Shown: in pieces, positions 1 to 64,000 of the stretch | Numbering within the stretch: position 1 is the first letter of the stretch | Layout of the letters: each line of letters starts with the position of its first letter | Assembly (NCBI GenBank): GCA_944323725.1 | Contig: CALUTP010000019.1 | Span: forward strand, 62,001 to 126,000 | Source of the DNA: Candidatus Gastranaerophilales bacterium | GTDB lineage: Bacteria; Cyanobacteriota; Vampirovibrionia; Gastranaerophilales; Gastranaerophilaceae | DNA: 64,000 nt | Direction: 5' to 3' | Position numbers and translations under genes: made by a program | The notes under the pieces: model-generated | Databases searched by the model: none | What the model saw: only the letters and a program-made list of their open reading frames with translations | What the model was told of the DNA's origin: nothing

Positions 1-198
1 GCGACAATAATTTGAAAATTCAATTAATGCCCTTAAATGAACTTCATCTCCTACATATTTTTTTCTAACTTCATCAGCAGCAGAAAATAGTTCAATATCA
101 ATATCTTTATTAGAAAGTAATCCTATAATTTCATTTTTTGTAAGATTATGCTTTAATTTAGCTTTTTGGATAAGTTCATTCATATTTGAATTATACAT
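1..198 (-). CDS. hydE: [FeFe]-hydrogenase maturase HydE, N-terminal part
   Basis: The first 66 codons of a radical-SAM protein run off the left edge. I translated the minus strand by hand: the segment ADEVRKKYVGDEVHLRALIE followed by FSNYCR matches the N-terminal region of HydE, and the last Cys (residue 65) should be the first cysteine of the CxxxCxxC cluster motif. HydE helps assemble the H-cluster, which fits hydF and two hydrogenases 20-27 kb away. Two starts are possible: ATG at 198 and ATG at 183. The second gives the usual N-terminus (MNELIQK...) and lies exactly six bases after a TATAAT. The rest of the gene is outside the window. Confidence 0.85.
   Translation of the reverse strand, partial: MYNSNMNELIQKAKLKHNLTKNEIIGLLSNKDIDIELFSAADEVRKKYVGDEVHLRALIEFSNYCR
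184..195 (-). promoter_or_regulatory. -10 box of hydE, leaderless configuration
   Basis: On the minus strand TATAAT (195-190) is followed by six bases (TCAAAT) and then ATG at 183. A sigma-70 -10 box normally places the transcript start six to seven bases downstream, so the mRNA would begin at the start codon. No Shine-Dalgarno precedes this ATG. No good -35 is visible. Confidence 0.5.
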
Positions 199-200
199 CA

Positions 201-230
201 AAAAGGGAGCCTTTATCTGCTCCCTTTTTT
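201..230 (-). terminator. Rho-independent terminator after ileS
   Basis: GGGAGC and GCTCCC form a stem around an eight-base loop, flanked by A-runs and T-runs, so the hairpin could also work on the other strand. It lies directly after the ileS stop codon and ends next to the possible hydE start at 198, leaving almost no room for a separate leader. Confidence 0.8.
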
Positions 231-234
231 AATA

Positions 235-3051
235 TTAATTAATTGCTTCCTCACAATCTTTGCAAATACCATCTGGATTTAGTTTTCGATATTTCCAGCA
301 TCTAGCGCATTTTTCACCCTCTGCCTTTGTTACCCAAACTGTATAGTCATCTTCCACATATTCATTCAAAACATCAGATGGTCTTTCATCAGTTACATAT
401 GCCTGTGAGGTAATAAAGATATTTGAAAGCTCTGATTCATTAGCTTTTAATACTGCATTATCTTTTACACTCACATATACTGAAACTTCTAAGGAACTTC
501 CTACCTTCTTATCAGCTCTTAACGGCTCTATAGCTCTTGTAACGACTTCTCTTGCTTTAAGTATTTTTGAAAATTCTTCCTCTAAAGAACTATCATTCCA
601 CTCAGGCTTAGCTTTTGGCCAATCTGAAAGTAAAATACTAACAAGTCCACCTTTTTGACATTCTGGAACACTCATCCAAATATCTTCTGCTTGATGCGGC
701 ATTACAGGAACTAATATTCTCACTAATGTCTGCATTATTTCATACAATACTGTCTGACAAGCTCTGCGAGAAAGTGATTTTTTACCAGCTGTATATAATC
801 TGTCTTTTACGATATCCAGATAAAATGAACTTAAATCAACAGCTGCAAAATTTTGGAGTTGTTGAAAATATTTATAAAATTCATAATTATCAAATGCTTC
901 CGTTACAGAATTGATAAGCTGATTTAACTTATATAACGCAAATTTATCAAGTTCAGTTAAGTCTTCATATTTCACATAATCTTTTTCAGGATCAAAATCA
1001 AATAAGTTACCTAATAAGAATCTTGAAGTATTTCTTGTCTTTTTGAATATTTCCGCTAATTGTTTAATTATATTATTTCCAATTTTGGTATCATTTCTGT
1101 AATCAACAGAAGCAGCCCATAATCTTAAAATATCTGCACCGTATGTATTAATGATTTCATCTGGTCTTATGTAATTTCCAAGAGATTTTGACATTTTTCT
1201 GCCATCTTCTCCAAATACAAAGCCATGAGTTAATACCGATTTATAAGGAGCCTTTCCATAAGTCGCCATTGCCGTTAATAATGAAGATTGGAACCAGCCT
1301 CTGTGCTGATCAGAGCCTTCAAGGTACATTTCAACTGGAATATTTCCTAATACATCTGAACGTTTTTCTACGACAGCACGCCAAGAAATTCCTGAATCAA
1401 ACCATACATCCATGATATCATTTTCTTTTTTGAAATGAGATTTTCCACACTTAGGACATTTAAATCCATTAGGCAATAACTCAGCTGCACTATGCTTAAC
1501 CCAAGCATCAGAACTTTCTTTTTCAAAAATTTCAGCAACATTTTCAATAGTTTCATCAGTTACGATAACTTCACCGCAATCCTCACAATAGAATACAGGA
1601 ATAGGCACACCCCAAGCTCTTTGACGGGAAATACACCAATCTGTACGACCTTCCACCATATTTGAAATTCTAGCTTCTCCGCTTGATGGAATCCATTTTA
1701 CATCTTTTATTGCTTTAAGAGTTTCATTTCTGAATTTATCGACTTTTACAAACCATTGAGGAGTTGCTCTGTAGATTACAGGATTTTTACATCTCCAGCA
1801 GTGAGGGTAACTATGACTAATATCCTGTTGAGAAATTAAAGCTCCACAATTTTGTAATTTTTCAATAACTATTGAATTACCTTTATAATAAGGAACACCT
1901 TCCAAATCTTTATCTTTTACAGCCGCAGTCCAAACGCCTCTGCTATCGAGAGGTGAAAATACCTCAATGCCATATCTACAACCAACTTCATAATCCTCAA
2001 GACCATGTCCGGGAGCAGTATGAACAGAACCGGTACCAGCATCTAATGTAACGTGTTCCCCAAGAATTATAGGAGATTTTCTATCTGCAAGCGGATGTTT
2101 TGTATTCAGTAATTCCAAAGCTTCACCCTTACATTCGCCTAGAACTTTAATATCTTTTTCTTCCCAATCAACATCTGCAAGAAAATTACCTAATAATCCC
2201 TGAGCTACAACATAGACATCACCTTTATATTCAAAGAATGTATAATCAAATTTTGGGTGCATACTAATTGCCATATTGGATGGTATTGTCCAAGGAGTTG
2301 TAGTCCAAATTATAGCATACAAATCCTTATCACTTTCAAATCCAGCAGCTAAAAAAGCTTTTTTCTTATCATCATCTTCAAATTTGAATCTTACATAAAT
2401 TGATGTAGAAGTATGGTCAGCGTATTCGACCTCAGCTTCAGCAAGAGCAGTCTCACAAGATGCACACCAATATACAGGCTTTAATCCTTTTTCAATATAG
2501 CCTTTTTTAAACATCTCGCCAAAAACTCTAACCTGTTCAGCTTCATATTCAGGATTAATTGTTAAATAAGGATGTGCCCAGTCACCTAACACACCAAGCC
2601 TTTTAAACTCGCTTTCCTGACCTTTTAAATTTTTGTGAGCGAATTCTCTGCATTTTTGCCTTAATTCTGCAGGGGTAAGCGCATTTCTGCCACCTTTTAT
2701 CTTTTTTACCACTGCATTTTCAATAGGCAACCCATGTCCATCATATCCAGGAATATATGGAGCATAAAAACCTGCCTGTGCTTTATATTTTAACAAGATA
2801 TCTTTCAAAATTTTATTTAATGCGGTGCCTACATGTATTTTTTCAGAACTCAAATATGGAGGCCCATCATGTAATATAAATTTATTTGCTTTATCCCTTT
2901 GAGCAATAATTTTTTCATAAATATCATTTTCTTCCCAAAATTTTTGAATTTCTAATTCTCTTACTGTAGCATTTGCTCTCATTGCCAAAGTTGTCTGCGG
3001 TAAATTTAAAGAATCTTTGTACTCTACTTTTGTAGTTGTTTCATTGCTCAT
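235..3051 (-). CDS. ileS: Isoleucine--tRNA ligase
   Basis: Class I aminoacyl-tRNA synthetase that charges tRNA-Ile in the cytoplasm; 938 residues, the usual bacterial size. Seen: the HDGPPY lead-in at 61-66, the ALNKILKD helix after the first signature, the editing-domain region (WTTTPWTIPSN), KMSKS at 619-623, and a C-terminal zinc site with two CxxC pairs (CARC and CKDC). The first signature is HVGT (73-76), not HIGH: the second histidine is replaced by threonine, which I confirmed in the nucleotide sequence. The start is ATG 3051 with AAGGA eight bases upstream. The symporter gene ends only 20 bases upstream, so there is no room for a T-box leader. Confidence 0.97.
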   Translation of the reverse strand: MSNETTTKVEYKDSLNLPQTTLAMRANATVRELEIQKFWEENDIYEKIIAQRDKANKFILHDGPPYLSSEKIHVGTALNKILKDILLKYKAQAGFYAPYIPGYDGHGLPIENAVVKKIKGGRNALTPAELRQKCREFAHKNLKGQESEFKRLGVLGDWAHPYLTINPEYEAEQVRVFGEMFKKGYIEKGLKPVYWCASCETALAEAEVEYADHTSTSIYVRFKFEDDDKKKAFLAAGFESDKDLYAIIWTTTPWTIPSNMAISMHPKFDYTFFEYKGDVYVVAQGLLGNFLADVDWEEKDIKVLGECKGEALELLNTKHPLADRKSPIILGEHVTLDAGTGSVHTAPGHGLEDYEVGCRYGIEVFSPLDSRGVWTAAVKDKDLEGVPYYKGNSIVIEKLQNCGALISQQDISHSYPHCWRCKNPVIYRATPQWFVKVDKFRNETLKAIKDVKWIPSSGEARISNMVEGRTDWCISRQRAWGVPIPVFYCEDCGEVIVTDETIENVAEIFEKESSDAWVKHSAAELLPNGFKCPKCGKSHFKKENDIMDVWFDSGISWRAVVEKRSDVLGNIPVEMYLEGSDQHRGWFQSSLLTAMATYGKAPYKSVLTHGFVFGEDGRKMSKSLGNYIRPDEIINTYGADILRLWAASVDYRNDTKIGNNIIKQLAEIFKKTRNTSRFLLGNLFDFDPEKDYVKYEDLTELDKFALYKLNQLINSVTEAFDNYEFYKYFQQLQNFAAVDLSSFYLDIVKDRLYTAGKKSLSRRACQTVLYEIMQTLVRILVPVMPHQAEDIWMSVPECQKGGLVSILLSDWPKAKPEWNDSSLEEEFSKILKAREVVTRAIEPLRADKKVGSSLEVSVYVSVKDNAVLKANESELSNIFITSQAYVTDERPSDVLNEYVEDDYTVWVTKAEGEKCARCWKYRKLNPDGICKDCEEAIN

Positions 3052-3070
3052 CTTTTTTATCCTTCTATTA

Positions 3071-4387
3071 TTAATGTAATTGTTTTTTATGTTCTAAATC
3101 GTTCTTCAATCTTTGTAAATCGGCCCCAATACTTTCTTCCTTAGACAGCCTTACAAACTCTTTCATTTTATCATAATCAAATTCTTTTTCCCAGCGCGCA
3201 ATAACCACAGTTGCAACACAATTTCCTATAAGATTTACTGTAGTCCTGCCCATATCAAGTATTTGATCAATCCCTAGCAAAATTGCAACACCTAATATTG
3301 GAATATTGAAACTCGCAAGCGTCCCTGCCAGCACTATTAATGAAACTCTTGGCACCCCAGCTACACCTTTACTTGTCAACATTAAAGCCAGCATTATTAT
3401 AATCTGCTGATTTAAATCAAGATTAATCCCTACAATTTGCGATGAAAAGATTACTCCCATCGCAAGGTATAGTGTACTTCCGTCAAGATTAAAAGTATAA
3501 CCTGTAGGCATAACAAAACCTACAATTTTTTTAGGAACACCAAACCGTTCCATAATATCCATAGCCTTAGGAAAAGCTGCTTCTGAACTAGCTGTTGTAA
3601 AAGCGAGTAAAGCAGGCTCTTGCAATGCACTTAACAAACTTCTGAAAGAAATTCTTACAATCTTACAAGCTATAATTAAAACTAATAACACAAATACTGC
3701 AAGAGCAATATATAAAGCTCCTATAACTTTAAAATAACTTTTTAAAACCGATAATCCATTAGCTCCCACCGTTGCAGCAATAGCTCCAAAAATACCCAAA
3801 GGAGCGAAGTACATAACATATTCAGTAAATTTAAACATTATTTGTGAAACTGAATTCAACAAATCTAATACAGGCTGAGCTTTCTTACCTACTGAACAGA
3901 TTGCAAGTGCAAAGAAAATTGAAAATACAACTATTTGCAACAAATTACCCTGAGCCATTGCATCGACTATACTTGTTGGGAAAATATCAGTAACCATCTG
4001 ACCAATTGAAGTATGAGCCTTGCTAGCAGCCATAAGCCCTAATTCCTGCATATGTATTGCATGTTGCGATGTACCGGTGACAAACCCTACACCTGGTTTA
4101 AATAAGTTTGCCATTGTGAGACCAATAATCAAAGCTAATGTTGTTACAATTTCAAAATATATAATTGTCTTTAGACCAATTTTACCAAGACTTTTGGCAT
4201 CATCATGACCGGAAATTCCTACAACTAGAGTCGCAAAAAGTAAAGGCGCAATGATCATTTTAACCATTCGTAAAAATATTTCGGCAAATGGTCGCATTTT
4301 TACAGCAAAATCAGGAGCAAAGTGTCCTACTATAACACCTAAAATTAATGCTATAAATATCAGGGCTGTAAGTTTTGAATGTTTCAA
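3071..4387 (-). CDS. Dicarboxylate/amino acid:cation symporter (DAACS family)
   Basis: Inner-membrane secondary transporter of the DctA/GltP type, which imports C4-dicarboxylates or glutamate/aspartate with protons or sodium. Hydrophobic segments fill about residues 7-400. The family hallmarks are visible: a serine-rich hairpin (TTASSEAAFPKAM), the NLDGS version of the NMDGT motif, and the second hairpin SKGVAGVPRV. It starts with TTG at 4387, with GAGG eight bases upstream. Transcribed just ahead of ileS, probably in one transcript. The exact substrate cannot be told from sequence. Confidence 0.93.
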   Translation of the reverse strand: MKHSKLTALIFIALILGVIVGHFAPDFAVKMRPFAEIFLRMVKMIIAPLLFATLVVGISGHDDAKSLGKIGLKTIIYFEIVTTLALIIGLTMANLFKPGVGFVTGTSQHAIHMQELGLMAASKAHTSIGQMVTDIFPTSIVDAMAQGNLLQIVVFSIFFALAICSVGKKAQPVLDLLNSVSQIMFKFTEYVMYFAPLGIFGAIAATVGANGLSVLKSYFKVIGALYIALAVFVLLVLIIACKIVRISFRSLLSALQEPALLAFTTASSEAAFPKAMDIMERFGVPKKIVGFVMPTGYTFNLDGSTLYLAMGVIFSSQIVGINLDLNQQIIIMLALMLTSKGVAGVPRVSLIVLAGTLASFNIPILGVAILLGIDQILDMGRTTVNLIGNCVATVVIARWEKEFDYDKMKEFVRLSKEESIGADLQRLKNDLEHKKQLH

Positions 4388-4500
4388 AGTTTATACCTCG
4401 ATAAACATTATATATCAAACATAAAAAACCTTATAATGCCCTGATATAATTTTAATAAAAATTAAACTAAAGGCTGGGGAAAATACTTCCGGTCTTTTCT

Positions 4501-7398
4501 CTATCTGCCAATTGTAACATTATATTCTCCATCACTAGCATTATAGTTTATCTCCAAATCAGATGGTATAATGTATACATTATATGAATTTTGTATTGTA
4601 TTTATTGCAACAAAAGAAATACCATTCAGTTTTAACCAAATCTGAGCTACGCCACCATTTAAATCAATTTCACTCATATTAACATTATATAATTTTAGTA
4701 TATATGTTTCATTGGACTCTTCTAAATCGGTATCATATCCACAAGTACCTATTTTTTTATTGTCATTAACATTCCATATTTCACAATGAGTTCTCCACCA
4801 AGCCATTGATGAATCCCAGCCATTTATAGTCCCTACCTGACCAAATGTAAGTTTATATTTTTTAAGAGATTGTGGAATTACATATTTACCAGAACAATCA
4901 TAAAAATATGTATCATCTTCAGAAGGATCACAGGAAAGAACTTCAATATTTCCGCCTATATATCCATTGAACACATTTGAACCTAATGAGTAATCAGGTG
5001 AAATACTTACAATTTTATCACTACTGGTAGATTTTAGAAAAACGGATGTATCATGAGTCTTTGTAGCAGTACTTATATTATTACCTGAATCTGTATATTG
5101 ATAATTGGCAGTAATCCTCAATGCTGTATTTAAAACACTAGTATTAGGAGAACTTGTTACAAATGTAAGATTCATTAAGGGATTTCCTGAAGTAACTTCT
5201 ATATCAGATAATTTAAGTTTATTTACTGGCTTTAACACAATTGTACCATCATAATTAGCATTTTCTATTATAATAGGTAATGTCTTATTCTTCAAATTAA
5301 AACCACTATCCGGTTCAACATTTATTGTATAATTCCCATTTGATAATCCACAAAAAGAGGCTAATGAGTCTTCTTGAGACAATGCTGAAGTATTAATTCC
5401 AGTCCCTGAAATTGTAAATGTTCCACATTCTTTTAGACTAGATCCTCTGCATTCCACCGTTATATTAGCGCAATATTTATAATCTTCATCTTTTTCGAAT
5501 GTTACACTTTGATTTACCGAAGAATTAGTTATCTCAACATCCTTAGTATAAATTTTAGGATTTTCGCTCTTCAAACCCCATCCAGGTGTACTTACCATCC
5601 AGCCAGTAGCAGGGACTGCTGTAACAGTATATGTACCTTTTGCTAGACCACAATATGTTGTTGAAGGTTGAACTGTACCACTACCAACTATTGAAGTGTT
5701 AATACAATATGTATTTTGAGTTAAAGTAACTGTTAATATTACATCTTCTGTACCCATTGATATAGTTTGTTCTGTCCAATCAGCAGTATATCCTTCTTGA
5801 GGTTGAACTTTTATATGAATATTACTAGTTCCTTCTGGATATTCTCCAGCTCCTTGAACATTTGCACACATACTTGCACCATCTGGACAAATTTGATTTA
5901 CAATAACATTATGAGTAATAGGATTTTCATCAACAGCATCCTCTGGAGCAATTAAACGAATTGGAATATTTACGTCTTGAGCTCTTATTTTACCACCAAT
6001 AGATTTATCGGTTGCACTACCATATGTAATTGACGGATCAGACAAATCCCAAATCCAAGTACACCCTCCAGCTGCATTCACTGTCAATTGATATTCTGTA
6101 CCTGTTTTTTGACCAGTCATTGTTCCTGAAACAGTAGAGTTATTTGAACCACCCTGATCTGCATTCATACAATAATGATCTCCTGTTATAATAGCCTTTA
6201 CATCATAGGACTGATCATCATAATATGACCATACAAAAGAAACTTCACCAGAACCGTCTTTTGATGTAACGTCTATTACTGAAGGAGTTATACTTGAAAC
6301 TGAGCTTTTTTCATCTGCTTTAGCCCATAATGAATATTGTCCTGCATCTACTTCAACAACTGTTTCATATATTTTACAACCTGGAACAAACCAAGTATAA
6401 CATCCGCTTGTACCACTACCAAATGATATTTCCTGATCACCTAAGAATACTTGACCATCAGAAATTTTATCTTCACTAAATATACTACCTAAAAAGCCAT
6501 AGTTACGGATTTTTTTTAAAACAACTTGACGTTTTTCAACCTCAGGGATAAGCCTGAATTCAATATTTACATCAACATCCCTGTCAGCTATAGACAAGTT
6601 TCTTTCTTGCCAAGGAGTAGCCTCATATCCTGATGCAGGAGTCGCTTTAAGCAGATACTCCCCAGGAGCTTTTCCACAACTATTGCCAACTAAAGAAGTC
6701 CAAGAGCCCCCATATTTAGGTTTAATCATAACATCTCCAGGCCCAACTTTTACTAAATTGACACAATAAGTTGATGAACCCCCAGTAGGATTATTGGTAT
6801 ATAACTTTCCTGTAGGTTTTATGTAGTATATGAAAATATCAGGATTAGGGCAAGTCTCTTCATTGTAATTACAATTCGGCCCAGTTGTACCATTTACATC
6901 AAATTTTATTTCTTCATAAGGTCTAGAACCGTCAAAAGATGATATTGGCAAATACCAATCAATACCTTCGATTGATGTAAATGTTTTTTCTCCTGCCTTA
7001 CAATTTGTCGCACTACCAGATGCTTTATTAACTCTGCTTGCAAATAGTTCACAGAATTTTTCTTCTCCTGCGTATGTAATACCATTAACAGTAACTGCAC
7101 CTATACTACCTAAACCAGTTCTTATTTGAGTAGGAGGATATAAATCTTCATCAAAAGCTATATCTGCAACAACATGTTCTACAATATAATTAGCTTTTTT
7201 ATGAAGAGTTTCTAATTTGTCAGGTTGAGCGGACTTTATAACTGGTAATAATATTGCAGCTAAAATACCCAAAATAGCTAATGCTAAAAGCATTTCAGAT
7301 AATGAAGTCCCTATTCTCTTTTTATGAATAACCTCAGTTAACCATTTCTTTCCACTATAAAGAAATGAATGTAATTTACTAATTTCTGAAATTTTCAT
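4501..7398 (-). CDS. Large secreted protein with pseudopilin-type N-terminus and repeated beta modules
   Basis: 965 residues. After a 30-residue basic leader comes a prepilin-peptidase type site, G30 then TSLSEMLLALAILGILAAIL: glutamate at +5 and a 20-residue hydrophobic helix are canonical, but +1 is Thr rather than Phe. The rest is extracellular in character and holds at least four related modules of about 70-90 residues, each with a Cys-containing start (YCVN, YCIN, YCAN), a glycine-rich turn, a second CG pair and an aromatic strand end (for example TYTVTAVPATGW), like bacterial InlB-B/PEGA-type repeats. Normal pseudopilins are 100-250 residues, so this is unusually large. AGGAG lies eight bases before ATG 7398. 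Function unknown; adhesion or a pilus-tip role is a guess. Confidence 0.75.
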   Translation of the reverse strand: MKISEISKLHSFLYSGKKWLTEVIHKKRIGTSLSEMLLALAILGILAAILLPVIKSAQPDKLETLHKKANYIVEHVVADIAFDEDLYPPTQIRTGLGSIGAVTVNGITYAGEEKFCELFASRVNKASGSATNCKAGEKTFTSIEGIDWYLPISSFDGSRPYEEIKFDVNGTTGPNCNYNEETCPNPDIFIYYIKPTGKLYTNNPTGGSSTYCVNLVKVGPGDVMIKPKYGGSWTSLVGNSCGKAPGEYLLKATPASGYEATPWQERNLSIADRDVDVNIEFRLIPEVEKRQVVLKKIRNYGFLGSIFSEDKISDGQVFLGDQEISFGSGTSGCYTWFVPGCKIYETVVEVDAGQYSLWAKADEKSSVSSITPSVIDVTSKDGSGEVSFVWSYYDDQSYDVKAIITGDHYCMNADQGGSNNSTVSGTMTGQKTGTEYQLTVNAAGGCTWIWDLSDPSITYGSATDKSIGGKIRAQDVNIPIRLIAPEDAVDENPITHNVIVNQICPDGASMCANVQGAGEYPEGTSNIHIKVQPQEGYTADWTEQTISMGTEDVILTVTLTQNTYCINTSIVGSGTVQPSTTYCGLAKGTYTVTAVPATGWMVSTPGWGLKSENPKIYTKDVEITNSSVNQSVTFEKDEDYKYCANITVECRGSSLKECGTFTISGTGINTSALSQEDSLASFCGLSNGNYTINVEPDSGFNLKNKTLPIIIENANYDGTIVLKPVNKLKLSDIEVTSGNPLMNLTFVTSSPNTSVLNTALRITANYQYTDSGNNISTATKTHDTSVFLKSTSSDKIVSISPDYSLGSNVFNGYIGGNIEVLSCDPSEDDTYFYDCSGKYVIPQSLKKYKLTFGQVGTINGWDSSMAWWRTHCEIWNVNDNKKIGTCGYDTDLEESNETYILKLYNVNMSEIDLNGGVAQIWLKLNGISFVAINTIQNSYNVYIIPSDLEINYNASDGEYNVTIGR

Positions 7399-7542
7399 AT
7401 CCTCAACTCCTATAAACTATTCAATAAATCGTTTGTATATACTATAACATTATTTATTATACCACTTTTTAAGCCTTTTCACAACATGCCTCTTTTTTAA
7501 AGGGAAATAATGATTACAATTCGTAATATTTATTTTTATTCC

Positions 7543-7572
7543 TTGCCATGACTTAAAAAATTGTTGTATGAT
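7543..7572 (+). promoter_or_regulatory. Sigma-70 type promoter of nrdJ
   Basis: TTGCCA (7543-7548), an 18-base spacer and TATGAT (7567-7572). The predicted start near 7579 leaves a leader of about 50 bases before nrdJ. Confidence 0.55.
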
Positions 7573-7581
7573 TGTTAAATA

Positions 7582-7608
7582 AACATGCTTGAAATTTTTA
7601 ACATGCTT
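7582..7608 (+). repeat. Direct repeat AACATGCTT in the nrdJ leader
   Basis: Two exact copies of AACATGCTT (7582-7590 and 7600-7608), period 18, lie between the predicted transcript start and the nrdJ start. A third near-copy (AACATGCCT) is at 7483-7491. They could be a regulator site; they do not resemble the NrdR box I know. Confidence 0.45.
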
Positions 7609-7630
7609 TACGTAATTAATAGGGATATAA

Positions 7631-9613
7631 ATGGAGGTTAGTGTGAACTTAGTGGAAGACAAATTAAACTTATCTGAAAATGCCATAAAAGTTCTTGAAA
7701 AAAGATACTTAAAACGAGATAAAGACGGGAATTGTACAGAGACACCTGCTGATATGTTCAGACGTGTCGCTAAGACTATTGCAGAAGGTGATTTAAAATT
7801 TGGTAAATCACAAGCTGATGTTGATAAATTAACTGAAAGATTTTATGATGCAATTACAAATTGCTATTTTATGCCTAATTCACCAACATTGATGAATGCT
7901 GGGCGAGAATTAGGACAGCTTGCAGCTTGTTTTGTTCTTCCTGTAGAAGATTCACTTGAAGGAATTTTTGAAACAGTTAAAAATACAGCTCTTATTCACA
8001 AATCTGGTGGAGGAACAGGATTTTCATTCTCTAGATTAAGACCAAAAAATAGTGTAGTAAAATCAACTATGGGAGTTTCTTCTGGACCGGTTTCATTTAT
8101 GGAAGTATTTAATGCTGCCACTGAAGCTGTAAAACAGGGAGGAACTCGTCGCGGTGCAAATATGGGTATTTTAAGAGTTGATCACCCTGATATTTTAGAT
8201 TTTATTAACTGTAAGTCAGATAATAACAAATTAAATAATTTCAACATATCTGTAGCAATTACTGATAAATTTATGGAAGCTCTTAAAAACGGTACTGATT
8301 ATGAATTAATTAATCCGCAAAATAATACAGTGGCTGGTAAACTAAGTGCTAAAAAAGTATTTGATTTAATTGTTGATGGAGCTTGGAGAAATGGAGAGCC
8401 AGGTATTATCTTTATTGATAATATGAATTCTGATAACCCTACACCATTAGTCGGGGCTATTGAATCCACAAATCCTTGCGGAGAAGTTCCTTTACTTGCT
8501 TATGAAGCTTGTAATTTAGGTTCAATTAATCTTGGAAAAATGGTAAAAGCAGACGGTTCTGTCGATTGGGATTTACTTGCAAAAACAACAAGAACTGCTA
8601 TACGTTTCCTTGATAATGTAATTGCTGTAAATAATTATCCGCTTCCACAAATTTCAGAAATGGTTCAAAATAACCGTAAGATAGGATTAGGAGTTATGGG
8701 CTGGGCTGACATGCTTATGAAAATGGGAATTTCTTATGCTTCAGCTGAGGGCACAAAACTTGCCGGACAAATTATGGAATTTATTGATTACGAATCTAAA
8801 TGTGAATCAATTGAGCTGTCAAAAGAACGTGGAAAATTTAACAATTTTAAAGGCAGTTTATATGACGGACAAAATTTCCTTTATAATAAATACAAAGGCA
8901 AATCTGCAGGAATTATTTCTGACGAAAAATGGAAAGAACTAGACAATTTGATTGAAAAATATGGTATTAGGAATGCAACAACAACTTGTATTGCACCAAC
9001 CGGTACAATTTCAATGATTGCAGGTGCCTCCGGTGGCGTTGAACCATTATTTGGTCTTGTATTTTCAAGATTAATTATGGACGGTACTGAAATGCTTGAA
9101 ATCAATCCTATATTTAAAGATTATGCAGTAAAACATGGTTTTTATTCTGAAGAATTGATGAAAAAAATTGCAGTAACAGGTTCTATAGCACATGTAGGCG
9201 GTGTTTCTGATGAAGTAAAACAAATATTTGTAACTGCCCATGACGTGTCTCCATATTGGCACGTAAAAATGCAGGCGGCATTCCAACTACATACAGATAA
9301 TGCTGTATCTAAAACTGTTAATTTTGAAGAACATGCAACTAGAAAAGATATCGAAGAAGCATATGTTCTTGCTTATGAAAACAACTTGAAAGGAATTACT
9401 GTATATAGAAATAACAGTCGTCAGTTCCAGCCAATGAATCTTGATGACAAGAAAAAATCAGAAGAGACAAAAATAGAAACAAAAGAAACAATAGAAGAAT
9501 ACAATCCATCTGGAGAAGTTAAAACTGTAACTTGTCCTGAATGCGGTAATACAATTGAAATGGCTGAAGGATGCTTTATTTGTCTCAACTGCGGCTATTC
9601 AGGTTGTTCATAG
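7631..9613 (+). CDS. nrdJ: Adenosylcobalamin-dependent ribonucleoside-diphosphate reductase (class II)
   Basis: Makes deoxyribonucleotides using B12 instead of an oxygen-dependent or glycyl radical cofactor, so it works with or without oxygen. 660 residues. Seen: the [12 protein letters not shown] substrate region and following active-site Cys (AACFVLP), the [14 protein letters not shown] loop, NPCGE near residue 280, and a C-terminal zinc-type tail with CPECGN and CLNCGYSGC that holds the redox cysteines. ATG 7631 is taken, but GTG at 7643 is a strong alternative because GGAGG (7633-7637) lies five bases before it and inside the longer version. No cobalamin riboswitch is visible upstream. 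Confidence 0.95.
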
Positions 9614-9662
9614 AAAATTTTCTCAAAAATTCTGGTTGAGAAATGAATTAAGAAGAGAGAAT

Positions 9663-9696
9663 AAATAGAGTGTTCTTCTAGAAGAACACTCTATTT
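9663..9696. terminator. Perfect 34-bp palindrome after nrdJ (probable bidirectional terminator)
   Basis: Two 17-base arms (AAATAGAGTGTTCTTCT and its exact complement) meet without a loop at 9679/9680. The position 50 bases after the nrdJ stop suggests transcription termination. There is only a short T-run (TATTTG), so termination may be weak, or the element may protect the mRNA 3' end or bind a dimeric protein. Confidence 0.55.
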
Positions 9697-9792
9697 GTAA
9701 ATTATTGTAAAAGAAAAATCTTAAAATAGCATAAAAAAATTTTTTTAAGTATTAATACTATAAAACTGTACAAAAATTTCAGAGGTATATCT

Positions 9793-10287
9793 ATGGAAAC
9801 CGGAAAAATAATAAATATTGGCGGAAATCAAATTCAACAGACTAAAAAAGGTAATTTCCGAATTACAAATGCACAGGGTAAAACTAAAACTTTTTCTGAA
9901 GATGAAGTGATACTTCAGCTAACCAAAAATAGCGAAAAAGCAAGAAATGGCGAAGAATTTGAATTTAAAAAAGATTACAAAAATTCTATAAAAATAGCAG
10001 CAGGTATTGTTGGTGGAGCTGCAGTTACAGCAGGACTTGTTTATAGAAAAAATATCACAAAATTTTTCAATAAAATCGGTAAAAATATAAAAAATCTATT
10101 CAAAAAACGCATTAAAGATAATGGCAATATTGATGAATTGAGAAAGTTTTATAAATCATCAACAGAAATTCAAAATAATAAACATAGAGCCTTTATCGAA
10201 GATAATTTTACTCTTGAAGGTGAATTGAAAAATCTTGAAAGACGTAAACAAATGATTGAAGACGCAAAAGTAGTTTTTGCTAAATAA
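9793..10287 (+). CDS. Hypothetical small membrane protein
   Basis: 164 residues, no family recognised. The N-terminal 65 residues are polar and charged; one membrane segment follows (about 68-85, IAAGIVGGAAVTAGLVYR) and then a strongly basic stretch (KNITKFFNKIGKNIKNLFKKR) and a charged, probably helical tail. The pattern suggests a single-pass or peripheral inner-membrane protein with both ends polar. The start at 9793 has AGAGG ten bases upstream. It stands alone between the palindrome and a strong terminator. Confidence 0.65.
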   Translation: METGKIINIGGNQIQQTKKGNFRITNAQGKTKTFSEDEVILQLTKNSEKARNGEEFEFKKDYKNSIKIAAGIVGGAAVTAGLVYRKNITKFFNKIGKNIKNLFKKRIKDNGNIDELRKFYKSSTEIQNNKHRAFIEDNFTLEGELKNLERRKQMIEDAKVVFAK

Positions 10288-10313
10288 AACCGAATATAAA
10301 TCTTATTTTATAG

Positions 10314-10345
10314 AATCACATTCTTGTATAGAATGTGATTTTTTT
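10314..10345 (+). terminator. Rho-independent terminator
   Basis: AATCACATTC pairs with GAATGTGATT around a seven-base loop, followed by five Ts. It ends transcription of the small membrane protein gene. The -10 box of the next gene begins two bases after the T-run. Confidence 0.85.
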
Positions 10346-10352
10346 ATATAAT
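10324..10352 (+). promoter_or_regulatory. Promoter of the GT2 gene, leaderless configuration
   Basis: TTGTAT (10324-10329), 17 bases, TATAAT (10347-10352), six bases, ATG at 10359. The -35 sits in the terminator loop. No Shine-Dalgarno precedes the ATG, so the mRNA is predicted to start at the initiation codon. Confidence 0.6.
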
Positions 10353-10358
10353 TACAAT

Positions 10359-11141
10359 ATGCTAATCACTATTGTCATAACCAGCTATAATTACCAAAAG
10401 TATATAAAAGATACTATCAATTCGGTTTTAAACCAAACTTATAAAAACTGGGAAATGATAGTCATAGATGATGCTTCGACTGATTCATCCGTTGAAATTA
10501 TAAAAGAAATTTCAAAAAATGATACACGTATAAAATTAATTCAAAATAATAAAAATATAGGGTTAAAAAATTCAATTCAAAAAGCATTGAAAGAGGCTTC
10601 TGGAGAATGGATTGCCTTTCTAGAAAGCGATGATTTATGGAAAGAAGATTATTTAGAAAAAAAAATCGCGATAATCAACAAGGGTAACCATTTTGGGCTT
10701 ATTTTTAACGATGCGGAATTATTCGGAACAAACAATTATAAAAAATTTCCGAAAGTAAAAGGAGAATTTCCCCGTAATATGTTTTATGAATTTGGAATAT
10801 ATAACCCAATATTAACAATGTCATCTATAATGGTACATAAAAATTTACTTAAACTAATTAATTTTGATACCCCTATTGATAAACTTTTAGACTGGTACAT
10901 ATATATTCAGCTTGCAAAACTAACTGATTTTTATTTTATACCAGAAAAGCTTACAAAATGGAGACAACACGAAAAAAGTTATATTAGCACAAATCCAAAA
11001 TGCAAATTCAAATTAGCTAATATTTCTGCATATATCAATGTTTTAAAACAAGAACCCTTTAATTTAAGACTATTAATTTTTATCATTTATGCAACGGTTG
11101 GAATGTGTTTAAAAAGATTAAAATATTATCTAATCAGATAA
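10359..11141 (+). CDS. Family 2 glycosyltransferase
   Basis: 260 residues with a GT-A fold. The N-terminus ITIVITSYNYQKYIKDTI is the nucleotide-sugar binding strand of GT2; VIDDASTDSS supplies the first acidic motif and LESDD the DxD-like metal site. It probably transfers a sugar for LPS, O-antigen or capsule; donor and acceptor are unknown. An upstream in-frame GTG at 10335 lies inside the terminator and is rejected in favour of ATG 10359. It converges on and overlaps the end of the RgpF-type gene by 12 bases. Confidence 0.88.
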   Translation: MLITIVITSYNYQKYIKDTINSVLNQTYKNWEMIVIDDASTDSSVEIIKEISKNDTRIKLIQNNKNIGLKNSIQKALKEASGEWIAFLESDDLWKEDYLEKKIAIINKGNHFGLIFNDAELFGTNNYKKFPKVKGEFPRNMFYEFGIYNPILTMSSIMVHKNLLKLINFDTPIDKLLDWYIYIQLAKLTDFYFIPEKLTKWRQHEKSYISTNPKCKFKLANISAYINVLKQEPFNLRLLIFIIYATVGMCLKRLKYYLIR

Positions 11142-12014
11142 AAATGGCAAGCAGTATTTAATAAAATTTGAAACAATCCTTCTTGGAGTTTTTCTTAAGT
11201 TTCCAACAAAATCAAAAATCCATATACGGAAAATTTTAAAGCGTTTTAGGTCAATATCTTTTACTTTTGTGCGTTCAAGATTTTTATAAATCAACTCAAT
11301 AGGATAATCTTTTGGGATTACACTTTCCCAATCTGCAATTGTAGTATGAAAAGTATTCACTCCACGCAATATCGAGCACTTTAAAAGAGGCATTTTATAT
11401 TTCAAAATAGCTTCACGCCATTTGAAAATAGTTATATTAGAATGGTATTTCCGTTTATATTTTATGGCATAATCAAATTTAAAACCGTTATCAGTCAATA
11501 ATTTTGATAGACCAATTTCATATTTATTTATTATGTCAAATTTATCAGTTTCATCTTTGATAGATTCCATAAAATTTTTAAATATTTTTGACGTAAAAAC
11601 TTGTTTTTTAAATACAAAGAAAAAGCTCTGAATATGTTCCTGCCATTCAAGATTCTTAGTCATCCCCCAAAAGTCGCAATCTCCTACCTGATTAATAATA
11701 GGTTTTAAAGGATATAAAGGGCCATAGCAGCTATCATTTATAAAACCAAGTTCATCAAAATCCTGCTCCAAGCCATTTTCCAATAAATAAAAATACCCTC
11801 TTTTATATGAGCCGAAATCATATTCATTATGATTTTCACAAATTATAAAATCAACGATACCATAAAGTTTTATTTTCTCATTATTCGGAATTTCCCGACA
11901 AGAAACAAATACAATTTTATCAAAAATTTCTTTTAAAGATTTTAGGTAATATATGACATAATCATCGACAATATTATCTTTATCGTAATGGGCAAAAACA
12001 GCTGCTCGTTTCAT
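11130..12014 (-). CDS. RgpF-family (rhamnan synthesis F) glycosyltransferase
   Basis: 294 residues. The sequence AVFAHYDKDNIVDDYVIYYL at the start, YDFGSYKRG, INDSCYGPLYPL, CDFWGMT and HIQSFFFVF are the conserved landmarks of the rhamnan synthesis protein F family, which builds cell-surface polysaccharide. ATG 12014 is chosen because GGAG lies seven bases upstream; the longer form from 12026 would place that site inside the gene. The neighbouring GT2 gene suggests both act on a surface glycan. Confidence 0.85.
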   Translation of the reverse strand: MKRAAVFAHYDKDNIVDDYVIYYLKSLKEIFDKIVFVSCREIPNNEKIKLYGIVDFIICENHNEYDFGSYKRGYFYLLENGLEQDFDELGFINDSCYGPLYPLKPIINQVGDCDFWGMTKNLEWQEHIQSFFFVFKKQVFTSKIFKNFMESIKDETDKFDIINKYEIGLSKLLTDNGFKFDYAIKYKRKYHSNITIFKWREAILKYKMPLLKCSILRGVNTFHTTIADWESVIPKDYPIELIYKNLERTKVKDIDLKRFKIFRIWIFDFVGNLRKTPRRIVSNFIKYCLPFLSD

Positions 12015-12030
12015 TTTTTTCTCCATAATA

Positions 12031-12056
12031 AGTATATCATATTTTTATGATATAAT
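12031..12056. promoter_or_regulatory. Divergent extended -10 promoters of RgpF-type gene and uppS
   Basis: On the plus strand TGATATAAT (12048-12056) is an extended -10 for uppS. On the minus strand TGATATACT (ending with TATACT at 12036-12031) is an extended -10 for the glycosyltransferase, whose leader would be only about ten bases and just hold its GGAG site. Confidence 0.55.
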
Positions 12057-12076
12057 AAAACTCAACAGGTGGAAAT

Positions 12077-12817
12077 ATGGAAACAATTACAAAAGATAAA
12101 GAAATAATTGACATAGTAAAAAATACAGACTTACAGCACATCGCAATAATTATGGATGGAAACAGACGCTGGGCAAAAGAGAAAAATCTTCCATCCGCAT
12201 TTGGACATAAAAAAGGTGTAGATGCACTTAAAGCTGCAATGAGGGCTTGTGATGATTTTGGGGTTAAATACTTAACAGTATATGCATTTTCTACAGAAAA
12301 TTGGAATAGAAAAAAAGAAGAAGTCGACTTTTTAATGAACTTACTTGGTGAAACAATAAAAAATGAACTTAAAGAAATGCATGAAAATGGAGTCGTAATT
12401 AATTTTATCGGAGATTTAACAAAGCTTAGTTCCAAATTACAAGAAATACTTGCTCACGCAGTGGAAGTAACCAAAAATAATACAGGAGTCCATCTCCAAA
12501 TTGCATTTAACTATGGTTCAAGAGATGAAATAGTTCACTCAGCTAAGCTTTTAGCCCAAAAAGTCCAAAATGGATTAATAACTATAGATGATATTTCAGA
12601 GGAACTTATTTCAAAAAACCTATATACAAAAGATATTCCAGATCCTGATTTATTAATCAGAACAGGAGGCGAAATGAGAATATCAAATTACTTGCTATGG
12701 CAGATTGCATATTCAGAAATTCTTGTAACTAAAACATACTGGCCTGAATTTAATAAAGATTCTCTTGCTGAAGCTATTATAGAATTTAATCACCGCCAGC
12801 GCCGTTATGGGAAATAA
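12077..12817 (+). CDS. uppS: Isoprenyl transferase (undecaprenyl diphosphate synthase)
   Basis: Condenses isopentenyl diphosphate onto farnesyl diphosphate to make the C55 lipid carrier for peptidoglycan and surface polysaccharide. 246 residues, normal length. The cis-prenyltransferase signature IIMDGNRRWAKEKNL is near residue 25 with its catalytic Asp, and DLLIRTGGEMRISNYLLWQ followed by YSEI near residue 200 is the diphosphate-binding C-terminal motif. AGGTGG is seven bases before the ATG. Forms a unit with rdgB. Confidence 0.97.
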   Translation: METITKDKEIIDIVKNTDLQHIAIIMDGNRRWAKEKNLPSAFGHKKGVDALKAAMRACDDFGVKYLTVYAFSTENWNRKKEEVDFLMNLLGETIKNELKEMHENGVVINFIGDLTKLSSKLQEILAHAVEVTKNNTGVHLQIAFNYGSRDEIVHSAKLLAQKVQNGLITIDDISEELISKNLYTKDIPDPDLLIRTGGEMRISNYLLWQIAYSEILVTKTYWPEFNKDSLAEAIIEFNHRQRRYGK

Positions 12818-12833
12818 AAATTCAGGTAATAAA

Positions 12834-13412
12834 ATGAAAATAGTTTTTGCAACAGGAAATCCTCACAAATTAAAAGAAATACAAGAAATAGCAGGAAATA
12901 CAGCTATAGAATTTGTCTTACCTCCAGAAGGGTTTGATCCGATTGAAAATGGTAAAACCTTTGAAGAGAATTCATATATTAAAGCAAAAGAAGCTAATCG
13001 AATATCCAAAATGATGTCATTAGCAGATGATTCAGGACTTTGTGTAGAAGCATTGAACGGAGCTCCTGGATTATTATCTGCAAGATATGCTGAAACCCCA
13101 CAGGCAAGAATTAATAAATTATTAAACGAACTTGCATCACACAAAAATAGAAAAGCTAAATTTGTATGTGCTATGACACTACTTGATGAAAATGGTAAAA
13201 TAATCTTCCAAACAAGAGGAGAATGTCATGGAGAGATATCATATACCCAATCAGGCAATGGGGGGTTTGGTTATGATCCGGTTTTTCTAGTCGAAAATAC
13301 AGGCAAAACTATGGCTGAAATGACAGAAGATGAAAAAAATACAATTTCTCATAGAGGTCAAGCCTTACGAAATGTCATAAAATTTCTAACACACCAGCCT
13401 ATTGACATCTAA
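12834..13412 (+). CDS. rdgB: XTP/dITP diphosphatase (HAM1/RdgB)
   Basis: Removes deaminated purine nucleotides (dITP, XTP) from the pool. 192 residues; the substrate-binding FATGNPHKLKEIQ opens the protein and the catalytic LADDSGLCVEALNGAPG lies near residue 65, with SHRGQALR near the end. ATG 12834 is chosen because this gives the canonical MKIVFATGN start and an AGGTAA site upstream; the in-frame ATG at 12807 inside the end of uppS would add nine atypical residues. Confidence 0.95.
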   Translation: MKIVFATGNPHKLKEIQEIAGNTAIEFVLPPEGFDPIENGKTFEENSYIKAKEANRISKMMSLADDSGLCVEALNGAPGLLSARYAETPQARINKLLNELASHKNRKAKFVCAMTLLDENGKIIFQTRGECHGEISYTQSGNGGFGYDPVFLVENTGKTMAEMTEDEKNTISHRGQALRNVIKFLTHQPIDI

Positions 13413-13467
13413 TAAGCTATATAGTAGGATTTGACATTGTAAAATATTTGTTGTTTTTGCAACACAC

Positions 13468-13488
13468 TAATAATTTGTTACATTATTA
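13468..13488. promoter_or_regulatory. Inverted repeat, candidate operator of the RND operon
   Basis: TAATAAT and ATTATTA (7 bases each, 7-base spacer) lie just upstream of the -35 of the efflux promoter. Size and position suit a dimeric regulator, but no regulator gene is adjacent. Confidence 0.4.
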
Positions 13489-13494
13489 AAAACT

Positions 13495-13522
13495 TTGACA
13501 GAGTTGAAATTTAGCATACGAT
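13495..13522 (+). promoter_or_regulatory. Promoter of the RND efflux operon
   Basis: A perfect TTGACA (13495-13500), a 16-base spacer and TACGAT (13517-13522), about 37 bases before the first gene, whose own AGGGAG site is seven bases before ATG 13560. Confidence 0.65.
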
Positions 13523-13559
13523 AAAAATAAGACATCATTTTTAAGACAAGGGAGCAATA

Positions 13560-14747
13560 ATGAAAAAAAATATCATCATAATCGTTGCAATAATAATTGG
13601 CGCAATACTTTTTCGATATGGATCTACAATATTTGATAAAATTACACAAGGAAAAGCTGCAAAAAATAAACCTGCACCATCTGTAACTGTAGAAACCGTA
13701 CAAAATGCTGATATTATAAGGAGTTTTGAGGCACCAGGCAGAGTAGTTTCTAAATATCAAGTAAATGTACTTGCACGTATTTCAGGATATTTACAAAAAA
13801 GTTTTTTTAAAGAAGGTGATTTTGTAAAAGCAGGTCAGACATTATTTTTAATAGAACCAACTGAATATCAAAATGCTTCAAATGTTGCAAAAGCAGATGT
13901 TGCGAATACAAAAGCTCAACTTGCATACGCAGAAAAACAACTAGCTCGTGCAGCAGAACTAGTAAAAAAAGATTACATTGCGAAAGCACAATATGATAAC
14001 CTTCTAGCTCAAAGAGATTCACTAAAAGCACAACTAGCCTCAGCTCAGGCACGATACAATGACAGCAATCGTAATCTTAGCTATACACTAGTTAAAGCAC
14101 CTGTGGATGGACGTGTCGGGATAATATCTGTTACTGTAGGAAACTATGTATCACCAACATCAGGAGCATTGACAACATTAAATAGTACAAATCCTATATA
14201 TGTAACTTTTCCTATAGACTCTACTGATTATGCGCAATTATCAAATGCAGATAAGGCTAATAATAAAAATAGAAAAGTTGAATTGTATTTTCCTAACGGA
14301 ATAAAATATGAATTTGATGGGAAACAGGATTTTCAAGATAACAAAATAGACCAATCAACAGGTACCGTTACAATGAGAGCTACTTTCGAAAACCCTAATA
14401 ATTCACTTCTGCATGGTGAATTTGTTACTGTAAAATTATACTCAAACAATCAGGTAAAGACACCTATAGTACCCCAAACAGCAGTTCTTGAGAATCAGGC
14501 TGGTAAATATGTATATAAAATTAATGATGAAGAACTTCCAGAACTTGTATATATAAAAACTGGAGAACAAAGTGGAAAAAATTGGACAATAAAAGAAGGA
14601 CTAAAAGCTGGAGATCGAATTATTACAGACGGACTTCAAAAAGTCACTCCAGGTAAACCTGTTACTATAATTTCAGAAGAAGAAATGGAACAATTAAAAA
14701 AGAATGAGCCAATGGCAGACACAACTAAACAAAAAGGGAAAAAATAA
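13560..14747 (+). CDS. RND efflux periplasmic adaptor (membrane fusion protein)
   Basis: 395 residues. An N-terminal membrane anchor (about residues 3-18) precedes the first half of the barrel-sandwich hybrid (SRISGYLQKSFFKEGDFVKAGQ type sequence, here beginning VLARISGYL), an Ala/Gln-rich coiled-coil hairpin (about 95-165), the second lipoyl half (VKAPVDGRVG) and beta-barrel and membrane-proximal domains. It links the inner-membrane pump to the outer-membrane channel. First gene of a three-gene operon; its stop touches the next ATG. Confidence 0.95.
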   Translation: MKKNIIIIVAIIIGAILFRYGSTIFDKITQGKAAKNKPAPSVTVETVQNADIIRSFEAPGRVVSKYQVNVLARISGYLQKSFFKEGDFVKAGQTLFLIEPTEYQNASNVAKADVANTKAQLAYAEKQLARAAELVKKDYIAKAQYDNLLAQRDSLKAQLASAQARYNDSNRNLSYTLVKAPVDGRVGIISVTVGNYVSPTSGALTTLNSTNPIYVTFPIDSTDYAQLSNADKANNKNRKVELYFPNGIKYEFDGKQDFQDNKIDQSTGTVTMRATFENPNNSLLHGEFVTVKLYSNNQVKTPIVPQTAVLENQAGKYVYKINDEELPELVYIKTGEQSGKNWTIKEGLKAGDRIITDGLQKVTPGKPVTIISEEEMEQLKKNEPMADTTKQKGKK

Positions 14748-17700
14748 ATGACTGAAAAATCAGGTAATATATTTATACAACGTCCAAAACTAGCAATAGT
14801 AATTTCACTTGCAATTATGCTTGCAGGAATGCTAATGATAAAAACTCTGCCATTAGAAGAATACCCTTCAATTACTCCGCCTCAGGTTGTAGTAACTGCA
14901 ACCTATGCCGGTGCAAGCTCTGACGTAATAGAATCAACAATTGCAGCACCTGTAGAGGCACAATTAAATGGTGTTGAAGATATGATTTATATGTCATCAA
15001 CTTCACAAAACGGGCAATATCAACTTACATTGTATTTTGATATCGGTTCAGACCCTGATATGGCTGTCGTAAATGTACAAAATAAACTACAGCTAGTCAC
15101 CCCAAGACTTCCAGAAGAAGTAAAACGATATGGGCTTTCTGTTCAAAAAACCACAGGCGGACCTGGTTTATTAATGATTTCAATTAACTCTCCTAGCGGG
15201 ACTTATGATTCTTTATACATTGCAAACTACGCATCAATTTATATTAAAGATGAATTAGCGCGTATTAAAGGTGTAGGTAAAGTTTCAGTATTCGGCTCTT
15301 CTGATTATTCAATGAGAGTGTGGCTTGATGCTACCAAAATGGCTAATCTAGGTATTTCAGTAAGTGATGTCAGCTCAGCTATCCAAGCTCAAAATATCCA
15401 ATCTCCTGCAGGGGATTTGGGTGTTGAACCTATGATAAATAAACAATTAATTAAGCTAACAATGAGGACAAAGGGACGACTACAAACACCAGAAGAATTT
15501 GAAAACATCATTGTCCGCTCAAAACCTGATGGTTCTCAAGTAAAAATAAAAGATATCGGACGAGTAGAACTAGGTGCAGAAAGTTATTCCTACTTTTCAC
15601 GTATAGGGGGAAGACAATCCGCCATTATATCAGTCAGCCAGCTTCCAGAAGCTAATGCTATTGATTTATCCAATAAAATAAGAGCAAAAATGAAAGAATT
15701 AAGCAAAGGCTTCCCTCAAGGTATTGAATATAAAATTCAACGTGATGAAACAGAATTCGTTAGAGAATCCATAGATGAAGTTATTCACGCAATAACCCTT
15801 GCAATTATATTGGTTGGTATCGTAACATATATGTTCCTAGGCAGTGCAAGAGCTGCATTTATACCATTTTGTGCAATTCCGGTATCATTAATCGGTGTAT
15901 TTATATTTATGAGTCTTCTCGGATTTTCAATAAATCTGTTAATTTTATTCGGACTAGTACTCGCCGTTGGACTCGTAGTAGACGACGCAATCGTTGTACT
16001 TGAAAATACTCAAAGACACATTCAAGAAGGTAAAGACCCGAAAGAAGCTACAGAAATAACAATGAAAGAAGTATTCGGAGCTGTACTTGCAACATCACTA
16101 GTTTTGATGGCAGTATTCGTGCCTGTATCCTTTATGTCTGGAATTACAGGACAAATGTTCAGACAATTTGCTCTATGCATAGCTTCATCAATCGGGCTTT
16201 CTACACTTGTTGCACTTACTCTTGCACCTGCTTTATGTGCGATGATTTTAAAAACAGGTGAGGAACAAAGTGATTTTAAAATAATTCAAGATTTCGATAA
16301 CTGGTTCAATAAAATTAGAAATAATTACCTTGACGGTGCTAAAATATTTATCAATTCACCTCAAAAAACCATTTTTACATTCATTCTAATCATATCACTT
16401 ATCATAGGAATGTTTAAAATAATTCCTACAGGATTTTTACCAACAGAAGATAAGGGCGCAATTTTCACACAGATTCAGCTTCCAGAGGGCTCTTCTGCGT
16501 CAAGAACTGATATGGTCGCAACAGAAATCGAAAATAGACTCCTTCAAATTCCTGGAATAAAAACAACTATCACTCTTGTAGGATACTCTGGAGAAAATAC
16601 AGCGCTTATAGTTTCACAATTAGATGCCTGGTCAAAGCGTAAGAAAAAAGATTTACAAATGTCTAGTATCTTAAGCAGAGTTCAAAAAGAGTTCTCAACA
16701 TACCCTTCTGCAACAATAGCATCATTTTCACCACCATCAATTTCAGGTCTTGGTATGTTTGGAGGATTTGAATATGAACTTTTGGATAAAGGTAACAGAA
16801 CGCCTCAAGAATTATATAACGAAGCGATGAAATTGATTGCAGAAGCAAATAAAAATCCTGCATTTTCAATGGTTTATACATCTTTCACAGCTAATTTACC
16901 CCAATTACTTATTGATGTAGACTCTGCAAAAGCTATGGCACAGGGTGTACAAATTTCTGAAATATACAATGCCCTTGCGGCTTATTTCGGTAAATCATAT
17001 ATCAATGATTTCAACAAATTTGGACGAGTATATCGTGTATATATGCAGGCAGACGCGCCATACAGGGAAAAACCTGCTGATCTTGATAAAATATTCGTAA
17101 AAAATGTATATGGGAAAATGGTTCCATTATCAGCTGTAGTAAAAGTTAGAAACGTAGTAGGGCCATATAGTTTAACAAGGTTTAATATGTATCCAGCAAT
17201 CACAATTAATGGTATGGCAAGATCAGGCGTAAGTTCAGGTCAAGCAATGCAAGCTATGGCTGAACTTTCTGATAAAATACTCCCTAAAGATATGGGATAT
17301 GCTTGGTCTGGAAGTGCTTTACAAGAACAGGAATCCAGCGGTCAAATTGGGCCGATTCTTGCAATGTCATTAGTATTTATTTACCTATTCCTAGTAGGTC
17401 TATATGAAAGCTGGATGCTTCCAGTAGCAGTTTTATTAATATCTCCAATAGCACTTGTTGGAGCATTATTATTCCAATACGTTGCAGGATATTCACTGGA
17501 TATCTATGCTCAAATCGGACTTGTAATGTTAATAGGCTTAAGTACAAAACAGGCAATTTTAATTATAGAATTTGCAAAAGATGCCCATGAAGCTGGTATG
17601 AACATAAAAGATGCTGCAGTGCAGGCTGCAAAATTAAGATTTAGAGCAGTTATGATGACAAATATTGCATTCATTCTAGGTCTGCTTCCACTTGTATTTG

Positions 17701-17870
17701 CAAACGGAGCAGGTGCAGCAAGCAGACACTCAGTTGGTATGACCGTATTTGGAGGAATGATTGCTGTAGCATTTATAGGGACATTCTTGGTTCCTGCTTT
17801 TTATGTAATGATAGAAGAATTTAAAATAAATGCAGGCAGGATTATAAAAAATATAAGGGATAAAAAATAA
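14748..17870 (+). CDS. RND (HAE-1 family) multidrug efflux pump
   Basis: 1040 residues, typical AcrB length, proton-driven export from periplasm or inner leaflet. The fold repeats twice: an N-terminal helix, a large periplasmic loop and six helices, then the same again. The proton-relay acidic pair is present in helix 4 (GLVVDDAIVVLEN), and FIPFCAIPVSLIGVF and LLISPIALVGAL are the matching repeat segments. Starts immediately after the adaptor stop and is followed without a gap by the channel gene. Substrates cannot be predicted. Confidence 0.97.
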   Translation: MTEKSGNIFIQRPKLAIVISLAIMLAGMLMIKTLPLEEYPSITPPQVVVTATYAGASSDVIESTIAAPVEAQLNGVEDMIYMSSTSQNGQYQLTLYFDIGSDPDMAVVNVQNKLQLVTPRLPEEVKRYGLSVQKTTGGPGLLMISINSPSGTYDSLYIANYASIYIKDELARIKGVGKVSVFGSSDYSMRVWLDATKMANLGISVSDVSSAIQAQNIQSPAGDLGVEPMINKQLIKLTMRTKGRLQTPEEFENIIVRSKPDGSQVKIKDIGRVELGAESYSYFSRIGGRQSAIISVSQLPEANAIDLSNKIRAKMKELSKGFPQGIEYKIQRDETEFVRESIDEVIHAITLAIILVGIVTYMFLGSARAAFIPFCAIPVSLIGVFIFMSLLGFSINLLILFGLVLAVGLVVDDAIVVLENTQRHIQEGKDPKEATEITMKEVFGAVLATSLVLMAVFVPVSFMSGITGQMFRQFALCIASSIGLSTLVALTLAPALCAMILKTGEEQSDFKIIQDFDNWFNKIRNNYLDGAKIFINSPQKTIFTFILIISLIIGMFKIIPTGFLPTEDKGAIFTQIQLPEGSSASRTDMVATEIENRLLQIPGIKTTITLVGYSGENTALIVSQLDAWSKRKKKDLQMSSILSRVQKEFSTYPSATIASFSPPSISGLGMFGGFEYELLDKGNRTPQELYNEAMKLIAEANKNPAFSMVYTSFTANLPQLLIDVDSAKAMAQGVQISEIYNALAAYFGKSYINDFNKFGRVYRVYMQADAPYREKPADLDKIFVKNVYGKMVPLSAVVKVRNVVGPYSLTRFNMYPAITINGMARSGVSSGQAMQAMAELSDKILPKDMGYAWSGSALQEQESSGQIGPILAMSLVFIYLFLVGLYESWMLPVAVLLISPIALVGALLFQYVAGYSLDIYAQIGLVMLIGLSTKQAILIIEFAKDAHEAGMNIKDAAVQAAKLRFRAVMMTNIAFILGLLPLVFANGAGAASRHSVGMTVFGGMIAVAFIGTFLVPAFYVMIEEFKINAGRIIKNIRDKK

Positions 17871-19292
17871 ATGTTAAAAAAAATAATTGCATTAACTTTA
17901 ATATTAACACTCACAAGCTTTCCAGTAATAGGGAAGGAGAATATTGGTAATAAATTAAATAATAAAGAATATCCGGATTCTCAATCAGTTTTACCGAAAG
18001 AATCCGATAAAACTGATTTTGTAATAGAAGGTTCTGTAGAAAAAAGTGTTGATATGACTTTAGATAAATGTATTGAACTGGCACTTGGCAATAATCCTCA
18101 AATCAATGCTGCATTTCAAGACATATTAGCTTCTGATGCAAGAATAAAACAAGTCTGGTCAAACTATTTCCCACAATTAAGCTGGCAAACAGGTTATACA
18201 AAAATCAGACAACTGCAATTATCTGATGCATTAGGTCAAAATTTAACATTCAATTACTATATACTTGGTCAAATTACACTTCAGCAAATGTTATATGACT
18301 TTGGAGTTACCCAAAATCAGGCAACACTTAAACGTTTAGACTATGAAGCTTATAAAACAACATTAACAGGCATTATAAACGACATAATCTATCAAACAAA
18401 AGATGCATATTACAATTTACTATACGCACTTGAAAATAAAAGAGTCGCAGAAGATACTGTTGAAAAATTTGAGATGTTCTACGATCAGGCAAAAGCATTC
18501 TATCAAATTGGAATGAACCCTAAAGTAGATGTAACAATTGCTGAAACAAACCTTAGCAGTGCAAAATTAAAATTAATTCAAGCAGATAATGCTGTTGAAC
18601 TGGCAATAGCCAGACTTAATAATGTAATGGGAGTCCCTTTTATAGATAAATACAACGTTCAAGAAAGATTAACTTACACACCAGTAGATGTAACGCTTAA
18701 TAAGTCCGTAGAAATTGCAAGAGAAGCAAGACCTGAACTACATTTAGCAGAACTCAAAGTTGAAAGTGCTAAGCAGACTCTAAAACTTGTAAAAAAATCA
18801 TATTTTCCAACGATATCAATAGAAGGACAATATCAACGAGGTGGTAAAAGCTGGAACTCAAACTATGGTTACAATTTAGGCGGTTATCTTAATTTTCCTA
18901 CAATAAACGGTATGTTAATCCGGAATGAAATAAAAGAAGCAAGATACTTGTATGACAAAGAACTTGCAAATGCTCAAAATACACAAAACACAATCTATCT
19001 TGAAATACAAAACGCATTTTTAACACTGCAAGAAAAGAAAAATCAAATACCGGTATCAATGCTGCAAGTTAAGCAATCAAAAGAAAATTACGAACTTTCT
19101 TATGGAAGATATAAAGTAGGTGAAGCAAGCCCTACCGAACTAAAAGATGCTCAAATTCAATATCAAGAGTCCCAGCTGAATTATTATGCCACACTGTATC
19201 AATATAATTCAGCAAGAGCTGCCTTAGAAAAAGCTATAGGTAAAAACTTAATACCAGAAGAAGATATTATTGAACTAAAAGCTAACGGATAA
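17871..19292 (+). CDS. TolC-family outer-membrane efflux channel
   Basis: 473 residues with an N-terminal signal peptide (about 1-22, ending near VIGKE). Two internally repeated outer-membrane efflux protein domains follow: long helical stretches rich in Gln/Ala with ALGNNPQINAAFQDI near residue 75 and AREARPELHLAELKVESAKQ near 285, the repeat counterparts seen in TolC. It forms the outer-membrane exit duct of the pump encoded just upstream. No terminator is evident directly after it. Confidence 0.93.
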   Translation: MLKKIIALTLILTLTSFPVIGKENIGNKLNNKEYPDSQSVLPKESDKTDFVIEGSVEKSVDMTLDKCIELALGNNPQINAAFQDILASDARIKQVWSNYFPQLSWQTGYTKIRQLQLSDALGQNLTFNYYILGQITLQQMLYDFGVTQNQATLKRLDYEAYKTTLTGIINDIIYQTKDAYYNLLYALENKRVAEDTVEKFEMFYDQAKAFYQIGMNPKVDVTIAETNLSSAKLKLIQADNAVELAIARLNNVMGVPFIDKYNVQERLTYTPVDVTLNKSVEIAREARPELHLAELKVESAKQTLKLVKKSYFPTISIEGQYQRGGKSWNSNYGYNLGGYLNFPTINGMLIRNEIKEARYLYDKELANAQNTQNTIYLEIQNAFLTLQEKKNQIPVSMLQVKQSKENYELSYGRYKVGEASPTELKDAQIQYQESQLNYYATLYQYNSARAALEKAIGKNLIPEEDIIELKANG

Positions 19293-19310
19293 AGTGCTAT
19301 ATAAAGGCTT

Positions 19311-19340
19311 TTTACATAAAACTTAACATATCTTTACAAA
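19311..19340 (+). promoter_or_regulatory. HLR1-like direct-repeat box upstream of the 95-residue protein gene
   Basis: TTAACATA (19323-19330), two bases, TTTACAAA (19333-19340) fits the cyanobacterial HLR1 pattern (G/T)TTACA(T/A)(T/A)-N2-(G/T)TTACA(T/A)(T/A) at 15 of 16 positions. A further copy, TTTACATA, is at 19311-19318. The box ends 15 bases before the GCAATTTT element of the promoter, the same distance as at 19.8 kb. HLR1 is bound by the response regulator RpaB in Cyanobacteria; that it is so here is inference. Confidence 0.55.
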
Positions 19341-19354
19341 ACGATTTCTAAAAA

Positions 19355-19390
19355 AGCAATTTTTTCTTAGTTATATACTTTATATATATG
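19355..19390 (+). promoter_or_regulatory. Shared-type promoter, copy 1
   Basis: GCAATTTT (from 19356), 12 bases, TACTTTATATA (19376-19386). The same two blocks at the same spacing stand before the next gene, and with one base less before the gene at 33797. Likely a -35-like and -10 region. Confidence 0.6.
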
Positions 19391-19421
19391 TAAGAGATAA
19401 GAGAGAAGAAAGAGAGCTAAA

Positions 19422-19709
19422 ATGTTAGCAGCAACAGCAGATTCACATAACGATACTTCAGGAAACGGTCAATTTGGTTCATTGACTCGTAAAAGAAGAG
19501 GCAATAAAAGAAATACTCAAGGTTTCAGTATTGAAAATTACAGCTACCTTGATAAAAGAGATAAAAGAATGCGTTTTAATAATGCAAAAGATCCAATCTA
19601 TTACGTTTTTGATTGCATCGAAAACAGACCAGTTACAACACTTGCAAAAGAATTCGTAAAAGATTCTTTCAAAGATATTATACATTTTGTATCAACAGTC
19701 GTTGCTTAA
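19422..19709 (+). CDS. Hypothetical 95-residue protein
   Basis: No family recognised. The N-terminal half is polar and very basic (TRKRRGNKRN near residue 25, DKRDKRMRFNN near 45), with no signal peptide or membrane helix; the C-terminal third (KEFVKDSFKDIIHFVSTVVA) looks like an amphipathic helix. It could bind nucleic acid or membranes, but this is not shown. GAGAG precedes the ATG. It has its own promoter and terminator, and shares its upstream region with the gene at 19910. Confidence 0.65.
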   Translation: MLAATADSHNDTSGNGQFGSLTRKRRGNKRNTQGFSIENYSYLDKRDKRMRFNNAKDPIYYVFDCIENRPVTTLAKEFVKDSFKDIIHFVSTVVA

Positions 19710-19777
19710 TTAATAGGAAAAAGCAAAAGGAAAAGGTTTTAATTAATAAGGAAAATAGGAAAAGGAATTAAAAATAC

Positions 19778-19801
19778 AGGACGGTAAAACCGTCCTTTTT
19801 T
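19778..19801 (+). terminator. Rho-independent terminator
   Basis: AGGACGGT and ACCGTCCT with a three-base loop followed by five Ts; ends the 95-residue protein gene. The 60 bases before it are A/G-rich with a repeated TTAATTAATA. Confidence 0.9.
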
Positions 19802-19816
19802 ATTGCATTTTAGTCC

Positions 19817-19834
19817 TTTACAATACTTTACAAT
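19817..19834 (+). promoter_or_regulatory. Perfect HLR1-like box upstream of the 168-residue protein gene
   Basis: TTTACAAT, two bases (AC), TTTACAAT: all 16 defined positions fit the HLR1 consensus. It is also a tandem 10-base repeat (CTTTACAATA twice, 19816-19835). It ends 15 bases before GCAATTTT of the promoter and would lie at about -70 to -53 from the predicted transcript start, a place from which a response regulator could activate. Confidence 0.6.
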
Positions 19835-19848
19835 ATAGTTAATAAAAA

Positions 19849-19885
19849 GGCAATTTTTTTAACAGTAAATACTTTATATATATAC
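19849..19885 (+). promoter_or_regulatory. Shared-type promoter, copy 2
   Basis: GGCAATTTT (from 19849), 12 bases, TACTTTATATA (19870-19880), 30 bases before ATG 19910. Base-for-base spacing equals copy 1. Confidence 0.6.
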
Positions 19886-19909
19886 AAAGGAAAAACAAGG
19901 GATTGCTAT

Positions 19910-20416
19910 ATGGTAAAAGGAATTGAAAAAATTGATTTTCAAACACAAGGATATGTAAGTCCTTTATTTGCTGGTGTAAAACAAGAGAAAATAAACTCAG
20001 TTTTTGCAACAAATCCTATAACAGCATCTAAACAAAACGCTAAAGCTGAAGAGAAAAAAGCTGAAGCAATGGAAAATGCATTAAACGGAGTAAGCGATCC
20101 TGAAACAAGAGCTGCAATAAAAGATGCTTACTATAATGGCAATCCTACAAGAGCTTTCATTGATTACTTAATCAAACGCCACGAAAAACAACAAGAAAAA
20201 TTTGAAGCAGCTTGGGCTGAATATCAAGCATCAAAAAATAATCTTCAATTCTATAAAAAAATATGCGAAACAGTAACTAAAAAATATGAAAATTCTGACA
20301 GTAACTATGAACAAGGCTTAATTACAAAAGCTGACAAAAATTATACTAATGCAGAAATGACAACAGATCAGCTTTTAGATAAAGCAAGTATGATCGCACA
20401 TAGCTTTATTGCTTAA
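19910..20416 (+). CDS. Hypothetical 168-residue helical protein
   Basis: No family recognised. No signal peptide or membrane span. The first 45 residues are low-complexity (TQGYVSPLFAGVKQEKINSV); the middle is highly charged and probably helical (KAEEKKAEAMENALNGV, then a long Glu/Lys/Gln stretch to about residue 125), consistent with a coiled coil. It ends in a hydrophobic helix (MIAHSFIA). Single-gene unit controlled by the HLR1-like promoter that it shares with its neighbour. Function unknown. Confidence 0.65.
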   Translation: MVKGIEKIDFQTQGYVSPLFAGVKQEKINSVFATNPITASKQNAKAEEKKAEAMENALNGVSDPETRAAIKDAYYNGNPTRAFIDYLIKRHEKQQEKFEAAWAEYQASKNNLQFYKKICETVTKKYENSDSNYEQGLITKADKNYTNAEMTTDQLLDKASMIAHSFIA

Positions 20417-20480
20417 TTTGTAACGTGATTTTAACAGAACGGTTGATTTTTTTTTTTGATATATTATCATTTGCAATGTA

Positions 20481-20505
20481 GAGTGCTTACGCCAAATAGT
20501 CACTC
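20481..20505 (+). promoter_or_regulatory. Leader hairpin of rpsO
   Basis: GAGTGCT pairs with AG-CACTC (one bulged T) in the untranslated leader 20 bases before the rpsO start. S15 mRNAs often carry structured leaders that bind S15 for feedback, so this is a candidate; the match is by position only. Confidence 0.35.
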
Positions 20506-20525
20506 AACAATGTAAAGGAAAAAAT

Positions 20526-20795
20526 ATGTCAATTAACTTAAAAAACAAACAAGACATCATTAAAGAATATGGTGCTAACGAAAAAGATACCGGTTCTGTA
20601 GAAGTTCAAATTGCAATGTTAAGTCAAAAGATTACAGAATTAACAGAACACTTAAAAACTAACCAAAAAGATTTCGCTACAAAAAGAGGTCTTTTAATGA
20701 TGGTTGGTAGAAGAAAAAGATTACTCTCTTACCTTAAAGATAGAGATCTTGAAGGATACAGAGCGCTTATCAAAAAACTCGGTATCAGAGGTTAA
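20526..20795 (+). CDS. rpsO: Small ribosomal subunit protein uS15
   Basis: 89 residues, the exact usual length. It binds 16S rRNA in the platform of the 30S subunit. Landmarks are [17 protein letters not shown] near residue 25, [15 protein letters not shown] near 58 and the C-terminal [14 protein letters not shown] precedes the ATG. Single gene with a strong terminator directly after it. Confidence 0.98.
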
Positions 20796-20810
20796 TTTTC
20801 AAAAACAGGA

Positions 20811-20840
20811 AAAAGGCACCCTATGTTGGGTGCCTTTTTT
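20811..20840 (+). terminator. Rho-independent terminator after rpsO
   Basis: AAAAGGCACCC and GGGTGCCTTTT with a six-base loop and six Ts. It lies only 15 bases before the hydF start, so hydF needs a promoter overlapping the hairpin or read-through from rpsO. Confidence 0.92.
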
Positions 20841-20855
20841 AGTAATAGGAGCTTT

Positions 20856-22052
20856 ATGAAAACATTAAAATCAATGAGACTGCACATTGGAATTTTTGGG
20901 AAAACTAATGCAGGGAAATCATCATTCCTTAATAGAATAACTAATCAAGATGTTTCAATAGTATCTGATATCGCTGGAACTACAACAGATGTAGTTGAAA
21001 AATCTATGGAACTTTTGCCTGTAGGACCTGTAAATTTTCTTGATACCGCTGGGATTAACGATGAAACAATACTTGCAGAAAAACGTCTTGAAAAAACAAC
21101 TAAAATAATTAATCGTACTGACATTGCGGTTATCGTATGTGATTATAAAGGCATTGATGATTATGAAATAAATTTAATAAAGAAATTAAATGCTTTAAAT
21201 ATCCCATATTTGATTGTAATAAACAAAAATGATATTAAGAGAATTACAACAAATAAACTGGATGAAATCTACAATATAACAGACAACGTACTTATTACAT
21301 CCGTAATTAACGATAATGATTTAGTATATAAATTCAAAAATTTTTTAATAAAATTACTACCTGAAGATTTTGTAAACCCTCCAAAAATCGTAGGTGATTT
21401 AATTCCACCCAAAAGCACAGTAATACTTGTAATTCCAATTGACAAAGAGGCTCCAAAAGGTAGAATTATCCTTCCACAAGTGCAAACTTTGCGAGATCTT
21501 CTAGACAGTGATTGCTTAAGCTATGTTGTAAAAGAAAGTGAATTAAAACAAGCACTTGATAACCTTAAAGAACCTCCTGCTCTGGTTGTAACGGATTCAC
21601 AAGCATTTAAATCTATTTCAGAAATTGTAACCAAAGATATTCCACTCACATCATTTTCAATACTCTTTGCAAGACTTAAAGGAGATTTAAACGCATTCAA
21701 AGAAGGTGCCAAAGCAATAGAAAATCTAAAAGATGGAGATAAGGTTCTAATTTTAGAAAGCTGTACACACCATGCTATTGAAGATGATATCGGACGAGTA
21801 AAAATACCAAACCTTTTAAGGGAAAAAACAGGTAAAAACCTTATCATAGAAAATTATGCCGGACACGATTTTCCAGATATAAAAGAATATAAACTCATAA
21901 TTCACTGTGGAGCCTGTATGACAAATCGAAGAGAAATTCTATCAAGAATAATAAAAGCAAACGAAGCCAAAATCCCAATAACAAACTATGGAATTACAAT
22001 TTCATACTGTCTTGGAATTTTAGAAAGAGCAATGAATATTTTTCAAAAATAG
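20856..22052 (+). CDS. hydF: [FeFe]-hydrogenase maturation GTPase HydF
   Basis: Scaffold on which the 2Fe subcluster of the H-cluster is completed and passed to hydrogenase. 398 residues. The N-terminal G domain has the P-loop GKTNAGKSS, the G3 DTAG and NKND for guanine; the C-terminal cluster-binding domain has the HydF signature CTHH followed 50-odd residues later by HCGAC. ATG 20856 has AGGAG four bases upstream; the longer in-frame start at 20823 lies inside the rpsO terminator. Located directly before the hydrogenase genes it serves. Confidence 0.95.
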   Translation: MKTLKSMRLHIGIFGKTNAGKSSFLNRITNQDVSIVSDIAGTTTDVVEKSMELLPVGPVNFLDTAGINDETILAEKRLEKTTKIINRTDIAVIVCDYKGIDDYEINLIKKLNALNIPYLIVINKNDIKRITTNKLDEIYNITDNVLITSVINDNDLVYKFKNFLIKLLPEDFVNPPKIVGDLIPPKSTVILVIPIDKEAPKGRIILPQVQTLRDLLDSDCLSYVVKESELKQALDNLKEPPALVVTDSQAFKSISEIVTKDIPLTSFSILFARLKGDLNAFKEGAKAIENLKDGDKVLILESCTHHAIEDDIGRVKIPNLLREKTGKNLIIENYAGHDFPDIKEYKLIIHCGACMTNRREILSRIIKANEAKIPITNYGITISYCLGILERAMNIFQK

Positions 22053-22117
22053 AACAATCAAGCTTGCCATATCAGGCTAAATACGTTAGAATAATAATAT
22101 AGTTGAGAGGATAACTA

Positions 22118-22348
22118 ATGAAAATTACAGTATGTATGGGCAGCTCTTGCTTTGCCAGAGGCAATGCCCAAAACCTTGAATTCATTGAAAATTTCATAAA
22201 AGAACATAAGCTGGAAGCAGAAATTGAATTAGCCGGTAATCGATGTGAAGGCAAATGTGCAACCGGTCCCAATATTATAATTGACGGTGTAGAATATTCC
22301 GAAATGAATGAAGAAAAATTAGAAGAAATTCTTAAATCAAAAATCTAA
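22118..22348 (+). CDS. Thioredoxin-like [2Fe-2S] ferredoxin (NuoE/HoxE type)
   Basis: 76 residues, containing only the thioredoxin-fold cluster domain. The four cluster cysteines are in the expected arrangement: CMGSSC at 7-12 and CEGKC about 40 residues later. In hydrogenase clusters such proteins pass electrons to or from the hydrogenase. AGAGGA precedes the ATG; the sensory hydrogenase gene follows after 42 bases. Confidence 0.88.
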   Translation: MKITVCMGSSCFARGNAQNLEFIENFIKEHKLEAEIELAGNRCEGKCATGPNIIIDGVEYSEMNEEKLEEILKSKI

Positions 22349-22390
22349 TTATTTTAGTTTCTGCAATTATAAATAAAAAAGGAGTTTAAT

Positions 22391-24115
22391 ATGAATAACC
22401 AGTATCCAGTATATACACTGTCAAATGAATGCCATGACTGCTATAGGTGTGTACGTGAGTGCTTAGTAAAAGCAATTAAAATAGAAAATGGACACGCATC
22501 TGTTATTCCAGAAAAATGTATTGCCTGCGGACATTGCGTAAAAGCTTGTCCTTCAAATGCAAAGCGAGTTAGAGTAGACATTGATAAAGCTAAAAACCTT
22601 ATACTCGCACAAAAACAAGTATATGTGTCCTTAGCACCAAGCTGGAGCGGAGTTTTTGATTATTCTCCTGAAAAAATGATTTCTATTTTAAAAAAACTTG
22701 GATTTAAAGAGGTGTCTGAGACAGCACTTGGGGCTCAAGAAGTATCAATTAAGACTGCTCAAATGCTTAATGATGCAGAAAAAGGACTCTTTATATCCAG
22801 TGCTTGTCCTGTAATTGTAGATTTTATAAGACTATATCATCCAGAATTTACAAAATATATTACACCAATAGGCTCTCCAGCAATGACACATGCCAAAATG
22901 TTAAGAGAAAAATACGGTGATGACATTGCAATTGTATTTATCGGGCCTTGTATTGGAAAGAAAAATGAGGTCAAATATAGCGGTTTATATGATGTTGCAC
23001 TCACATTCAAAGAATTAAAAGTGTGGATACATGATGAAATTGTAGATCCATCAACAGTACCTGTGGATCCACAAAATAAATTTGTTCCAAATACTGCGTA
23101 TGAAGGGGCATTGTACCCAATTGATGGCGGTATGAACGAAACAATAAAACGAATCGGGATAAAAAAAGAAGTTCAATTAATGGATATTGCAGGTCTAGAG
23201 TCTTTTGATAAAGCTCTAAATAATTTTAATCCAGATAAACTGGATAAGGTTATATTTGTGGAAGCACTTTCCTGTGAAGGAGGGTGTATCGCAGGGCCTT
23301 GTATAACTACAGATAAAGCTGGTATCAGTATTGTATCTGATATACTTACAAAGGCAAAGGAACGAGAAATTATACCAAAATCACCTTCAGTAGTTGTACC
23401 ATATGATATACATGAGAAAAAAATTGTTGATTCACAATATCCTATAGAAGAAATATTAAAAACCCTAAAAAGAATTGGTAAACATTCAGTAGATGATGAA
23501 CTAAATTGCGGTGGATGTGGATATGCAACTTGCAGAGATTTAGCAAAAGCACTCCTCGATGGAGATGCAGAGCCTTCAATGTGTGTTTCATATATGAGAA
23601 AAATTGCAATGAAAAAAGCTGCAGCACTTGTTAGGTGTATGCCTGCAGCTGTTGTTGTGGTAGATCGAAGTATGAACATAATCGAGGCAAATGAAAGTTT
23701 TATGAAAATGTTTACTGGTGACATGTTTGAAATATTTAAAGCAAGACCAGAAGGACTAGCCGGTGCAGCTTTAGATAGAATAATAGACTTTTCTGATTTA
23801 TTCAAAACTGTTTTAAAATCAGGAAAAGAATTACATAAAGAACGTTATGCCGTAAAAAATAATCTATATGATATTAGTGTATTTACAATAGAAGAAAACG
23901 AAATAGTAGGTGCAGTAGTTTCAGATGTTACCCAATCCGAAACTAATAGAGAAAAAATCTCTCAAAAAGCACATGAAGTTATTTCAAAAAATATATCCAT
24001 AGTTCAGGAAATTGCCTGTCTATTAGGAGAACACATGGTGGAAACTGAAACACTTCTAAGTTCTATTGCAAACGATTTTGATGATACTGATGATGAAAAG
24101 AAAAAGGTGGAATAA
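22391..24115 (+). CDS. hydS: Sensory [FeFe]-hydrogenase with PAS domain (phosphatase-linked, group C type)
   Basis: 574 residues. Order of domains: two 4Fe-4S clusters (CHDCYRCVREC and CIACGHCVKAC), an H-cluster domain (about 75-350), an extra Fe-S domain (NCGGCGYATCRDLA, about 380), and a PAS domain (about 420-520). The H-cluster motifs are altered: L1 is SSACP, so the proton-relay Cys is Ala138 while the cubane ligand Cys139 stays; L2 is GPCIGK; L3 is EALSCEGGC. Loss of the proton-relay Cys together with PAS marks the sensory group, not a bulk H2 producer. The next gene encodes a PP2C phosphatase, the arrangement classed as group C3. Likely senses H2 or redox state. Confidence 0.88.
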   Translation: MNNQYPVYTLSNECHDCYRCVRECLVKAIKIENGHASVIPEKCIACGHCVKACPSNAKRVRVDIDKAKNLILAQKQVYVSLAPSWSGVFDYSPEKMISILKKLGFKEVSETALGAQEVSIKTAQMLNDAEKGLFISSACPVIVDFIRLYHPEFTKYITPIGSPAMTHAKMLREKYGDDIAIVFIGPCIGKKNEVKYSGLYDVALTFKELKVWIHDEIVDPSTVPVDPQNKFVPNTAYEGALYPIDGGMNETIKRIGIKKEVQLMDIAGLESFDKALNNFNPDKLDKVIFVEALSCEGGCIAGPCITTDKAGISIVSDILTKAKEREIIPKSPSVVVPYDIHEKKIVDSQYPIEEILKTLKRIGKHSVDDELNCGGCGYATCRDLAKALLDGDAEPSMCVSYMRKIAMKKAAALVRCMPAAVVVVDRSMNIIEANESFMKMFTGDMFEIFKARPEGLAGAALDRIIDFSDLFKTVLKSGKELHKERYAVKNNLYDISVFTIEENEIVGAVVSDVTQSETNREKISQKAHEVISKNISIVQEIACLLGEHMVETETLLSSIANDFDDTDDEKKKVE

Positions 24116-24121
24116 CCCGTA

Positions 24122-25285
24122 ATGTTCATAGATATAGATTGCAGTCAGATGAAAAAATATAACCAAAATGCTTACGGAGATTACTTTGTTTCTAAAAGGT
24201 ATCCAGATGAAGCAAGACTTATTGCTGTGCTATCCGATGGACTAGGCAGCGGGATTAAAGCTAATATTTTATCCTGTATGACTGCAACAATGCTTTTACG
24301 CTTCATTGAAAACCAGCAAATACCAATAAAAAAAGCTGCAGAAATTATTATGAACTCCCTGCCTGTATGTAAAATTCGAAGAATAAGCTATTCGACTTTT
24401 TCAGCAATAGATGTCGACGACGACGGAAATGCCAAAATTGTAGAAGAAGGCAATCCGGAATTTTTATGGATTCGAGACAACGAAATAATGAATCCACCTT
24501 ATGAAATTATTCAATCAAAAACTTTTAAAAATAGAAAATTAAAAATATACAAACCAAAATTAAAACTCGGAGATCGCCTAATATTTTGTTCGGACGGAGT
24601 AACACAGGCTGGACTTGGCGGAGGGAGGTTAAAACTGGGACTTCGCAGAGAAGGATTAATTATTTTAGTAAAAGATAAACTTGCAGAAAAGCCTGATATT
24701 TCAAGTTCTGAGCTTTCAAAATACATAGTTACTCAAGCAAAAAATATTGAAACAGATAAAAATCCACGAGATGACATTTCTGCTTGTGTTTTATATTTTA
24801 GAGAACCTCGAGAATCGATTATCTTCACTGGCCCGCCATATCATCAACAAAAAGATAAAGAATATGCTGAAATGTTTGCAAATTTTAAAGGTAAAAAAGC
24901 AATAGCTGGAGGAACAACAGCTAACCTAATTTCTAGAGAATTAAACCGACCAATTACAATGGATACAACAATAAGCATAGGTAAACTCCCTGCATGTTCA
25001 TATATGGAAGGGGTTGATCTGGTTACAGAAGGTATTCTTACATTAACAAAAACTTTAGAATACTTAGAAAACAATAATCCAGATATTGACAATGCAGCAG
25101 GTAAATTGGTAAAATTCTTATTAGATAGCGACTGCATTAATTTTATGGTTGGTGCAAAGCTAAATCAAGCACACTATGATCCTGCATTGCCAATAGAAAT
25201 AGAAATTAGAAAAAATATTATCAAAAAAATGGCTAATGTACTTCAAGATAAATACTTTAAAAAAGTAAGTGTACAATATATGTAA
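24122..25285 (+). CDS. PP2C/SpoIIE-family serine phosphatase
   Basis: 387 residues. The catalytic metal-binding segments of PP2C/SpoIIE proteins are present: LSDGLGSGIKAN near residue 40, FSTF-type strand in the middle, LIFCSDGVTQAGLGG near 160 and PRDDISACVLYF near 215. The C-terminal third (about 240-380) is a separate domain present in the hydrogenase-linked members. It starts six bases after the sensory hydrogenase, so the two are almost surely co-translated: the hydrogenase would control the phosphatase, which would act on an anti-sigma antagonist or similar. Its target is not visible in this window. Confidence 0.87.
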   Translation: MFIDIDCSQMKKYNQNAYGDYFVSKRYPDEARLIAVLSDGLGSGIKANILSCMTATMLLRFIENQQIPIKKAAEIIMNSLPVCKIRRISYSTFSAIDVDDDGNAKIVEEGNPEFLWIRDNEIMNPPYEIIQSKTFKNRKLKIYKPKLKLGDRLIFCSDGVTQAGLGGGRLKLGLRREGLIILVKDKLAEKPDISSSELSKYIVTQAKNIETDKNPRDDISACVLYFREPRESIIFTGPPYHQQKDKEYAEMFANFKGKKAIAGGTTANLISRELNRPITMDTTISIGKLPACSYMEGVDLVTEGILTLTKTLEYLENNNPDIDNAAGKLVKFLLDSDCINFMVGAKLNQAHYDPALPIEIEIRKNIIKKMANVLQDKYFKKVSVQYM

Positions 25286-25399
25286 GAAGTATCAGTAAAA
25301 GGATTATATGTAACAACAGAATCACAAAAAAGGGAAAGAACAGCAAAATTCCAGTTTGGATAGGAAAAGTTAACGTAAGTTGACGGAAAGGATAAAAAG

Positions 25400-25663
25400 A
25401 TGAGTGAAAAAATTAGTGTTAAAGTTTGTTTAGGAACAACATGTTTTGTTATGGGTTCAGCAAATTTACAAGAACTAATCGAGACTGTACCTGCTAAATA
25501 TGGTGATAAAGTATCAGTAATAGGAGTTCCTTGCTTAGGCTTATGTTCAATTGACTGGGAATTTTCTAAAGCTCCATATGTAAAAGTCGATGATGATGTA
25601 ATAAAAGAAGCAACAGTTGAAAAAGTATTAAAAGCCATAGATGAAAAATTGGCAGCTAAATAA
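25400..25663 (+). CDS. Thioredoxin-like [2Fe-2S] ferredoxin (NuoE/HoxE type), second copy
   Basis: 87 residues with CLGTTC near residue 10 and CLGLC near 52, the four ligands of a thioredoxin-fold [2Fe-2S] cluster. Related to the 76-residue protein at 22118 but clearly diverged. AAAGGA is seven bases before the ATG. A terminator follows, so it belongs with the upstream sensor operon (gap 114 bases) rather than with hydA. Confidence 0.87.
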   Translation: MSEKISVKVCLGTTCFVMGSANLQELIETVPAKYGDKVSVIGVPCLGLCSIDWEFSKAPYVKVDDDVIKEATVEKVLKAIDEKLAAK

Positions 25664-25667
25664 TTAT

Positions 25668-25703
25668 AAAAAAGTCCTCTCTTGAAAAAGAGGACTTTTT
25701 TTT
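25668..25703 (+). terminator. Rho-independent terminator ending the hydrogen-sensor operon
   Basis: AAAAAAGTCCTCT and AGAGGACTTTTTT enclose an eight-base loop, with a further T-run. It separates the sensor operon from hydA. Confidence 0.92.
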
Positions 25704-25732
25704 GATTAAAAGCACTATAACAAGCACAATTT

Positions 25733-25760
25733 TTGAAAAATTTCATGTTTATGCGATAAT
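25733..25760 (+). promoter_or_regulatory. Promoter of hydA
   Basis: TTGAAA (25733-25738), a 16-base spacer ending in TGC, and GATAAT (25755-25760): five of six matches in both boxes plus an extended -10 TG. Predicted start near 25767, so the leader is about 33 bases and holds AGAAGGAAG. Confidence 0.65.
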
Positions 25761-25799
25761 TAGAGTATTGGTGAAAGAATAAAGAAGGAAGTTAGGAAT

Positions 25800-27272
25800 A
25801 TGGCTATAAACACCCCAAAACAGACATCACATCTAAAAAGAGAGATTTTAGTCAGATTAATAAAATCATTTCTTAGTGACAATTTTGAAGAGAACACACG
25901 TTTAATACCGTATGATATGCGACCAAAAGGACATGAAGTTCCATACAGATGTTGTATTTATAAAGAACGTGCAATTTTAAGGGATAGAACAGTTGCGGGA
26001 CTTGGTTTTTCTATTGAGGAGACTGAAGATAGTACATTGCTTTCCGATTTAGCAAAAAAAGCTATAGAAAGAAAAGAGCCTGAAGAAAATCCTCTTACAG
26101 TATTAACAACCGCTTGTAAAGGTTGTGTACCTTCAAGAATTTACGTAACAGACCTATGTCAAGGATGTGTAGCAAGACCTTGCGTAAACACTTGTAAATT
26201 TGGAGCAATAAGCATTCAAAACGGTAAGTCAGTAATCGACCCTGCTAAATGTAAAAATTGCGGAATGTGTGCCCAAGTATGTCCATATCAAGCAATACAA
26301 AAAATTATAGTTCCATGTGAAAATGCTTGTCCTGTAGGTGCAATCGCAAAAGGGGAAGACGGACATGCACAGATTGATTTTTCAAAATGTATATCTTGCG
26401 GTAAATGCGTATCAGCATGTCCATTCGGTGCAGTTCATGAAAAGAGCCAAATTATTGATGTATTAAAAAATATCAAAGCAGGCAAAAAAGTAATAGCAAT
26501 GATTGCCCCTGCAATGATGGGACAATTGCCTTGTACACCAAAACAATTAAAAGAAGCAATCCAAAAGCTAGGATTTGCAGATGTCTATGAAGTAGCACAA
26601 GGTGCAGATGTAACATCTAAAACTGAAGCTGCAGAATTTGTAGAAAGACTTGAGGATGGTGCAGAATTTATGACAACATCTTGCTGTGCAGGATATAACG
26701 AACTTGTAGAGAAACATATCCCGGAAATGAAACCATTCCGCTCTGATACAAAAACTCCAATGTACTACACTGCAGAAATAGTTAAAAAGGAAAAACCAGA
26801 AGCTGTTACAGTATTTTTCAGCCCTTGCGTTGCAAAAAGGCGTGAAGCATTACAAAATCCAAATGTTGACTACGTATTGAATTACGAAGAAGTAGGCGCT
26901 TGGTTCATTGCATTAAATATCCAAGTAGCAGAATGTGGAGAAAGTGAATTTAAAACAGAAGCATCTGCAGAAGCAAGAAATTATTGTGTCACAGGCGGAG
27001 TAGCAAAAGCTGTACAGACTTTACTACCTGAAGAAATCCCAGCACACCCTGTAATAATTGACGGATTAAACAAACAATCCATTAGAGATTTGAAAAAATA
27101 TGCTAAAAATGGTATGTGTGATTTAGGTAATCTCATTGAAGTAATGGCTTGTACAGGGGGCTGTTTAGGTGGTAATGCTACAGTAAATGCTTTTAAACCA
27201 GCATTAAAGCAAGTCACAACTTATGTAAATGAAAGCGAATCACTAAAAGACTCTATAAAAGCAGAAAAATAA
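25800..27272 (+). CDS. hydA: Catalytic [FeFe]-hydrogenase, group B type
   Basis: Reduces protons to H2 with electrons from ferredoxin. 490 residues. A Cys-rich N-terminal region (about 105-215) carries CKGC, CQGC, CKNCGMCAQVCP and CISCGKCVSACP, that is several 4Fe-4S clusters. The H-cluster motifs are intact: L1 TTSCCAGY (Cys295-Cys296, including the proton-relay Cys), L2 SPCVAKRRE, L3 EVMACTGGCLGG. The form TSCCAGY and the N-terminal extension fit the monomeric group B enzymes of anaerobes. It has its own promoter and terminator, so it is expressed apart from the sensor genes. Confidence 0.95.
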   Translation: MAINTPKQTSHLKREILVRLIKSFLSDNFEENTRLIPYDMRPKGHEVPYRCCIYKERAILRDRTVAGLGFSIEETEDSTLLSDLAKKAIERKEPEENPLTVLTTACKGCVPSRIYVTDLCQGCVARPCVNTCKFGAISIQNGKSVIDPAKCKNCGMCAQVCPYQAIQKIIVPCENACPVGAIAKGEDGHAQIDFSKCISCGKCVSACPFGAVHEKSQIIDVLKNIKAGKKVIAMIAPAMMGQLPCTPKQLKEAIQKLGFADVYEVAQGADVTSKTEAAEFVERLEDGAEFMTTSCCAGYNELVEKHIPEMKPFRSDTKTPMYYTAEIVKKEKPEAVTVFFSPCVAKRREALQNPNVDYVLNYEEVGAWFIALNIQVAECGESEFKTEASAEARNYCVTGGVAKAVQTLLPEEIPAHPVIIDGLNKQSIRDLKKYAKNGMCDLGNLIEVMACTGGCLGGNATVNAFKPALKQVTTYVNESESLKDSIKAEK

Positions 27273-27285
27273 CAAAATAAACTCT

Positions 27286-27317
27286 AAAAAAGTCCCGATT
27301 TTTATCAGGACTTTTTT
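27286..27317 (+). terminator. Rho-independent terminator after hydA
   Basis: AAAAAAGTCC and GGACTTTTTT with a loop that can extend the stem by GAT/ATC. The dxr promoter begins about 25 bases later. Confidence 0.88.
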
Positions 27318-27340
27318 AGAAGAAATTTCAATATTTGTTA

Positions 27341-27352
27341 TATAATAAATTT
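27341..27352 (+). promoter_or_regulatory. -10 box of dxr, leaderless configuration
   Basis: TATAAT (27341-27346) and six bases (AAATTT) before ATG 27353; no Shine-Dalgarno in the preceding 30 bases and no clear -35. Confidence 0.55.
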
Positions 27353-28453
27353 ATGGAAAAGAAGAGAAAAATAAGCATTATAGGTTCTACTGGCTCAATA
27401 GGAACCCAAGCATTAGAAGTTATAGAAAAACTTCAGGATAAATTTGAAATTATAGCTCTCGCTGGGGGACACAATAAAGAACTTTTAGAAAAACAAGCTA
27501 AAAAATTTAAACCACGATATACAGTGCTTGGAGAAGATGGACTAGATAGAATTTGTAATGATAAAGAAAATGACATAATTCTTGTTGCATGTTCTGGCAA
27601 AATCGGATTAAAACCGACATTAAAAGCTATCGAAAACGGTATTGATATCGCACTTGCTAATAAAGAAACTCTTGTTATGGCAGGAGATATAGTAATGGCT
27701 GCAGCAAAAAAATATGGAGTAAAAATTATTCCAGTAGATAGCGAACATTGTGCAATTCATCAGTGCATAAAGGATATCAACCAAGTTAATAAACTTATAA
27801 TAACCGCAAGCGGCGGACCATTTTTGCATAAAACTGTTGAAGAAATGAAAAATGCTACAGTAAAAGAAGCTCTAGCTCACCCAAGATGGAATATGGGCAA
27901 AAAAATCACTGTAGACAGTGCAACTTTAATGAATAAAGGGTTGGAAATCATAGAAGCTCACCACCTCTTCGGATTTGATTATGATGATATAGATGTTGTT
28001 GTACACCCACAAAGTATTGTGCATTCTGCTATCGAATATAAAGATGGAAGCGTTATTGCACAATTAGGACTTCCAAGTATGCATATTCCAATCCAATATG
28101 CAATTACTTATCCTGAACGCTATGAGGGAATTAAGTCAAAAAGCTTCAGTTTTGCAGAAATCGCACGACTGGACTTTGAAAAACCTGATTATGAAAAATT
28201 TCCAACAGTGAAACTTGCTTATAAAGCAGGAAAAATAGGCGGAACAGCAACAGCATGTCTTAATGCTGCAAATGAAGAAGCTGTATTTGCATTTTTAGAT
28301 GACAAAATTAAGCTCTATGAGATTTACGAAATTACCAAAAAGATTTTTGACGAACATGAGGTTATAAAAAATCCTACAATAGACGAAATCTTTAAAGTTG
28401 ATAGCGAAATTAGAATTTTAACCCAAAATTATATCTCAAATTATTCTAAATAA
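27353..28453 (+). CDS. dxr: 1-deoxy-D-xylulose 5-phosphate reductoisomerase
   Basis: Second step of the MEP isoprenoid pathway, NADPH-dependent; feeds uppS. 366 residues. Seen: the nucleotide-binding GSTGSIGTQALEVI at the start, the catalytic PVDSEHCAIHQ near residue 135, SGGPF, and VDSATLMNKGLEIIEAHHLF near 190. The ATG at 27353 gives the canonical MxxKRKISIIGSTGS start; the in-frame start 18 bases upstream would place the -10 box inside the gene. Its end overlaps the remains of a gene on the other strand. Confidence 0.96.
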   Translation: MEKKRKISIIGSTGSIGTQALEVIEKLQDKFEIIALAGGHNKELLEKQAKKFKPRYTVLGEDGLDRICNDKENDIILVACSGKIGLKPTLKAIENGIDIALANKETLVMAGDIVMAAAKKYGVKIIPVDSEHCAIHQCIKDINQVNKLIITASGGPFLHKTVEEMKNATVKEALAHPRWNMGKKITVDSATLMNKGLEIIEAHHLFGFDYDDIDVVVHPQSIVHSAIEYKDGSVIAQLGLPSMHIPIQYAITYPERYEGIKSKSFSFAEIARLDFEKPDYEKFPTVKLAYKAGKIGGTATACLNAANEEAVFAFLDDKIKLYEIYEITKKIFDEHEVIKNPTIDEIFKVDSEIRILTQNYISNYSK

Positions 28454-28770
28454 TGTTTTGGAGAATAATAATATTTAAAAAATAATTCATTTTTATTTTT
28501 GCAAATTTTTTCAAAAGAGTTGGTATATTTTATTATAATTTCATTATTTTTTGTAAAATACACAAGAATTTCTTTGTCGTAACTATCCAAAAGCACCCAA
28601 ATAACATTATTTTATATAATACCAGTTAAAAATTTGCTTTCAATAATTTTTGGCATTATTTTTTCGGCGCAGTCGTCTGGTTCAAATTCAAAAAGATTTT
28701 ATGTTCTTCCATAACGTCAGCCATGCAAACGGCTTGTCTTTTAATTAAAAATTGTATTTGTCCTCCTTTT
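28441..28770 (-). pseudogene. Decayed small gene with a frameshift and an in-frame stop
   Basis: This 317-base gap after dxr is not empty. Behind a perfect AAAAGGAGGA (28770-28761) the minus strand reads QFLIKRQAVCMADVMEEHKIF, with no ATG at the expected start (ATA stands there). A T-run then breaks the frame: adding one T continues as FEFEPDDCAEKIMPKIIE and SKFLTGI; then TAA, after which the same frame goes on for 55 codons (NNVIWVLLDSYDKEI ... YYYSPKHYLE) to a stop at 28441. The conserved-looking amino-acid usage on both sides of the lesions argues for a recently lost gene. I faintly recognise the KRQxVCMxDD start from small proteins of anaerobes; function unknown. Confidence 0.6.
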
Positions 28771-30978
28771 TTACAAAATATCAAGTGGATCTACATCAAT
28801 TGCGAGTTTAACATCTTTTGGCATAGTAATTTTATTCAAGAAACTTGAAATAAAATTATGACCTTTTTCTTCTAATTTATTTTTTATTATAATTTGAAAT
28901 CTGTAATATCCATTAATACGTTCAATCACACAAGGAGTCGGGCCTAGCACTTCTAATCTTTCTGAAATTCCGTACTTTTCAATCATCATACACATTCTTA
29001 GTGCAATTTCCTGTGCTGACTTTTCTGCTCTAAAATTATTTATTGAACTAATTATAAGTCTAATCATTTGACTGAACGGTGGATAATCAAATTCCTCTCT
29101 TGCAACAATTTCTGTATTGTAAAATTCTGAATAATTTTGAGACTTTGCACTTGCTAAAGCGTAATAGTCAGGATTGTAAGTTTGAAAAAGGACTCTGCCG
29201 GTGAACTCGCCACGTCCGGCTCTGCCTGCGACCTGAGTTAAGAGTTGAAACCCTCGTTCAGAAGCTCTAAAATCCGGCAAATTAAAGCTTGCATCAGCAG
29301 AAATAACTCCCACTAATGTTACATTAGGATTATCAAGTCCTTTTGCAATCATTTGTGTACCTACAAGAATATCTATATCCCCTTTTTGGAAACGTTCAAG
29401 TAGTCTTATATGTTCGCCTTTTCTTACAAGTATGTCACTATCAATTCGTTCAATTGTATTATCAGGGAATAAATCTTTTACATACTGCTCTATTTTTTGA
29501 GTACCCGTACCACTATTTTTTAATGCATCCGATCCACATTCAGGACAAAAATCCGGAAAATACGAAATATGGTTACAATAATGACATTTTAATTGTTGAT
29601 CTTTCGCATGCCATATCATTGGAATTGCACAATTTGGACACTCAATAACATGCCCGCAGGCCTGACATTGTGTGAATGTTGAAAATCCTCGCCGGTTAAT
29701 CAGAAGTATAACCTGCTGTCCTTTTTCAATGGTTTCAGAAATTGCAGTCTGCAAAGGTTTTGATATAACACTTTTATAGGCTGCTTTTGAGTATTCCTGC
29801 ATATTAATAACAGTAACAGGTGCAATAGGAGCATTACGGTATCTATGTTTCATCTCAAAAAGATTACCCGAATTTACAGCCCTGTAATAAACTGATATAT
29901 CAGGAGTCGCCGAACCTAAAAGTAGAGGGCAATTATGAAATTCTGCAAGTTTTTGAGCAACAACTTTTGCGTCATATCTTGGAGCAGGACTTGTTTGTTT
30001 ATAAGCTCCCTCATGCTCCTCGTCAATAATTATAAGCCCGATATTTTTTAAAGGCGCAAATACAGCAGATCTGGCTCCAGCAAGAATTTTTATATCATCC
30101 TTATAAAGTCTTTGCCAAACATCATATCTTTCTCCGTCGGAAATACTGCTATGCCATATCGCAACATCTTTTGTGCCGAACTTTTTAGCTAAACGCTTGG
30201 TAAGTTGTGACGCAAGAGCGATTTCTGGAGCTAGAAAAAGAACATTTTTACCTGCTTTAATCGTATCGTCAATAAGTTTAAAATACACTTCAGTCTTACC
30301 ACTTGCTGTAACACCGTAAAGAAGCATTTGCGCTGAGGAATTTTCTTTAATCTTTTTAGATATCCCATTATATGCACTTAATTGTTCACCCTCAAGAGTA
30401 GATAATGGTTCTGTATTTTCAATTTTCAAAATATCTAGAGGATTTCTATAGATTTCTTCAGTTACAAGCCTTAAACATCCTAAATTTTCTAACTTTTTTA
30501 TTGTAGCTCTTGTAGTTTTAGCATACTTTTCAAATATAACAAGCGGCATTTTGCCACTTTCTTTCAGCTTTTGAAGCACTTCCATCTGCCTTTTGGTAGC
30601 GCCTTCAATAGTTATAAATTCAACCAACTGTTCGGTTTTTGATGCTTTTTCTATTAGTTTTAACGGAATTGCTGCATTCAATACAGTAACCAAATCACAG
30701 CAATAATAATTTGCAACCCATTCAAGCAATTTTAAATAATCAATAGAAAAAAGCGGAGTTTCATCTAAAATCTTACTAATTTTTTTAGCCTTAATTTCCT
30801 CTGGTAAATAATCTGAAAATCCTACACAAAAAGCATTTATAAGACCTTGCCTCCCAAAAGGCACCAAAATTGCCTGACCAATCTGAATTTTATCTTTCAT
30901 CTCATCAGGAATTAAATAACTAAAAGTTTTAACTCCAAGCCCCTTAATATTAACAAGAGCAAGAGCATATTTACTCAA
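28771..30978 (-). CDS. priA: Primosomal protein N' (replication restart helicase PriA)
   Basis: 735 residues; restarts stalled replication forks. An N-terminal DNA-binding domain (about 1-200) is followed by the helicase core: Walker A GVTASGKTEVY near residue 225, IIDEEHEGAYKQ near 320 and the later helicase motifs (TQMIAKGLD, QVAGRAGRG). The zinc region between the lobes has the eight-Cys pattern beginning CQACGHVIECPNC. The start is TTG 30978, with AGGAG six bases upstream. Confidence 0.96.
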   Translation of the reverse strand: MSKYALALVNIKGLGVKTFSYLIPDEMKDKIQIGQAILVPFGRQGLINAFCVGFSDYLPEEIKAKKISKILDETPLFSIDYLKLLEWVANYYCCDLVTVLNAAIPLKLIEKASKTEQLVEFITIEGATKRQMEVLQKLKESGKMPLVIFEKYAKTTRATIKKLENLGCLRLVTEEIYRNPLDILKIENTEPLSTLEGEQLSAYNGISKKIKENSSAQMLLYGVTASGKTEVYFKLIDDTIKAGKNVLFLAPEIALASQLTKRLAKKFGTKDVAIWHSSISDGERYDVWQRLYKDDIKILAGARSAVFAPLKNIGLIIIDEEHEGAYKQTSPAPRYDAKVVAQKLAEFHNCPLLLGSATPDISVYYRAVNSGNLFEMKHRYRNAPIAPVTVINMQEYSKAAYKSVISKPLQTAISETIEKGQQVILLINRRGFSTFTQCQACGHVIECPNCAIPMIWHAKDQQLKCHYCNHISYFPDFCPECGSDALKNSGTGTQKIEQYVKDLFPDNTIERIDSDILVRKGEHIRLLERFQKGDIDILVGTQMIAKGLDNPNVTLVGVISADASFNLPDFRASERGFQLLTQVAGRAGRGEFTGRVLFQTYNPDYYALASAKSQNYSEFYNTEIVAREEFDYPPFSQMIRLIISSINNFRAEKSAQEIALRMCMMIEKYGISERLEVLGPTPCVIERINGYYRFQIIIKNKLEEKGHNFISSFLNKITMPKDVKLAIDVDPLDIL

Positions 30979-31073
30979 TGAATTCTCCTTTTATCATAAT
31001 GCGCTCTTGCAAATATTAACAATATAAATTCACAAAAGCGCAAACTTTAAAATTTAAAATATTAATATCCAGC

Positions 31074-31307
31074 TTATTCCTCTGCCATGAATTCTTTTTT
31101 AGCTTCTTCTATAGCATCTGAAAGGATATCAAGCTGGTCTGGTGCAAAAGTTACGCCTTTTTTAGTAGGGAGCCATGTTGCACCATCATCTGTTGTATAA
31201 TAAATTCTTAAATTAAAATAACTTCTTCCCTTATATTCACTTACAGAAATTTGTAATTGCTCTGTATCACTTCTATCAATAGTTGCTAAAATTTTCGCAT
31301 CTGCCAT
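31074..31307 (-). CDS. PC4/p15-like transcriptional coactivator domain protein
   Basis: 77 residues consisting of a single PC4-type single-stranded DNA-binding domain: the strand-rich core (YFNLRIYYTTDDG, TWLPTKKGVTF) followed by a C-terminal helix (DQLDILSDAIEEAKKEF). Bacterial members (YdbC type) bind ssDNA or RNA non-specifically. AGGAGAG precedes the ATG. It may be transcribed with priA, which starts 96 bases downstream on the same strand. Confidence 0.85.
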   Translation of the reverse strand: MADAKILATIDRSDTEQLQISVSEYKGRSYFNLRIYYTTDDGATWLPTKKGVTFAPDQLDILSDAIEEAKKEFMAEE

Positions 31308-31466
31308 TCTTTATCTCTCCTTATTATAAATAGACTACTTGAAAATGATAACATAGAAAAATTTTAAATAACAGAAATTTAAATTAAAAGTTTGTAACAA
31401 AAAAAAGCTATAAAATTTTTTTTGTGATAAAGTGTGAATTAGACACATAAAAAACAGGAGTTGAAA

Positions 31467-32216
31467 ATGATAAAAGTTGCTGTGTGCGGTGCATTAGGTA
31501 AAATGGGGTCAGAAGTCATAAAAGCGGTTGAAGCTTGTCCAGAGACAGAACTTTCTGCAAAAATTGACCTGTTTGGTGATGATACTTACAAATCAATAGA
31601 AGAAGCTCATAAAGCTGTTGATTTTGAATTACTTATTGATTTCACACAACCTAAGTCTATTTTTGAAAATGCAAAATATTGCTTAAATAATGGAATAAAA
31701 ATAGTAATTGGAACAACCGGATTATCTGATGAACAAATTGCGGAACTTAAAGCATTATCAGAAAAAAATAATACAGGTTGTCTTATTGCTCCAAATTTTT
31801 CAACAGGGGCAGTTTTAATGATGATGTTTGCAAAACAAGCTTCTAAATATTTTGATAATGCTGAAATTATTGAACTTCATCACAATCAGAAAAAAGATGC
31901 TCCATCAGGTACAGCAATAAAAACAGCTCTTATGATGTCAGAAGAAAAAGAAACTTTCACTAAAAATAATTGCCCTGAAACTGAAACAATAAAAGGTGCA
32001 AGGGGTGGAGAATCCTATTCAAATATTCATATACATTCTGTCAGAATGCCGGGATATATTGCATCTCAAGAGGTAATCTTTGGATCATCTGGTCAAATTA
32101 TGACAATCAGACATGACTCAATGGATAGAAAATGTTATATGCAAGGTGTTATGCTGGCAGTTAAACATGTGTATGAAAAAAATGATTTTATATACGGTTT
32201 AGAAAATATTATGTAA
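31467..32216 (+). CDS. dapB: 4-hydroxy-tetrahydrodipicolinate reductase
   Basis: NAD(P)H-dependent step of the lysine/diaminopimelate pathway. 249 residues. The Rossmann motif CGALGKMGSEV opens the protein; IGTTGLS near 88 and the catalytic ELHHNQKKDAPSGTA near 140 follow. ATG 31467 is chosen: AGGAG is six bases before it; the TTG at 31461 overlaps that spacing. Upstream of asd, the gene for an earlier step of the same pathway, so the two form an operon. Confidence 0.96.
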   Translation: MIKVAVCGALGKMGSEVIKAVEACPETELSAKIDLFGDDTYKSIEEAHKAVDFELLIDFTQPKSIFENAKYCLNNGIKIVIGTTGLSDEQIAELKALSEKNNTGCLIAPNFSTGAVLMMMFAKQASKYFDNAEIIELHHNQKKDAPSGTAIKTALMMSEEKETFTKNNCPETETIKGARGGESYSNIHIHSVRMPGYIASQEVIFGSSGQIMTIRHDSMDRKCYMQGVMLAVKHVYEKNDFIYGLENIM

Positions 32217-32240
32217 TAAACTAAAGAAAAGGGAAGATTA

Positions 32241-33257
32241 ATGAAAAAACCAAATATCGCAATCTTAGGTGCAACAGGTGTTGTTGGAAGAGAGATTACA
32301 AAAATTGTTAATGAGTTGAACATTGAATTTAATGAAATTAAATTTCTTTCAAGTGCTAAAAGTGCTGGAAGCAAAATTGAATTTCAAGGTAAAGAATATA
32401 CAGTAGAAGAAGCTAAACCAGAAAGTTTTGATGGAGTAAATATTGTACTTGCATCAGCAGGCGGCTCCACCTCACAGAAATTTGCTCCTGAAATCGTTAA
32501 AAGAGGCGGGGTTTTGATTGATAACTCCAGTGCATTTAGAATGGATAAAGATGTTCCTCTTGTTATTGCGTACGTTAATGACGAAGATTTGAGAAAACAC
32601 AAAGGGATTATTGCAAACCCTAATTGCTCAACTTCTCAACTTATGCTAGTTTTAAAACCTTTGCATGAAAAAGCCAAAATCAAAAGATTAATAGTTTCTA
32701 CATATCAAGCCGTATCAGGAGCAGGACTTGCGGCAATAAATGAGCTAACTGCTGATACAAAGGCTAATCTTGCTGGAGAAACTTTTGAAAATAAATGTTT
32801 TAAAAAACCAATTTCATTTAATGTAATTCCTCAAATTGATGTATTCTGCGAAAACGGATATACAAAAGAAGAAATGAAAGTAGTTAATGAAACTAAAAAA
32901 ATTCTGCATCTACCTCAAGAATTACCAATTTCTTGTACTGCTGCACGTGTTCCTGTATATAATGGACATTCTGAAGCTGTAGATATTGAATTTGAAGAAA
33001 ATATTACCCCAGAAGAAGTAAGAGAAATTTTGAAAAATTCTTTTGGAGTAGAAGTTATTGACAATCCGGATAATTTTGAATACCCAACAACACGTGATGC
33101 ATCTGGGGTTAATCCGGTATTTGTCGGACGTATTAGAAAGAATCTGGCATTTAATAACGGCATCTCATTATGGTGTGTTGCAGATAACTTAAGAATAGGC
33201 GCAGCATTAAATACGGTAAGAATTTGCCAAAAAGTTATAGAAATGGGATTATTTTAA
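32241..33257 (+). CDS. asd: Aspartate-semialdehyde dehydrogenase
   Basis: Reduces aspartyl phosphate to the semialdehyde, the branch point to lysine/DAP, threonine and methionine. 338 residues. Seen: NADP-binding GATGVVGREI, the catalytic Cys in NPNCSTSQLML near residue 130, SGAGLAAINEL and the active-site GHSEAV near 243. AAGGGAAG precedes the ATG. 24 bases after dapB. Confidence 0.97.
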   Translation: MKKPNIAILGATGVVGREITKIVNELNIEFNEIKFLSSAKSAGSKIEFQGKEYTVEEAKPESFDGVNIVLASAGGSTSQKFAPEIVKRGGVLIDNSSAFRMDKDVPLVIAYVNDEDLRKHKGIIANPNCSTSQLMLVLKPLHEKAKIKRLIVSTYQAVSGAGLAAINELTADTKANLAGETFENKCFKKPISFNVIPQIDVFCENGYTKEEMKVVNETKKILHLPQELPISCTAARVPVYNGHSEAVDIEFEENITPEEVREILKNSFGVEVIDNPDNFEYPTTRDASGVNPVFVGRIRKNLAFNNGISLWCVADNLRIGAALNTVRICQKVIEMGLF

Positions 33258-33285
33258 ACATATCAAAATTTAAGGAGGAGGAGAA

Positions 33286-33507
33286 ATGTCAATAAAAATT
33301 AATCCATTAAAAAATAGTGTATTACCAGCCTCAAATAAAACTAATAAAATAATGAAAGGTTCAAGTGGATTACCTTTAGAAGAACCTCTTACCAGATATA
33401 AAGATGAGAAATTAGCTCAAATACTTGACCCTTCTGCTCCTATGGCGAATGCTTTGAGGAAAATTGAAACAACCATACAAACAATGAATTCATTTTTTAA
33501 AAAATGA
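33286..33507 (+). CDS. Hypothetical 73-residue protein
   Basis: Short, basic N-terminus (MSIKINPLKNSVLPASN) and a C-terminal amphipathic stretch (ANALRKIETTIQTMNSFFKK). No signal peptide, membrane helix or known motif. An excellent AAGGAGGAGG precedes the ATG, which supports translation. 28 bases after asd, so probably the last gene of the dapB-asd transcript. First of four micro-genes in a row. Confidence 0.6.
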   Translation: MSIKINPLKNSVLPASNKTNKIMKGSSGLPLEEPLTRYKDEKLAQILDPSAPMANALRKIETTIQTMNSFFKK

Positions 33508-33583
33508 TTAGCAAAAATGTTTAATCAGGTGATTTATAATTAATAAAATTATTACCCCTGAACAACTTATCAAAGGAAAAACA

Positions 33584-33721
33584 ATGGAAAAAACTAAAAA
33601 ATTAGATAGTACATTAATGACTAAAGATCCAGAACCAGAGAAAAAAGAAGATCTTTATAAAGATTATGAAATTCCACGCACAACAATAGAAATGCTGGAA
33701 CAAACACTTCAGCTTGTGTAA
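33584..33721 (+). CDS. Hypothetical 45-residue protein
   Basis: Found by reading the sequence between two larger micro-genes. ATG 33584 has AAAGGA seven bases upstream; the product is highly charged (MEKTKKLDSTLMTKDPEPEK and so on) and ends in an amphipathic helix (TTIEMLEQTLQLV). A possible -10, TTATAAT, is at about 33536. It resembles its neighbour at 33286 in ending with a TTI-x-L/M-x-x helix. Very short, so support is from the ribosome site and charged composition only. Confidence 0.45.
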   Translation: MEKTKKLDSTLMTKDPEPEKKEDLYKDYEIPRTTIEMLEQTLQLV

Positions 33722-33747
33722 TAATTCTTAATATATACAAAAATTTT

Positions 33748-33780
33748 AGCAATTTTCATATTCATATTACTTTATATACG
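33748..33780 (+). promoter_or_regulatory. Shared-type promoter, copy 3
   Basis: AGCAATTTT (33748-33756), 11 bases, TACTTTATATA (33768-33778), 19 bases before ATG 33797. Same two blocks as at 19.36 and 19.85 kb, spacing shorter by one; no HLR1-like box upstream of this copy. Confidence 0.5.
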
Positions 33781-33796
33781 AAAAGGTAGATTAATT

Positions 33797-34003
33797 ATGA
33801 CTATGAAAATTGTTGGTTGTGCTGGGAGTAAAATCAATGAATATATTCCAACAAGATTTGATGACATACAAAAAGAAATTATTGCCGAAAGAATGAAAAA
33901 TTGGGTCGAAGCGTACAAAAAATATACTCCGCAAATCGATTTACAAAATGAAACATACCAACTCGGTGATGTTATAGGGAAAAAACTAAGCAAAATAATA
34001 TAA
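33797..34003 (+). CDS. Hypothetical 68-residue protein
   Basis: Soluble, charged and probably helical (FDDIQKEIIAERMKNWVEAY in the middle). A single Cys at residue 9 (VGCAGSK). Start at 33797 or the Met two codons later; AAAGGTAG lies upstream. No family recognised. First gene of a two-gene unit. Confidence 0.55.
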   Translation: MTMKIVGCAGSKINEYIPTRFDDIQKEIIAERMKNWVEAYKKYTPQIDLQNETYQLGDVIGKKLSKII

Positions 34004-34021
34004 TACCAAAGGAGAATAAAA

Positions 34022-34249
34022 ATGCATGTCAACAAACTTATAATCGGAGAATTCTTACCAAAAAAATTAGGCTTTAAGAAAAATGTAGTTATTGCCCCTA
34101 AAAAAATTGTTACAAAAAATGCAATGTTAAGCCAAACAAAAACTCCAATCTATCAACTTGAAATCCCTGAAAAATTTAATGATAATTTACCAATTACCAA
34201 CGGATTTGCACAAAATAAGTTTCATATTAACAACGATTTGAATCCATAG
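34022..34249 (+). CDS. Hypothetical 75-residue protein
   Basis: AAAGGAG is eight bases before ATG 34022, and the gene follows the 68-residue protein gene by 18 bases. The product is basic in the first half (FLPKKLGFKKNVV, APKKIVTKN) and polar in the second. The opening MHVNKL resembles the MQVNKI of the large unknown protein at 37353, a kind of start that recurs in proteins of this lineage. Function unknown. Confidence 0.55.
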   Translation: MHVNKLIIGEFLPKKLGFKKNVVIAPKKIVTKNAMLSQTKTPIYQLEIPEKFNDNLPITNGFAQNKFHINNDLNP

Positions 34250-34331
34250 ACAAAGTTGATACAAAATTACTTTTTTTTTAAATATCATTTTTACCAAAGA
34301 TACGTAACGGACAGGTTTAGAATATTTGTAT

Positions 34332-34359
34332 AAAAAGCCCTATAGAAAAGGGCTTTTTT
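34332..34359 (+). terminator. Rho-independent terminator of the micro-gene unit
   Basis: AAAAAGCCC and GGGCTTTTTT with a nine-base loop. About 80 featureless bases separate it from the stop codon of the last micro-gene. Confidence 0.88.
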
Positions 34360-34451
34360 ATTGCTTTTATAATATGTTTTTGGTAATATTAATTTATAAA
34401 AAATACAGTAGCATAATCAAATAATTGCAATACTGTTAAAGGGTTAAGGAT

Positions 34452-34916
34452 ATGTTAGTCAAAAGAGATGAGATAAAAAATATAGTAAATAAAATTCATT
34501 CTGAAGGTAAAACTGTAGTCTGCACAAATGGATGTTTTGATATTCTCCATGTTGGACATATTCGCTACCTTGAAAAAACAAAATCATTTGCAGACTATAG
34601 CATTGTATTATTAAATTCAGATAAATCAGTTCGCTCAATAAAAGGACCTTCTAGGCCAATAAATAATGAAAATGATCGTGCTGAAATTTTAAGTGCATTA
34701 CGGTTTGTAGATTATGTTGTACTATTCGATGAAGATAGCCCACGAAATCTTCTAGATGAAATCAAACCTGACGTGTACACAAAAGGGGCAGATTACAATA
34801 TGGAGACACTTCCAGAAGCAGATATTATGATAAAAAATGGAACAAGGGTTGAATTTATAACTTTTGTCGAAGGAAAATCTACAACAAATACTATAGAAAA
34901 GATGAGAAATAATTAA
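34452..34916 (+). CDS. rfaE2: D-glycero-beta-D-manno-heptose 1-phosphate adenylyltransferase
   Basis: Activates heptose for the LPS inner core. 154 residues, corresponding only to the C-terminal (nucleotidyltransferase) half of the bifunctional HldE/RfaE; the kinase half must be elsewhere. Seen: TNGCFDILHVGHIRYL with the HxGH nucleotide motif, SVRSIKGPSRPI, and DVYTKGADY near residue 115. AAGGAT precedes the ATG. 13 bases before lpxD: an LPS operon. Confidence 0.93.
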   Translation: MLVKRDEIKNIVNKIHSEGKTVVCTNGCFDILHVGHIRYLEKTKSFADYSIVLLNSDKSVRSIKGPSRPINNENDRAEILSALRFVDYVVLFDEDSPRNLLDEIKPDVYTKGADYNMETLPEADIMIKNGTRVEFITFVEGKSTTNTIEKMRNN

Positions 34917-34929
34917 TAAGGAGTAACAT

Positions 34930-36018
34930 ATGAAAAATTTTACAGTAGAAGAAATTTCGCAAATCGTTGACGGTATGTTGACAAAAGCGTTAGATGTTAA
35001 AATTTCACAAATTGCACCACCTCTTTTAGCTGATGAAAATACTCTAGCATTGGCACTAGGTGAAGATGAGATTGCAAACCTTGCAAAATCTAAAGCAAAA
35101 GCAGCTCTTGTACCATTAGGCGTACAAATCGATGGACTAACAACAATAGAAGTTGAAAGACCTAGACTAGCAATGATGAAATTATTAAATCTTTTCTACG
35201 TAGCACCTGAAGTAAATCAAGGCATTCATCCTACAGCTACTGTTCATGAAACAGCTAAACTCGGTGCAAATGTTCAAATTGGGCCAAATGTAGTCATTTC
35301 AAGAGATGCTGTAATTGGTGATAATACAAAAATAATGGCAAATTCATATATCGGTGGAGGGGCTAATATCGGTAAAAACTGCTTTTTCCATCCTGGAGTA
35401 AATATTGGAGATAGAGTTAAAGTAGGTGATGAAGTAATTCTTCACCATGGAGTATCTCTAGGGGCAGATGGATTCAGCTTTGTTACAGAAAACCCTGATA
35501 ACATTGAACAGGCAAGAAAAGAAGGTACAATTAAAGAAGAAAATATAAAACAAGTTATATTTAAAATCCCTTCAATCGGCTCTGTTGTAATAGGTAACAA
35601 TGTAGAAATTGGAGCTAATACAGCAATAGATAGAGGAACAATCGAAAATACCACCATTGGAGATAGTACAAAAATTGACGATCTAGTAATGATTGGTCAC
35701 AATTGTAAAATTGGTAAAGGCTGTCTAATAGTTTCCCAAGTAGGTATTGCTGGAAGTTGTATTATTGGAGATAGAGTAGTAATTGCAGGTCAAGCAGGAC
35801 TAGCTGACCATATCGAAATTGGTTCTGATTCAATCGTTACCGCAAAAGCAGGCGTTACAAAATCTTTCCCAGAAAAATCAATTATTGTTGGTATCCCTGC
35901 AGTTCCAAGAAAAGAATTTATCAAACAATTAAAAACAATGAAAGATGCTCAGGAAATTTTTGCAAAATTTAGAAAATACGAACCAATGTTAAAAGTATTT
36001 GAGGAAGAACATCAATAA
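34930..36018 (+). CDS. lpxD: UDP-3-O-(3-hydroxyacyl)glucosamine N-acyltransferase
   Basis: Third step of lipid A synthesis. 362 residues. An N-terminal uridine-binding domain (about 1-100) is followed by a left-handed beta helix of hexapeptide repeats ([19 protein letters not shown] and onward) and a C-terminal helical part. [11 protein letters not shown] near residue 175 holds the catalytic His region. AAGGAG precedes the ATG; its stop codon TAA overlaps the next ATG (TAATG). Confidence 0.96.
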
Positions 36019-36836
36019 TGACAGTAACATTAAAAAAAGAAACTCAAATAACTGGTAATGGTTTGATGAAAAACAAACCGTGTACTGTTAAATTTTTTCC
36101 ATCAGATACTGGTAAAATAAGATATTTTGTATCAGGTGAAGAATTTACCGCAGACGTCGATAATGTAATTTCAACTGAGCATTGTGTAGTATTAGGCAAA
36201 AATAAAGCTAAGGCAATGCTCACAGAACATTTAACTGCAGCATTAGCATTTTGCGGAATAGACTCAATTGATATATGTATGGATGAAATGGAAGTCCCTG
36301 CACTTGACGGGAGTTCTAAACAATGGGTTGAGCTTTTTAAGGAAACAGGAATTGAAAAACCGCTTTTATATAAACCAAAGCAATATACTGTATCAGAACC
36401 GGTATATTATTTGAATGGAAAAACAAGTCTTGTAATATTACCTGATGATGAATTATTTATTTCATATGCAGTAAATTATAATCATCCAGAGCTGACAAGA
36501 CGATGGGTGAATTACAACCCTAAAAATCCTGAAGAGATAATCGAAGCAAGAACATTCGGATTTTATAAAGATTTAAGGAAATTTCAAATGTTCGGATTTG
36601 CACAGGGAGTAACAATAGAAAATACTGTGGGATTAAAAGATGAAGGGTACACGACAGAATTAAGAAGTGAAATGGAGCCTATTAAACATAAAATACTTGA
36701 TTTGATTGGAGATTTATACCTTACAGGAATAAATCCGCTTAATCTGAAGTGCCGAATTCTAGCAAAAGAAGCCGGTCATGCTGTACATTTAAAAGTTGCT
36801 AAAAAATTAAAAGAGAAATTAATAGAAATAAAATAA
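36018..36836 (+). CDS. lpxC: UDP-3-O-acyl-N-acetylglucosamine deacetylase
   Basis: Committed, zinc-dependent step of lipid A synthesis. 272 residues, a little short against about 300 for E. coli. Metal and catalytic residues are present: EHLTAALAFCGID (first His), HKILDLIGDLYLTG (second His and Asp) and AGHAVHLKV (catalytic His). ARTFGFYKDL is the conserved loop between. Translationally coupled to lpxD through a one-base overlap. Confidence 0.95.
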   Translation: MTVTLKKETQITGNGLMKNKPCTVKFFPSDTGKIRYFVSGEEFTADVDNVISTEHCVVLGKNKAKAMLTEHLTAALAFCGIDSIDICMDEMEVPALDGSSKQWVELFKETGIEKPLLYKPKQYTVSEPVYYLNGKTSLVILPDDELFISYAVNYNHPELTRRWVNYNPKNPEEIIEARTFGFYKDLRKFQMFGFAQGVTIENTVGLKDEGYTTELRSEMEPIKHKILDLIGDLYLTGINPLNLKCRILAKEAGHAVHLKVAKKLKEKLIEIK

Positions 36837-36847
36837 GGAGAATATAA

Positions 36848-37288
36848 ATGACAGAAGAAATATTAAGCTTTGATACTATTGAAATTATGGAAATGATTCC
36901 ACACCGTTTTCCATTTTTACTAGTAGATAGAATCACAGAATGCATACCAGGAAAATATGCAAAAGGTTACAAAAATTTGACCATGAATGAACAATTTTTC
37001 CAAGGACATTTTCCAGGTAATCCAATTATGCCTGGAGTATTACAATTAGAAGCAATGGCACAATGTTCAGCTCCAATATTAATGACAATGCCTGAATTTA
37101 AAGGAAAATTAACTCTATACGCCGGAGTTGACGGAGTAAGATTTAAAAATATCGTAAGACCGGGCGACAGATTTGATATGGAAGTCGAATTAACAAAAGT
37201 AAAAGGCCCTGTGTGCAAAGCTCACGGAAAAGGCTCAGTAGACGGAAAAATTTGTGTCGAAGCTGATATGACTTTTGCGTTAAAGTAA
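36848..37288 (+). CDS. fabZ: 3-hydroxyacyl-ACP dehydratase FabZ
   Basis: Hot-dog fold dehydratase of fatty acid elongation that draws on the same 3-hydroxyacyl-ACP pool as LpxD. 146 residues. PHRFPFLLVDRI near residue 20 and the active-site GHFPGNPIMPGVLQLEAMAQ near 60 (catalytic His and Glu) are unmistakable. AAGGAG lies eight bases before the ATG. Last gene of the rfaE2-lpxD-lpxC-fabZ unit, ended by a strong terminator. Confidence 0.97.
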   Translation: MTEEILSFDTIEIMEMIPHRFPFLLVDRITECIPGKYAKGYKNLTMNEQFFQGHFPGNPIMPGVLQLEAMAQCSAPILMTMPEFKGKLTLYAGVDGVRFKNIVRPGDRFDMEVELTKVKGPVCKAHGKGSVDGKICVEADMTFALK

Positions 37289-37304
37289 ATAATATCAATA
37301 ATTA

Positions 37305-37352
37305 GCAAAAAAATCCTTTCACTTGTTTTATTTAGATGAAAGGATTTTTTGC
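37305..37352 (+). terminator. Rho-independent terminator after fabZ; its 3' arm carries the next gene's ribosome site
   Basis: AAATCCTTTCA (ending 37321) pairs with TGAAAGGATTT (from 37337) and the stem extends through A/T runs to GC/GC. AAAGGA in the 3' arm (37339-37344) lies eight bases before ATG 37353, so folding of the hairpin would hide the ribosome site of the downstream gene in read-through mRNA. Confidence 0.85.
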
Positions 37353-39011
37353 ATGCAAGTTAATAAAATATCACTTATAAATATACACTCAACAACAATT
37401 AGACAAAATCAAAATCAAGAAAATCAAACTAAAAATAATACAAAAAAACGTCTACCACTTCCAAGTACTACACAATATTTAGCATTCACAGGCGGATACA
37501 GCCTTGACCTTGCAAGTACCATAAAAAATTTAGATAAACTTGCACAGAAAAAATCAAACGTATATCCCCCTCAAATTCGAGAATGGGCAGGAATTATATT
37601 AGAAGAAGGTAACAAAACAAAAGATACCTTAATTAGCATTCATAAAAAGTTTTATGAAAGTCTTAAAGAATGCTTTTCTCTGGAAGAAGCAAAGGCCAAA
37701 TTTCCTGAATTTAAAGATGTAATCCCATCATCTCAAGTTAAATATCAAGAAGACAGTTTTCTTGGAGATGTCGCTCAAGGGAAATTAGAATACTTTGACA
37801 AAGATGAAGACCTATCATTACAACTCATAAAACTCTATTGGGGAGAAGGGTTTTCAATTAATGATTTAAGAAAATACGCACAAGGTAAAGATATAAGCTA
37901 TGCAATGCGAAAACTTCAAATTCCTTTCACTGATCCGACTTATGGAAGGATTTTAAAACTTTCCGACCCAGAATATAATGAGCGTCTAACTAGAGAAATG
38001 ACAGCAAAAAGGTTAGAGACCATAGATAGAAGGGCTCAAGAATCCTCTGGAGAACCTGTATATATAAAACGCGGGTCATTATCTGCAGAACACAAACAAC
38101 ATATATCAGAAGGTCTGAAAAAGTACTATGAAGAAAATCCCCAAGCTATATATAATCTTTCTGAACGACAAAGACAATTCTATGAAGAAAATCCTGACAG
38201 GGCAAATATTTTAAGCAGAGTCGCTACAAAAGCTTGGTATATATTTGGTGCTGATAAAATAAAAGCAGCAATGTCTACTTTTATGAAAAGACAGGGAATA
38301 AAGACTTTTGATATATCTAAACTTGAAACTCCTTTAGCTTTTACAAAAGAAGAAAGTCATGCGTTAAAAAAATTCTGGGCAGAAAATGAATGGGCGAAAA
38401 AATCTTTTTCAAAAAACATGTCATACGCTTGGAAAAAAGTTAAAGAAGAACAAAATATTATTTATGATGTAAGAGTTGCCCCAAAAGGTTATATAAATAA
38501 ATTAATAAAATGGGCGCAAAGTCAAAATTACGACATTAAAGAAACTGATTTTGTCGGGAAATTTGATCCTAATGGAGGGGCTAAAAATTACCTAAAATCT
38601 GATTTAAGCAGATATTCCAGAGAATTTATAGACAGCCAGGATAACGAAAGTACCGTAATGGCAAATACATTCTTCTTGGCTTTACTAAACATCAATCGGG
38701 AAATTTCTAAAATGGATTTATCTAAAGTTGACAAAAAAACAAAAGAATTATGCAAAGCTATCCAAAGAATAATTAAAGAATCACTATTTCAAGATCCTAA
38801 CCTACCATTTGAAAAGAATCAATTTAGAGTGCTTGACGCAAATGAAGCTCAAGGAATATACGGAATTTTACGGAATTCATGTTTAGAAAACTTTAACCCT
38901 AAATTTGCAAATATATTTGAAAAGCATATGGATAAAGCCTATGAGTATGTTTCAAAAAATTACAAAACAGGTGTCCCGATAAGCATGAACCCTTATGGAA
39001 TGGATATTTAA
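37353..39011 (+). CDS. Large hypothetical protein of lineage-specific type
   Basis: 552 residues, no known function. N-terminus MQVNKISLINI, a polar linker, then TQYLAFTGGYSLDLASTIKN, which I recall from proteins of Gastranaerophilales. The middle has a helix-turn-helix-like stretch (LYWGEGFSINDLRKYAQG, about 178-195) and, near 248-300, two copies of a motif ending YYEENPQ / FYEENPD; the first, LSAEHKQHISEGLKKYYEEN, resembles the NUMOD3 DNA-binding motif of homing endonucleases. No nuclease motif is visible. It has no signal peptide. The ATG follows a terminator whose arm holds its ribosome site; an earlier in-frame ATG at 37323 is inside the hairpin. Its stop codon interlocks with that of exbD on the other strand. 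Confidence 0.7.
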   Translation: MQVNKISLINIHSTTIRQNQNQENQTKNNTKKRLPLPSTTQYLAFTGGYSLDLASTIKNLDKLAQKKSNVYPPQIREWAGIILEEGNKTKDTLISIHKKFYESLKECFSLEEAKAKFPEFKDVIPSSQVKYQEDSFLGDVAQGKLEYFDKDEDLSLQLIKLYWGEGFSINDLRKYAQGKDISYAMRKLQIPFTDPTYGRILKLSDPEYNERLTREMTAKRLETIDRRAQESSGEPVYIKRGSLSAEHKQHISEGLKKYYEENPQAIYNLSERQRQFYEENPDRANILSRVATKAWYIFGADKIKAAMSTFMKRQGIKTFDISKLETPLAFTKEESHALKKFWAENEWAKKSFSKNMSYAWKKVKEEQNIIYDVRVAPKGYINKLIKWAQSQNYDIKETDFVGKFDPNGGAKNYLKSDLSRYSREFIDSQDNESTVMANTFFLALLNINREISKMDLSKVDKKTKELCKAIQRIIKESLFQDPNLPFEKNQFRVLDANEAQGIYGILRNSCLENFNPKFANIFEKHMDKAYEYVSKNYKTGVPISMNPYGMDI

Positions 39012-39391
39012 CCTTCAGTAACTGATATACTTGTAATACCTGAATTGCGAGCACTATCCATTAGTTTAACGACAGCACCATGAGTAGCATCTCCGTCAGT
39101 TTGAATCATCATTCCATCAGGATAATCTTTTGCTTGGGATTTTAATACATTATCAAGTTCTGATACTAAGACCTCCTGCCCATCAATATAATATTTATTA
39201 TCAGAAGAAACAGATACAGTTAAAATTTTCGTATCTTTACTTGCCTGCTCCTGAGCAACATTTTCTGGAACTGTAAGATTTAAGCCCTGTTGATCAAGCA
39301 AAGGAGCTATTACCATCATTATAATTAATAGCACTAGAAAAATATCAGTTAACGGAGTTATATTTATATCACTGAAAGTATCTCTATTCAT
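39008..39391 (-). CDS. exbD: ExbD/TolR-family energy transducer, second copy
   Basis: 127 residues. A single membrane helix near the N-terminus carries the family's essential Asp (ITPLTDIFLVLLIIMMVIAP), followed by a periplasmic domain. It works with ExbB as the proton-driven motor for TonB. The preceding gene encodes a close paralogue, so the complex may be heteromeric. Start ATG 39391; last gene of the six-gene unit. Its TAA and the TAA of the convergent gene share the bases TTAA. Confidence 0.92.
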   Translation of the reverse strand: MNRDTFSDINITPLTDIFLVLLIIMMVIAPLLDQQGLNLTVPENVAQEQASKDTKILTVSVSSDNKYYIDGQEVLVSELDNVLKSQAKDYPDGMMIQTDGDATHGAVVKLMDSARNSGITSISVTEG

Positions 39392-39394
39392 AAT

Positions 39395-39853
39395 TTACGC
39401 TCCTTGCTTATTTGAATTAGTTTTTAATTCTTTTTGTTCTTTCTTTGTAAGCGGTTCACCTGCAACTATAAGTTTTTTAAATTCAGCATCCTGAGCAGCA
39501 TTCATAACTTTCATTATCTCAGAACTTTTAACATTTTCATCAGCTTTTACAACGACCTCAGGCTTTTCTAATGAAGGTTTTAATGCTACTAGCTCATCTA
39601 TTAATGAATCAGGATTAATTTCTTTACCGTTAATATACATTAAACCTTCTTTAGTAATAGATACAGTAGCATTTTTTTGTTCAATAGATACCCCGCTGTT
39701 AATTTCAGGAATGGTTATTGCATTATCCATAGACTGAAATGTAGGAGCAACAACCATCATTATTATTAACAGTACCAAAAATATATCCGTAAGCGGAGTG
39801 ATATTTATTTCTGTAAATGCTTTATTTTTTTTATTTGATGAACTAAATGCCAT
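39395..39853 (-). CDS. exbD: ExbD/TolR-family energy transducer, first copy
   Basis: 152 residues. The N-terminal helix INITPLTDIFLVLLIIMMVV with its Asp is nearly identical to that of the neighbour, while the periplasmic part differs and has a charged C-terminal extension (KKEQKELKTNSNKQ). Three bases separate it from the second exbD and 20 from exbB. Confidence 0.92.
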   Translation of the reverse strand: MAFSSSNKKNKAFTEINITPLTDIFLVLLIIMMVVAPTFQSMDNAITIPEINSGVSIEQKNATVSITKEGLMYINGKEINPDSLIDELVALKPSLEKPEVVVKADENVKSSEIMKVMNAAQDAEFKKLIVAGEPLTKKEQKELKTNSNKQGA

Positions 39854-39873
39854 TTTATATTATCCTTAATTAA

Positions 39874-40515
39874 TTACATAGAAGCACTAGAAGCAGGTTT
39901 AACTTCAGTTTCAGAATCAACAAAGCTCAAGAATAGCAGTTTGATTAACTGAAAATCATCGTCATATCTTTTTACAATGGACTGGAATGAATTGTAAAAA
40001 ACAACAGCTACAATCGCAACAATCAAACCAAAAGCTGTAGCAATCAATGCTGAGCCAATACCCATAGCTACTGCTGCTGATTGATTACCCTGAGTTGCCA
40101 AATCTTGGAAAGTATAAAGAATTCTTACAACAGTACCAAACAACCCTAAAAATGGAGCAACAGCACCTACAGTACCTAGAATTGTTAAATGACTCTCAAG
40201 CTTTCTAGTTGCGAGAGCTGCAGCAATATCGAAAGAACGAGAAAATCCATTTCGTTGTTCTGAAAAAATTCTCACAGCTTCTTCAGTCACTTCCCCAATT
40301 ACCCCTCCACAATTTACTGCTACATTTTGTGCAGCCTGAAGATTGTTTTTTGCTAATTCTTTTTGAATTTTTGGTATAAAAAGAACAATATCTCTTTTAT
40401 TCTTTTTATAAAATGCTGCTCTGTTGATTACAACAGCAACTACAAGTATTGAACATACCAAAATAGGTAGTAATACAGGCCAGTCCATTTTAATTGAGCT
40501 TAATAATAGTTCCAT
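39874..40515 (-). CDS. exbB: ExbB/TolQ-family proton channel subunit
   Basis: 213 residues with three membrane segments (about 13-32, 110-135, 155-180). The conserved second-third helix block is clear: HLTILGTVGAVAPFLGLFGT and GIGSALIATAFGLIVAI. Forms the ion channel around ExbD. GAGGAT precedes the ATG. Lies between tonB and the exbD pair. Confidence 0.93.
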   Translation of the reverse strand: MELLLSSIKMDWPVLLPILVCSILVVAVVINRAAFYKKNKRDIVLFIPKIQKELAKNNLQAAQNVAVNCGGVIGEVTEEAVRIFSEQRNGFSRSFDIAAALATRKLESHLTILGTVGAVAPFLGLFGTVVRILYTFQDLATQGNQSAAVAMGIGSALIATAFGLIVAIVAVVFYNSFQSIVKRYDDDFQLIKLLFLSFVDSETEVKPASSASM

Positions 40516-40556
40516 AATTTAATCCTCTTTATCTTGTGATACATTTATTTTTTATT

Positions 40557-41759
40557 TTAATATCCTGTTGCTCCAAATACGTTATAATCAAATGTAAATT
40601 GAATATCAATACTTGGGCCTTTATATTCTGCCGGAAGCGGTTTAAATGGAGCTGTAAGTTTTACTGCGTCTAAAGCCGCTTTATCTGCACTTGGCAATCC
40701 TGATGATTTAAACACACTGCAAGATAATAATCTGCCATCTTTTGCAATTTTGAATAATAAAACTACACGTTTACTTTCATTACCTTTTGGTGGATTCCAA
40801 TTAATTTTAATTCTACGTTGTAATTCTCTCATATAAGGACCAAAATCTGGTTCTCTTATAGTATCTATACCAGGTCTTCCATTTGGATTGCCCGGCCCTG
40901 GATTACCATACCCGCCTGAACCGCTACCGCCTGCTCTACCTAATTTAGATCCAGATCCAGAACCACCTGTAGGTGCTAATACCGGAGCAGGAGTGTACCT
41001 TCTACTTGAGCTTCCCCCGCCAGATGAACTGCCTTGAGCTAATTTACCAGAACCGCTTATAGGACCGGTTGAATATCTTCCCGCACTTGTTCCCCCTTTT
41101 GGCACTGGAACCTGAAAAGCTGAAGATGGCTTAGCTGCAGGTCTAGGTGTCATTGGAGGCTTTATAGAAGGCCTTGCAGTAGGAGGCTGCGGTTTTGCCT
41201 GCTGAGGTGCCTTTGGTGCTGGTGCTTGAGGCTTTTGTGGTTCAACCTTTTGTGGTTTTGTCGCTTGCTGCACCATCTGCTCAAATACATTTGGTTTAGG
41301 CTTTTGTACCTGTTTTTGTTGAACGGGTTTTGATACTGCTTTTGGAGCCGGTGTACTTGCTTGAGATTTTGCAGGTGCTGATGATGGTGCAGGAGAAGGC
41401 ATTGACACCTTTCTTGTAGGATCATGGTGCCCGCCTGCACGTGAATTCCTGTCTGCCCTATATGGCGTATTTTTATTTATAGGTGTATCTTCTTTATCTA
41501 CAAGTACAAATTCTATATCTTTCATTTTTGGCTGAGGTTTATCTACCGTAAAAATATGAATTCCTAGTAGTGTTAGAATCAACGAACACAGACAAAATAC
41601 AGCCACCACAGCAGGGTGAAGTAATGTAGATATTATCAAAGATTTTTTTAAAGAATCCTCTTCTTTTTCTCTGATTACAACAGGTGTCGTATATCCACTG
41701 ATTTCTTCAGTATCTTCATCTTCTATTAAATTGTCTGAATATTTTCCTAAGATTGACAT
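40557..41759 (-). CDS. tonB: TonB/TolA-type energy transducer
   Basis: 400 residues, long for TonB. A cytoplasmic N-terminal tail, one membrane helix (about residues 50-75), a Pro/Ala/Lys/Gln-rich linker (about 110-215), a Gly/Ser-rich stretch (about 230-290) and a C-terminal TonB-like domain (RIKINWNPPKG, SCSVFKSSGLPSADKAALDA). It carries energy from the inner-membrane motor to outer-membrane receptors. ATG 41759 is preferred over the in-frame TTG at 41801, which has no ribosome site; AGG lies seven bases before 41759. No TonB-dependent receptor is in this window, so a Tol-like role in envelope integrity is possible. Confidence 0.85.
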   Translation of the reverse strand: MSILGKYSDNLIEDEDTEEISGYTTPVVIREKEEDSLKKSLIISTLLHPAVVAVFCLCSLILTLLGIHIFTVDKPQPKMKDIEFVLVDKEDTPINKNTPYRADRNSRAGGHHDPTRKVSMPSPAPSSAPAKSQASTPAPKAVSKPVQQKQVQKPKPNVFEQMVQQATKPQKVEPQKPQAPAPKAPQQAKPQPPTARPSIKPPMTPRPAAKPSSAFQVPVPKGGTSAGRYSTGPISGSGKLAQGSSSGGGSSSRRYTPAPVLAPTGGSGSGSKLGRAGGSGSGGYGNPGPGNPNGRPGIDTIREPDFGPYMRELQRRIKINWNPPKGNESKRVVLLFKIAKDGRLLSCSVFKSSGLPSADKAALDAVKLTAPFKPLPAEYKGPSIDIQFTFDYNVFGATGY

Positions 41760-41845
41760 ATCTTTACCTATCAACAAAAATTTTTCAAATCTATTTTTCA
41801 AAATAATTTTATTTAAAATTTAAAATAAAATTATCACCCGATTTA

Positions 41846-42589
41846 CTAATAATTTGTATTATATATTGCTGGATTCACAGTAATCGGCTGTGTAAGAACT
41901 AAATCAATTCTTGAATTTACTGGAATTTCAACATTATCGCCTTTATCCCATAGAGATTTTACAAGCCCTCCTCCTGCACCAACAGCTGTGCCGAGAGCTG
42001 CACCCTTACCTACATTACCGCCTGCGAGAGCTCCAAACACTAGACCAGAGACAGCACCTGCTCCAGCTCCTACGGTTAAGTCTTTTGCATAGTCTTTAGT
42101 TACATCCATTTTTGTTCCGCCAATAAGTGTTCCTGAATTATCATCTGTTTTGATTACAGCTGAAATTGGAATCTGCACTCCATATGGGGTAACAATTTGC
42201 GTGAACCTTAATGTAAGTTTACCATTCATACTACCTCTTTTTGCCTTTGAGACTTCAAGTACATTTCCTGTTACAGAACTACCTGCAGGGGCAATTAAAT
42301 TATTATTATAATAAAAATCTGAACCTAGAACTAATGTAACATTTTGACCTAAAGTTAAAGTCTCTGAACTAAGAGGGGTAGTTACCACTGCTGCTATGCT
42401 TTGCCCAGCTGGAACTGTAACTACACTACCTTTAAGTGTTCCATTCCCTGTCATAGTTGGCTGATTATGATATGTTGGTTGATATGCAGGAGATTGAGTA
42501 TTTTGAGTGTAATTATAATTACCTGCAGCTAAAACAGCATTACTAGATAACAGCATAGCTGCTAGTATTATGTTTAAAAATTTTTTCAT
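41846..42589 (-). CDS. Secreted protein with VirB10-like strand pattern and glycine zipper
   Basis: 247 residues. Signal peptide about 1-22 (LAAMLLSSNAVLAAG). The core reads VTVPAGQSIAAVVTTPL, then LTLGQNVTLVLGSDFY, LIAPAGSSVTGNV, and LTLRFTQIVTPYGVQIPISA: the order of strands and turns recalls the barrel of VirB10/TrbI proteins. A Gly/Ala-rich zipper follows (GLVFGALAGGNVGKGAALG). It shares this pattern with the protein encoded next upstream. ATG 42589 has GAAGGG eight bases before it; the longer GTG form is rejected. Function unknown; the operon suggests the periplasm or outer membrane. Confidence 0.65.
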   Translation of the reverse strand: MKKFLNIILAAMLLSSNAVLAAGNYNYTQNTQSPAYQPTYHNQPTMTGNGTLKGSVVTVPAGQSIAAVVTTPLSSETLTLGQNVTLVLGSDFYYNNNLIAPAGSSVTGNVLEVSKAKRGSMNGKLTLRFTQIVTPYGVQIPISAVIKTDDNSGTLIGGTKMDVTKDYAKDLTVGAGAGAVSGLVFGALAGGNVGKGAALGTAVGAGGGLVKSLWDKGDNVEIPVNSRIDLVLTQPITVNPAIYNTNY

Positions 42590-42657
42590 ATTGTTTCCCT
42601 TCTTCACTTACGATTGAGTTGTTTGATAATAACATTTTATTGATAATTTATCATTTG

Positions 42658-43278
42658 TCAATTTGTTAAGGTGTGTGTTATGTAAGCAGTATCTGTCAGT
42701 ATAATAAGTCTGTCTTCACCAGATTTTATTACAGTATGTTCTCCAACTTTTCTTGCTCTTCCTGGACGGATTTGCAAAGTTGTATTATTACCAATTTTAC
42801 TCTGATAATGAGGCATTTTAACCCATTCTGCAGGAGCTGACATCTCTCCCCCGATTAGATTATTATTAGACGTGTAGATATATGCCTTTAGGGGAAGTTC
42901 AAATCCATCTGGCAATATCATTTTGGAAATTTTTATTATCATAGAAGCATTTGTACCTACAACTGGTTCATTAAGTTTTTCTATATATCCATAAAACTCT
43001 GTATTTTGAGGTATTACATTTACATCCTGCATATATAAATCATTAGTTGAAGTAAATCTTACTTTATAACCTACAGGACAATACTGAGTAGATATTTCTT
43101 GAGCACTTACGACTGGAATAAATGTACCAGCAGGTACTTCTACTTCATTATAGCCTCTCATATCCAATTTTACATTTTCAACAGTCTGAACATCAGCAGG
43201 AGTTTCTTCCGCCATTGCCTTAAACGGTATAAAGCTCATAATCCCCGCTAATATAATTATTAAATATAAATTTTTCAT
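42658..43278 (-). CDS. Secreted protein, paralogue of the next gene product
   Basis: 206 residues with a signal peptide (about 1-23, ending FKAMAEE). Parallel to its neighbour: EVPAGTFIPVVSAQEIS, YKVRFTSTNDLYMQDVN, VIPQNTEFYGYIEKL, and ISKMILPDGFELPLKAYI. It lacks the glycine zipper. First gene of the six-gene tonB-exbB-exbD unit; no Shine-Dalgarno, but a TATAAT six bases before the ATG. Confidence 0.65.
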   Translation of the reverse strand: MKNLYLIIILAGIMSFIPFKAMAEETPADVQTVENVKLDMRGYNEVEVPAGTFIPVVSAQEISTQYCPVGYKVRFTSTNDLYMQDVNVIPQNTEFYGYIEKLNEPVVGTNASMIIKISKMILPDGFELPLKAYIYTSNNNLIGGEMSAPAEWVKMPHYQSKIGNNTTLQIRPGRARKVGEHTVIKSGEDRLIILTDTAYITHTLTN

Positions 43279-43290
43279 ATGAATATTATA
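43279..43290 (-). promoter_or_regulatory. -10 box of the tonB operon, leaderless configuration
   Basis: On the minus strand TATAAT (43290-43285) then six bases (ATTCAT) then ATG 43278. No ribosome site precedes the ATG. Confidence 0.6.
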
Positions 43291-43343
43291 ACATTTTTTT
43301 TTAAAATTACAATAAAGATATAAACATAAATTCTTTTTTTGTG

Positions 43344-43349
43344 TATAAT
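43344..43349 (+). promoter_or_regulatory. -10 box of trpS
   Basis: TATAAT 24 bases before ATG 43373, followed by a normal leader holding AAGGAG. It is back to back with the leaderless -10 of the tonB operon (54 bases apart). Confidence 0.5.
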
Positions 43350-43372
43350 TACAAGAAAAAGGAGCAAAAGTA

Positions 43373-44374
43373 ATGAAAGAGAGAATAGTATCAGGAATGC
43401 GCCCAACAGGGAAATTACATTTAGGACACTACCTTGGGGTTATTCAAAACTGGGTGGAATTGCAACATAAATATGAAAGCTTTTTCTTTGTTGCAGACTG
43501 GCACGCTCTCACTACCAAATATGACAAGACTGAAAATCTAAAAAATGATGTAATTGATGTTGCAATAGATTGGCTTGCATCTGGAATTGATCCTGATATT
43601 TCAACTATTTACGTACAATCTTTAATACCTGAAATTGCGGAATTAAATGTTTACCTAGGAATGGTCACCCCGCAAAATTGGGTGGAACGGGATCCGACCT
43701 TAAAAGATATGGCTAAAATTTTAAGAACTAAAGAAGGACAAAACTCTCAAATCAGTTATGGACTTATGGGTTACCCGGTTTTAATGAGTGCTGATATTAT
43801 GATGATGAATGCAACTCATGTTCCTGTTGGAATTGATCAGGTTGCACATATTGAAATTACAAGAGACATAGCAAGAAGATTCAATAATATATATAAAACA
43901 GACTTTTTCAACGAAGCAAAGCCTTTATTAAATAACTGTTCACTTATCTGCGGACTTGACGGAAATAAAATGGGTAAATCCTTCCAAAACGACATAAAAA
44001 TTTCCGACACAGAAGAAGTTACTGCAAAAAAAATTATGACAGCAATCACAGACAGAAGCAGACTTAGAAAAACTGATTTAGGACATCCTGATGAATGTGA
44101 AGTAGCATTCAAATACTGGCAAATTTTTGGTAAAGAAGAACAAATTGAAAAAGTTAAATGTGAATGTGAAAAAGGAGAACGCGGTTGCGCTGATTGCAAA
44201 AGACAATTGGGAGCTCTAATTAATGAAAAATTCAAAGAAATTAGAGAAAAACGCCGTTACTACGAAACCCATATTGATGAAGTTAAAGACATTTTAAATG
44301 AAGGGTCAAAAAAAGCAAGAATTGAAGCTCAAAAAGTTCTCAACAACATTAGAAGACTTGTAAATATGTATTAA
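43373..44374 (+). CDS. trpS: Tryptophan--tRNA ligase
   Basis: Class I synthetase that charges tRNA-Trp. 333 residues. GMRPTGKLHLGHYLG at the start contains HLGH (16-19), and NKMGKS (about 198-203) is the KMSKS-loop variant KMGKS. A CECEKGERGCADC segment near residue 265 could be a metal knuckle. AAGGAG is eight bases before the ATG. Monocistronic. Confidence 0.96.
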   Translation: MKERIVSGMRPTGKLHLGHYLGVIQNWVELQHKYESFFFVADWHALTTKYDKTENLKNDVIDVAIDWLASGIDPDISTIYVQSLIPEIAELNVYLGMVTPQNWVERDPTLKDMAKILRTKEGQNSQISYGLMGYPVLMSADIMMMNATHVPVGIDQVAHIEITRDIARRFNNIYKTDFFNEAKPLLNNCSLICGLDGNKMGKSFQNDIKISDTEEVTAKKIMTAITDRSRLRKTDLGHPDECEVAFKYWQIFGKEEQIEKVKCECEKGERGCADCKRQLGALINEKFKEIREKRRYYETHIDEVKDILNEGSKKARIEAQKVLNNIRRLVNMY

Positions 44375-44520
44375 ATAAAAAGGTCTTATATAACCGCTTT
44401 TTAAAAAGAAAAATAGCCGTCTTTTGAACGGCCATCTCAATTTGTAAAAGGTTAGTGTGTAGGAGAAAATAAAGAAAATGGTTATATTAAATCTATGCCA
44501 CGCGAAATTGTATATATAAC

Positions 44521-44553
44521 ATATCTTTAATATATCTTTTACATATCTTAATA
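44521..44553 (+). repeat. Three tandem 11-bp repeats upstream of lptB
   Basis: ATATCTTTAAT, ATATCTTTTAC and ATATCTTAATA follow one another without a gap, about one helical turn each, 98 bases before lptB. Such spacing is typical of OmpR/PhoB-type response-regulator sites. It lies in the 276-base gap between trpS and lptB, which otherwise holds a small GCCGT/ACGGC hairpin (about 44415-44431) and a probable lptB promoter (TTGCAA, 16 bases, TAAAAT) shortly before the gene. Confidence 0.5.
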
Positions 44554-44650
44554 ATATAAAACTTTGTTTTTTTAATGGCTTACAAACTATAACTAACTTG
44601 CAATATAATTATTTTTCGATAAAATATTCATTAAGGATAAAGGGGAAGCA

Positions 44651-45376
44651 ATGAGAATTGAGGCAAAAAATCTTATTAAAATATATGGCGATAGAAGTGT
44701 TGTAAATGATGTATCTTTTCACGTTAATAAAGGAGAAGTGGTATGTCTTTTAGGTCCAAACGGAGCCGGAAAAACTACAACGTTCTATATGGTTGTAGGT
44801 CTTGTAAAACCTAATAAAGGGCATATATTTTTAGATGATAAAGATATTTCTGCAATGCCTATGAATGAGAGAGCAAAACTCGGTATTGGATATTTGCCTC
44901 AAGAAGCTTCCATTTTTAGAAAATTAAGCGTTGAAGATAATATTAAATTAGTTCTGGAAATGAATGATAAACTTACAGTTAATGAAAAAAAGAAAAAACT
45001 TGAAGAACTTTTAACCGAATTTGGGGTTGTAAGACTTCGATCTTATCCTGCTGTAGCATTATCAGGTGGAGAAAGACGCAGAGTAGAAATAGCAAGAGCA
45101 CTTGCGGCTAGTCCTGATTTTATGCTTCTTGATGAACCATTTGCAGGGATTGATCCTATTGCGATAGGCGATATCAAAGATAACATAAGAAAAATTTCAG
45201 AAGAAAAGGGGCTTGGGGTATTAATTACTGACCACAACCCTAAAGCTACCCTATCAATTACCGACAGAGCTTATGTTATTTTTGACGGTAAAATTAAAAT
45301 TCAAGGGAAAAGTGAAGAAGTTGCAGTGGATCCTGTTGCAAAAGAATTTTATTTAGGAAAGGATTTTGCTTTATAA
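44651..45376 (+). CDS. lptB: LPS export ABC transporter ATP-binding protein
   Basis: 241 residues; powers extraction of LPS from the inner membrane. Walker A LGPNGAGKTTTFYM near residue 37, signature LSGGERRRVEIARAL near 140 and Walker B FMLLDEPFAGIDP near 160; GYLPQEASIFRKLSV is the Q-loop region typical of LptB. AGGGGAAGC precedes the ATG. The permease gene begins one base after the stop. Confidence 0.95.
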   Translation: MRIEAKNLIKIYGDRSVVNDVSFHVNKGEVVCLLGPNGAGKTTTFYMVVGLVKPNKGHIFLDDKDISAMPMNERAKLGIGYLPQEASIFRKLSVEDNIKLVLEMNDKLTVNEKKKKLEELLTEFGVVRLRSYPAVALSGGERRRVEIARALAASPDFMLLDEPFAGIDPIAIGDIKDNIRKISEEKGLGVLITDHNPKATLSITDRAYVIFDGKIKIQGKSEEVAVDPVAKEFYLGKDFAL

Positions 45377-45377
45377 T

Positions 45378-46490
45378 ATGAGATTCCCAAAAATTTCTAT
45401 TTATGACAGATATATTTTTAATCAGGTTTTAATCACATCTTTTGTAGCAATTTTGCTATTTACTGTTGTATGGATTGCACCTGAAATGCTTTTAAATACT
45501 ATCAAAAAGACTCTAGAAGGTGAATATACTGCTAAAACTGCTGTTTTGGTACTGTTTTACGAGTTACCTAAAATACTCGGTAAAGCATTCCCTGTAGGGT
45601 TATTATTAGGAACATTATTTACTTTTGACAAATTAAGTAAAGATTCTGAATTAACTATTTTTAGAGCTGTAGGACTCTCTTTTCAAAGAATACTTGCTCC
45701 AGTTTTTGTATTAAGTCTTATTGTAACTTGGCTTTGCTTTGTAACTGGAGATAGACTTATACCAATGTCAATTAATAAATTAAATGCAATAAGAGACTCA
45801 CACCCTACCACTCAGTATATTTACACCCAAAAAGATCAAAATGATGTACCAATGCTTGCTGTAATAATCTCAGGATATAGGGATAATGTAATGCATAATT
45901 TGATAGTGCTAGATTTTTCGCAAAAATATTACACAGATGTTCACCAGTTATCAAATATATATTCTGCTCAAAAAGGAACCTATCTAGGTGATAGATGGAA
46001 ATTAGAAGATATCACTCAATATAAAATTTCAAGTGATGGCATTTTTACAGATATTGATAAAATTAAAGAAATGGATATTCTAAAAGGAGATGCTGCCAAA
46101 AATGCTTATACACTTATGACATATTCAACTAAAAAGGAACGGGAAATCACTAATCACGATTTAAAAAATTATATAAAACTTTTGAAAAAAGAAAAATTAG
46201 ATGAAGAATATCGTTATATGTTAAATAAATACTTGCAAAGGTTTTTCCACCCGTTTGTATGTGTGTTACTTGCTATTATGGGAACCCTTCTAGGGTTTAG
46301 TAAACCGAGAGAGCAAAGATTGGTCGGATTTACAATTGCTATTGGGTGTATATTTGTATATTATATTACACTGCCATTTTTTGATTTACTGGCAGAAAAA
46401 GGGGTTCTACCTCCATTAGTTACTGCAATATTCCCGCCGGTAGCATTTTTATGCGCTATAATCGGATTCTACAAATCAAAGGATTTATAA
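45378..46490 (+). CDS. LptF/LptG-family LPS export permease
   Basis: 370 residues, YjgP/YjgQ family. N-terminal ISIYDRYIFNQVLITSFVAI with the first helix, three N-terminal helices, a periplasmic jelly-roll region (about 130-260) and three C-terminal helices (about 285-370). PKILGKAFPVGLLLGTLFTF is the coupling segment. Only one such gene is present here; as in Cyanobacteria, a single LptF/G protein may form a homodimer, or the partner is elsewhere. Start ATG 45378, one base after lptB. Confidence 0.88.
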   Translation: MRFPKISIYDRYIFNQVLITSFVAILLFTVVWIAPEMLLNTIKKTLEGEYTAKTAVLVLFYELPKILGKAFPVGLLLGTLFTFDKLSKDSELTIFRAVGLSFQRILAPVFVLSLIVTWLCFVTGDRLIPMSINKLNAIRDSHPTTQYIYTQKDQNDVPMLAVIISGYRDNVMHNLIVLDFSQKYYTDVHQLSNIYSAQKGTYLGDRWKLEDITQYKISSDGIFTDIDKIKEMDILKGDAAKNAYTLMTYSTKKEREITNHDLKNYIKLLKKEKLDEEYRYMLNKYLQRFFHPFVCVLLAIMGTLLGFSKPREQRLVGFTIAIGCIFVYYITLPFFDLLAEKGVLPPLVTAIFPPVAFLCAIIGFYKSKDL

Positions 46491-47293
46491 TGAAAAAAAT
46501 TTTTTTATTGCTTTTTTGTATATTTTTATGTTCCAGCACAGTAATGGCAAAAGGGAACAATATTGATATAGAATTTGATAATGGGATTTACCATATTATA
46601 TTAAAAGGTGAAAAAATAAAGAAAAAAATTAAAGTATATGCCTCTGAAGACTTAAAAACCAATAAAGAAATTCATCAGGCTGCTAACTCTATTTTAACAA
46701 TTAATGCTGGATTTTTTGATCCTTCAAATGGAAAAACAATTTCATATGTAGTAATGGATGGGCAGACAATGGAAGATCCTATTATGAATGAGAATCTTCT
46801 ATCAAATAAATTTTTAAATAAAAATTTAAATAAAATCTTGAATAGAACAGAATTTAGAATAGTTGACTGTTACGGGAAACTAAAATATGAAATGGTTCCG
46901 CATAATACAAAAGAAGATTTTGAATGCTATGTAAAAGAAGCAGTTCAAGGCGGCCCGCTTATACTACCAGAACTCAGACTTGAGGAAGAACTCTTTATTG
47001 TAAAAGACGGAGATAAAATAATAAGAGAAAGTTCCTCTGTACTTCACAAAACATCAAGAACTGTACTTGGATTAAAAGATGGCGAATTACATATATTAAT
47101 CATTACTGATGACAATCCTATGGATATGTATGAAGTACAAGAATTATGCAAAAAATTAGGATTTGAACGAGCAATGGGGCTTGACGGAGGTAGTTCAACT
47201 TCATTTGACTACAAAAACGAAATCTCTGTAATATCCCAAAAAGGGGACGGAGCAGGAAGAAGACTTAAATCTTTTATTTACATAAAAAAATAA
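46490..47293 (+). CDS. Secreted phosphodiester glycosidase (NAGPA-domain) family protein
   Basis: 267 residues with a signal peptide (about 1-20). The NAGPA/phosphodiester glycosidase domain is recognisable by INAGFFDPSNGKTISYVVMD, the VQGGPLIL segment, SRTVLGLKDG, and AMGLDGGSSTSFDYK near the end. It may act on an envelope phosphodiester glycan. Its ATG shares one base with the stop of the LptF/G gene and AAAGGA lies six bases before it, so it belongs to the lpt operon. Confidence 0.82.
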   Translation: MKKIFLLLFCIFLCSSTVMAKGNNIDIEFDNGIYHIILKGEKIKKKIKVYASEDLKTNKEIHQAANSILTINAGFFDPSNGKTISYVVMDGQTMEDPIMNENLLSNKFLNKNLNKILNRTEFRIVDCYGKLKYEMVPHNTKEDFECYVKEAVQGGPLILPELRLEEELFIVKDGDKIIRESSSVLHKTSRTVLGLKDGELHILIITDDNPMDMYEVQELCKKLGFERAMGLDGGSSTSFDYKNEISVISQKGDGAGRRLKSFIYIKK

Positions 47294-48583
47294 TTATAAA
47301 ATTCTTTTATAAATTGTATTTATATTTTCTAAAAATGCACCTTTATCAAAAATATTTTCAATTTCATCATTTGTTAAACGTGCTGTGACATCAGCATCTT
47401 TTAAAAGATTAGCCTTAAAATCTCCGTCATTTTCAAATGCGTCAAGTGCATTTCTTTGAACAACTCTATAGGCGTCCTCTCTTGTAAGCCCTTTTTCAAC
47501 CAACTCAAGAAGAACTTTTTGGGAGAAAATTATACCGCCAAATTTTTCGGTATTTTTCAGCATATTTTTCTCATGGATAACAAGATTTTTAACAATTCCA
47601 TTAAAACGATTAAGCATAAAATCAACTAGAATCAAACTATCAGGAAAAATTATTCTTTCAGCAGAACTGTGTGAAATATCTCTTTCATGCCAGAGTGGAA
47701 TATTCTCTAAAGCAACAATAGAATTAGCTCTTACAACTCTTGCCAGCCCGCATAAATTTTCACTCAACACCGGATTTTTTTTGTGAGGCATAGCAGAAGA
47801 ACCTTTTTGATTTTTTCCAAATCCTTCCTCGACCTCCAAGACTTCTGTCCTTTGCAAATGTCTGATTTCTGTAGCAAACTGCTCAATTACACTTGCAACA
47901 AGTGCTAATGCCTGCATAAAATATGCGTGGTAATCTCTTGCAATTATTTGTGTAGAAATTCTTGCAGGCTTCAAACCCAAATTCTTACAAGTAATCTCTT
48001 CAATTTTAGGTGAAATATTACTATAAGTACCTACAGGCCCTGAAATTTGGCCTACACGAATCTGCTCAAGAGCATGTCTCAAATTATCCTGCTGACGTTC
48101 AAGAATATCTATCCAAGAACAAATTTTCACTCCAAACGTCATAACTTCTGCATGAATACCATGAGAACGTCCAATACAGACTGTATTTTTGTGCTTTTCA
48201 GCAAGTTCTTTCAAAGATTTTATTGTATCTTCTATATCTTTAAGGATAATTTTGCCGCTGTCCTGAATTTGAAGTGCAAAAGCTGTATCAATTACATCAG
48301 AACTTGTCATTCCTACATGCATATATTTTGCTAAATCACCGAGACTCTCATTTACACAAGTCAAAAATGCAATAACATCATGTTTTACTTCTGCTTCTAT
48401 TTCATCAATTCTTTTAATATCAAATGAAGCTTTTTTCTTTAATTCCTCTATATCCTTTTTAGGGAATTTACCAGTTTTAGCATATGCCTCACATACCGCT
48501 ATTTCTACTTTTAAATAATAAGTAAATTTGGAATTTAAATCCCAAATATTTTTCATTTCTTCACGAGCATATCTATCTATCAT
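47294..48583 (-). CDS. purB: Adenylosuccinate lyase
   Basis: Acts twice in purine synthesis (SAICAR and adenylosuccinate cleavage). 429 residues. The fumarase/aspartase signature GSSAMPHKKNPVLSENL is near residue 260; TSSDVIDTAFALQ near 90 and GRSHGIHAE near 135 are the other active-site regions. ATG 48583 has no ribosome site; GATAAT or TAATAT lies six to eight bases upstream, so this too may be nearly leaderless. Convergent with the glycosidase gene, ending one base apart. Confidence 0.96.
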   Translation of the reverse strand: MIDRYAREEMKNIWDLNSKFTYYLKVEIAVCEAYAKTGKFPKKDIEELKKKASFDIKRIDEIEAEVKHDVIAFLTCVNESLGDLAKYMHVGMTSSDVIDTAFALQIQDSGKIILKDIEDTIKSLKELAEKHKNTVCIGRSHGIHAEVMTFGVKICSWIDILERQQDNLRHALEQIRVGQISGPVGTYSNISPKIEEITCKNLGLKPARISTQIIARDYHAYFMQALALVASVIEQFATEIRHLQRTEVLEVEEGFGKNQKGSSAMPHKKNPVLSENLCGLARVVRANSIVALENIPLWHERDISHSSAERIIFPDSLILVDFMLNRFNGIVKNLVIHEKNMLKNTEKFGGIIFSQKVLLELVEKGLTREDAYRVVQRNALDAFENDGDFKANLLKDADVTARLTNDEIENIFDKGAFLENINTIYKRIL

Positions 48584-48616
48584 ACATTTATATTATCATA
48601 AAAAAATACATATTAA

Positions 48617-48631
48617 TGCTATAATCTTTTT
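48617..48631 (+). promoter_or_regulatory. Extended -10 of the GT4 gene, leaderless configuration
   Basis: TGCTATAAT (48617-48625), an extended -10, is followed by six bases (CTTTTT) and ATG 48632. No ribosome site. It shares a 48-base intergenic region with purB. Confidence 0.65.
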
Positions 48632-49696
48632 ATGAAAATTTTATTTATCACAGACTTATATCCAGTCATAGAAAATGAAAAAAATACACCAAAGACTTTA
48701 TATGATTTTGTTCAAAGTTTTAAGAATTTGGGACATAATGTAAATGTAATTAAACCTAATTTTATTTTAAATTCTTTTATAAGAAAAAAGCCCTTTTATA
48801 AAACCGGATTGTATAATGATATTTTTAATATTAACTACTGGACACCATTTTGGTTTAATGTAAAAAATAAAATTAATCAAAACCTTGATTATGATCTAGT
48901 TATAGCACATATGCCTTCAGGGATTCTTTTTGCTGATAAACTAAAAGTCCCATTCATAGCAGGAATTCATAATTCTGATCTAACAGTACTTACAAGTCCT
49001 ATTTACAAGATACATTTTAGACATAGGCTCTTAAAAGCATTGAAAAATGCAAAATGCATAGCTTGCAGGTCTGAAATTATAAAGAAAAAACTGCTTAATT
49101 TATACCCTGAATTTGTAGAAAAAACTTTCACAGCTCCTTCAGGAATTGATGAGAATATAATCAAAGATACTCTGACGCCATTTCATAATCCAGTAAAAGT
49201 ATTGACCTGTGCAAATTTTAAAAAAAGAAAAAATATTGACAAAGTTATTCTGGCATTAAAAGATATGGAAGGTTTTGAATTAACTGTAATTGGAGATGGT
49301 GATGGCCGAAAAAAATTAGAAAAATTGGATAAAAAAGTAAAATTTACCGGAGCATTACCAAATAATAAAGTCATAGAAATAATGCGAGATAATGATATTT
49401 TCATACTTCCAAGCATAGGCGAAACTTTTGGTATGGTGTATTTAGAGGCTATGGCATCAGGGTGTATTACAATTGGCACAAAAGACGATGGCATTGATGG
49501 CATTATCCAAAATCAAAAAAACGGATTTTTAACAATTCCTGATCCTATAGAAATTAGAAAATTAATTCAATATATAAAAAGTATGGATGAAGAAACCTTA
49601 AAATTATTGCAGCACAATAGTTTATCTACTATTAAGCTATATACAAAAACAGCTTGCGCAGAACAATATTTGCAACAAATTTTTAAGATTTTGTAA
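48632..49696 (+). CDS. Family 4 glycosyltransferase
   Basis: 354 residues, GT-B fold. The N-terminal half begins MKILFITDLYPVIENEKNTP; the C-terminal half has the donor-binding glycosyltransferase-1 signature: VKVLTCANFKKRKNID, IGDGDGRKKLE and FILPSIGETFGMVYLEAMAS with the conserved E-x7-E, near residues 262-285. Sugar and acceptor unknown; LPS or another surface glycan is likely. Stands alone. Confidence 0.9.
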   Translation: MKILFITDLYPVIENEKNTPKTLYDFVQSFKNLGHNVNVIKPNFILNSFIRKKPFYKTGLYNDIFNINYWTPFWFNVKNKINQNLDYDLVIAHMPSGILFADKLKVPFIAGIHNSDLTVLTSPIYKIHFRHRLLKALKNAKCIACRSEIIKKKLLNLYPEFVEKTFTAPSGIDENIIKDTLTPFHNPVKVLTCANFKKRKNIDKVILALKDMEGFELTVIGDGDGRKKLEKLDKKVKFTGALPNNKVIEIMRDNDIFILPSIGETFGMVYLEAMASGCITIGTKDDGIDGIIQNQKNGFLTIPDPIEIRKLIQYIKSMDEETLKLLQHNSLSTIKLYTKTACAEQYLQQIFKIL

Positions 49697-49796
49697 AGAT
49701 TTGACATCATGGGAGCATGTTTTTGCTAGTATTAACTAGTTGGTTAATTTACCCCTTTGGATAAACAGCCGAACATACTCGAAAGGAAGAGAACGA

Positions 49797-51374
49797 ATGA
49801 AAAAACTTTTAACCGTACTTTTTACACTGCAAATTAGCGTACAACAAGCTCAGGCCTTTAGTTTAGATGCTTTTATGGACAAAAATATTGCACCAATTTC
49901 TGACAAAATTGCTAGTTTAATATTTTTTCCAATTCACGTTTTTGGCGCTGATGTTCCAATTATCATTTTTTGGATTTTATTTGCAGGGGTATTTTTCACG
50001 TTCTATTTAAGAGGTATAGCAGTTTGGGGATTTAAACATGCTTTTGATAATGTTTTTAGACCTAAAAAAAATACTAATTCTGATGAAGGTGGAGAAGTAT
50101 CTTCATTTCAAGCATTGATGACAGCATTGTCCGGAACTATCGGTTTAGGAAGTATTGCAGGTGTTGCTATTGCAATTTCAATGGGCGGGCCTGGCGCAGC
50201 ATTTTGGATTATTGTTGGTGCATTATTAGGAATGTCACTAAAATTTGTCGAGGCTGCTCTTGCTGTAAAATATAGAAGATTTAATCTTGACGGCTCAATT
50301 TCTGGGGGGCCTATGCATTATATGGCACATGGTCTGACTAGAAAAAAACTAAGATGGCTTGGACAGCCTTTATCTGTATTATTTGCAATTCTGTGTATAT
50401 GTGGAGGTATCACTGGCGGTAATATGATTCAAATAAATCAGGCTGCAAACCAGTTTGTAAATGTGACTGGCGGTGAAAACGGCTTTATGCATAACCTTCA
50501 CTGGGTGATAGGTCTTGGTATGGCAATTGTTGTAGGACTTATTGTCATAGGCGGGATTAAAAATATTGTTAAAGTTACAGAAAAAATTGTTCCATTAAAA
50601 ATATTTGTATATTTATTTTCTGCACTTGCAGTAATCCTTTGTAATTTTAAGCTTATACCACATGCAGCATGGGTAATAGTAAAAGAAGCATTTCAACCTG
50701 AGTCTATCTATGGGGGAATGTTTGTTGCTATGATTATGGGTTTACGCCGTTCTGTTCAGTCAAATGAGGCTGGTACTGGCTCAGCTCCTATAGTTTATGC
50801 AACTGTCAAAACAGAAGAACCGCTATCTCAAGGGTTTGTTGCATTATTAGACCCATTTTTGACAGGATTTATGTGCACATTGACAGCTTTCGCAATTGTA
50901 ATTACCGGGGTATATAAAACTCATGCAGGACATACCTCAGGTATTGAAATGACATCTGATGCAATTTCATCAGTTATGCCATTCTTCCCTAAATTACTCG
51001 CTGGAATTGTTCTTTTGTATGCATTGTCTACAATTATAAGCTGGGCTTATTATGGTCAAAAATCTTGGAACTTCCTTTTTGGGGAAGGAAAGAAAAGAAC
51101 TCTTGCTTTCCAATTTTTATACTGTGCATTTATAGTAATAGGCTCTGTATTAAATGTAACTTCAGTAATTAATATTACTGATGCTATGATGATAGCAATG
51201 TCTATCCCTAATATTATAGCTATGTATATCCTAGCCCCAGAGGTTAAAAAAGATTTAAAAGCATACTGCCAGAAATACAGATTAGGTAAAGTAATTAACA
51301 GAGACTGGCTGGCAGAGGTTCCTGTAACTGTTAATAAAGATGAGGAGGTCTTATGTCCGAACAACAAATTATAG
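49797..51374 (+). CDS. Sodium:alanine (AGCS family) symporter
   Basis: 525 residues, about eleven membrane segments. AGCS hallmarks: the helix-1 region after a signal-like N-terminus, FQALMTALSGTIGLGSIAGV, GGPGAAFWIIVGALLG, and NEAGTGSAPIVYATVKTE near residue 325. Imports alanine or glycine with Na+. ATG 49797 has AAAGGAAGAG upstream; the in-frame start at 49740 lacks one. A perfect TTGACA lies at about 49701 in a likely promoter. Overlaps the next gene by 22 bases. Confidence 0.95.
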   Translation: MKKLLTVLFTLQISVQQAQAFSLDAFMDKNIAPISDKIASLIFFPIHVFGADVPIIIFWILFAGVFFTFYLRGIAVWGFKHAFDNVFRPKKNTNSDEGGEVSSFQALMTALSGTIGLGSIAGVAIAISMGGPGAAFWIIVGALLGMSLKFVEAALAVKYRRFNLDGSISGGPMHYMAHGLTRKKLRWLGQPLSVLFAILCICGGITGGNMIQINQAANQFVNVTGGENGFMHNLHWVIGLGMAIVVGLIVIGGIKNIVKVTEKIVPLKIFVYLFSALAVILCNFKLIPHAAWVIVKEAFQPESIYGGMFVAMIMGLRRSVQSNEAGTGSAPIVYATVKTEEPLSQGFVALLDPFLTGFMCTLTAFAIVITGVYKTHAGHTSGIEMTSDAISSVMPFFPKLLAGIVLLYALSTIISWAYYGQKSWNFLFGEGKKRTLAFQFLYCAFIVIGSVLNVTSVINITDAMMIAMSIPNIIAMYILAPEVKKDLKAYCQKYRLGKVINRDWLAEVPVTVNKDEEVLCPNNKL

Positions 51375-51631
51375 TAACTGTATCTGGTGTAGATAAAGTT
51401 GGCATTGTAGCAAAAGTCACAGCAGTTCTTGCTAAATATGAAGTAAATATTGAGGACATAAAACAAACATTAATGCAAGGCCATTTTGTAATGTTTTTGC
51501 TAGGAAATATTGAGAAATCAAAATATAATTTCAAAGAAATAAAAGAAGCTCTTACTGAAACTGGAAAAGAATTAGGTATGGAAATCTGGGTGCAAAGAAA
51601 AGAAATATTTGATAATATGCACATGGTCTAA
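51353..51631 (+). CDS. ACT-domain protein (UPF0237 type)
   Basis: 92 residues, a single ACT amino-acid-binding regulatory domain: IVTVSGVDKVGIVAKVTAVL and VNIEDIKQTLMQGHFVMFLL. GAGGAGG lies four bases before the ATG, inside the end of the symporter gene, so translation is coupled. It may sense the transported amino acid, which the overlap supports, but no target is known. Confidence 0.9.
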   Translation: MSEQQIIVTVSGVDKVGIVAKVTAVLAKYEVNIEDIKQTLMQGHFVMFLLGNIEKSKYNFKEIKEALTETGKELGMEIWVQRKEIFDNMHMV

Positions 51632-51633
51632 AA

Positions 51634-52605
51634 TTATAAAAGGCCAAAAGATTTTTTTAAAGAAATAATTTTGTCATAAGACTTTTCAATACTCTCAAAA
51701 AGCTCGTTATTATTACGGGCTTTTTTTGCTATGGTCTCTATAGCATCAATTACATCACTATTGGAATTTCTATGTATAAACATATTTAATCCTGCTTTTA
51801 TACCCATTTCAAAAGCCTCAGCTAGACCATACTTTGATACTCCTTTCATCATCATATCATCAGAAATTATTACTCCATCAAAATTTAAATCATTTCTAAG
51901 ATATGATAAGGCATTTATACTTAAACTGGCAGGTATAATTTCTTTATCAAAACAAGTACAATGAAGATGAGCTGCCATAATCATTTCTATACCATTTTTA
52001 ACTGCAGAATTAAAAGGTTTAATATGAGTTTTTTCCATCTCATCCAATGATAAATTAATTTCAGGAAGAGTCAAATGACTATCTGCATTAGCATCACCAT
52101 GTCCTGGAAAATGTTTTACACAAGGAATAATTTCATTTTCTCTATACGCTTGTGAAACAATTTTTTCAGCTTTAATAACATCTTCTGCATTATTTGAAAA
52201 AGCTCTCTCCCCTATTATTGGATTTTCAGGGTTAGTATTTACATCAATACATGGAGCAAAATTTAAATTTATACCATAACTTTTTAATTCTTGTGCAATG
52301 TCTATTGTTTGACTTTTTAAAAAATCAACTCCCTTTTCGAATGCAAATTTTGCAGACAAATATTTCTTCCCATTATGAATATTTTCAGTACGTTCTACTC
52401 GCCCGCCTTCTTGGTCAATCGACAAAAAAGGACTAATCTTTGCTTGGGATTTAATTTCATTACACAAATTTCTAAACTGCTCAGAGGTTTGAATATCTCT
52501 TGTAAAAAAAATCACACCACCGAGAGAATTTTCAAGAGCAGTCCGATATCCATCGACATCTAGCCCGAGTATGAACATTTGATAGAGCTTTTCTTTAATA
52601 TCCAT
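51634..52605 (-). CDS. nagZ: Beta-N-acetylhexosaminidase (GH3, NagZ type)
   Basis: Cleaves GlcNAc from anhydromuropeptides in peptidoglycan recycling. 323 residues without signal peptide, hence cytoplasmic. The GH3 landmarks are DQEGGRVER near residue 63, KHFPGHGDANADSHLTLPEI near 163 (the catalytic His/Asp loop of NagZ) and GVIISDDMMM near 243 with the nucleophile Asp. Last gene of a three-gene minus-strand unit with 13 bases to the gene before it. Confidence 0.94.
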   Translation of the reverse strand: MDIKEKLYQMFILGLDVDGYRTALENSLGGVIFFTRDIQTSEQFRNLCNEIKSQAKISPFLSIDQEGGRVERTENIHNGKKYLSAKFAFEKGVDFLKSQTIDIAQELKSYGINLNFAPCIDVNTNPENPIIGERAFSNNAEDVIKAEKIVSQAYRENEIIPCVKHFPGHGDANADSHLTLPEINLSLDEMEKTHIKPFNSAVKNGIEMIMAAHLHCTCFDKEIIPASLSINALSYLRNDLNFDGVIISDDMMMKGVSKYGLAEAFEMGIKAGLNMFIHRNSNSDVIDAIETIAKKARNNNELFESIEKSYDKIISLKKSFGLL

Positions 52606-52618
52606 AAATTTTTAAATC

Positions 52619-53203
52619 CTATAAAACAATTTCGTATAAATTATAAAGCTCAGGGAGTTTACCATTTTCTACAACTTCTTCTATTTTTGTAAAAACAGCA
52701 TCAGCATCAGACTTTGCTATAACTTTTACTGAAGCAGGTAATTTTATATCATTAGTTGTCTTCAATTCAGTAAACCCTTTATTTTCTACTAAAAATTCTT
52801 TATAAGCTTTCAAAATTCCCCAATATTTTTCATCTATTTCATATTCCTGCCCGAGATAATATTTTACATCTTTTTTAAATTGTGCAAGATAAGAATAAAC
52901 AAAATCAACCTCAGAAATAGTTTCTGCTTCATTGTATTCTCCACCACAGCAAAAATTATTTAAAATAGGTTTATTATCAATAGTTTTAATTGCATCTGCC
53001 CATAATAGACAACCAAGGTAAAATGCTAAATAATCATCAATCAGTTTTTTTATTTTAGGGAAAAACATTTTAAATTGATTTTTTTTCTGACCAAAATTTT
53101 TAAATTTATTCAATGTGCCATAAACGTATTCAATATTAGGAATAATTGCAGAAATATGTGCAACAAATCCTGGATCAAATTGTACTCCATCTTCAAAATT
53201 CAT
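52619..53203 (-). CDS. Hypothetical 194-residue protein
   Basis: No family recognised. Soluble, mixed alpha/beta composition, acidic; a paired CC in NNFCCGGEYNEAET near residue 88, and long helical stretches on both sides. No signal peptide. AAGGAG lies eight bases before ATG 53203; the in-frame ATG at 53209 directly touches the AAGGAGAG and is less likely. Between a secreted hydrolase gene and nagZ, so an envelope or recycling role is conceivable but not shown. Confidence 0.65.
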   Translation of the reverse strand: MNFEDGVQFDPGFVAHISAIIPNIEYVYGTLNKFKNFGQKKNQFKMFFPKIKKLIDDYLAFYLGCLLWADAIKTIDNKPILNNFCCGGEYNEAETISEVDFVYSYLAQFKKDVKYYLGQEYEIDEKYWGILKAYKEFLVENKGFTELKTTNDIKLPASVKVIAKSDADAVFTKIEEVVENGKLPELYNLYEIVL

Positions 53204-53215
53204 TTCCATCTCTCC

Positions 53216-54400
53216 TTATATATCTGATGTATATTTACGCTTTTTTATCATTTTGAGCTGAAAATCTTTATCATACATAAACTTATAGCCTATTACATAA
53301 GATTTTGCTACTTCTTTAGAAAAAGTTTTTCTAGCTGACCAATATGATGTATGAGCAAGCAAAAATGTCCTCTTACTCCATACTGTAGAATTATCAAAAA
53401 CAAATCCGCTTGGATTATCTAATTTTATATTAGCTTTTGTTTGAATATCATCTAAAGTAAGATTCTGCGTTGATGGATATCCCATAGGATCTTCTTTAAA
53501 ATTGACAGTCAAAAGGAATAATCCATCTTCCATAATATACCTAAGTAAAAATCTATTATAATAAGTGAGCTCATAATCAGAATCTGCCAGATCTGAATAA
53601 AAAAGTACCAGAGGACTTGCATAATTAACAACCCCTTTAAGTACTCCTTCTGGAGCACAAGCATCTTCCGTTGCTTCATTTAAATTGAGATAATTTTGTT
53701 TAAAAGTTACAGGATTTTTATCCACTACCAAATGTCCAGCAGAAGTTACAGCACCAAGATTTGCCTTTGATAATGCTGAAATACAAGTGTTTTGCATTGG
53801 ATTTTCACTTACAAATTTTCTTATATCATCACTTACATCAACAGCTTGGAATAAATCATTTACATTTAAATATCTTAACTTATTAAACATATATTCATAA
53901 GTGATAAAACTCCCAGCAGAATAACCATATAGAACTACTTTATTTCCTTTAGCATTTTCAGCTTTTACCATTGTATTCAAATCATCAAGAATCGGGAGCA
54001 TATGATGAGATTTTTGAACCCATATAGCATCATGCAAAAAACCGGCAATCAAAGATCTTACGCCATAAGCTATCGTTGGACTAAATGCCTTTGAAATATC
54101 AAGCTGACGTTCTACAAATTCTAAATCCTTCTTACTTTTATCTCCCCAAAAGAAAATCACAGGACTTTCATTTATTTGATATTTACCATTGTTCAAAAAA
54201 AGCTGATAAGCTTCTTCGTTTTTAATAAAACTCTCTCGCATTTTAGGATGAAGCTTATTTACACCTTTTTCAAACCAATTTTTCATTTTTTCATCGTTAT
54301 TATTTGAACCATTTATATAAATAAAACTTATATTATCCTGAGCATAGGAAATATTCTGTAATAATAACAGGATTGAAAAAATACACAAAATCTTTTTCAT
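53216..54400 (-). CDS. Secreted alpha/beta-hydrolase-like protein
   Basis: 394 residues. Signal peptide about 1-20 (FSILLLLQNISYAQD). KVVLYGYSAGSFITYEYMF near residue 160 is a nucleophile elbow (GxSxG with Ser in GYSAG), so an esterase or lipase fold is likely; the Asp and His of the triad cannot be placed with certainty (HTSYWSARK near 360 is a candidate His). Heads the three-gene unit with the unknown protein and nagZ. Preceded by TAAAAT and six bases, with no ribosome site. Confidence 0.72.
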   Translation of the reverse strand: MKKILCIFSILLLLQNISYAQDNISFIYINGSNNNDEKMKNWFEKGVNKLHPKMRESFIKNEEAYQLFLNNGKYQINESPVIFFWGDKSKKDLEFVERQLDISKAFSPTIAYGVRSLIAGFLHDAIWVQKSHHMLPILDDLNTMVKAENAKGNKVVLYGYSAGSFITYEYMFNKLRYLNVNDLFQAVDVSDDIRKFVSENPMQNTCISALSKANLGAVTSAGHLVVDKNPVTFKQNYLNLNEATEDACAPEGVLKGVVNYASPLVLFYSDLADSDYELTYYNRFLLRYIMEDGLFLLTVNFKEDPMGYPSTQNLTLDDIQTKANIKLDNPSGFVFDNSTVWSKRTFLLAHTSYWSARKTFSKEVAKSYVIGYKFMYDKDFQLKMIKKRKYTSDI

Positions 54401-54412
54401 AAAAATATTTTA
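54401..54412 (-). promoter_or_regulatory. -10 box of the hydrolase-nagZ unit, leaderless configuration
   Basis: On the minus strand TAAAAT (54412-54407), six bases (ATTTTT), ATG 54400. No ribosome site. Confidence 0.5.
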
Positions 54413-54437
54413 TCATAGAAAAAATAAATAAAATACC

Positions 54438-54464
54438 AAAAAAACCCGTAAAAGTATTTACGGG
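54438..54464 (-). terminator. Rho-independent terminator after the aquaporin gene
   Basis: CCCGTAAA and TTTACGGG with a four-base loop; on the minus strand the hairpin is followed by seven Ts. Confidence 0.88.
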
Positions 54465-54474
54465 CTTAAAAAAA

Positions 54475-55113
54475 TTATTTACAATTAACTGCTTTATAAG
54501 TAATACCAGCAGCAATACCTGCGATAAGATTTACCAGTACCGTTACAAGAGCTATCTTTAAACAGCAAATAGTATGCATGACAATACAGGCAATAGCAAC
54601 AGCAGGATTAAATGCTGCCATACAAATTCCTCCTACAGCAAAGGCTCCAACCATTACAGTAGATCCTATTGCTAATCCATAATAAGAATTACCTTCAACT
54701 TCCTTCGCCGTAGCTGTAAGAAGCACAACATAGCAAAGAGCAAACGTGAAGATAAATTCTCCAATAATCAAAGCAGGCATTTCAAATAGCATAGTAGAAG
54801 AATCAGGAGCCTCTCCAACAAGATAGTTAACGACAAAAGCCCCTACAATTCCACCTAAAACCTGAGAAATCGAATAATGAATCCACTGATAAGCAGGTAA
54901 AGCCCCTCTTACTACTGCAGCAAGCGATACTGCAGGGTTATAATGACCTCCTGAAATAAATCCTCCTGCATAAACCATCACCATAAGTATAAAACCAATT
55001 GCGACAGGAGGAATTACTCCAGAAACCCCGAGTCTGGTCACCGCTCCTATTGTAAAAATTAAGAAAAAAGCCCCGATAAATTCTACTAGATACTTTCTAA
55101 AATTCTCATTCAT
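54475..55113 (-). CDS. Aquaporin / glycerol facilitator (MIP family)
   Basis: 212 residues with six membrane helices and both half-helix motifs: HYNPAVSLAA (first NPA, near residue 59) and FNPAVAIA (second NPA, near 177). The first NPA is followed by VVRGALPAYQW. The short loops and small size suggest a water-type channel, but selectivity-filter residues were not resolved. AGGAGAG precedes the ATG. Monocistronic. Confidence 0.92.
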   Translation of the reverse strand: MNENFRKYLVEFIGAFFLIFTIGAVTRLGVSGVIPPVAIGFILMVMVYAGGFISGGHYNPAVSLAAVVRGALPAYQWIHYSISQVLGGIVGAFVVNYLVGEAPDSSTMLFEMPALIIGEFIFTFALCYVVLLTATAKEVEGNSYYGLAIGSTVMVGAFAVGGICMAAFNPAVAIACIVMHTICCLKIALVTVLVNLIAGIAAGITYKAVNCK

Positions 55114-55239
55114 TTTGCTCTCCTAAACTTAATTTAATAGCCATAAAAATAAATTAATTTATAATAAAACTTTGAACATCCGCCGGCAGACTAATTTTAA
55201 TTTGTCTAAAAATTTATATTTTAAATAAAATTTTTGCAT

Positions 55240-55251
55240 TATAATAATCAT
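55240..55251 (+). promoter_or_regulatory. -10 box of pgeF, leaderless configuration
   Basis: TATAAT (55240-55245), six bases (AATCAT), ATG 55252. No ribosome site. Confidence 0.6.
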
Positions 55252-55992
55252 ATGTTTTATTTTGACTACATTAACGGGAAAAAAATTCTAAAATCTGATT
55301 TAATAGAAGAAAAAGCTAAATTCTTTTTCACAACAAGAGAAACCATAATTAAATCTAAAGAACCAGAATTTGAAACCCTAGTAGAGGAAAATAAAAATCT
55401 AATTTGTCAATTTTTAAATATAAAAAATGAAAATTTAATCTCACCAAAACAAACTCATACTTCACATATTGAAATAACTGAACTTGATAAAAAAGAGTAT
55501 CCCGACACAGACGGACTTATTTTAACAAATAATACACAAGCAGTATTCTTGAATTTTGCAGACTGCACCCCTGTAATTTTATATGACAAAATACAAAATA
55601 TAGGAGCAGTCCTCCATGCCGGCTGGAGAGGGACTGCTGGCAATATTGCATCTAAAGGAGTTAAAAGGCTTCAATTTGAATTTAATTCGAAACCAGAACA
55701 TATTATTGCATTAATAGGACCTGCAATATCATTATGCTGCTATAATGTCGGAAATGAAGTTTTTGAAAAATTAAAATCAACTGTATCAGACTTTAAAGGA
55801 TTGTATGAGTATAGAAATGGAGAAGTATTTATCGACCTAAAAAATATTAATGCACGCCAATTATCCGAAGCTGGAGTAGAAACTATTGACATATGCCCTT
55901 ACTGCACCTGCTGTGATAATGATATGTTTTTTTCATACAGAAAAGAAAATGCGACTACGAATAGACATAGTGCTGTGCTTAAATTGAAATAA
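55252..55992 (+). CDS. pgeF: Peptidoglycan editing factor / YfiH-type laccase-domain protein
   Basis: 246 residues. DUF152 family landmarks: FADCTPVILYD near residue 103, GAVLHAGWRGTAGNI near 117, GPAISLCCYNVG near 158 and YCTCCDNDMFFSYRKEN near the end, which together supply the metal-binding His and Cys. Members remove wrongly incorporated residues from peptidoglycan precursors or act on purine nucleosides. ATG 55252 is chosen over the in-frame start 18 bases upstream, which would include the -10 box. The 3' end overlaps pabA by 14 bases. Confidence 0.9.
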   Translation: MFYFDYINGKKILKSDLIEEKAKFFFTTRETIIKSKEPEFETLVEENKNLICQFLNIKNENLISPKQTHTSHIEITELDKKEYPDTDGLILTNNTQAVFLNFADCTPVILYDKIQNIGAVLHAGWRGTAGNIASKGVKRLQFEFNSKPEHIIALIGPAISLCCYNVGNEVFEKLKSTVSDFKGLYEYRNGEVFIDLKNINARQLSEAGVETIDICPYCTCCDNDMFFSYRKENATTNRHSAVLKLK

Positions 55993-56533
55993 AATTTTCT
56001 AACAATTTATGCCCATATTGTGTGAGAATTGCTTCCGGATGGAACTGGACTCCAAAAATCGGATAATTTTTATGCTGTAGAGCCATATTTATACCATCAG
56101 CAGTTTTCGCAGTCGAAATAAGACAATCCGGAATTTTATCAACAACCAGAGAATGATACCTTGTCACATCAAAACTATATGGTATTCCTTTAAATAATAT
56201 CGAACTATCATGATAAATTTTTGAAACCTTTCCATGTACAGGTTCTTTGGCTTTTATAATTTCTCCGCCAAAATATTGTGCTATACATTGATGACCTAGA
56301 CAAATTCCTAAAATCTTCTTGCTAGTATAAAATTCTTTTATCACATCTAGAGAAATACCAGCACCATCTGGATTTCCAGCACCAGGAGATAAAATAATAC
56401 TTTTAAAATTCTTTTTCTTTAATTCACCAATACTAATCCTATCATTTTCATAAACTTCAACAGCACACCCTAGCTCTTGAAGGTATTGGACAATATTATA
56501 CGTAAAAGAATCGTAATTATCTATTAATATCAT
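55979..56533 (-). CDS. pabA: Aminodeoxychorismate/anthranilate synthase glutaminase subunit
   Basis: 184 residues, class I glutamine amidotransferase. ILIDNYDSFTYNIVQYL opens it, LSPGAGNPDGAG follows, GICLGHQCIAQYFGG holds the nucleophile Cys and VQFHPEAIL the catalytic His. It supplies ammonia to the chorismate enzyme encoded immediately upstream; the overlap of four bases with that gene shows coupling. Annotated pabA by that neighbour. Confidence 0.92.
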   Translation of the reverse strand: MILIDNYDSFTYNIVQYLQELGCAVEVYENDRISIGELKKKNFKSIILSPGAGNPDGAGISLDVIKEFYTSKKILGICLGHQCIAQYFGGEIIKAKEPVHGKVSKIYHDSSILFKGIPYSFDVTRYHSLVVDKIPDCLISTAKTADGINMALQHKNYPIFGVQFHPEAILTQYGHKLLENFISI

Positions 56534-58182
56534 ATAAGTTCTACCAGCTTAATTCCACGCACTGAATTAATACAATATATATTTTCTGCATTAAGCAAAT
56601 CTTCTTTATACAAGACTTTTTCAATACACACATTACTTGCAAGAAGATTTTCACGCATAGTCCCATTAAGAAGTCCGCAAGAGACTGGAGGAGTATAGAA
56701 TTTTCCACCCATTTCTAAAAGAATATTACATCTTGCTCCCTCACAAAGTTCTCCTTTTTCATTAAAAAATATCTCGTCGTATATTTCATCATTTTTAATT
56801 TTTTTATAACTCTCTACATACCAAGGTCTATAAGTCGTTTTATGTCGAATAAATTCATCACTGCTATCTAATACTATATCAGAAATTTTGATAAGATTAG
56901 TAAAAGCTTTTTCAAGAGGTCTATACTCAGTTGTATAAGAACCGTCTTTATTCAAAAGTATTCTTAATATCCCATCCTGTTCAGGTTCAATCATTGGAAT
57001 TTCGTCATTGAAAATAAACCCAAAATGTTGTGCACTTGAGCGCATTCTTTTCATATGCTCCTCTTTTAAGAACATTGATTTATTTTGAATTTTAATAGTT
57101 TCTATAATTTGAAAATCCGAAGATAAAAATTTTGTTTTAGTCACAGTCTCATTCCACTCCTCATTTGTATTTGAATCCCACACAACAGCACCTCCGACGC
57201 GATATTTGAAATCTTTTTCTCCGCTTTTTTTACGTAAAATTCTAATAGGAACACTAAATTGTATCACATCTGGAGAAATCAATCCGATAGCTCCACAATA
57301 TACTCCTCTATTACCCTTTTCTATTCTATCAATAATTTTCATTGTACTAATTTTAGGTGCACCAGTAATAGATCCGCAAGGGAAAATAGCTTTAAACACC
57401 TCAAATAAACTCACATTATCTTTTAAATCGGCCTCTATTTGCGATGTCATCTGATGAAGTGTTTTATGTGTCTCAATTTCGAAAAGCTTAGATACCTTTA
57501 CTGAACCGGTTTTCGCAATTCTACCGAGGTCATTTCTTAAAAGATCTACAATCATTACATTTTCTGCACGATTCTTTGTATCATTATACAAAAATTCAAT
57601 ATTTTCTCTATCCTCAATATAATCCTTTCCTCTTCCAATTGTTCCTTTCATCGGTTTTGTTAAAATATGTCTATTATTATCAATCTCGAAAAATAATTCA
57701 GGTGAAAAAGAAAGAATTGTATCATACTCATTTTTTATAAAAGCATTATAAGGAGTTTTCTGTTTCTGCAAAAGATAATTATAAAGACTTAACTCATCTT
57801 TAGCCTTATATTTAACGTTCCAATCATATGTATAATTAACTTCATAAGTATTACCTAGAGCTATTTCTGATTTTATATTATCAATTGCATCTTTGTATTC
57901 GTTAAAATCAATCTCCTGTGAAGAATAAATTTTAATATGTTCAGGAATAGGAGATTTATAATAGCTATAATCATCAAACACTTCAAAATATAAAAGAGGT
58001 AACTCACTTCTTAATTCATTACCTAAAAAAACCTCTTTTGCTTCATAGCGAATGTATCCAACAAGATAATGCTTCTTTGCATACTCTTCAATTTTCAAAA
58101 AAGCATCTCTAAAATCATAAGAAGAAAACGCTTTTATAACATCAATAGGTTTTTTAAATAATTTATCCGAGTAAATTATCAT
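56530..58182 (-). CDS. pabB: Aminodeoxychorismate synthase component I fused to aminodeoxychorismate lyase
   Basis: 550 residues; makes p-aminobenzoate for folate with PabA. The N-terminal chorismate-binding part (to about 330) has PMKGTIGRG, ENVMIVDLLRNDLGRI, PCGSITGAPKISTM and GAIGLI. The C-terminal part (about 345-550) is a PLP class IV aminotransferase domain of the PabC kind (EIFFNEKGELCEGARCNILL, CGLLNGTMRENLL). Such PabBC fusions are known in several phyla. ATG 58182 has no ribosome site but TAAAAT six bases upstream. Confidence 0.93.
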   Translation of the reverse strand: MIIYSDKLFKKPIDVIKAFSSYDFRDAFLKIEEYAKKHYLVGYIRYEAKEVFLGNELRSELPLLYFEVFDDYSYYKSPIPEHIKIYSSQEIDFNEYKDAIDNIKSEIALGNTYEVNYTYDWNVKYKAKDELSLYNYLLQKQKTPYNAFIKNEYDTILSFSPELFFEIDNNRHILTKPMKGTIGRGKDYIEDRENIEFLYNDTKNRAENVMIVDLLRNDLGRIAKTGSVKVSKLFEIETHKTLHQMTSQIEADLKDNVSLFEVFKAIFPCGSITGAPKISTMKIIDRIEKGNRGVYCGAIGLISPDVIQFSVPIRILRKKSGEKDFKYRVGGAVVWDSNTNEEWNETVTKTKFLSSDFQIIETIKIQNKSMFLKEEHMKRMRSSAQHFGFIFNDEIPMIEPEQDGILRILLNKDGSYTTEYRPLEKAFTNLIKISDIVLDSSDEFIRHKTTYRPWYVESYKKIKNDEIYDEIFFNEKGELCEGARCNILLEMGGKFYTPPVSCGLLNGTMRENLLASNVCIEKVLYKEDLLNAENIYCINSVRGIKLVELI

Positions 58183-58194
58183 AAAAAGATTTTA
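58183..58194 (-). promoter_or_regulatory. -10 box of pabBC-pabA, leaderless configuration
   Basis: On the minus strand TAAAAT (58194-58189), six bases (CTTTTT), ATG 58182. Confidence 0.5.
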
Positions 58195-58253
58195 TAACAA
58201 AAATAAAAACCTACAAGCTTGATGAAAGTATAAATTTATGATAAATTGATTAT

Positions 58254-59645
58254 ATGAAATTTTGGACTGAAGAAAAAATTAAAGAAGCAATCTGCGATTG
58301 CACTTTGCATAATTTCCCTGAAAATTGGAATTCAAATGGACTAAGGATTTGGCATACCGACTTTGATTATGAGAGTATGGCTCTAGTAAGAACTGGAGAA
58401 GAAAAACGAGGGATTATCCCTGAAAAACTTCCTGAAATATTAGATAAAGTATCAGCAATCATTACTACAAATCCTGCATTATTCACCCAATATGGAAAAC
58501 CTATTGTCGAATTAGAAGTAGAATCAGGTGATGCAATTTTAATGTTTGCAAAATACATAAGAAAATTTTTCAAAGGAAAAGTCATAGATATTACAGGAAG
58601 CTCAGGCAAATCAACTACAACAAGTATGGTATATGACATCTTAAAATATAAAGGCGCCAGTGCCAATTTAGGTAAAGCAAATACGTCTTGGGGTATTGCT
58701 TGGAATATGACTAACTTTAATATTGAAGATTCTTACTGGGTAATTGAAACCTCTTTAGGCGGAGGAATTGCTAGAAATTCTAAAATTACACAGCCGGATT
58801 ATGCAATTATTACAAATATAGCTCCAGTTCATTTAAGGGATAACCAAGATTTATCAGATATTGCCCGAGAAAAAAGTAAAATCTTTACAGCAATGCAAGA
58901 AGGTGCATATGCAATATTATACAAACAAATGGCGCATTTTGATATCATTGAAAAAGCAGCAAAAGACAAAAAGTTAAATATCATTACTTATGGAACTAAA
59001 GATTCAAATATAAATATTGTTTGTGGAAAAGAAAATGCCTTTGAAATTTTCGGTAAAACTTATAAACTGAATAACACTCCAACCCCTGAACATATTATGC
59101 TTGATATGGCTGCAGCACTCGGCATTGCATATATTGAACAGCTTGACTTAAAAGAAGCTATTGACAAGCTAAAGACATTCCAAAGTCTTGCAGGAAGAGG
59201 TGAAGCTTTTAGTGGAAGCATCGCTCCAAATAAAACAGTAAATGTAGTTGATGAAGCATATAATGCAAATCCTCTCTCAATGAAATCCGCTCTTGAAGGA
59301 TTTAAAAAAGTTACTGGCGGAGAGAATGCTGTACTTATAATTGGTGACATGTCAGAAGGCGGAGCTGATACTAAAAAACAGCATCTTGAACTTGAAAAAA
59401 CAATACGAGAAATTAAGCCGTCTCGAATTCTTCTTTGCGGACAGGAAATAAAAGCTTTATGGAATGTCTTAAAATTTGACTTTCCAGGTGCATATTATGA
59501 AAATGTTGAGCTTTTAAATAAAGAACTTGTAAGCTGGTTAAAAAACGGTGATAATATTTTTGTAAAAGCGTCACATTCTATAGGTCTATATAAAACAATA
59601 AATGTTCTAAAAGCCTACATGAAAAAATATAATAAAGAGGGATAA
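58254..59645 (+). CDS. Mur ligase family protein, MurF-like
   Basis: 463 residues. The central ATP-binding domain has ITGSSGKSTTTSMV near residue 115, where MurF proteins usually read ITGSNGKTTT; NIAPVHL and the AREKSKIF lysine region follow. The C-terminal domain has the MurF-typical DEAYNANPLSMKSALEGF near 340 and GDMSEGG. MurF adds D-Ala-D-Ala to the peptidoglycan precursor. The N-terminal 100 residues (WNSNGLRIWHTDFDYESM) do not look like a normal MurF UDP-binding domain, so this could be a paralogue with another substrate. Weak TAAATT stands six bases before the ATG, with no ribosome site. Confidence 0.72.
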   Translation: MKFWTEEKIKEAICDCTLHNFPENWNSNGLRIWHTDFDYESMALVRTGEEKRGIIPEKLPEILDKVSAIITTNPALFTQYGKPIVELEVESGDAILMFAKYIRKFFKGKVIDITGSSGKSTTTSMVYDILKYKGASANLGKANTSWGIAWNMTNFNIEDSYWVIETSLGGGIARNSKITQPDYAIITNIAPVHLRDNQDLSDIAREKSKIFTAMQEGAYAILYKQMAHFDIIEKAAKDKKLNIITYGTKDSNINIVCGKENAFEIFGKTYKLNNTPTPEHIMLDMAAALGIAYIEQLDLKEAIDKLKTFQSLAGRGEAFSGSIAPNKTVNVVDEAYNANPLSMKSALEGFKKVTGGENAVLIIGDMSEGGADTKKQHLELEKTIREIKPSRILLCGQEIKALWNVLKFDFPGAYYENVELLNKELVSWLKNGDNIFVKASHSIGLYKTINVLKAYMKKYNKEG

Positions 59646-59647
59646 TT

Positions 59648-60067
59648 ATGAAAAAGATATTTATATTAATCTGCTTATTAACTTTTACAGCTCCTGTATT
59701 AGCTGATTCTGAAACCAATATTGAAGCTGTTAAATATATGAATCAATCCCAGAGTTTTTCAGGATTTAACCGTTCATTACCCAAAACACAAAGCCAACAA
59801 ACATTTGAAAGACCTACACAGGTAAAAAATACAGAAAAACAATATGATTATTATGGATTTGAAATAGAAGAGCCCAGTTCTGAACCTCCGGTAAAAAAAG
59901 TTATAAAAACAAGATCAGATAATGATGGTAATGTTTCTCAAAAAAATCCAGAGCAAACTGCACCTATGACATATGATAATTTCCCAAAATTTTATGATAA
60001 TAACAACATGATGCAAAACAGCATGCAGGGGATAATGCCTGGAATGATGACACCTGGAATGTTCTAA
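59648..60067 (+). CDS. Hypothetical secreted Met-rich protein
   Basis: 139 residues. Signal peptide about 1-19 (FILICLLTFTAPVLADS). The mature part is polar and low in complexity (Gln, Ser, Pro, Asn), probably disordered, and ends in a Met/Gly/Pro-rich tail (MMQNSMQGIMPGMMTPGMF). AGAGGG precedes the ATG. Two bases after the Mur ligase gene, hence in its operon. Its stop overlaps the marR stop by four bases. Confidence 0.65.
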   Translation: MKKIFILICLLTFTAPVLADSETNIEAVKYMNQSQSFSGFNRSLPKTQSQQTFERPTQVKNTEKQYDYYGFEIEEPSSEPPVKKVIKTRSDNDGNVSQKNPEQTAPMTYDNFPKFYDNNNMMQNSMQGIMPGMMTPGMF

Positions 60068-60549
60068 AAAATTATTTCATATGTCGATGTAATTTTTTCT
60101 TTATATTTATCTAGCAGTCTTACAAAAGTTTCTTTTTCTTCTTTAGTAAAGACGCTAAGAACATTATCTGCAAGTTTTACAAATACATTATGAGTTTCAT
60201 AAAGAAGTTTTTCACCCTTTGAAGTAATTTGTGTTACTTTTTTCATTATATTATTTGATGCAGTAACTCCTCTTTTTACATACCCTTTCTTTTCCATCTC
60301 AGCTATAATTTTCCCAATATGAGCCTTGCCTTTATACATTAATTTTGATAAATCACTCTGAGAAAGATTAGGATTTGCTGTAAGATGGCTTAATATAGCA
60401 TACTCATCTAAATCCAGTATAGTATTTACATAATTTTTATAATAATTTTTACCTAATAAATACCCGATTCTCGCAGTCTGCTCAAGTTTATACGGAATAT
60501 TTTCTGTGTACAGAATATCTGTAACATTATTATCATCCATCATCATCAC
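60064..60549 (-). CDS. MarR-family transcriptional regulator
   Basis: 161 residues. Winged-helix core: LDEYAILSHLTANPNLSQSD leads into the recognition helix (LSKLMYKGKAHIGKIIAEME), followed by the wing (KKGYVKRGVTASNNIMKKVTQI) and C-terminal dimer helices. Such regulators respond to small phenolic or toxic compounds and often repress efflux genes; an EmrB-type pump lies 1.1 kb downstream on the other strand. GAGGTG precedes the ATG. Confidence 0.9.
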   Translation of the reverse strand: MMMMDDNNVTDILYTENIPYKLEQTARIGYLLGKNYYKNYVNTILDLDEYAILSHLTANPNLSQSDLSKLMYKGKAHIGKIIAEMEKKGYVKRGVTASNNIMKKVTQITSKGEKLLYETHNVFVKLADNVLSVFTKEEKETFVRLLDKYKEKITSTYEIIF

Positions 60550-60606
60550 CTCATCAGATTATAATAACACTAATTAAACACTTAAGACAAGTTTATATAT
60601 CTAACG

Positions 60607-60620
60607 GTAGAAATTTCTAC
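60607..60620. promoter_or_regulatory. Perfect 14-bp palindrome, candidate MarR operator
   Basis: GTAGAAATTTCTAC lies 58 bases upstream of marR, in the divergent region before the 60734 gene. Size and symmetry fit a MarR dimer. A second inverted repeat, CTTTTGA-GCGT-TCAAAAG (60695-60712), stands just before the downstream gene's ribosome site. Confidence 0.45.
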
Positions 60621-60733
60621 ATGTAAATTTTTATTACACTAGCTATTAAAACTATCAAGAATAAAGTAATAAATACCGTACAAATATAGGTAATCTTTTG
60701 AGCGTTCAAAAGAAAAATAAGAGAGGAGTATTT

Positions 60734-61247
60734 ATGACAACATCTGTTTCAAGCGTCAACTCACAGACAACTCAAGCAGCAGCTATGCAAAACACACAGA
60801 AGAAGAGTGATTTGAGTGAAAGCACGAAAAAAACAACTGGAAGCATTAGGGATACCAGTAACAGACGGAATGACCGAAGCTCAAGCACAGACTAAAATTC
60901 AAGAAGCACAAAGAAAAGAAGCTGTTCAAAATGGTCAAAATGATGGGGAAAATTTAAGTGAAACAGAAGTACTGGCAGATGCAAAATCTCTCGCGACAAG
61001 AGTTGGAGTAAGTTATGAGGATGATGAGAGTGTTGATGAAATTCTCGACAAAATTAGCGAAGAACTAGAATCAATGATTGATGAAGCAGGAGAAAATCCT
61101 CAAGAACTTAACACCATTCTTGAATATTATCGAGAACTAAAAAGTTTAGATGACCAGTACGACAATATTCAAAGTGCACAAAATAGTATGTATGCAGCAA
61201 TGAATATGGTTTCGACCAATAACAAAATTGCACTAGGATTAGAATAA
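60734..61247 (+). pseudogene. Small unknown gene split by a one-base slip in an A7 run
   Basis: GAGAGGAG precedes ATG 60734. The first frame runs MTTSVSSVNSQTTQAAAMQN ... SDLSESTKK to a run of seven As (60827-60833) and soon stops at 60895 in nonsense-like Ser/Arg/Asp sequence. Skipping one A continues smoothly as QLEALGIPVTDGMTEAQAQT and on to 61247: a 170-residue acidic, helical protein. The second frame alone has a TGA just before its first possible start. So this is either a recent pseudogene, a sequencing error in a homopolymer, or a gene expressed by slippage at A7. Family not recognised; a strong terminator follows. Confidence 0.65.
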
Positions 61248-61256
61248 TCTATTTTA

Positions 61257-61291
61257 AAGCTCCGATTAAAAAATCGGAGCTTAATTTTTTT
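61257..61291 (+). terminator. Rho-independent terminator
   Basis: AAGCTCCGATT and AATCGGAGCTT with a four-A loop, followed by AA and seven Ts. Terminates the frameshifted gene. Confidence 0.93.
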
Positions 61292-61362
61292 AAACATTAT
61301 TTCTTACCTGAAAATTATATTTATGCTACATTGTAAATATAACCTAAGGGTATGTGTGAAAT

Positions 61363-61626
61363 ATGTTAAATACAATTGTACCAAAACAAACAACTCAACA
61401 ACAAACAAAAAATCAATGGAATTTGCACAGACATCTTGTATCAGATACAGGTTATGCAGCTTTGGGATTTGGAACAATATGTGGAATAACTGGATTAAAG
61501 AAAGTTAAAATTCCTAATAAAATAAAAATTCACAAATACTCTGCTTATCTTGCAGGAATAACTTCATTTTTGCATTTTGGATTTATAAAAGGCTTGGATA
61601 AAATTTTTACCCGTAAATCAAAATAA
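61363..61626 (+). CDS. Hypothetical 87-residue membrane protein
   Basis: Two hydrophobic segments (about 31-45, TGYAALGFGTICGITGL, and 60-75, SAYLAGITSFLHFGFI) separated by a basic loop (KKVKIPNKIKIHK). Polar N-terminus rich in Gln/Thr. No family recognised. The ribosome site is weak (AAGGG 12 bases upstream). It precedes the MFS pump gene by 14 bases, so both are likely co-transcribed. Confidence 0.6.
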   Translation: MLNTIVPKQTTQQQTKNQWNLHRHLVSDTGYAALGFGTICGITGLKKVKIPNKIKIHKYSAYLAGITSFLHFGFIKGLDKIFTRKSK

Positions 61627-61640
61627 AGGAAAATAATTAA

Positions 61641-63200
61641 ATGAGTGAGAGCAATATTATAAAGGAAGAAGAATGGCGTCCTACGATTAACCCTTGGTTA
61701 ATGATTACCCCAGTAATGCTTGCAATATTTATGTTTGTATTAGACGAAACTATCTCAAATGTGGCATTAACATATATTGCAGGCTCAATGTCAGTAAGTT
61801 TGAATGAATCTACATGGGTACTTACGAGTTACTTAATTGCAAGCGGAATTGCAATTCCACTTGTTGGAGCTGCATCAAGACTTTTTGGCCGAAAAAATTA
61901 TTTTATGATTTGCACCATAGTATTTACAATATCCTCATTTATGTGCGCAATCTCTCATTCAATGATAGAAATAGTTTTTGCAAGATTTTTGCAAGGGCTT
62001 GGCGGAGGTGGATTATTACCACTTGGGCAGTCTATAATGCTAGAGAGTTTCCCTCCCAAAGATCGTCCAAAATCTATGGCAATTTTTGGTATAGCGATTA
62101 TTTTTGCGCCATTAATAGGTCCAGTGCTTGGGGGCTGGATTACGGAAAACTGGTCTTGGACTTGGATTTATTTAATTAATGTGCCTTTGGGTTTTTTATG
62201 TATTTTTCTTGCAAAAAATTTACTACAAGAACCTCCTTATGCTAAAAAACAAAAAAATGTCCACTTTGATTTTATGGGAATGGCATTTTTATCAGGCTGG
62301 CTGATTTGCCTGCAGATTGTACTCGATAAAGGTAACGATGCTGACTGGTTTGGTTCAACTTGGGTATGCTGGCTCACTTCAATTTCTATAATATTTGCTA
62401 TTTTATTTTTCATATCTCAAGCTAGAGGTAAAGAACCACTTATCAATTTAAACGTATTAAAAGATAGAACATATTTTTTTGGAACACTAGTTCAGGTAAT
62501 TTTAATGGGAGTATTTCTTTCATCTGCAGCATTATTACCATCAATGCTCCAAAGACTTCTTGGATATACAGCATACCTGAGCGGACTTTCAATGGGTTCA
62601 AGAGGTGTAGGTAGTTTTATCGGAGTTGCATTGTATCTGACTTTATCAAAAAAACTAGGTGACAGACGTATTGTTATGATAGGTCTGATTCTTCTTGGAT
62701 TTGGAAGTGTGTTTTTCGGAGATATAAATCTGCAAATAAATCTTTCTACCATAGCATTACCAAATATTTTATATGGTTCAGGTCTATTTTTAGCTCTTAC
62801 TCCGTTAATTCCACTTTCTTTTTCAACAATAAAAAATGAACAGATGACAAATGCTACAGGATTGCAAAATCTTGTTAAAAATATAGGAGGAGCTATTGGT
62901 ACATCACTTGGTACAACAATGGTTTCAAGGTTTTCTCAAGTACATCAAAATATGATGATTAACCATCTGCATGACACCAATAATATTTATGTTGACCGTA
63001 TTAATGCTATGAGCGGAACTTTTGCACCAATAACAGATAGTTTCACTGCTCATACAATGGCACAAAGTCAAATTTATTCTCAACTTGTGCAACAATCACA
63101 TCTTTGGGCATACATTGATACATTCCGCTGGTTTGCATTTGCAACTTTTATGCTTATCCCGATGCTTATATTTATCAAAAAACCTAAAACAGCCAAATAA
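61641..63200 (+). CDS. EmrB/QacA-type MFS drug:H+ antiporter (DHA2)
   Basis: 519 residues with about 14 membrane segments, the DHA2 size. FVLDETISNVALTYIAGSM near residue 27 is the family's motif D1 (usually LDxTIVNVALP), ASRLFGRKNYFM matches the loop 2-3 motif A region, and FARFLQGLGGGGLLPL plus GPVLGGWI are motifs B and C. Probably exports toxic compounds, perhaps with an adaptor elsewhere. AAAGGA precedes the ATG. Possibly under the nearby MarR regulator. Confidence 0.92.
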   Translation: MSESNIIKEEEWRPTINPWLMITPVMLAIFMFVLDETISNVALTYIAGSMSVSLNESTWVLTSYLIASGIAIPLVGAASRLFGRKNYFMICTIVFTISSFMCAISHSMIEIVFARFLQGLGGGGLLPLGQSIMLESFPPKDRPKSMAIFGIAIIFAPLIGPVLGGWITENWSWTWIYLINVPLGFLCIFLAKNLLQEPPYAKKQKNVHFDFMGMAFLSGWLICLQIVLDKGNDADWFGSTWVCWLTSISIIFAILFFISQARGKEPLINLNVLKDRTYFFGTLVQVILMGVFLSSAALLPSMLQRLLGYTAYLSGLSMGSRGVGSFIGVALYLTLSKKLGDRRIVMIGLILLGFGSVFFGDINLQINLSTIALPNILYGSGLFLALTPLIPLSFSTIKNEQMTNATGLQNLVKNIGGAIGTSLGTTMVSRFSQVHQNMMINHLHDTNNIYVDRINAMSGTFAPITDSFTAHTMAQSQIYSQLVQQSHLWAYIDTFRWFAFATFMLIPMLIFIKKPKTAK

Positions 63201-63208
63201 TAACAGTC

Positions 63209-63376
63209 CTAATCTTTTTTTAAATTGTTCAGCGCATAATCAATACATTGAACAATAAATTCATTACGGCTTATATCAGTCTGAATAGAAAGTTCATCGA
63301 CTTTTTTAAGCATATCGACATCAAGTCTTATGCTTATAACTGTTTTTTCCTGTTTTATAGGCTTAAACTCATTCAT
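63209..63376 (-). CDS. Ribbon-helix-helix (CopG/Arc-like) regulator
   Basis: 55 residues, translated by hand from the minus strand. TVISIRLDVDMLKKVDELS is the strand plus first helix of a ribbon-helix-helix DNA-binding domain, and SRNEFIVQCIDYALNNL the second helix with the typical SRNEFI turn. AAAGGA is six bases before ATG 63376. It is divergent from the prepilin gene, and inverted repeats between the two are its likely operators. It could also be an antitoxin, but no toxin gene is next to it. Confidence 0.8.
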   Translation of the reverse strand: MNEFKPIKQEKTVISIRLDVDMLKKVDELSIQTDISRNEFIVQCIDYALNNLKKD

Positions 63377-63394
63377 AACAATCCTTTTTGTTTA

Positions 63395-63466
63395 TTGTAT
63401 TCAAAGTAAGATTAATAATATATATTCAAAAATACACTACAAAAAGTATTTATTTTTTGAATACAA
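63395..63466. repeat. Inverted and direct repeats between RHH regulator and prepilin genes
   Basis: TTGTATTCAAA (63395-63405) and its exact complement TTTGAATACAA (63456-63466) are 50 bases apart. Between and after them are further TTCAAA half-sites and a repeated AGATTAATA (near 63409 and 63469). Ribbon-helix-helix proteins bind such clustered short sites. Confidence 0.55.
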
Positions 63467-63498
63467 AAGATTAATATGAATAAGAAAAGGAGGTAAAA

Positions 63499-64000
63499 AT
63501 GAGAGCATTCACGTTAGCAGAAGTATTGATAACACTTGGAATAATTGGCGTAGTCTCAGCAATGACACTACCATCATTAATCAATCAAACACAAGGAAAA
63601 GAACTTGAAGCAGGTTTAAAAAAGGCCTATGCAACAATTCAATCCGCATATAACCAAATGACATATGATAAAGGGCAGATTATTAATGGAATAAACTATC
63701 CAACTCATAAATTTATGCCTATATTTAAAAAGTACTTTAAAATTTCAAAAGATTGTGGAAATAAATCCTGTGAAGACTATACTTCGGATGAAACTACTGG
63801 AAATATGACTGCTATTTCAGCAACTTATAAAACATATAACAATCAAAAAATGCAAAATAGCATGCTTGATGATGGTCAAATAATTATAGGTGATGGAATA
63901 TTCATTGGAATTGAAAACCTAGGATCCAATTTATACATTTCAGTTGATATAAATGGCAATAAAAAAAAAACAAATCGCTGGGGACATGACTTATTTACAT
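63499..64000 (+). CDS. Type IV pilin-like prepilin (partial, runs off the right edge)
   Basis: At least 167 residues, open at the window end. MRAFTLAEVLITLGIIGVVS has the class III N-methylation motif with Phe at +1 and Glu at +5, but the leader is only three residues (MRA) with Ala at -1. A 20-residue hydrophobic helix and ALPSLI-like MTLPSLI follow, then a globular, Cys-containing domain (ISKDCGNKSCEDY). AAAAGGAGG precedes the ATG. Proteins with exactly this N-terminus are numerous in Gastranaerophilales; role in type IV pili, secretion or competence unknown. Confidence 0.88.
   Translation, partial: MRAFTLAEVLITLGIIGVVSAMTLPSLINQTQGKELEAGLKKAYATIQSAYNQMTYDKGQIINGINYPTHKFMPIFKKYFKISKDCGNKSCEDYTSDETTGNMTAISATYKTYNNQKMQNSMLDDGQIIIGDGIFIGIENLGSNLYISVDINGNKKKTNRWGHDLFT

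Follow-up and report, generated by a model that had tools for sequence, protein, structure and literature searches.

HLR1-type boxes upstream of an order-wide promoter class in Candidatus Gastranaerophilales suggest an RpaB regulon in a non-photosynthetic lineage

The closest described system is the RpaB/HLR1 regulon of Cyanobacteriia, in which an HLR1 site at -45 to -66 activates and a site over the core promoter represses (PMC13421787). In Synechocystis, HLR1 sites are listed on either strand and with TTAACA halves (PMC6331805). Reports of RpaB, RpaA and NblS in non-photosynthetic relatives of cyanobacteria date back to 2013, with no known role there, and the sensor kinase NblS has been reported in Melainabacteria (PMC3787301, PMC4040986). 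The papers listed by a literature search on Gastranaerophilales promoters were all unrelated.

The window, by which we mean the whole 64,000-nucleotide stretch of Gastranaerophilales DNA that was analyzed, contains two adjacent genes preceded by the following elements.

19323..19340, + strand: gene 1 HLR1-type box, TTAACATA-TC-TTTACAAA, 15 of 16 positions (1 mismatch to KTTACAWW-N2-KTTACAWW); place conserved in 79 orthologous loci
19356..19363, + strand: gene 1 promoter, -35-like element GCAATTTT, exact; order-wide
19376..19386, + strand: gene 1 promoter, -10-like element TACTTTATATA, exact; CTTTATATA hardly varies across 133 promoters, which were mostly selected at ≤1 mismatch
19398..19418, + strand: gene 1 leader segment with predicted pairing to a small RNA of the same promoter class; duplex -20.0 kcal/mol, conserved in orthologues
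19422..19709, + strand: gene 1, 95 aa, order-specific uncharacterized protein; no curated family over cut-off; best 80 of 265 relatives kept
19817..19834, + strand: gene 2 HLR1 box, TTTACAAT-AC-TTTACAAT, 0 mismatches to KTTACAWW-N2-KTTACAWW
19850..19857, + strand: gene 2 promoter, -35-like element GCAATTTT, exact
19870..19880, + strand: gene 2 promoter, -10-like element TACTTTATATA, exact
19910..20416, + strand: gene 2, 168 aa, uncharacterized coiled-coil-like protein found in close relatives only (3 of 59 genomes, all of the same genus); weak OEP match below cut-off

Order and spacing are identical at the two loci: box, 15 bases, GCAATTTT, 12 bases, TACTTTATATA and then the start codon, which lies 35 nt (gene 1) or 29 nt (gene 2) past the core. 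A preliminary description of this DNA had given these box and core sequences, coordinates and spacings exactly, and its proposal of a promoter and activator site shared by two genes is borne out and applies to a large regulon as well. The core, GCAATTTT-N12-TACTTTATATA, occurs twice exactly in the window, compared with 0.01 occurrences expected at ≤2 mismatches. HLR1 boxes by themselves are only weakly significant there (3 at ≤1 mismatch vs. 0.74 expected), and the case for the box therefore rests on the whole genome and its relatives. Elsewhere in the window, another exact HLR1 box (9694-9711, minus strand) lies approximately 80 nt upstream of a gene for an uncharacterized protein of 164 aa (9793-10287), with no GCAATTTT core, and a core with a spacer one base shorter, GCAATTTT-N11-TACTTTATATA (33749-33778), is followed 18 nt on by an ATG at 33797.

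In the whole genome (1.91 Mb), the core is present in 10 exact copies and in 49 copies at ≤3 mismatches, compared with 12 for a reversed-pattern control, and start codons are mostly located 25-50 nt downstream. Among 193 genomes of the class, the core at ≤1 mismatch was found in all 137 genomes of Gastranaerophilales, with 3 to 49 copies each, and in one of the 56 genomes from the rest of the class, as a single copy; the reversed pattern gave one match in total. In a separate sample, the core was not found in one less complete member of the order (G054, 88%). Alignment of 133 promoters revealed conservation of GCAATTTT, followed by A-x-A-TACTTTATATA and then by T-ATA-like bases and purines. 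Since these promoters were mostly collected at ≤1 mismatch, conservation within the pattern partly reflects selection, but conservation outside it does not. GCAATTTT-N12-TACTTTATATA is an order-wide promoter class that was previously undescribed and is predicted to drive dozens of uncharacterized genes and a small RNA.

The core is presumably read by a dedicated alternative sigma factor. It could instead be the housekeeping promoter in an AT-rich form, needing an activator and no dedicated sigma factor: TATATA follows GCAATT by approximately 18 bp, which is near-normal spacing, and the distribution of the motif was matched to no sigma factor. We consider this somewhat unlikely because the core motif is a long one that hardly varies and is restricted to a single order, and because 19 fixed positions would be unexpected in a weak, activator-dependent promoter. 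If a dedicated factor does read the core, a divergent group-2 sigma factor (C3:32909-33856), which adjoins the small RNA described below in 19 of 25 loci, is as good a candidate as a FliA-like one. The genome encodes FlhA, FlhB and a FliA-like sigma factor adjoining flhB. This flagellar/type III FliA-like factor was not adopted as the reader; it has close homologues (54-62% identity) in motif-free families and is absent from three motif-bearing genomes. As a separate observation, there are two FlhA-type genes and one FlhB gene (G000:C13:63984-65960, C38:9335-10351 and C28:5018-6112), and flagella are patchy in the order.

HLR1 sites are strongly overrepresented well beyond the window. The genome contains 25 exact sites and two of the reversed pattern. 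Approximately 22 of the 25 are intergenic; six are found immediately before a GCAATTTT-type core, and the others mostly precede genes with other promoters. Across 134 genomes of the order, exact sites average 21.2 per genome vs. 2.6 reversed, an 8-fold excess, and exact sites are the more numerous in every genome. In 152 genomes from other classes of the phylum the corresponding averages are 5.7 and 0.8, and in five genomes from another order of the same class there is no HLR1 enrichment (1 exact vs. 5 reversed in total). At three loci (L098, L101 and L119; contigs C3, C13 and C44 of G000), three exact HLR1 boxes each have nearly the same leader behind them, with tandem GGATA repeats at its end (ctgagataggataggatagg...), and these leaders precede different genes.

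The box is tied to the core in position. Boxes ending 10-30 bases before GCAATTTT were found in 17, 31 and 65 of the 133 promoters at ≤0, ≤1 and ≤2 mismatches to HLR1, respectively, compared with 0.03, 0.18 and 1.5 by the same count in dinucleotide shuffles; further HLR1 boxes at a set distance from the core, for which the preliminary description had proposed a search, are present. In none of 33 GCAATTTT occurrences lacking the -10 part was there a box. Either strand may carry it: forward boxes end at -13 to -15 from the core, reverse boxes at -16 to -20, and four boxes at -28/-29 are one repeat unit further out. With a relaxed consensus and ≤2 mismatches, a box is present in 94 of the 133 promoters, leaving about a third without a recognizable one. 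The half-sites repeat with a period of 10 in 43 of the 133 promoters and of 11 in four. Pho-type boxes, the sites of PhoB/PhoP, have a repeat period of 11 bp; the period of 10 thus fits HLR1 and not a Pho-type box. Taking the transcription start to lie near motif position 38, we estimate the box to be at -53 to -75. By the cyanobacterial HLR1 rule this would be an activating place, an estimate to the extent that the start is predicted.

Gene 2 occurs in only three of 59 genomes and is therefore unfit as a conservation test, so we turned to gene 1. Members of its family were gathered from 84,980 species genomes with protein similarity as the only criterion, and the best 80 of 265 relatives were used. 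Most matches with informative titles are Candidatus Gastranaerophilales or melainabacterial metagenome-assembled genomes (MAGs), and the remainder are gut MAGs or have generic titles; a few of these titles point to other taxa, probably by misassignment. Among these best 80, the core is kept in all 79 scorable loci (69 exact, 8 with one mismatch and 2 with two), and a box is present in 21 of 79 at ≤1 mismatch, compared with 0.03 in shuffles, and in 55 of 79 at ≤2. The repeats noted before the two genes are thus found upstream of gene 1 orthologues as well. Many of the remaining loci have TTAACA halves. The orientation of the box flips between orthologues, for which a simple path can be envisaged: since GTTAAC reads the same on both strands, a TTTACA half-site could become TTAACA and then TGTAAA. 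With only the window in hand, the boxes could be taken for chance matches in AT-rich DNA, given the modest excess there. The fixed position, the 10-bp period and the conservation in orthologues, with counts far above those of shuffles in both the 133 promoters and the 79 loci, refute this reading, which we regard as exceedingly improbable.

Three OmpR-type regulators are encoded in the genome. One of them (C22:4064-4813) is RpaB according to the NCBI equivalog model NF045944, scoring 362 bits against a cut-off of 330, whereas the other two score approximately 200; the regulator that the preliminary description had invoked is thus present. This protein is approximately 70% identical to cyanobacterial RpaB, and its recognition helix, DTRVVDVHISRLR, is unchanged from that of the cyanobacterial protein but differs in the other two regulators. 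Of 59 genomes taken from across the phylum, 56 have an RpaB over the cut-off. On these comparisons RpaB is a well-supported candidate for the protein that binds the boxes. Another OmpR-family regulator of the same genome might bind them instead, as C40:61166-61882 (with an adjacent histidine kinase) and C1:3952-4647 are both present, a regulon promoter that has an exact box is no more than 1 kb away from the gene of the latter, and the regulon boxes often have TTAACA rather than TTTACA. This is rather unlikely, however: the C22 protein alone qualifies as RpaB under the equivalog model and carries the recognition helix of cyanobacterial RpaB, and the site has both the 10-bp period and the letters of HLR1.

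If RpaB is the binding protein, its effect could also be other than activation. RpaB might repress or merely tune these promoters, with the sigma factor alone activating them. HLR1 can repress in cyanobacteria (PMC13421787), the orientation of the box is not fixed and some promoters lack a clear box. We consider this reading unlikely, as the boxes are placed at some distance before the core, by estimate the activating place in cyanobacteria, and not over it. Activation from upstream is thus the reading that we prefer.

One promoter of the class (C3:34647-34677, minus strand) has no reading frame behind it. It is followed by a stretch of approximately 60 nt ending in a terminator, which we interpret as a small RNA (L261 1479-1538, corresponding to G000:C3 about 34580-34643, minus strand); it is single-copy and lies beside folE2. 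Of 59 relatives, 25 (from 13 genera) have one copy of a 34-nt core of this RNA, which is unchanged in at least 20 of them. Among 20 distinct sequences the first 28 nt show no variation, the terminator loop varies, and a GCAATTTT-type core, degenerate in some cases, lies upstream of the copies. The hairpin hardly varies, so its covariation is uninformative. Covariance models of Rfam 15 gave no match at E ≤1 for the RNA at the two loci searched (L001 and L146).

At its invariant 5' end the small RNA is complementary to the ribosome-binding region of gene 1, and its unpaired segment GCUCUCUCUUCUUA is complementary to gene 1 leaders. The median duplex energy is -16.9 kcal/mol for the leaders of 78 gene 1 orthologues vs. 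-8.7 kcal/mol for 127 other leaders from the same loci, a difference to which the higher purine fraction of the gene 1 leaders (0.76 vs. 0.59) contributes. When the small RNA is shuffled, which preserves its composition, the pairing is lost (mean -7.5 kcal/mol). Canonical Shine-Dalgarno words are present in one of 68 gene 1 leaders and AGAGAG in 65 of 68. AGAGAG may itself have a function in ribosome binding, and the apparent small-RNA pairing of these purine-rich leaders could partly reflect an unusual ribosome-binding site. A translational link from the small RNA to gene 1 is accordingly offered as a prediction only. We also considered the RNA as a general regulator of all leaders, but the result for the regulon of this genome was not significant (p = 0.15), and gene 1 alone stands out.

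The likely targets are largely uncharacterized. Six of nine regulon proteins from this genome that were scanned against Pfam had no match over the cut-off or no match at all, and the other three gave an EF-hand, an HD domain and a sub-threshold CHAP match. AlphaFold returned no usable model for gene 1 (pLDDT 55). Among the families that recur are Gly-rich proteins bearing TTY[IV]QNNFFG-like motifs, coiled-coil-like proteins, the gene 1 family and a small family that is ribbon-helix-helix-like by sequence (MARVLISMPERFLDEID...RTRSELIREALRTY). The last is found behind the promoter in several genera (L014, L134, L161 and L179) and is a possible downstream regulator of the regulon. Many proteins behind HLR1 boxes or the core at L096-L120, L028 and L078 share a short N-terminal VxFxG-type motif (KFGNLTT, VSFGDNT, LSFGYGG, VSFRGNYD), a possible signal for export or sorting.

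Based on the computed promoter, box, fixed geometry and conservation, and on an RpaB with a conserved recognition helix, we propose that genes 1 and 2 would belong to an order-wide regulon of Candidatus Gastranaerophilales with two-part promoters. In this proposal an HLR1-type direct repeat of 10-bp period, ending 13-20 bp upstream of the core and some 53 to 75 bp before the likely start, would most likely be bound by phosphorylated RpaB as a tandem dimer, activating from upstream as in cyanobacteria. A dedicated sigma factor would read the core, and the small RNA, made from the same promoter class, would pair with the ribosome-binding region of gene 1 and so place gene 1 in a feed-forward loop. 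We consider this explanation as a whole fairly probable.

The preliminary description had gone further and seen in these loci an ancestral redox or stress regulon that outlived photosynthesis. Its shared promoter and box and the presence of an RpaB are borne out, but the ancestral stress regulon is not supported: the targets are lineage-specific and uncharacterized, those scanned contain no pointer to photosynthesis or to a classical redox regulon, and the other order of the class (five genomes) lacks HLR1 enrichment. Published discussion of Melainabacteria favors a view in which these regulators came before photosynthesis rather than outliving it (PMC3787301). An ancestral regulator and site with a new, lineage-specific regulon fits better.

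A broader reading, which we hold tentatively and with something less than even confidence, is that a promoter class which defines the lineage and has a sigma factor of its own is gated by RpaB and controls lineage-specific, possibly surface or secreted, proteins together with a dedicated small RNA. If so, RpaB/HLR1 would be a signaling module older than photosynthesis in the cyanobacterial phylum, which one branch wired onto functions of gut life and the other onto photosynthesis. For one non-photosynthetic order, the analysis names likely RpaB targets concretely and across the genome, and it offers a directly testable promoter. A role of RpaB outside photosynthesis thus becomes testable, and it can be asked whether a regulator of photosynthesis began as something else. 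It also adds a new promoter class and a small RNA to an order known mostly from gut metagenomes.

Relative to the RpaB/HLR1 regulon of Cyanobacteriia, the system described here has the same regulator at the equivalog level, the same recognition helix, the same 18-bp direct repeat and, by estimate, a similar upstream placement. It differs in that its targets are not photosynthesis or high-light genes, its box is tied to one special core at a fixed distance, and its halves are often TTAACA and occur in either orientation. Pho-type boxes likewise consist of directly repeated TTAACA/TTTACA-like halves recognized by a protein of the OmpR family, but are separated from these sites by their period. 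Promoters of the sigma-28 type (FliA/WhiG/SigD) resemble the core in the -35 element, which is similar to TAAAGTTT and has TAAATTT variants in this genome, and FliA-like sigma factors are encoded here; in contrast, the -10 element of the core is the nearly invariant CTTTATATA rather than GCCGATAA, and the FliA-like candidate is not co-distributed with the motif. Finally, the small RNA resembles known small RNAs that target ribosome-binding sites through a CU-rich seed, being short, with an unpaired CU-rich seed, an intrinsic terminator and predicted pairing to a ribosome-binding region. Unlike those, it has no Rfam match at the two loci searched, is confined to one family of the order among the 59 relatives and shares its promoter class with its predicted target.
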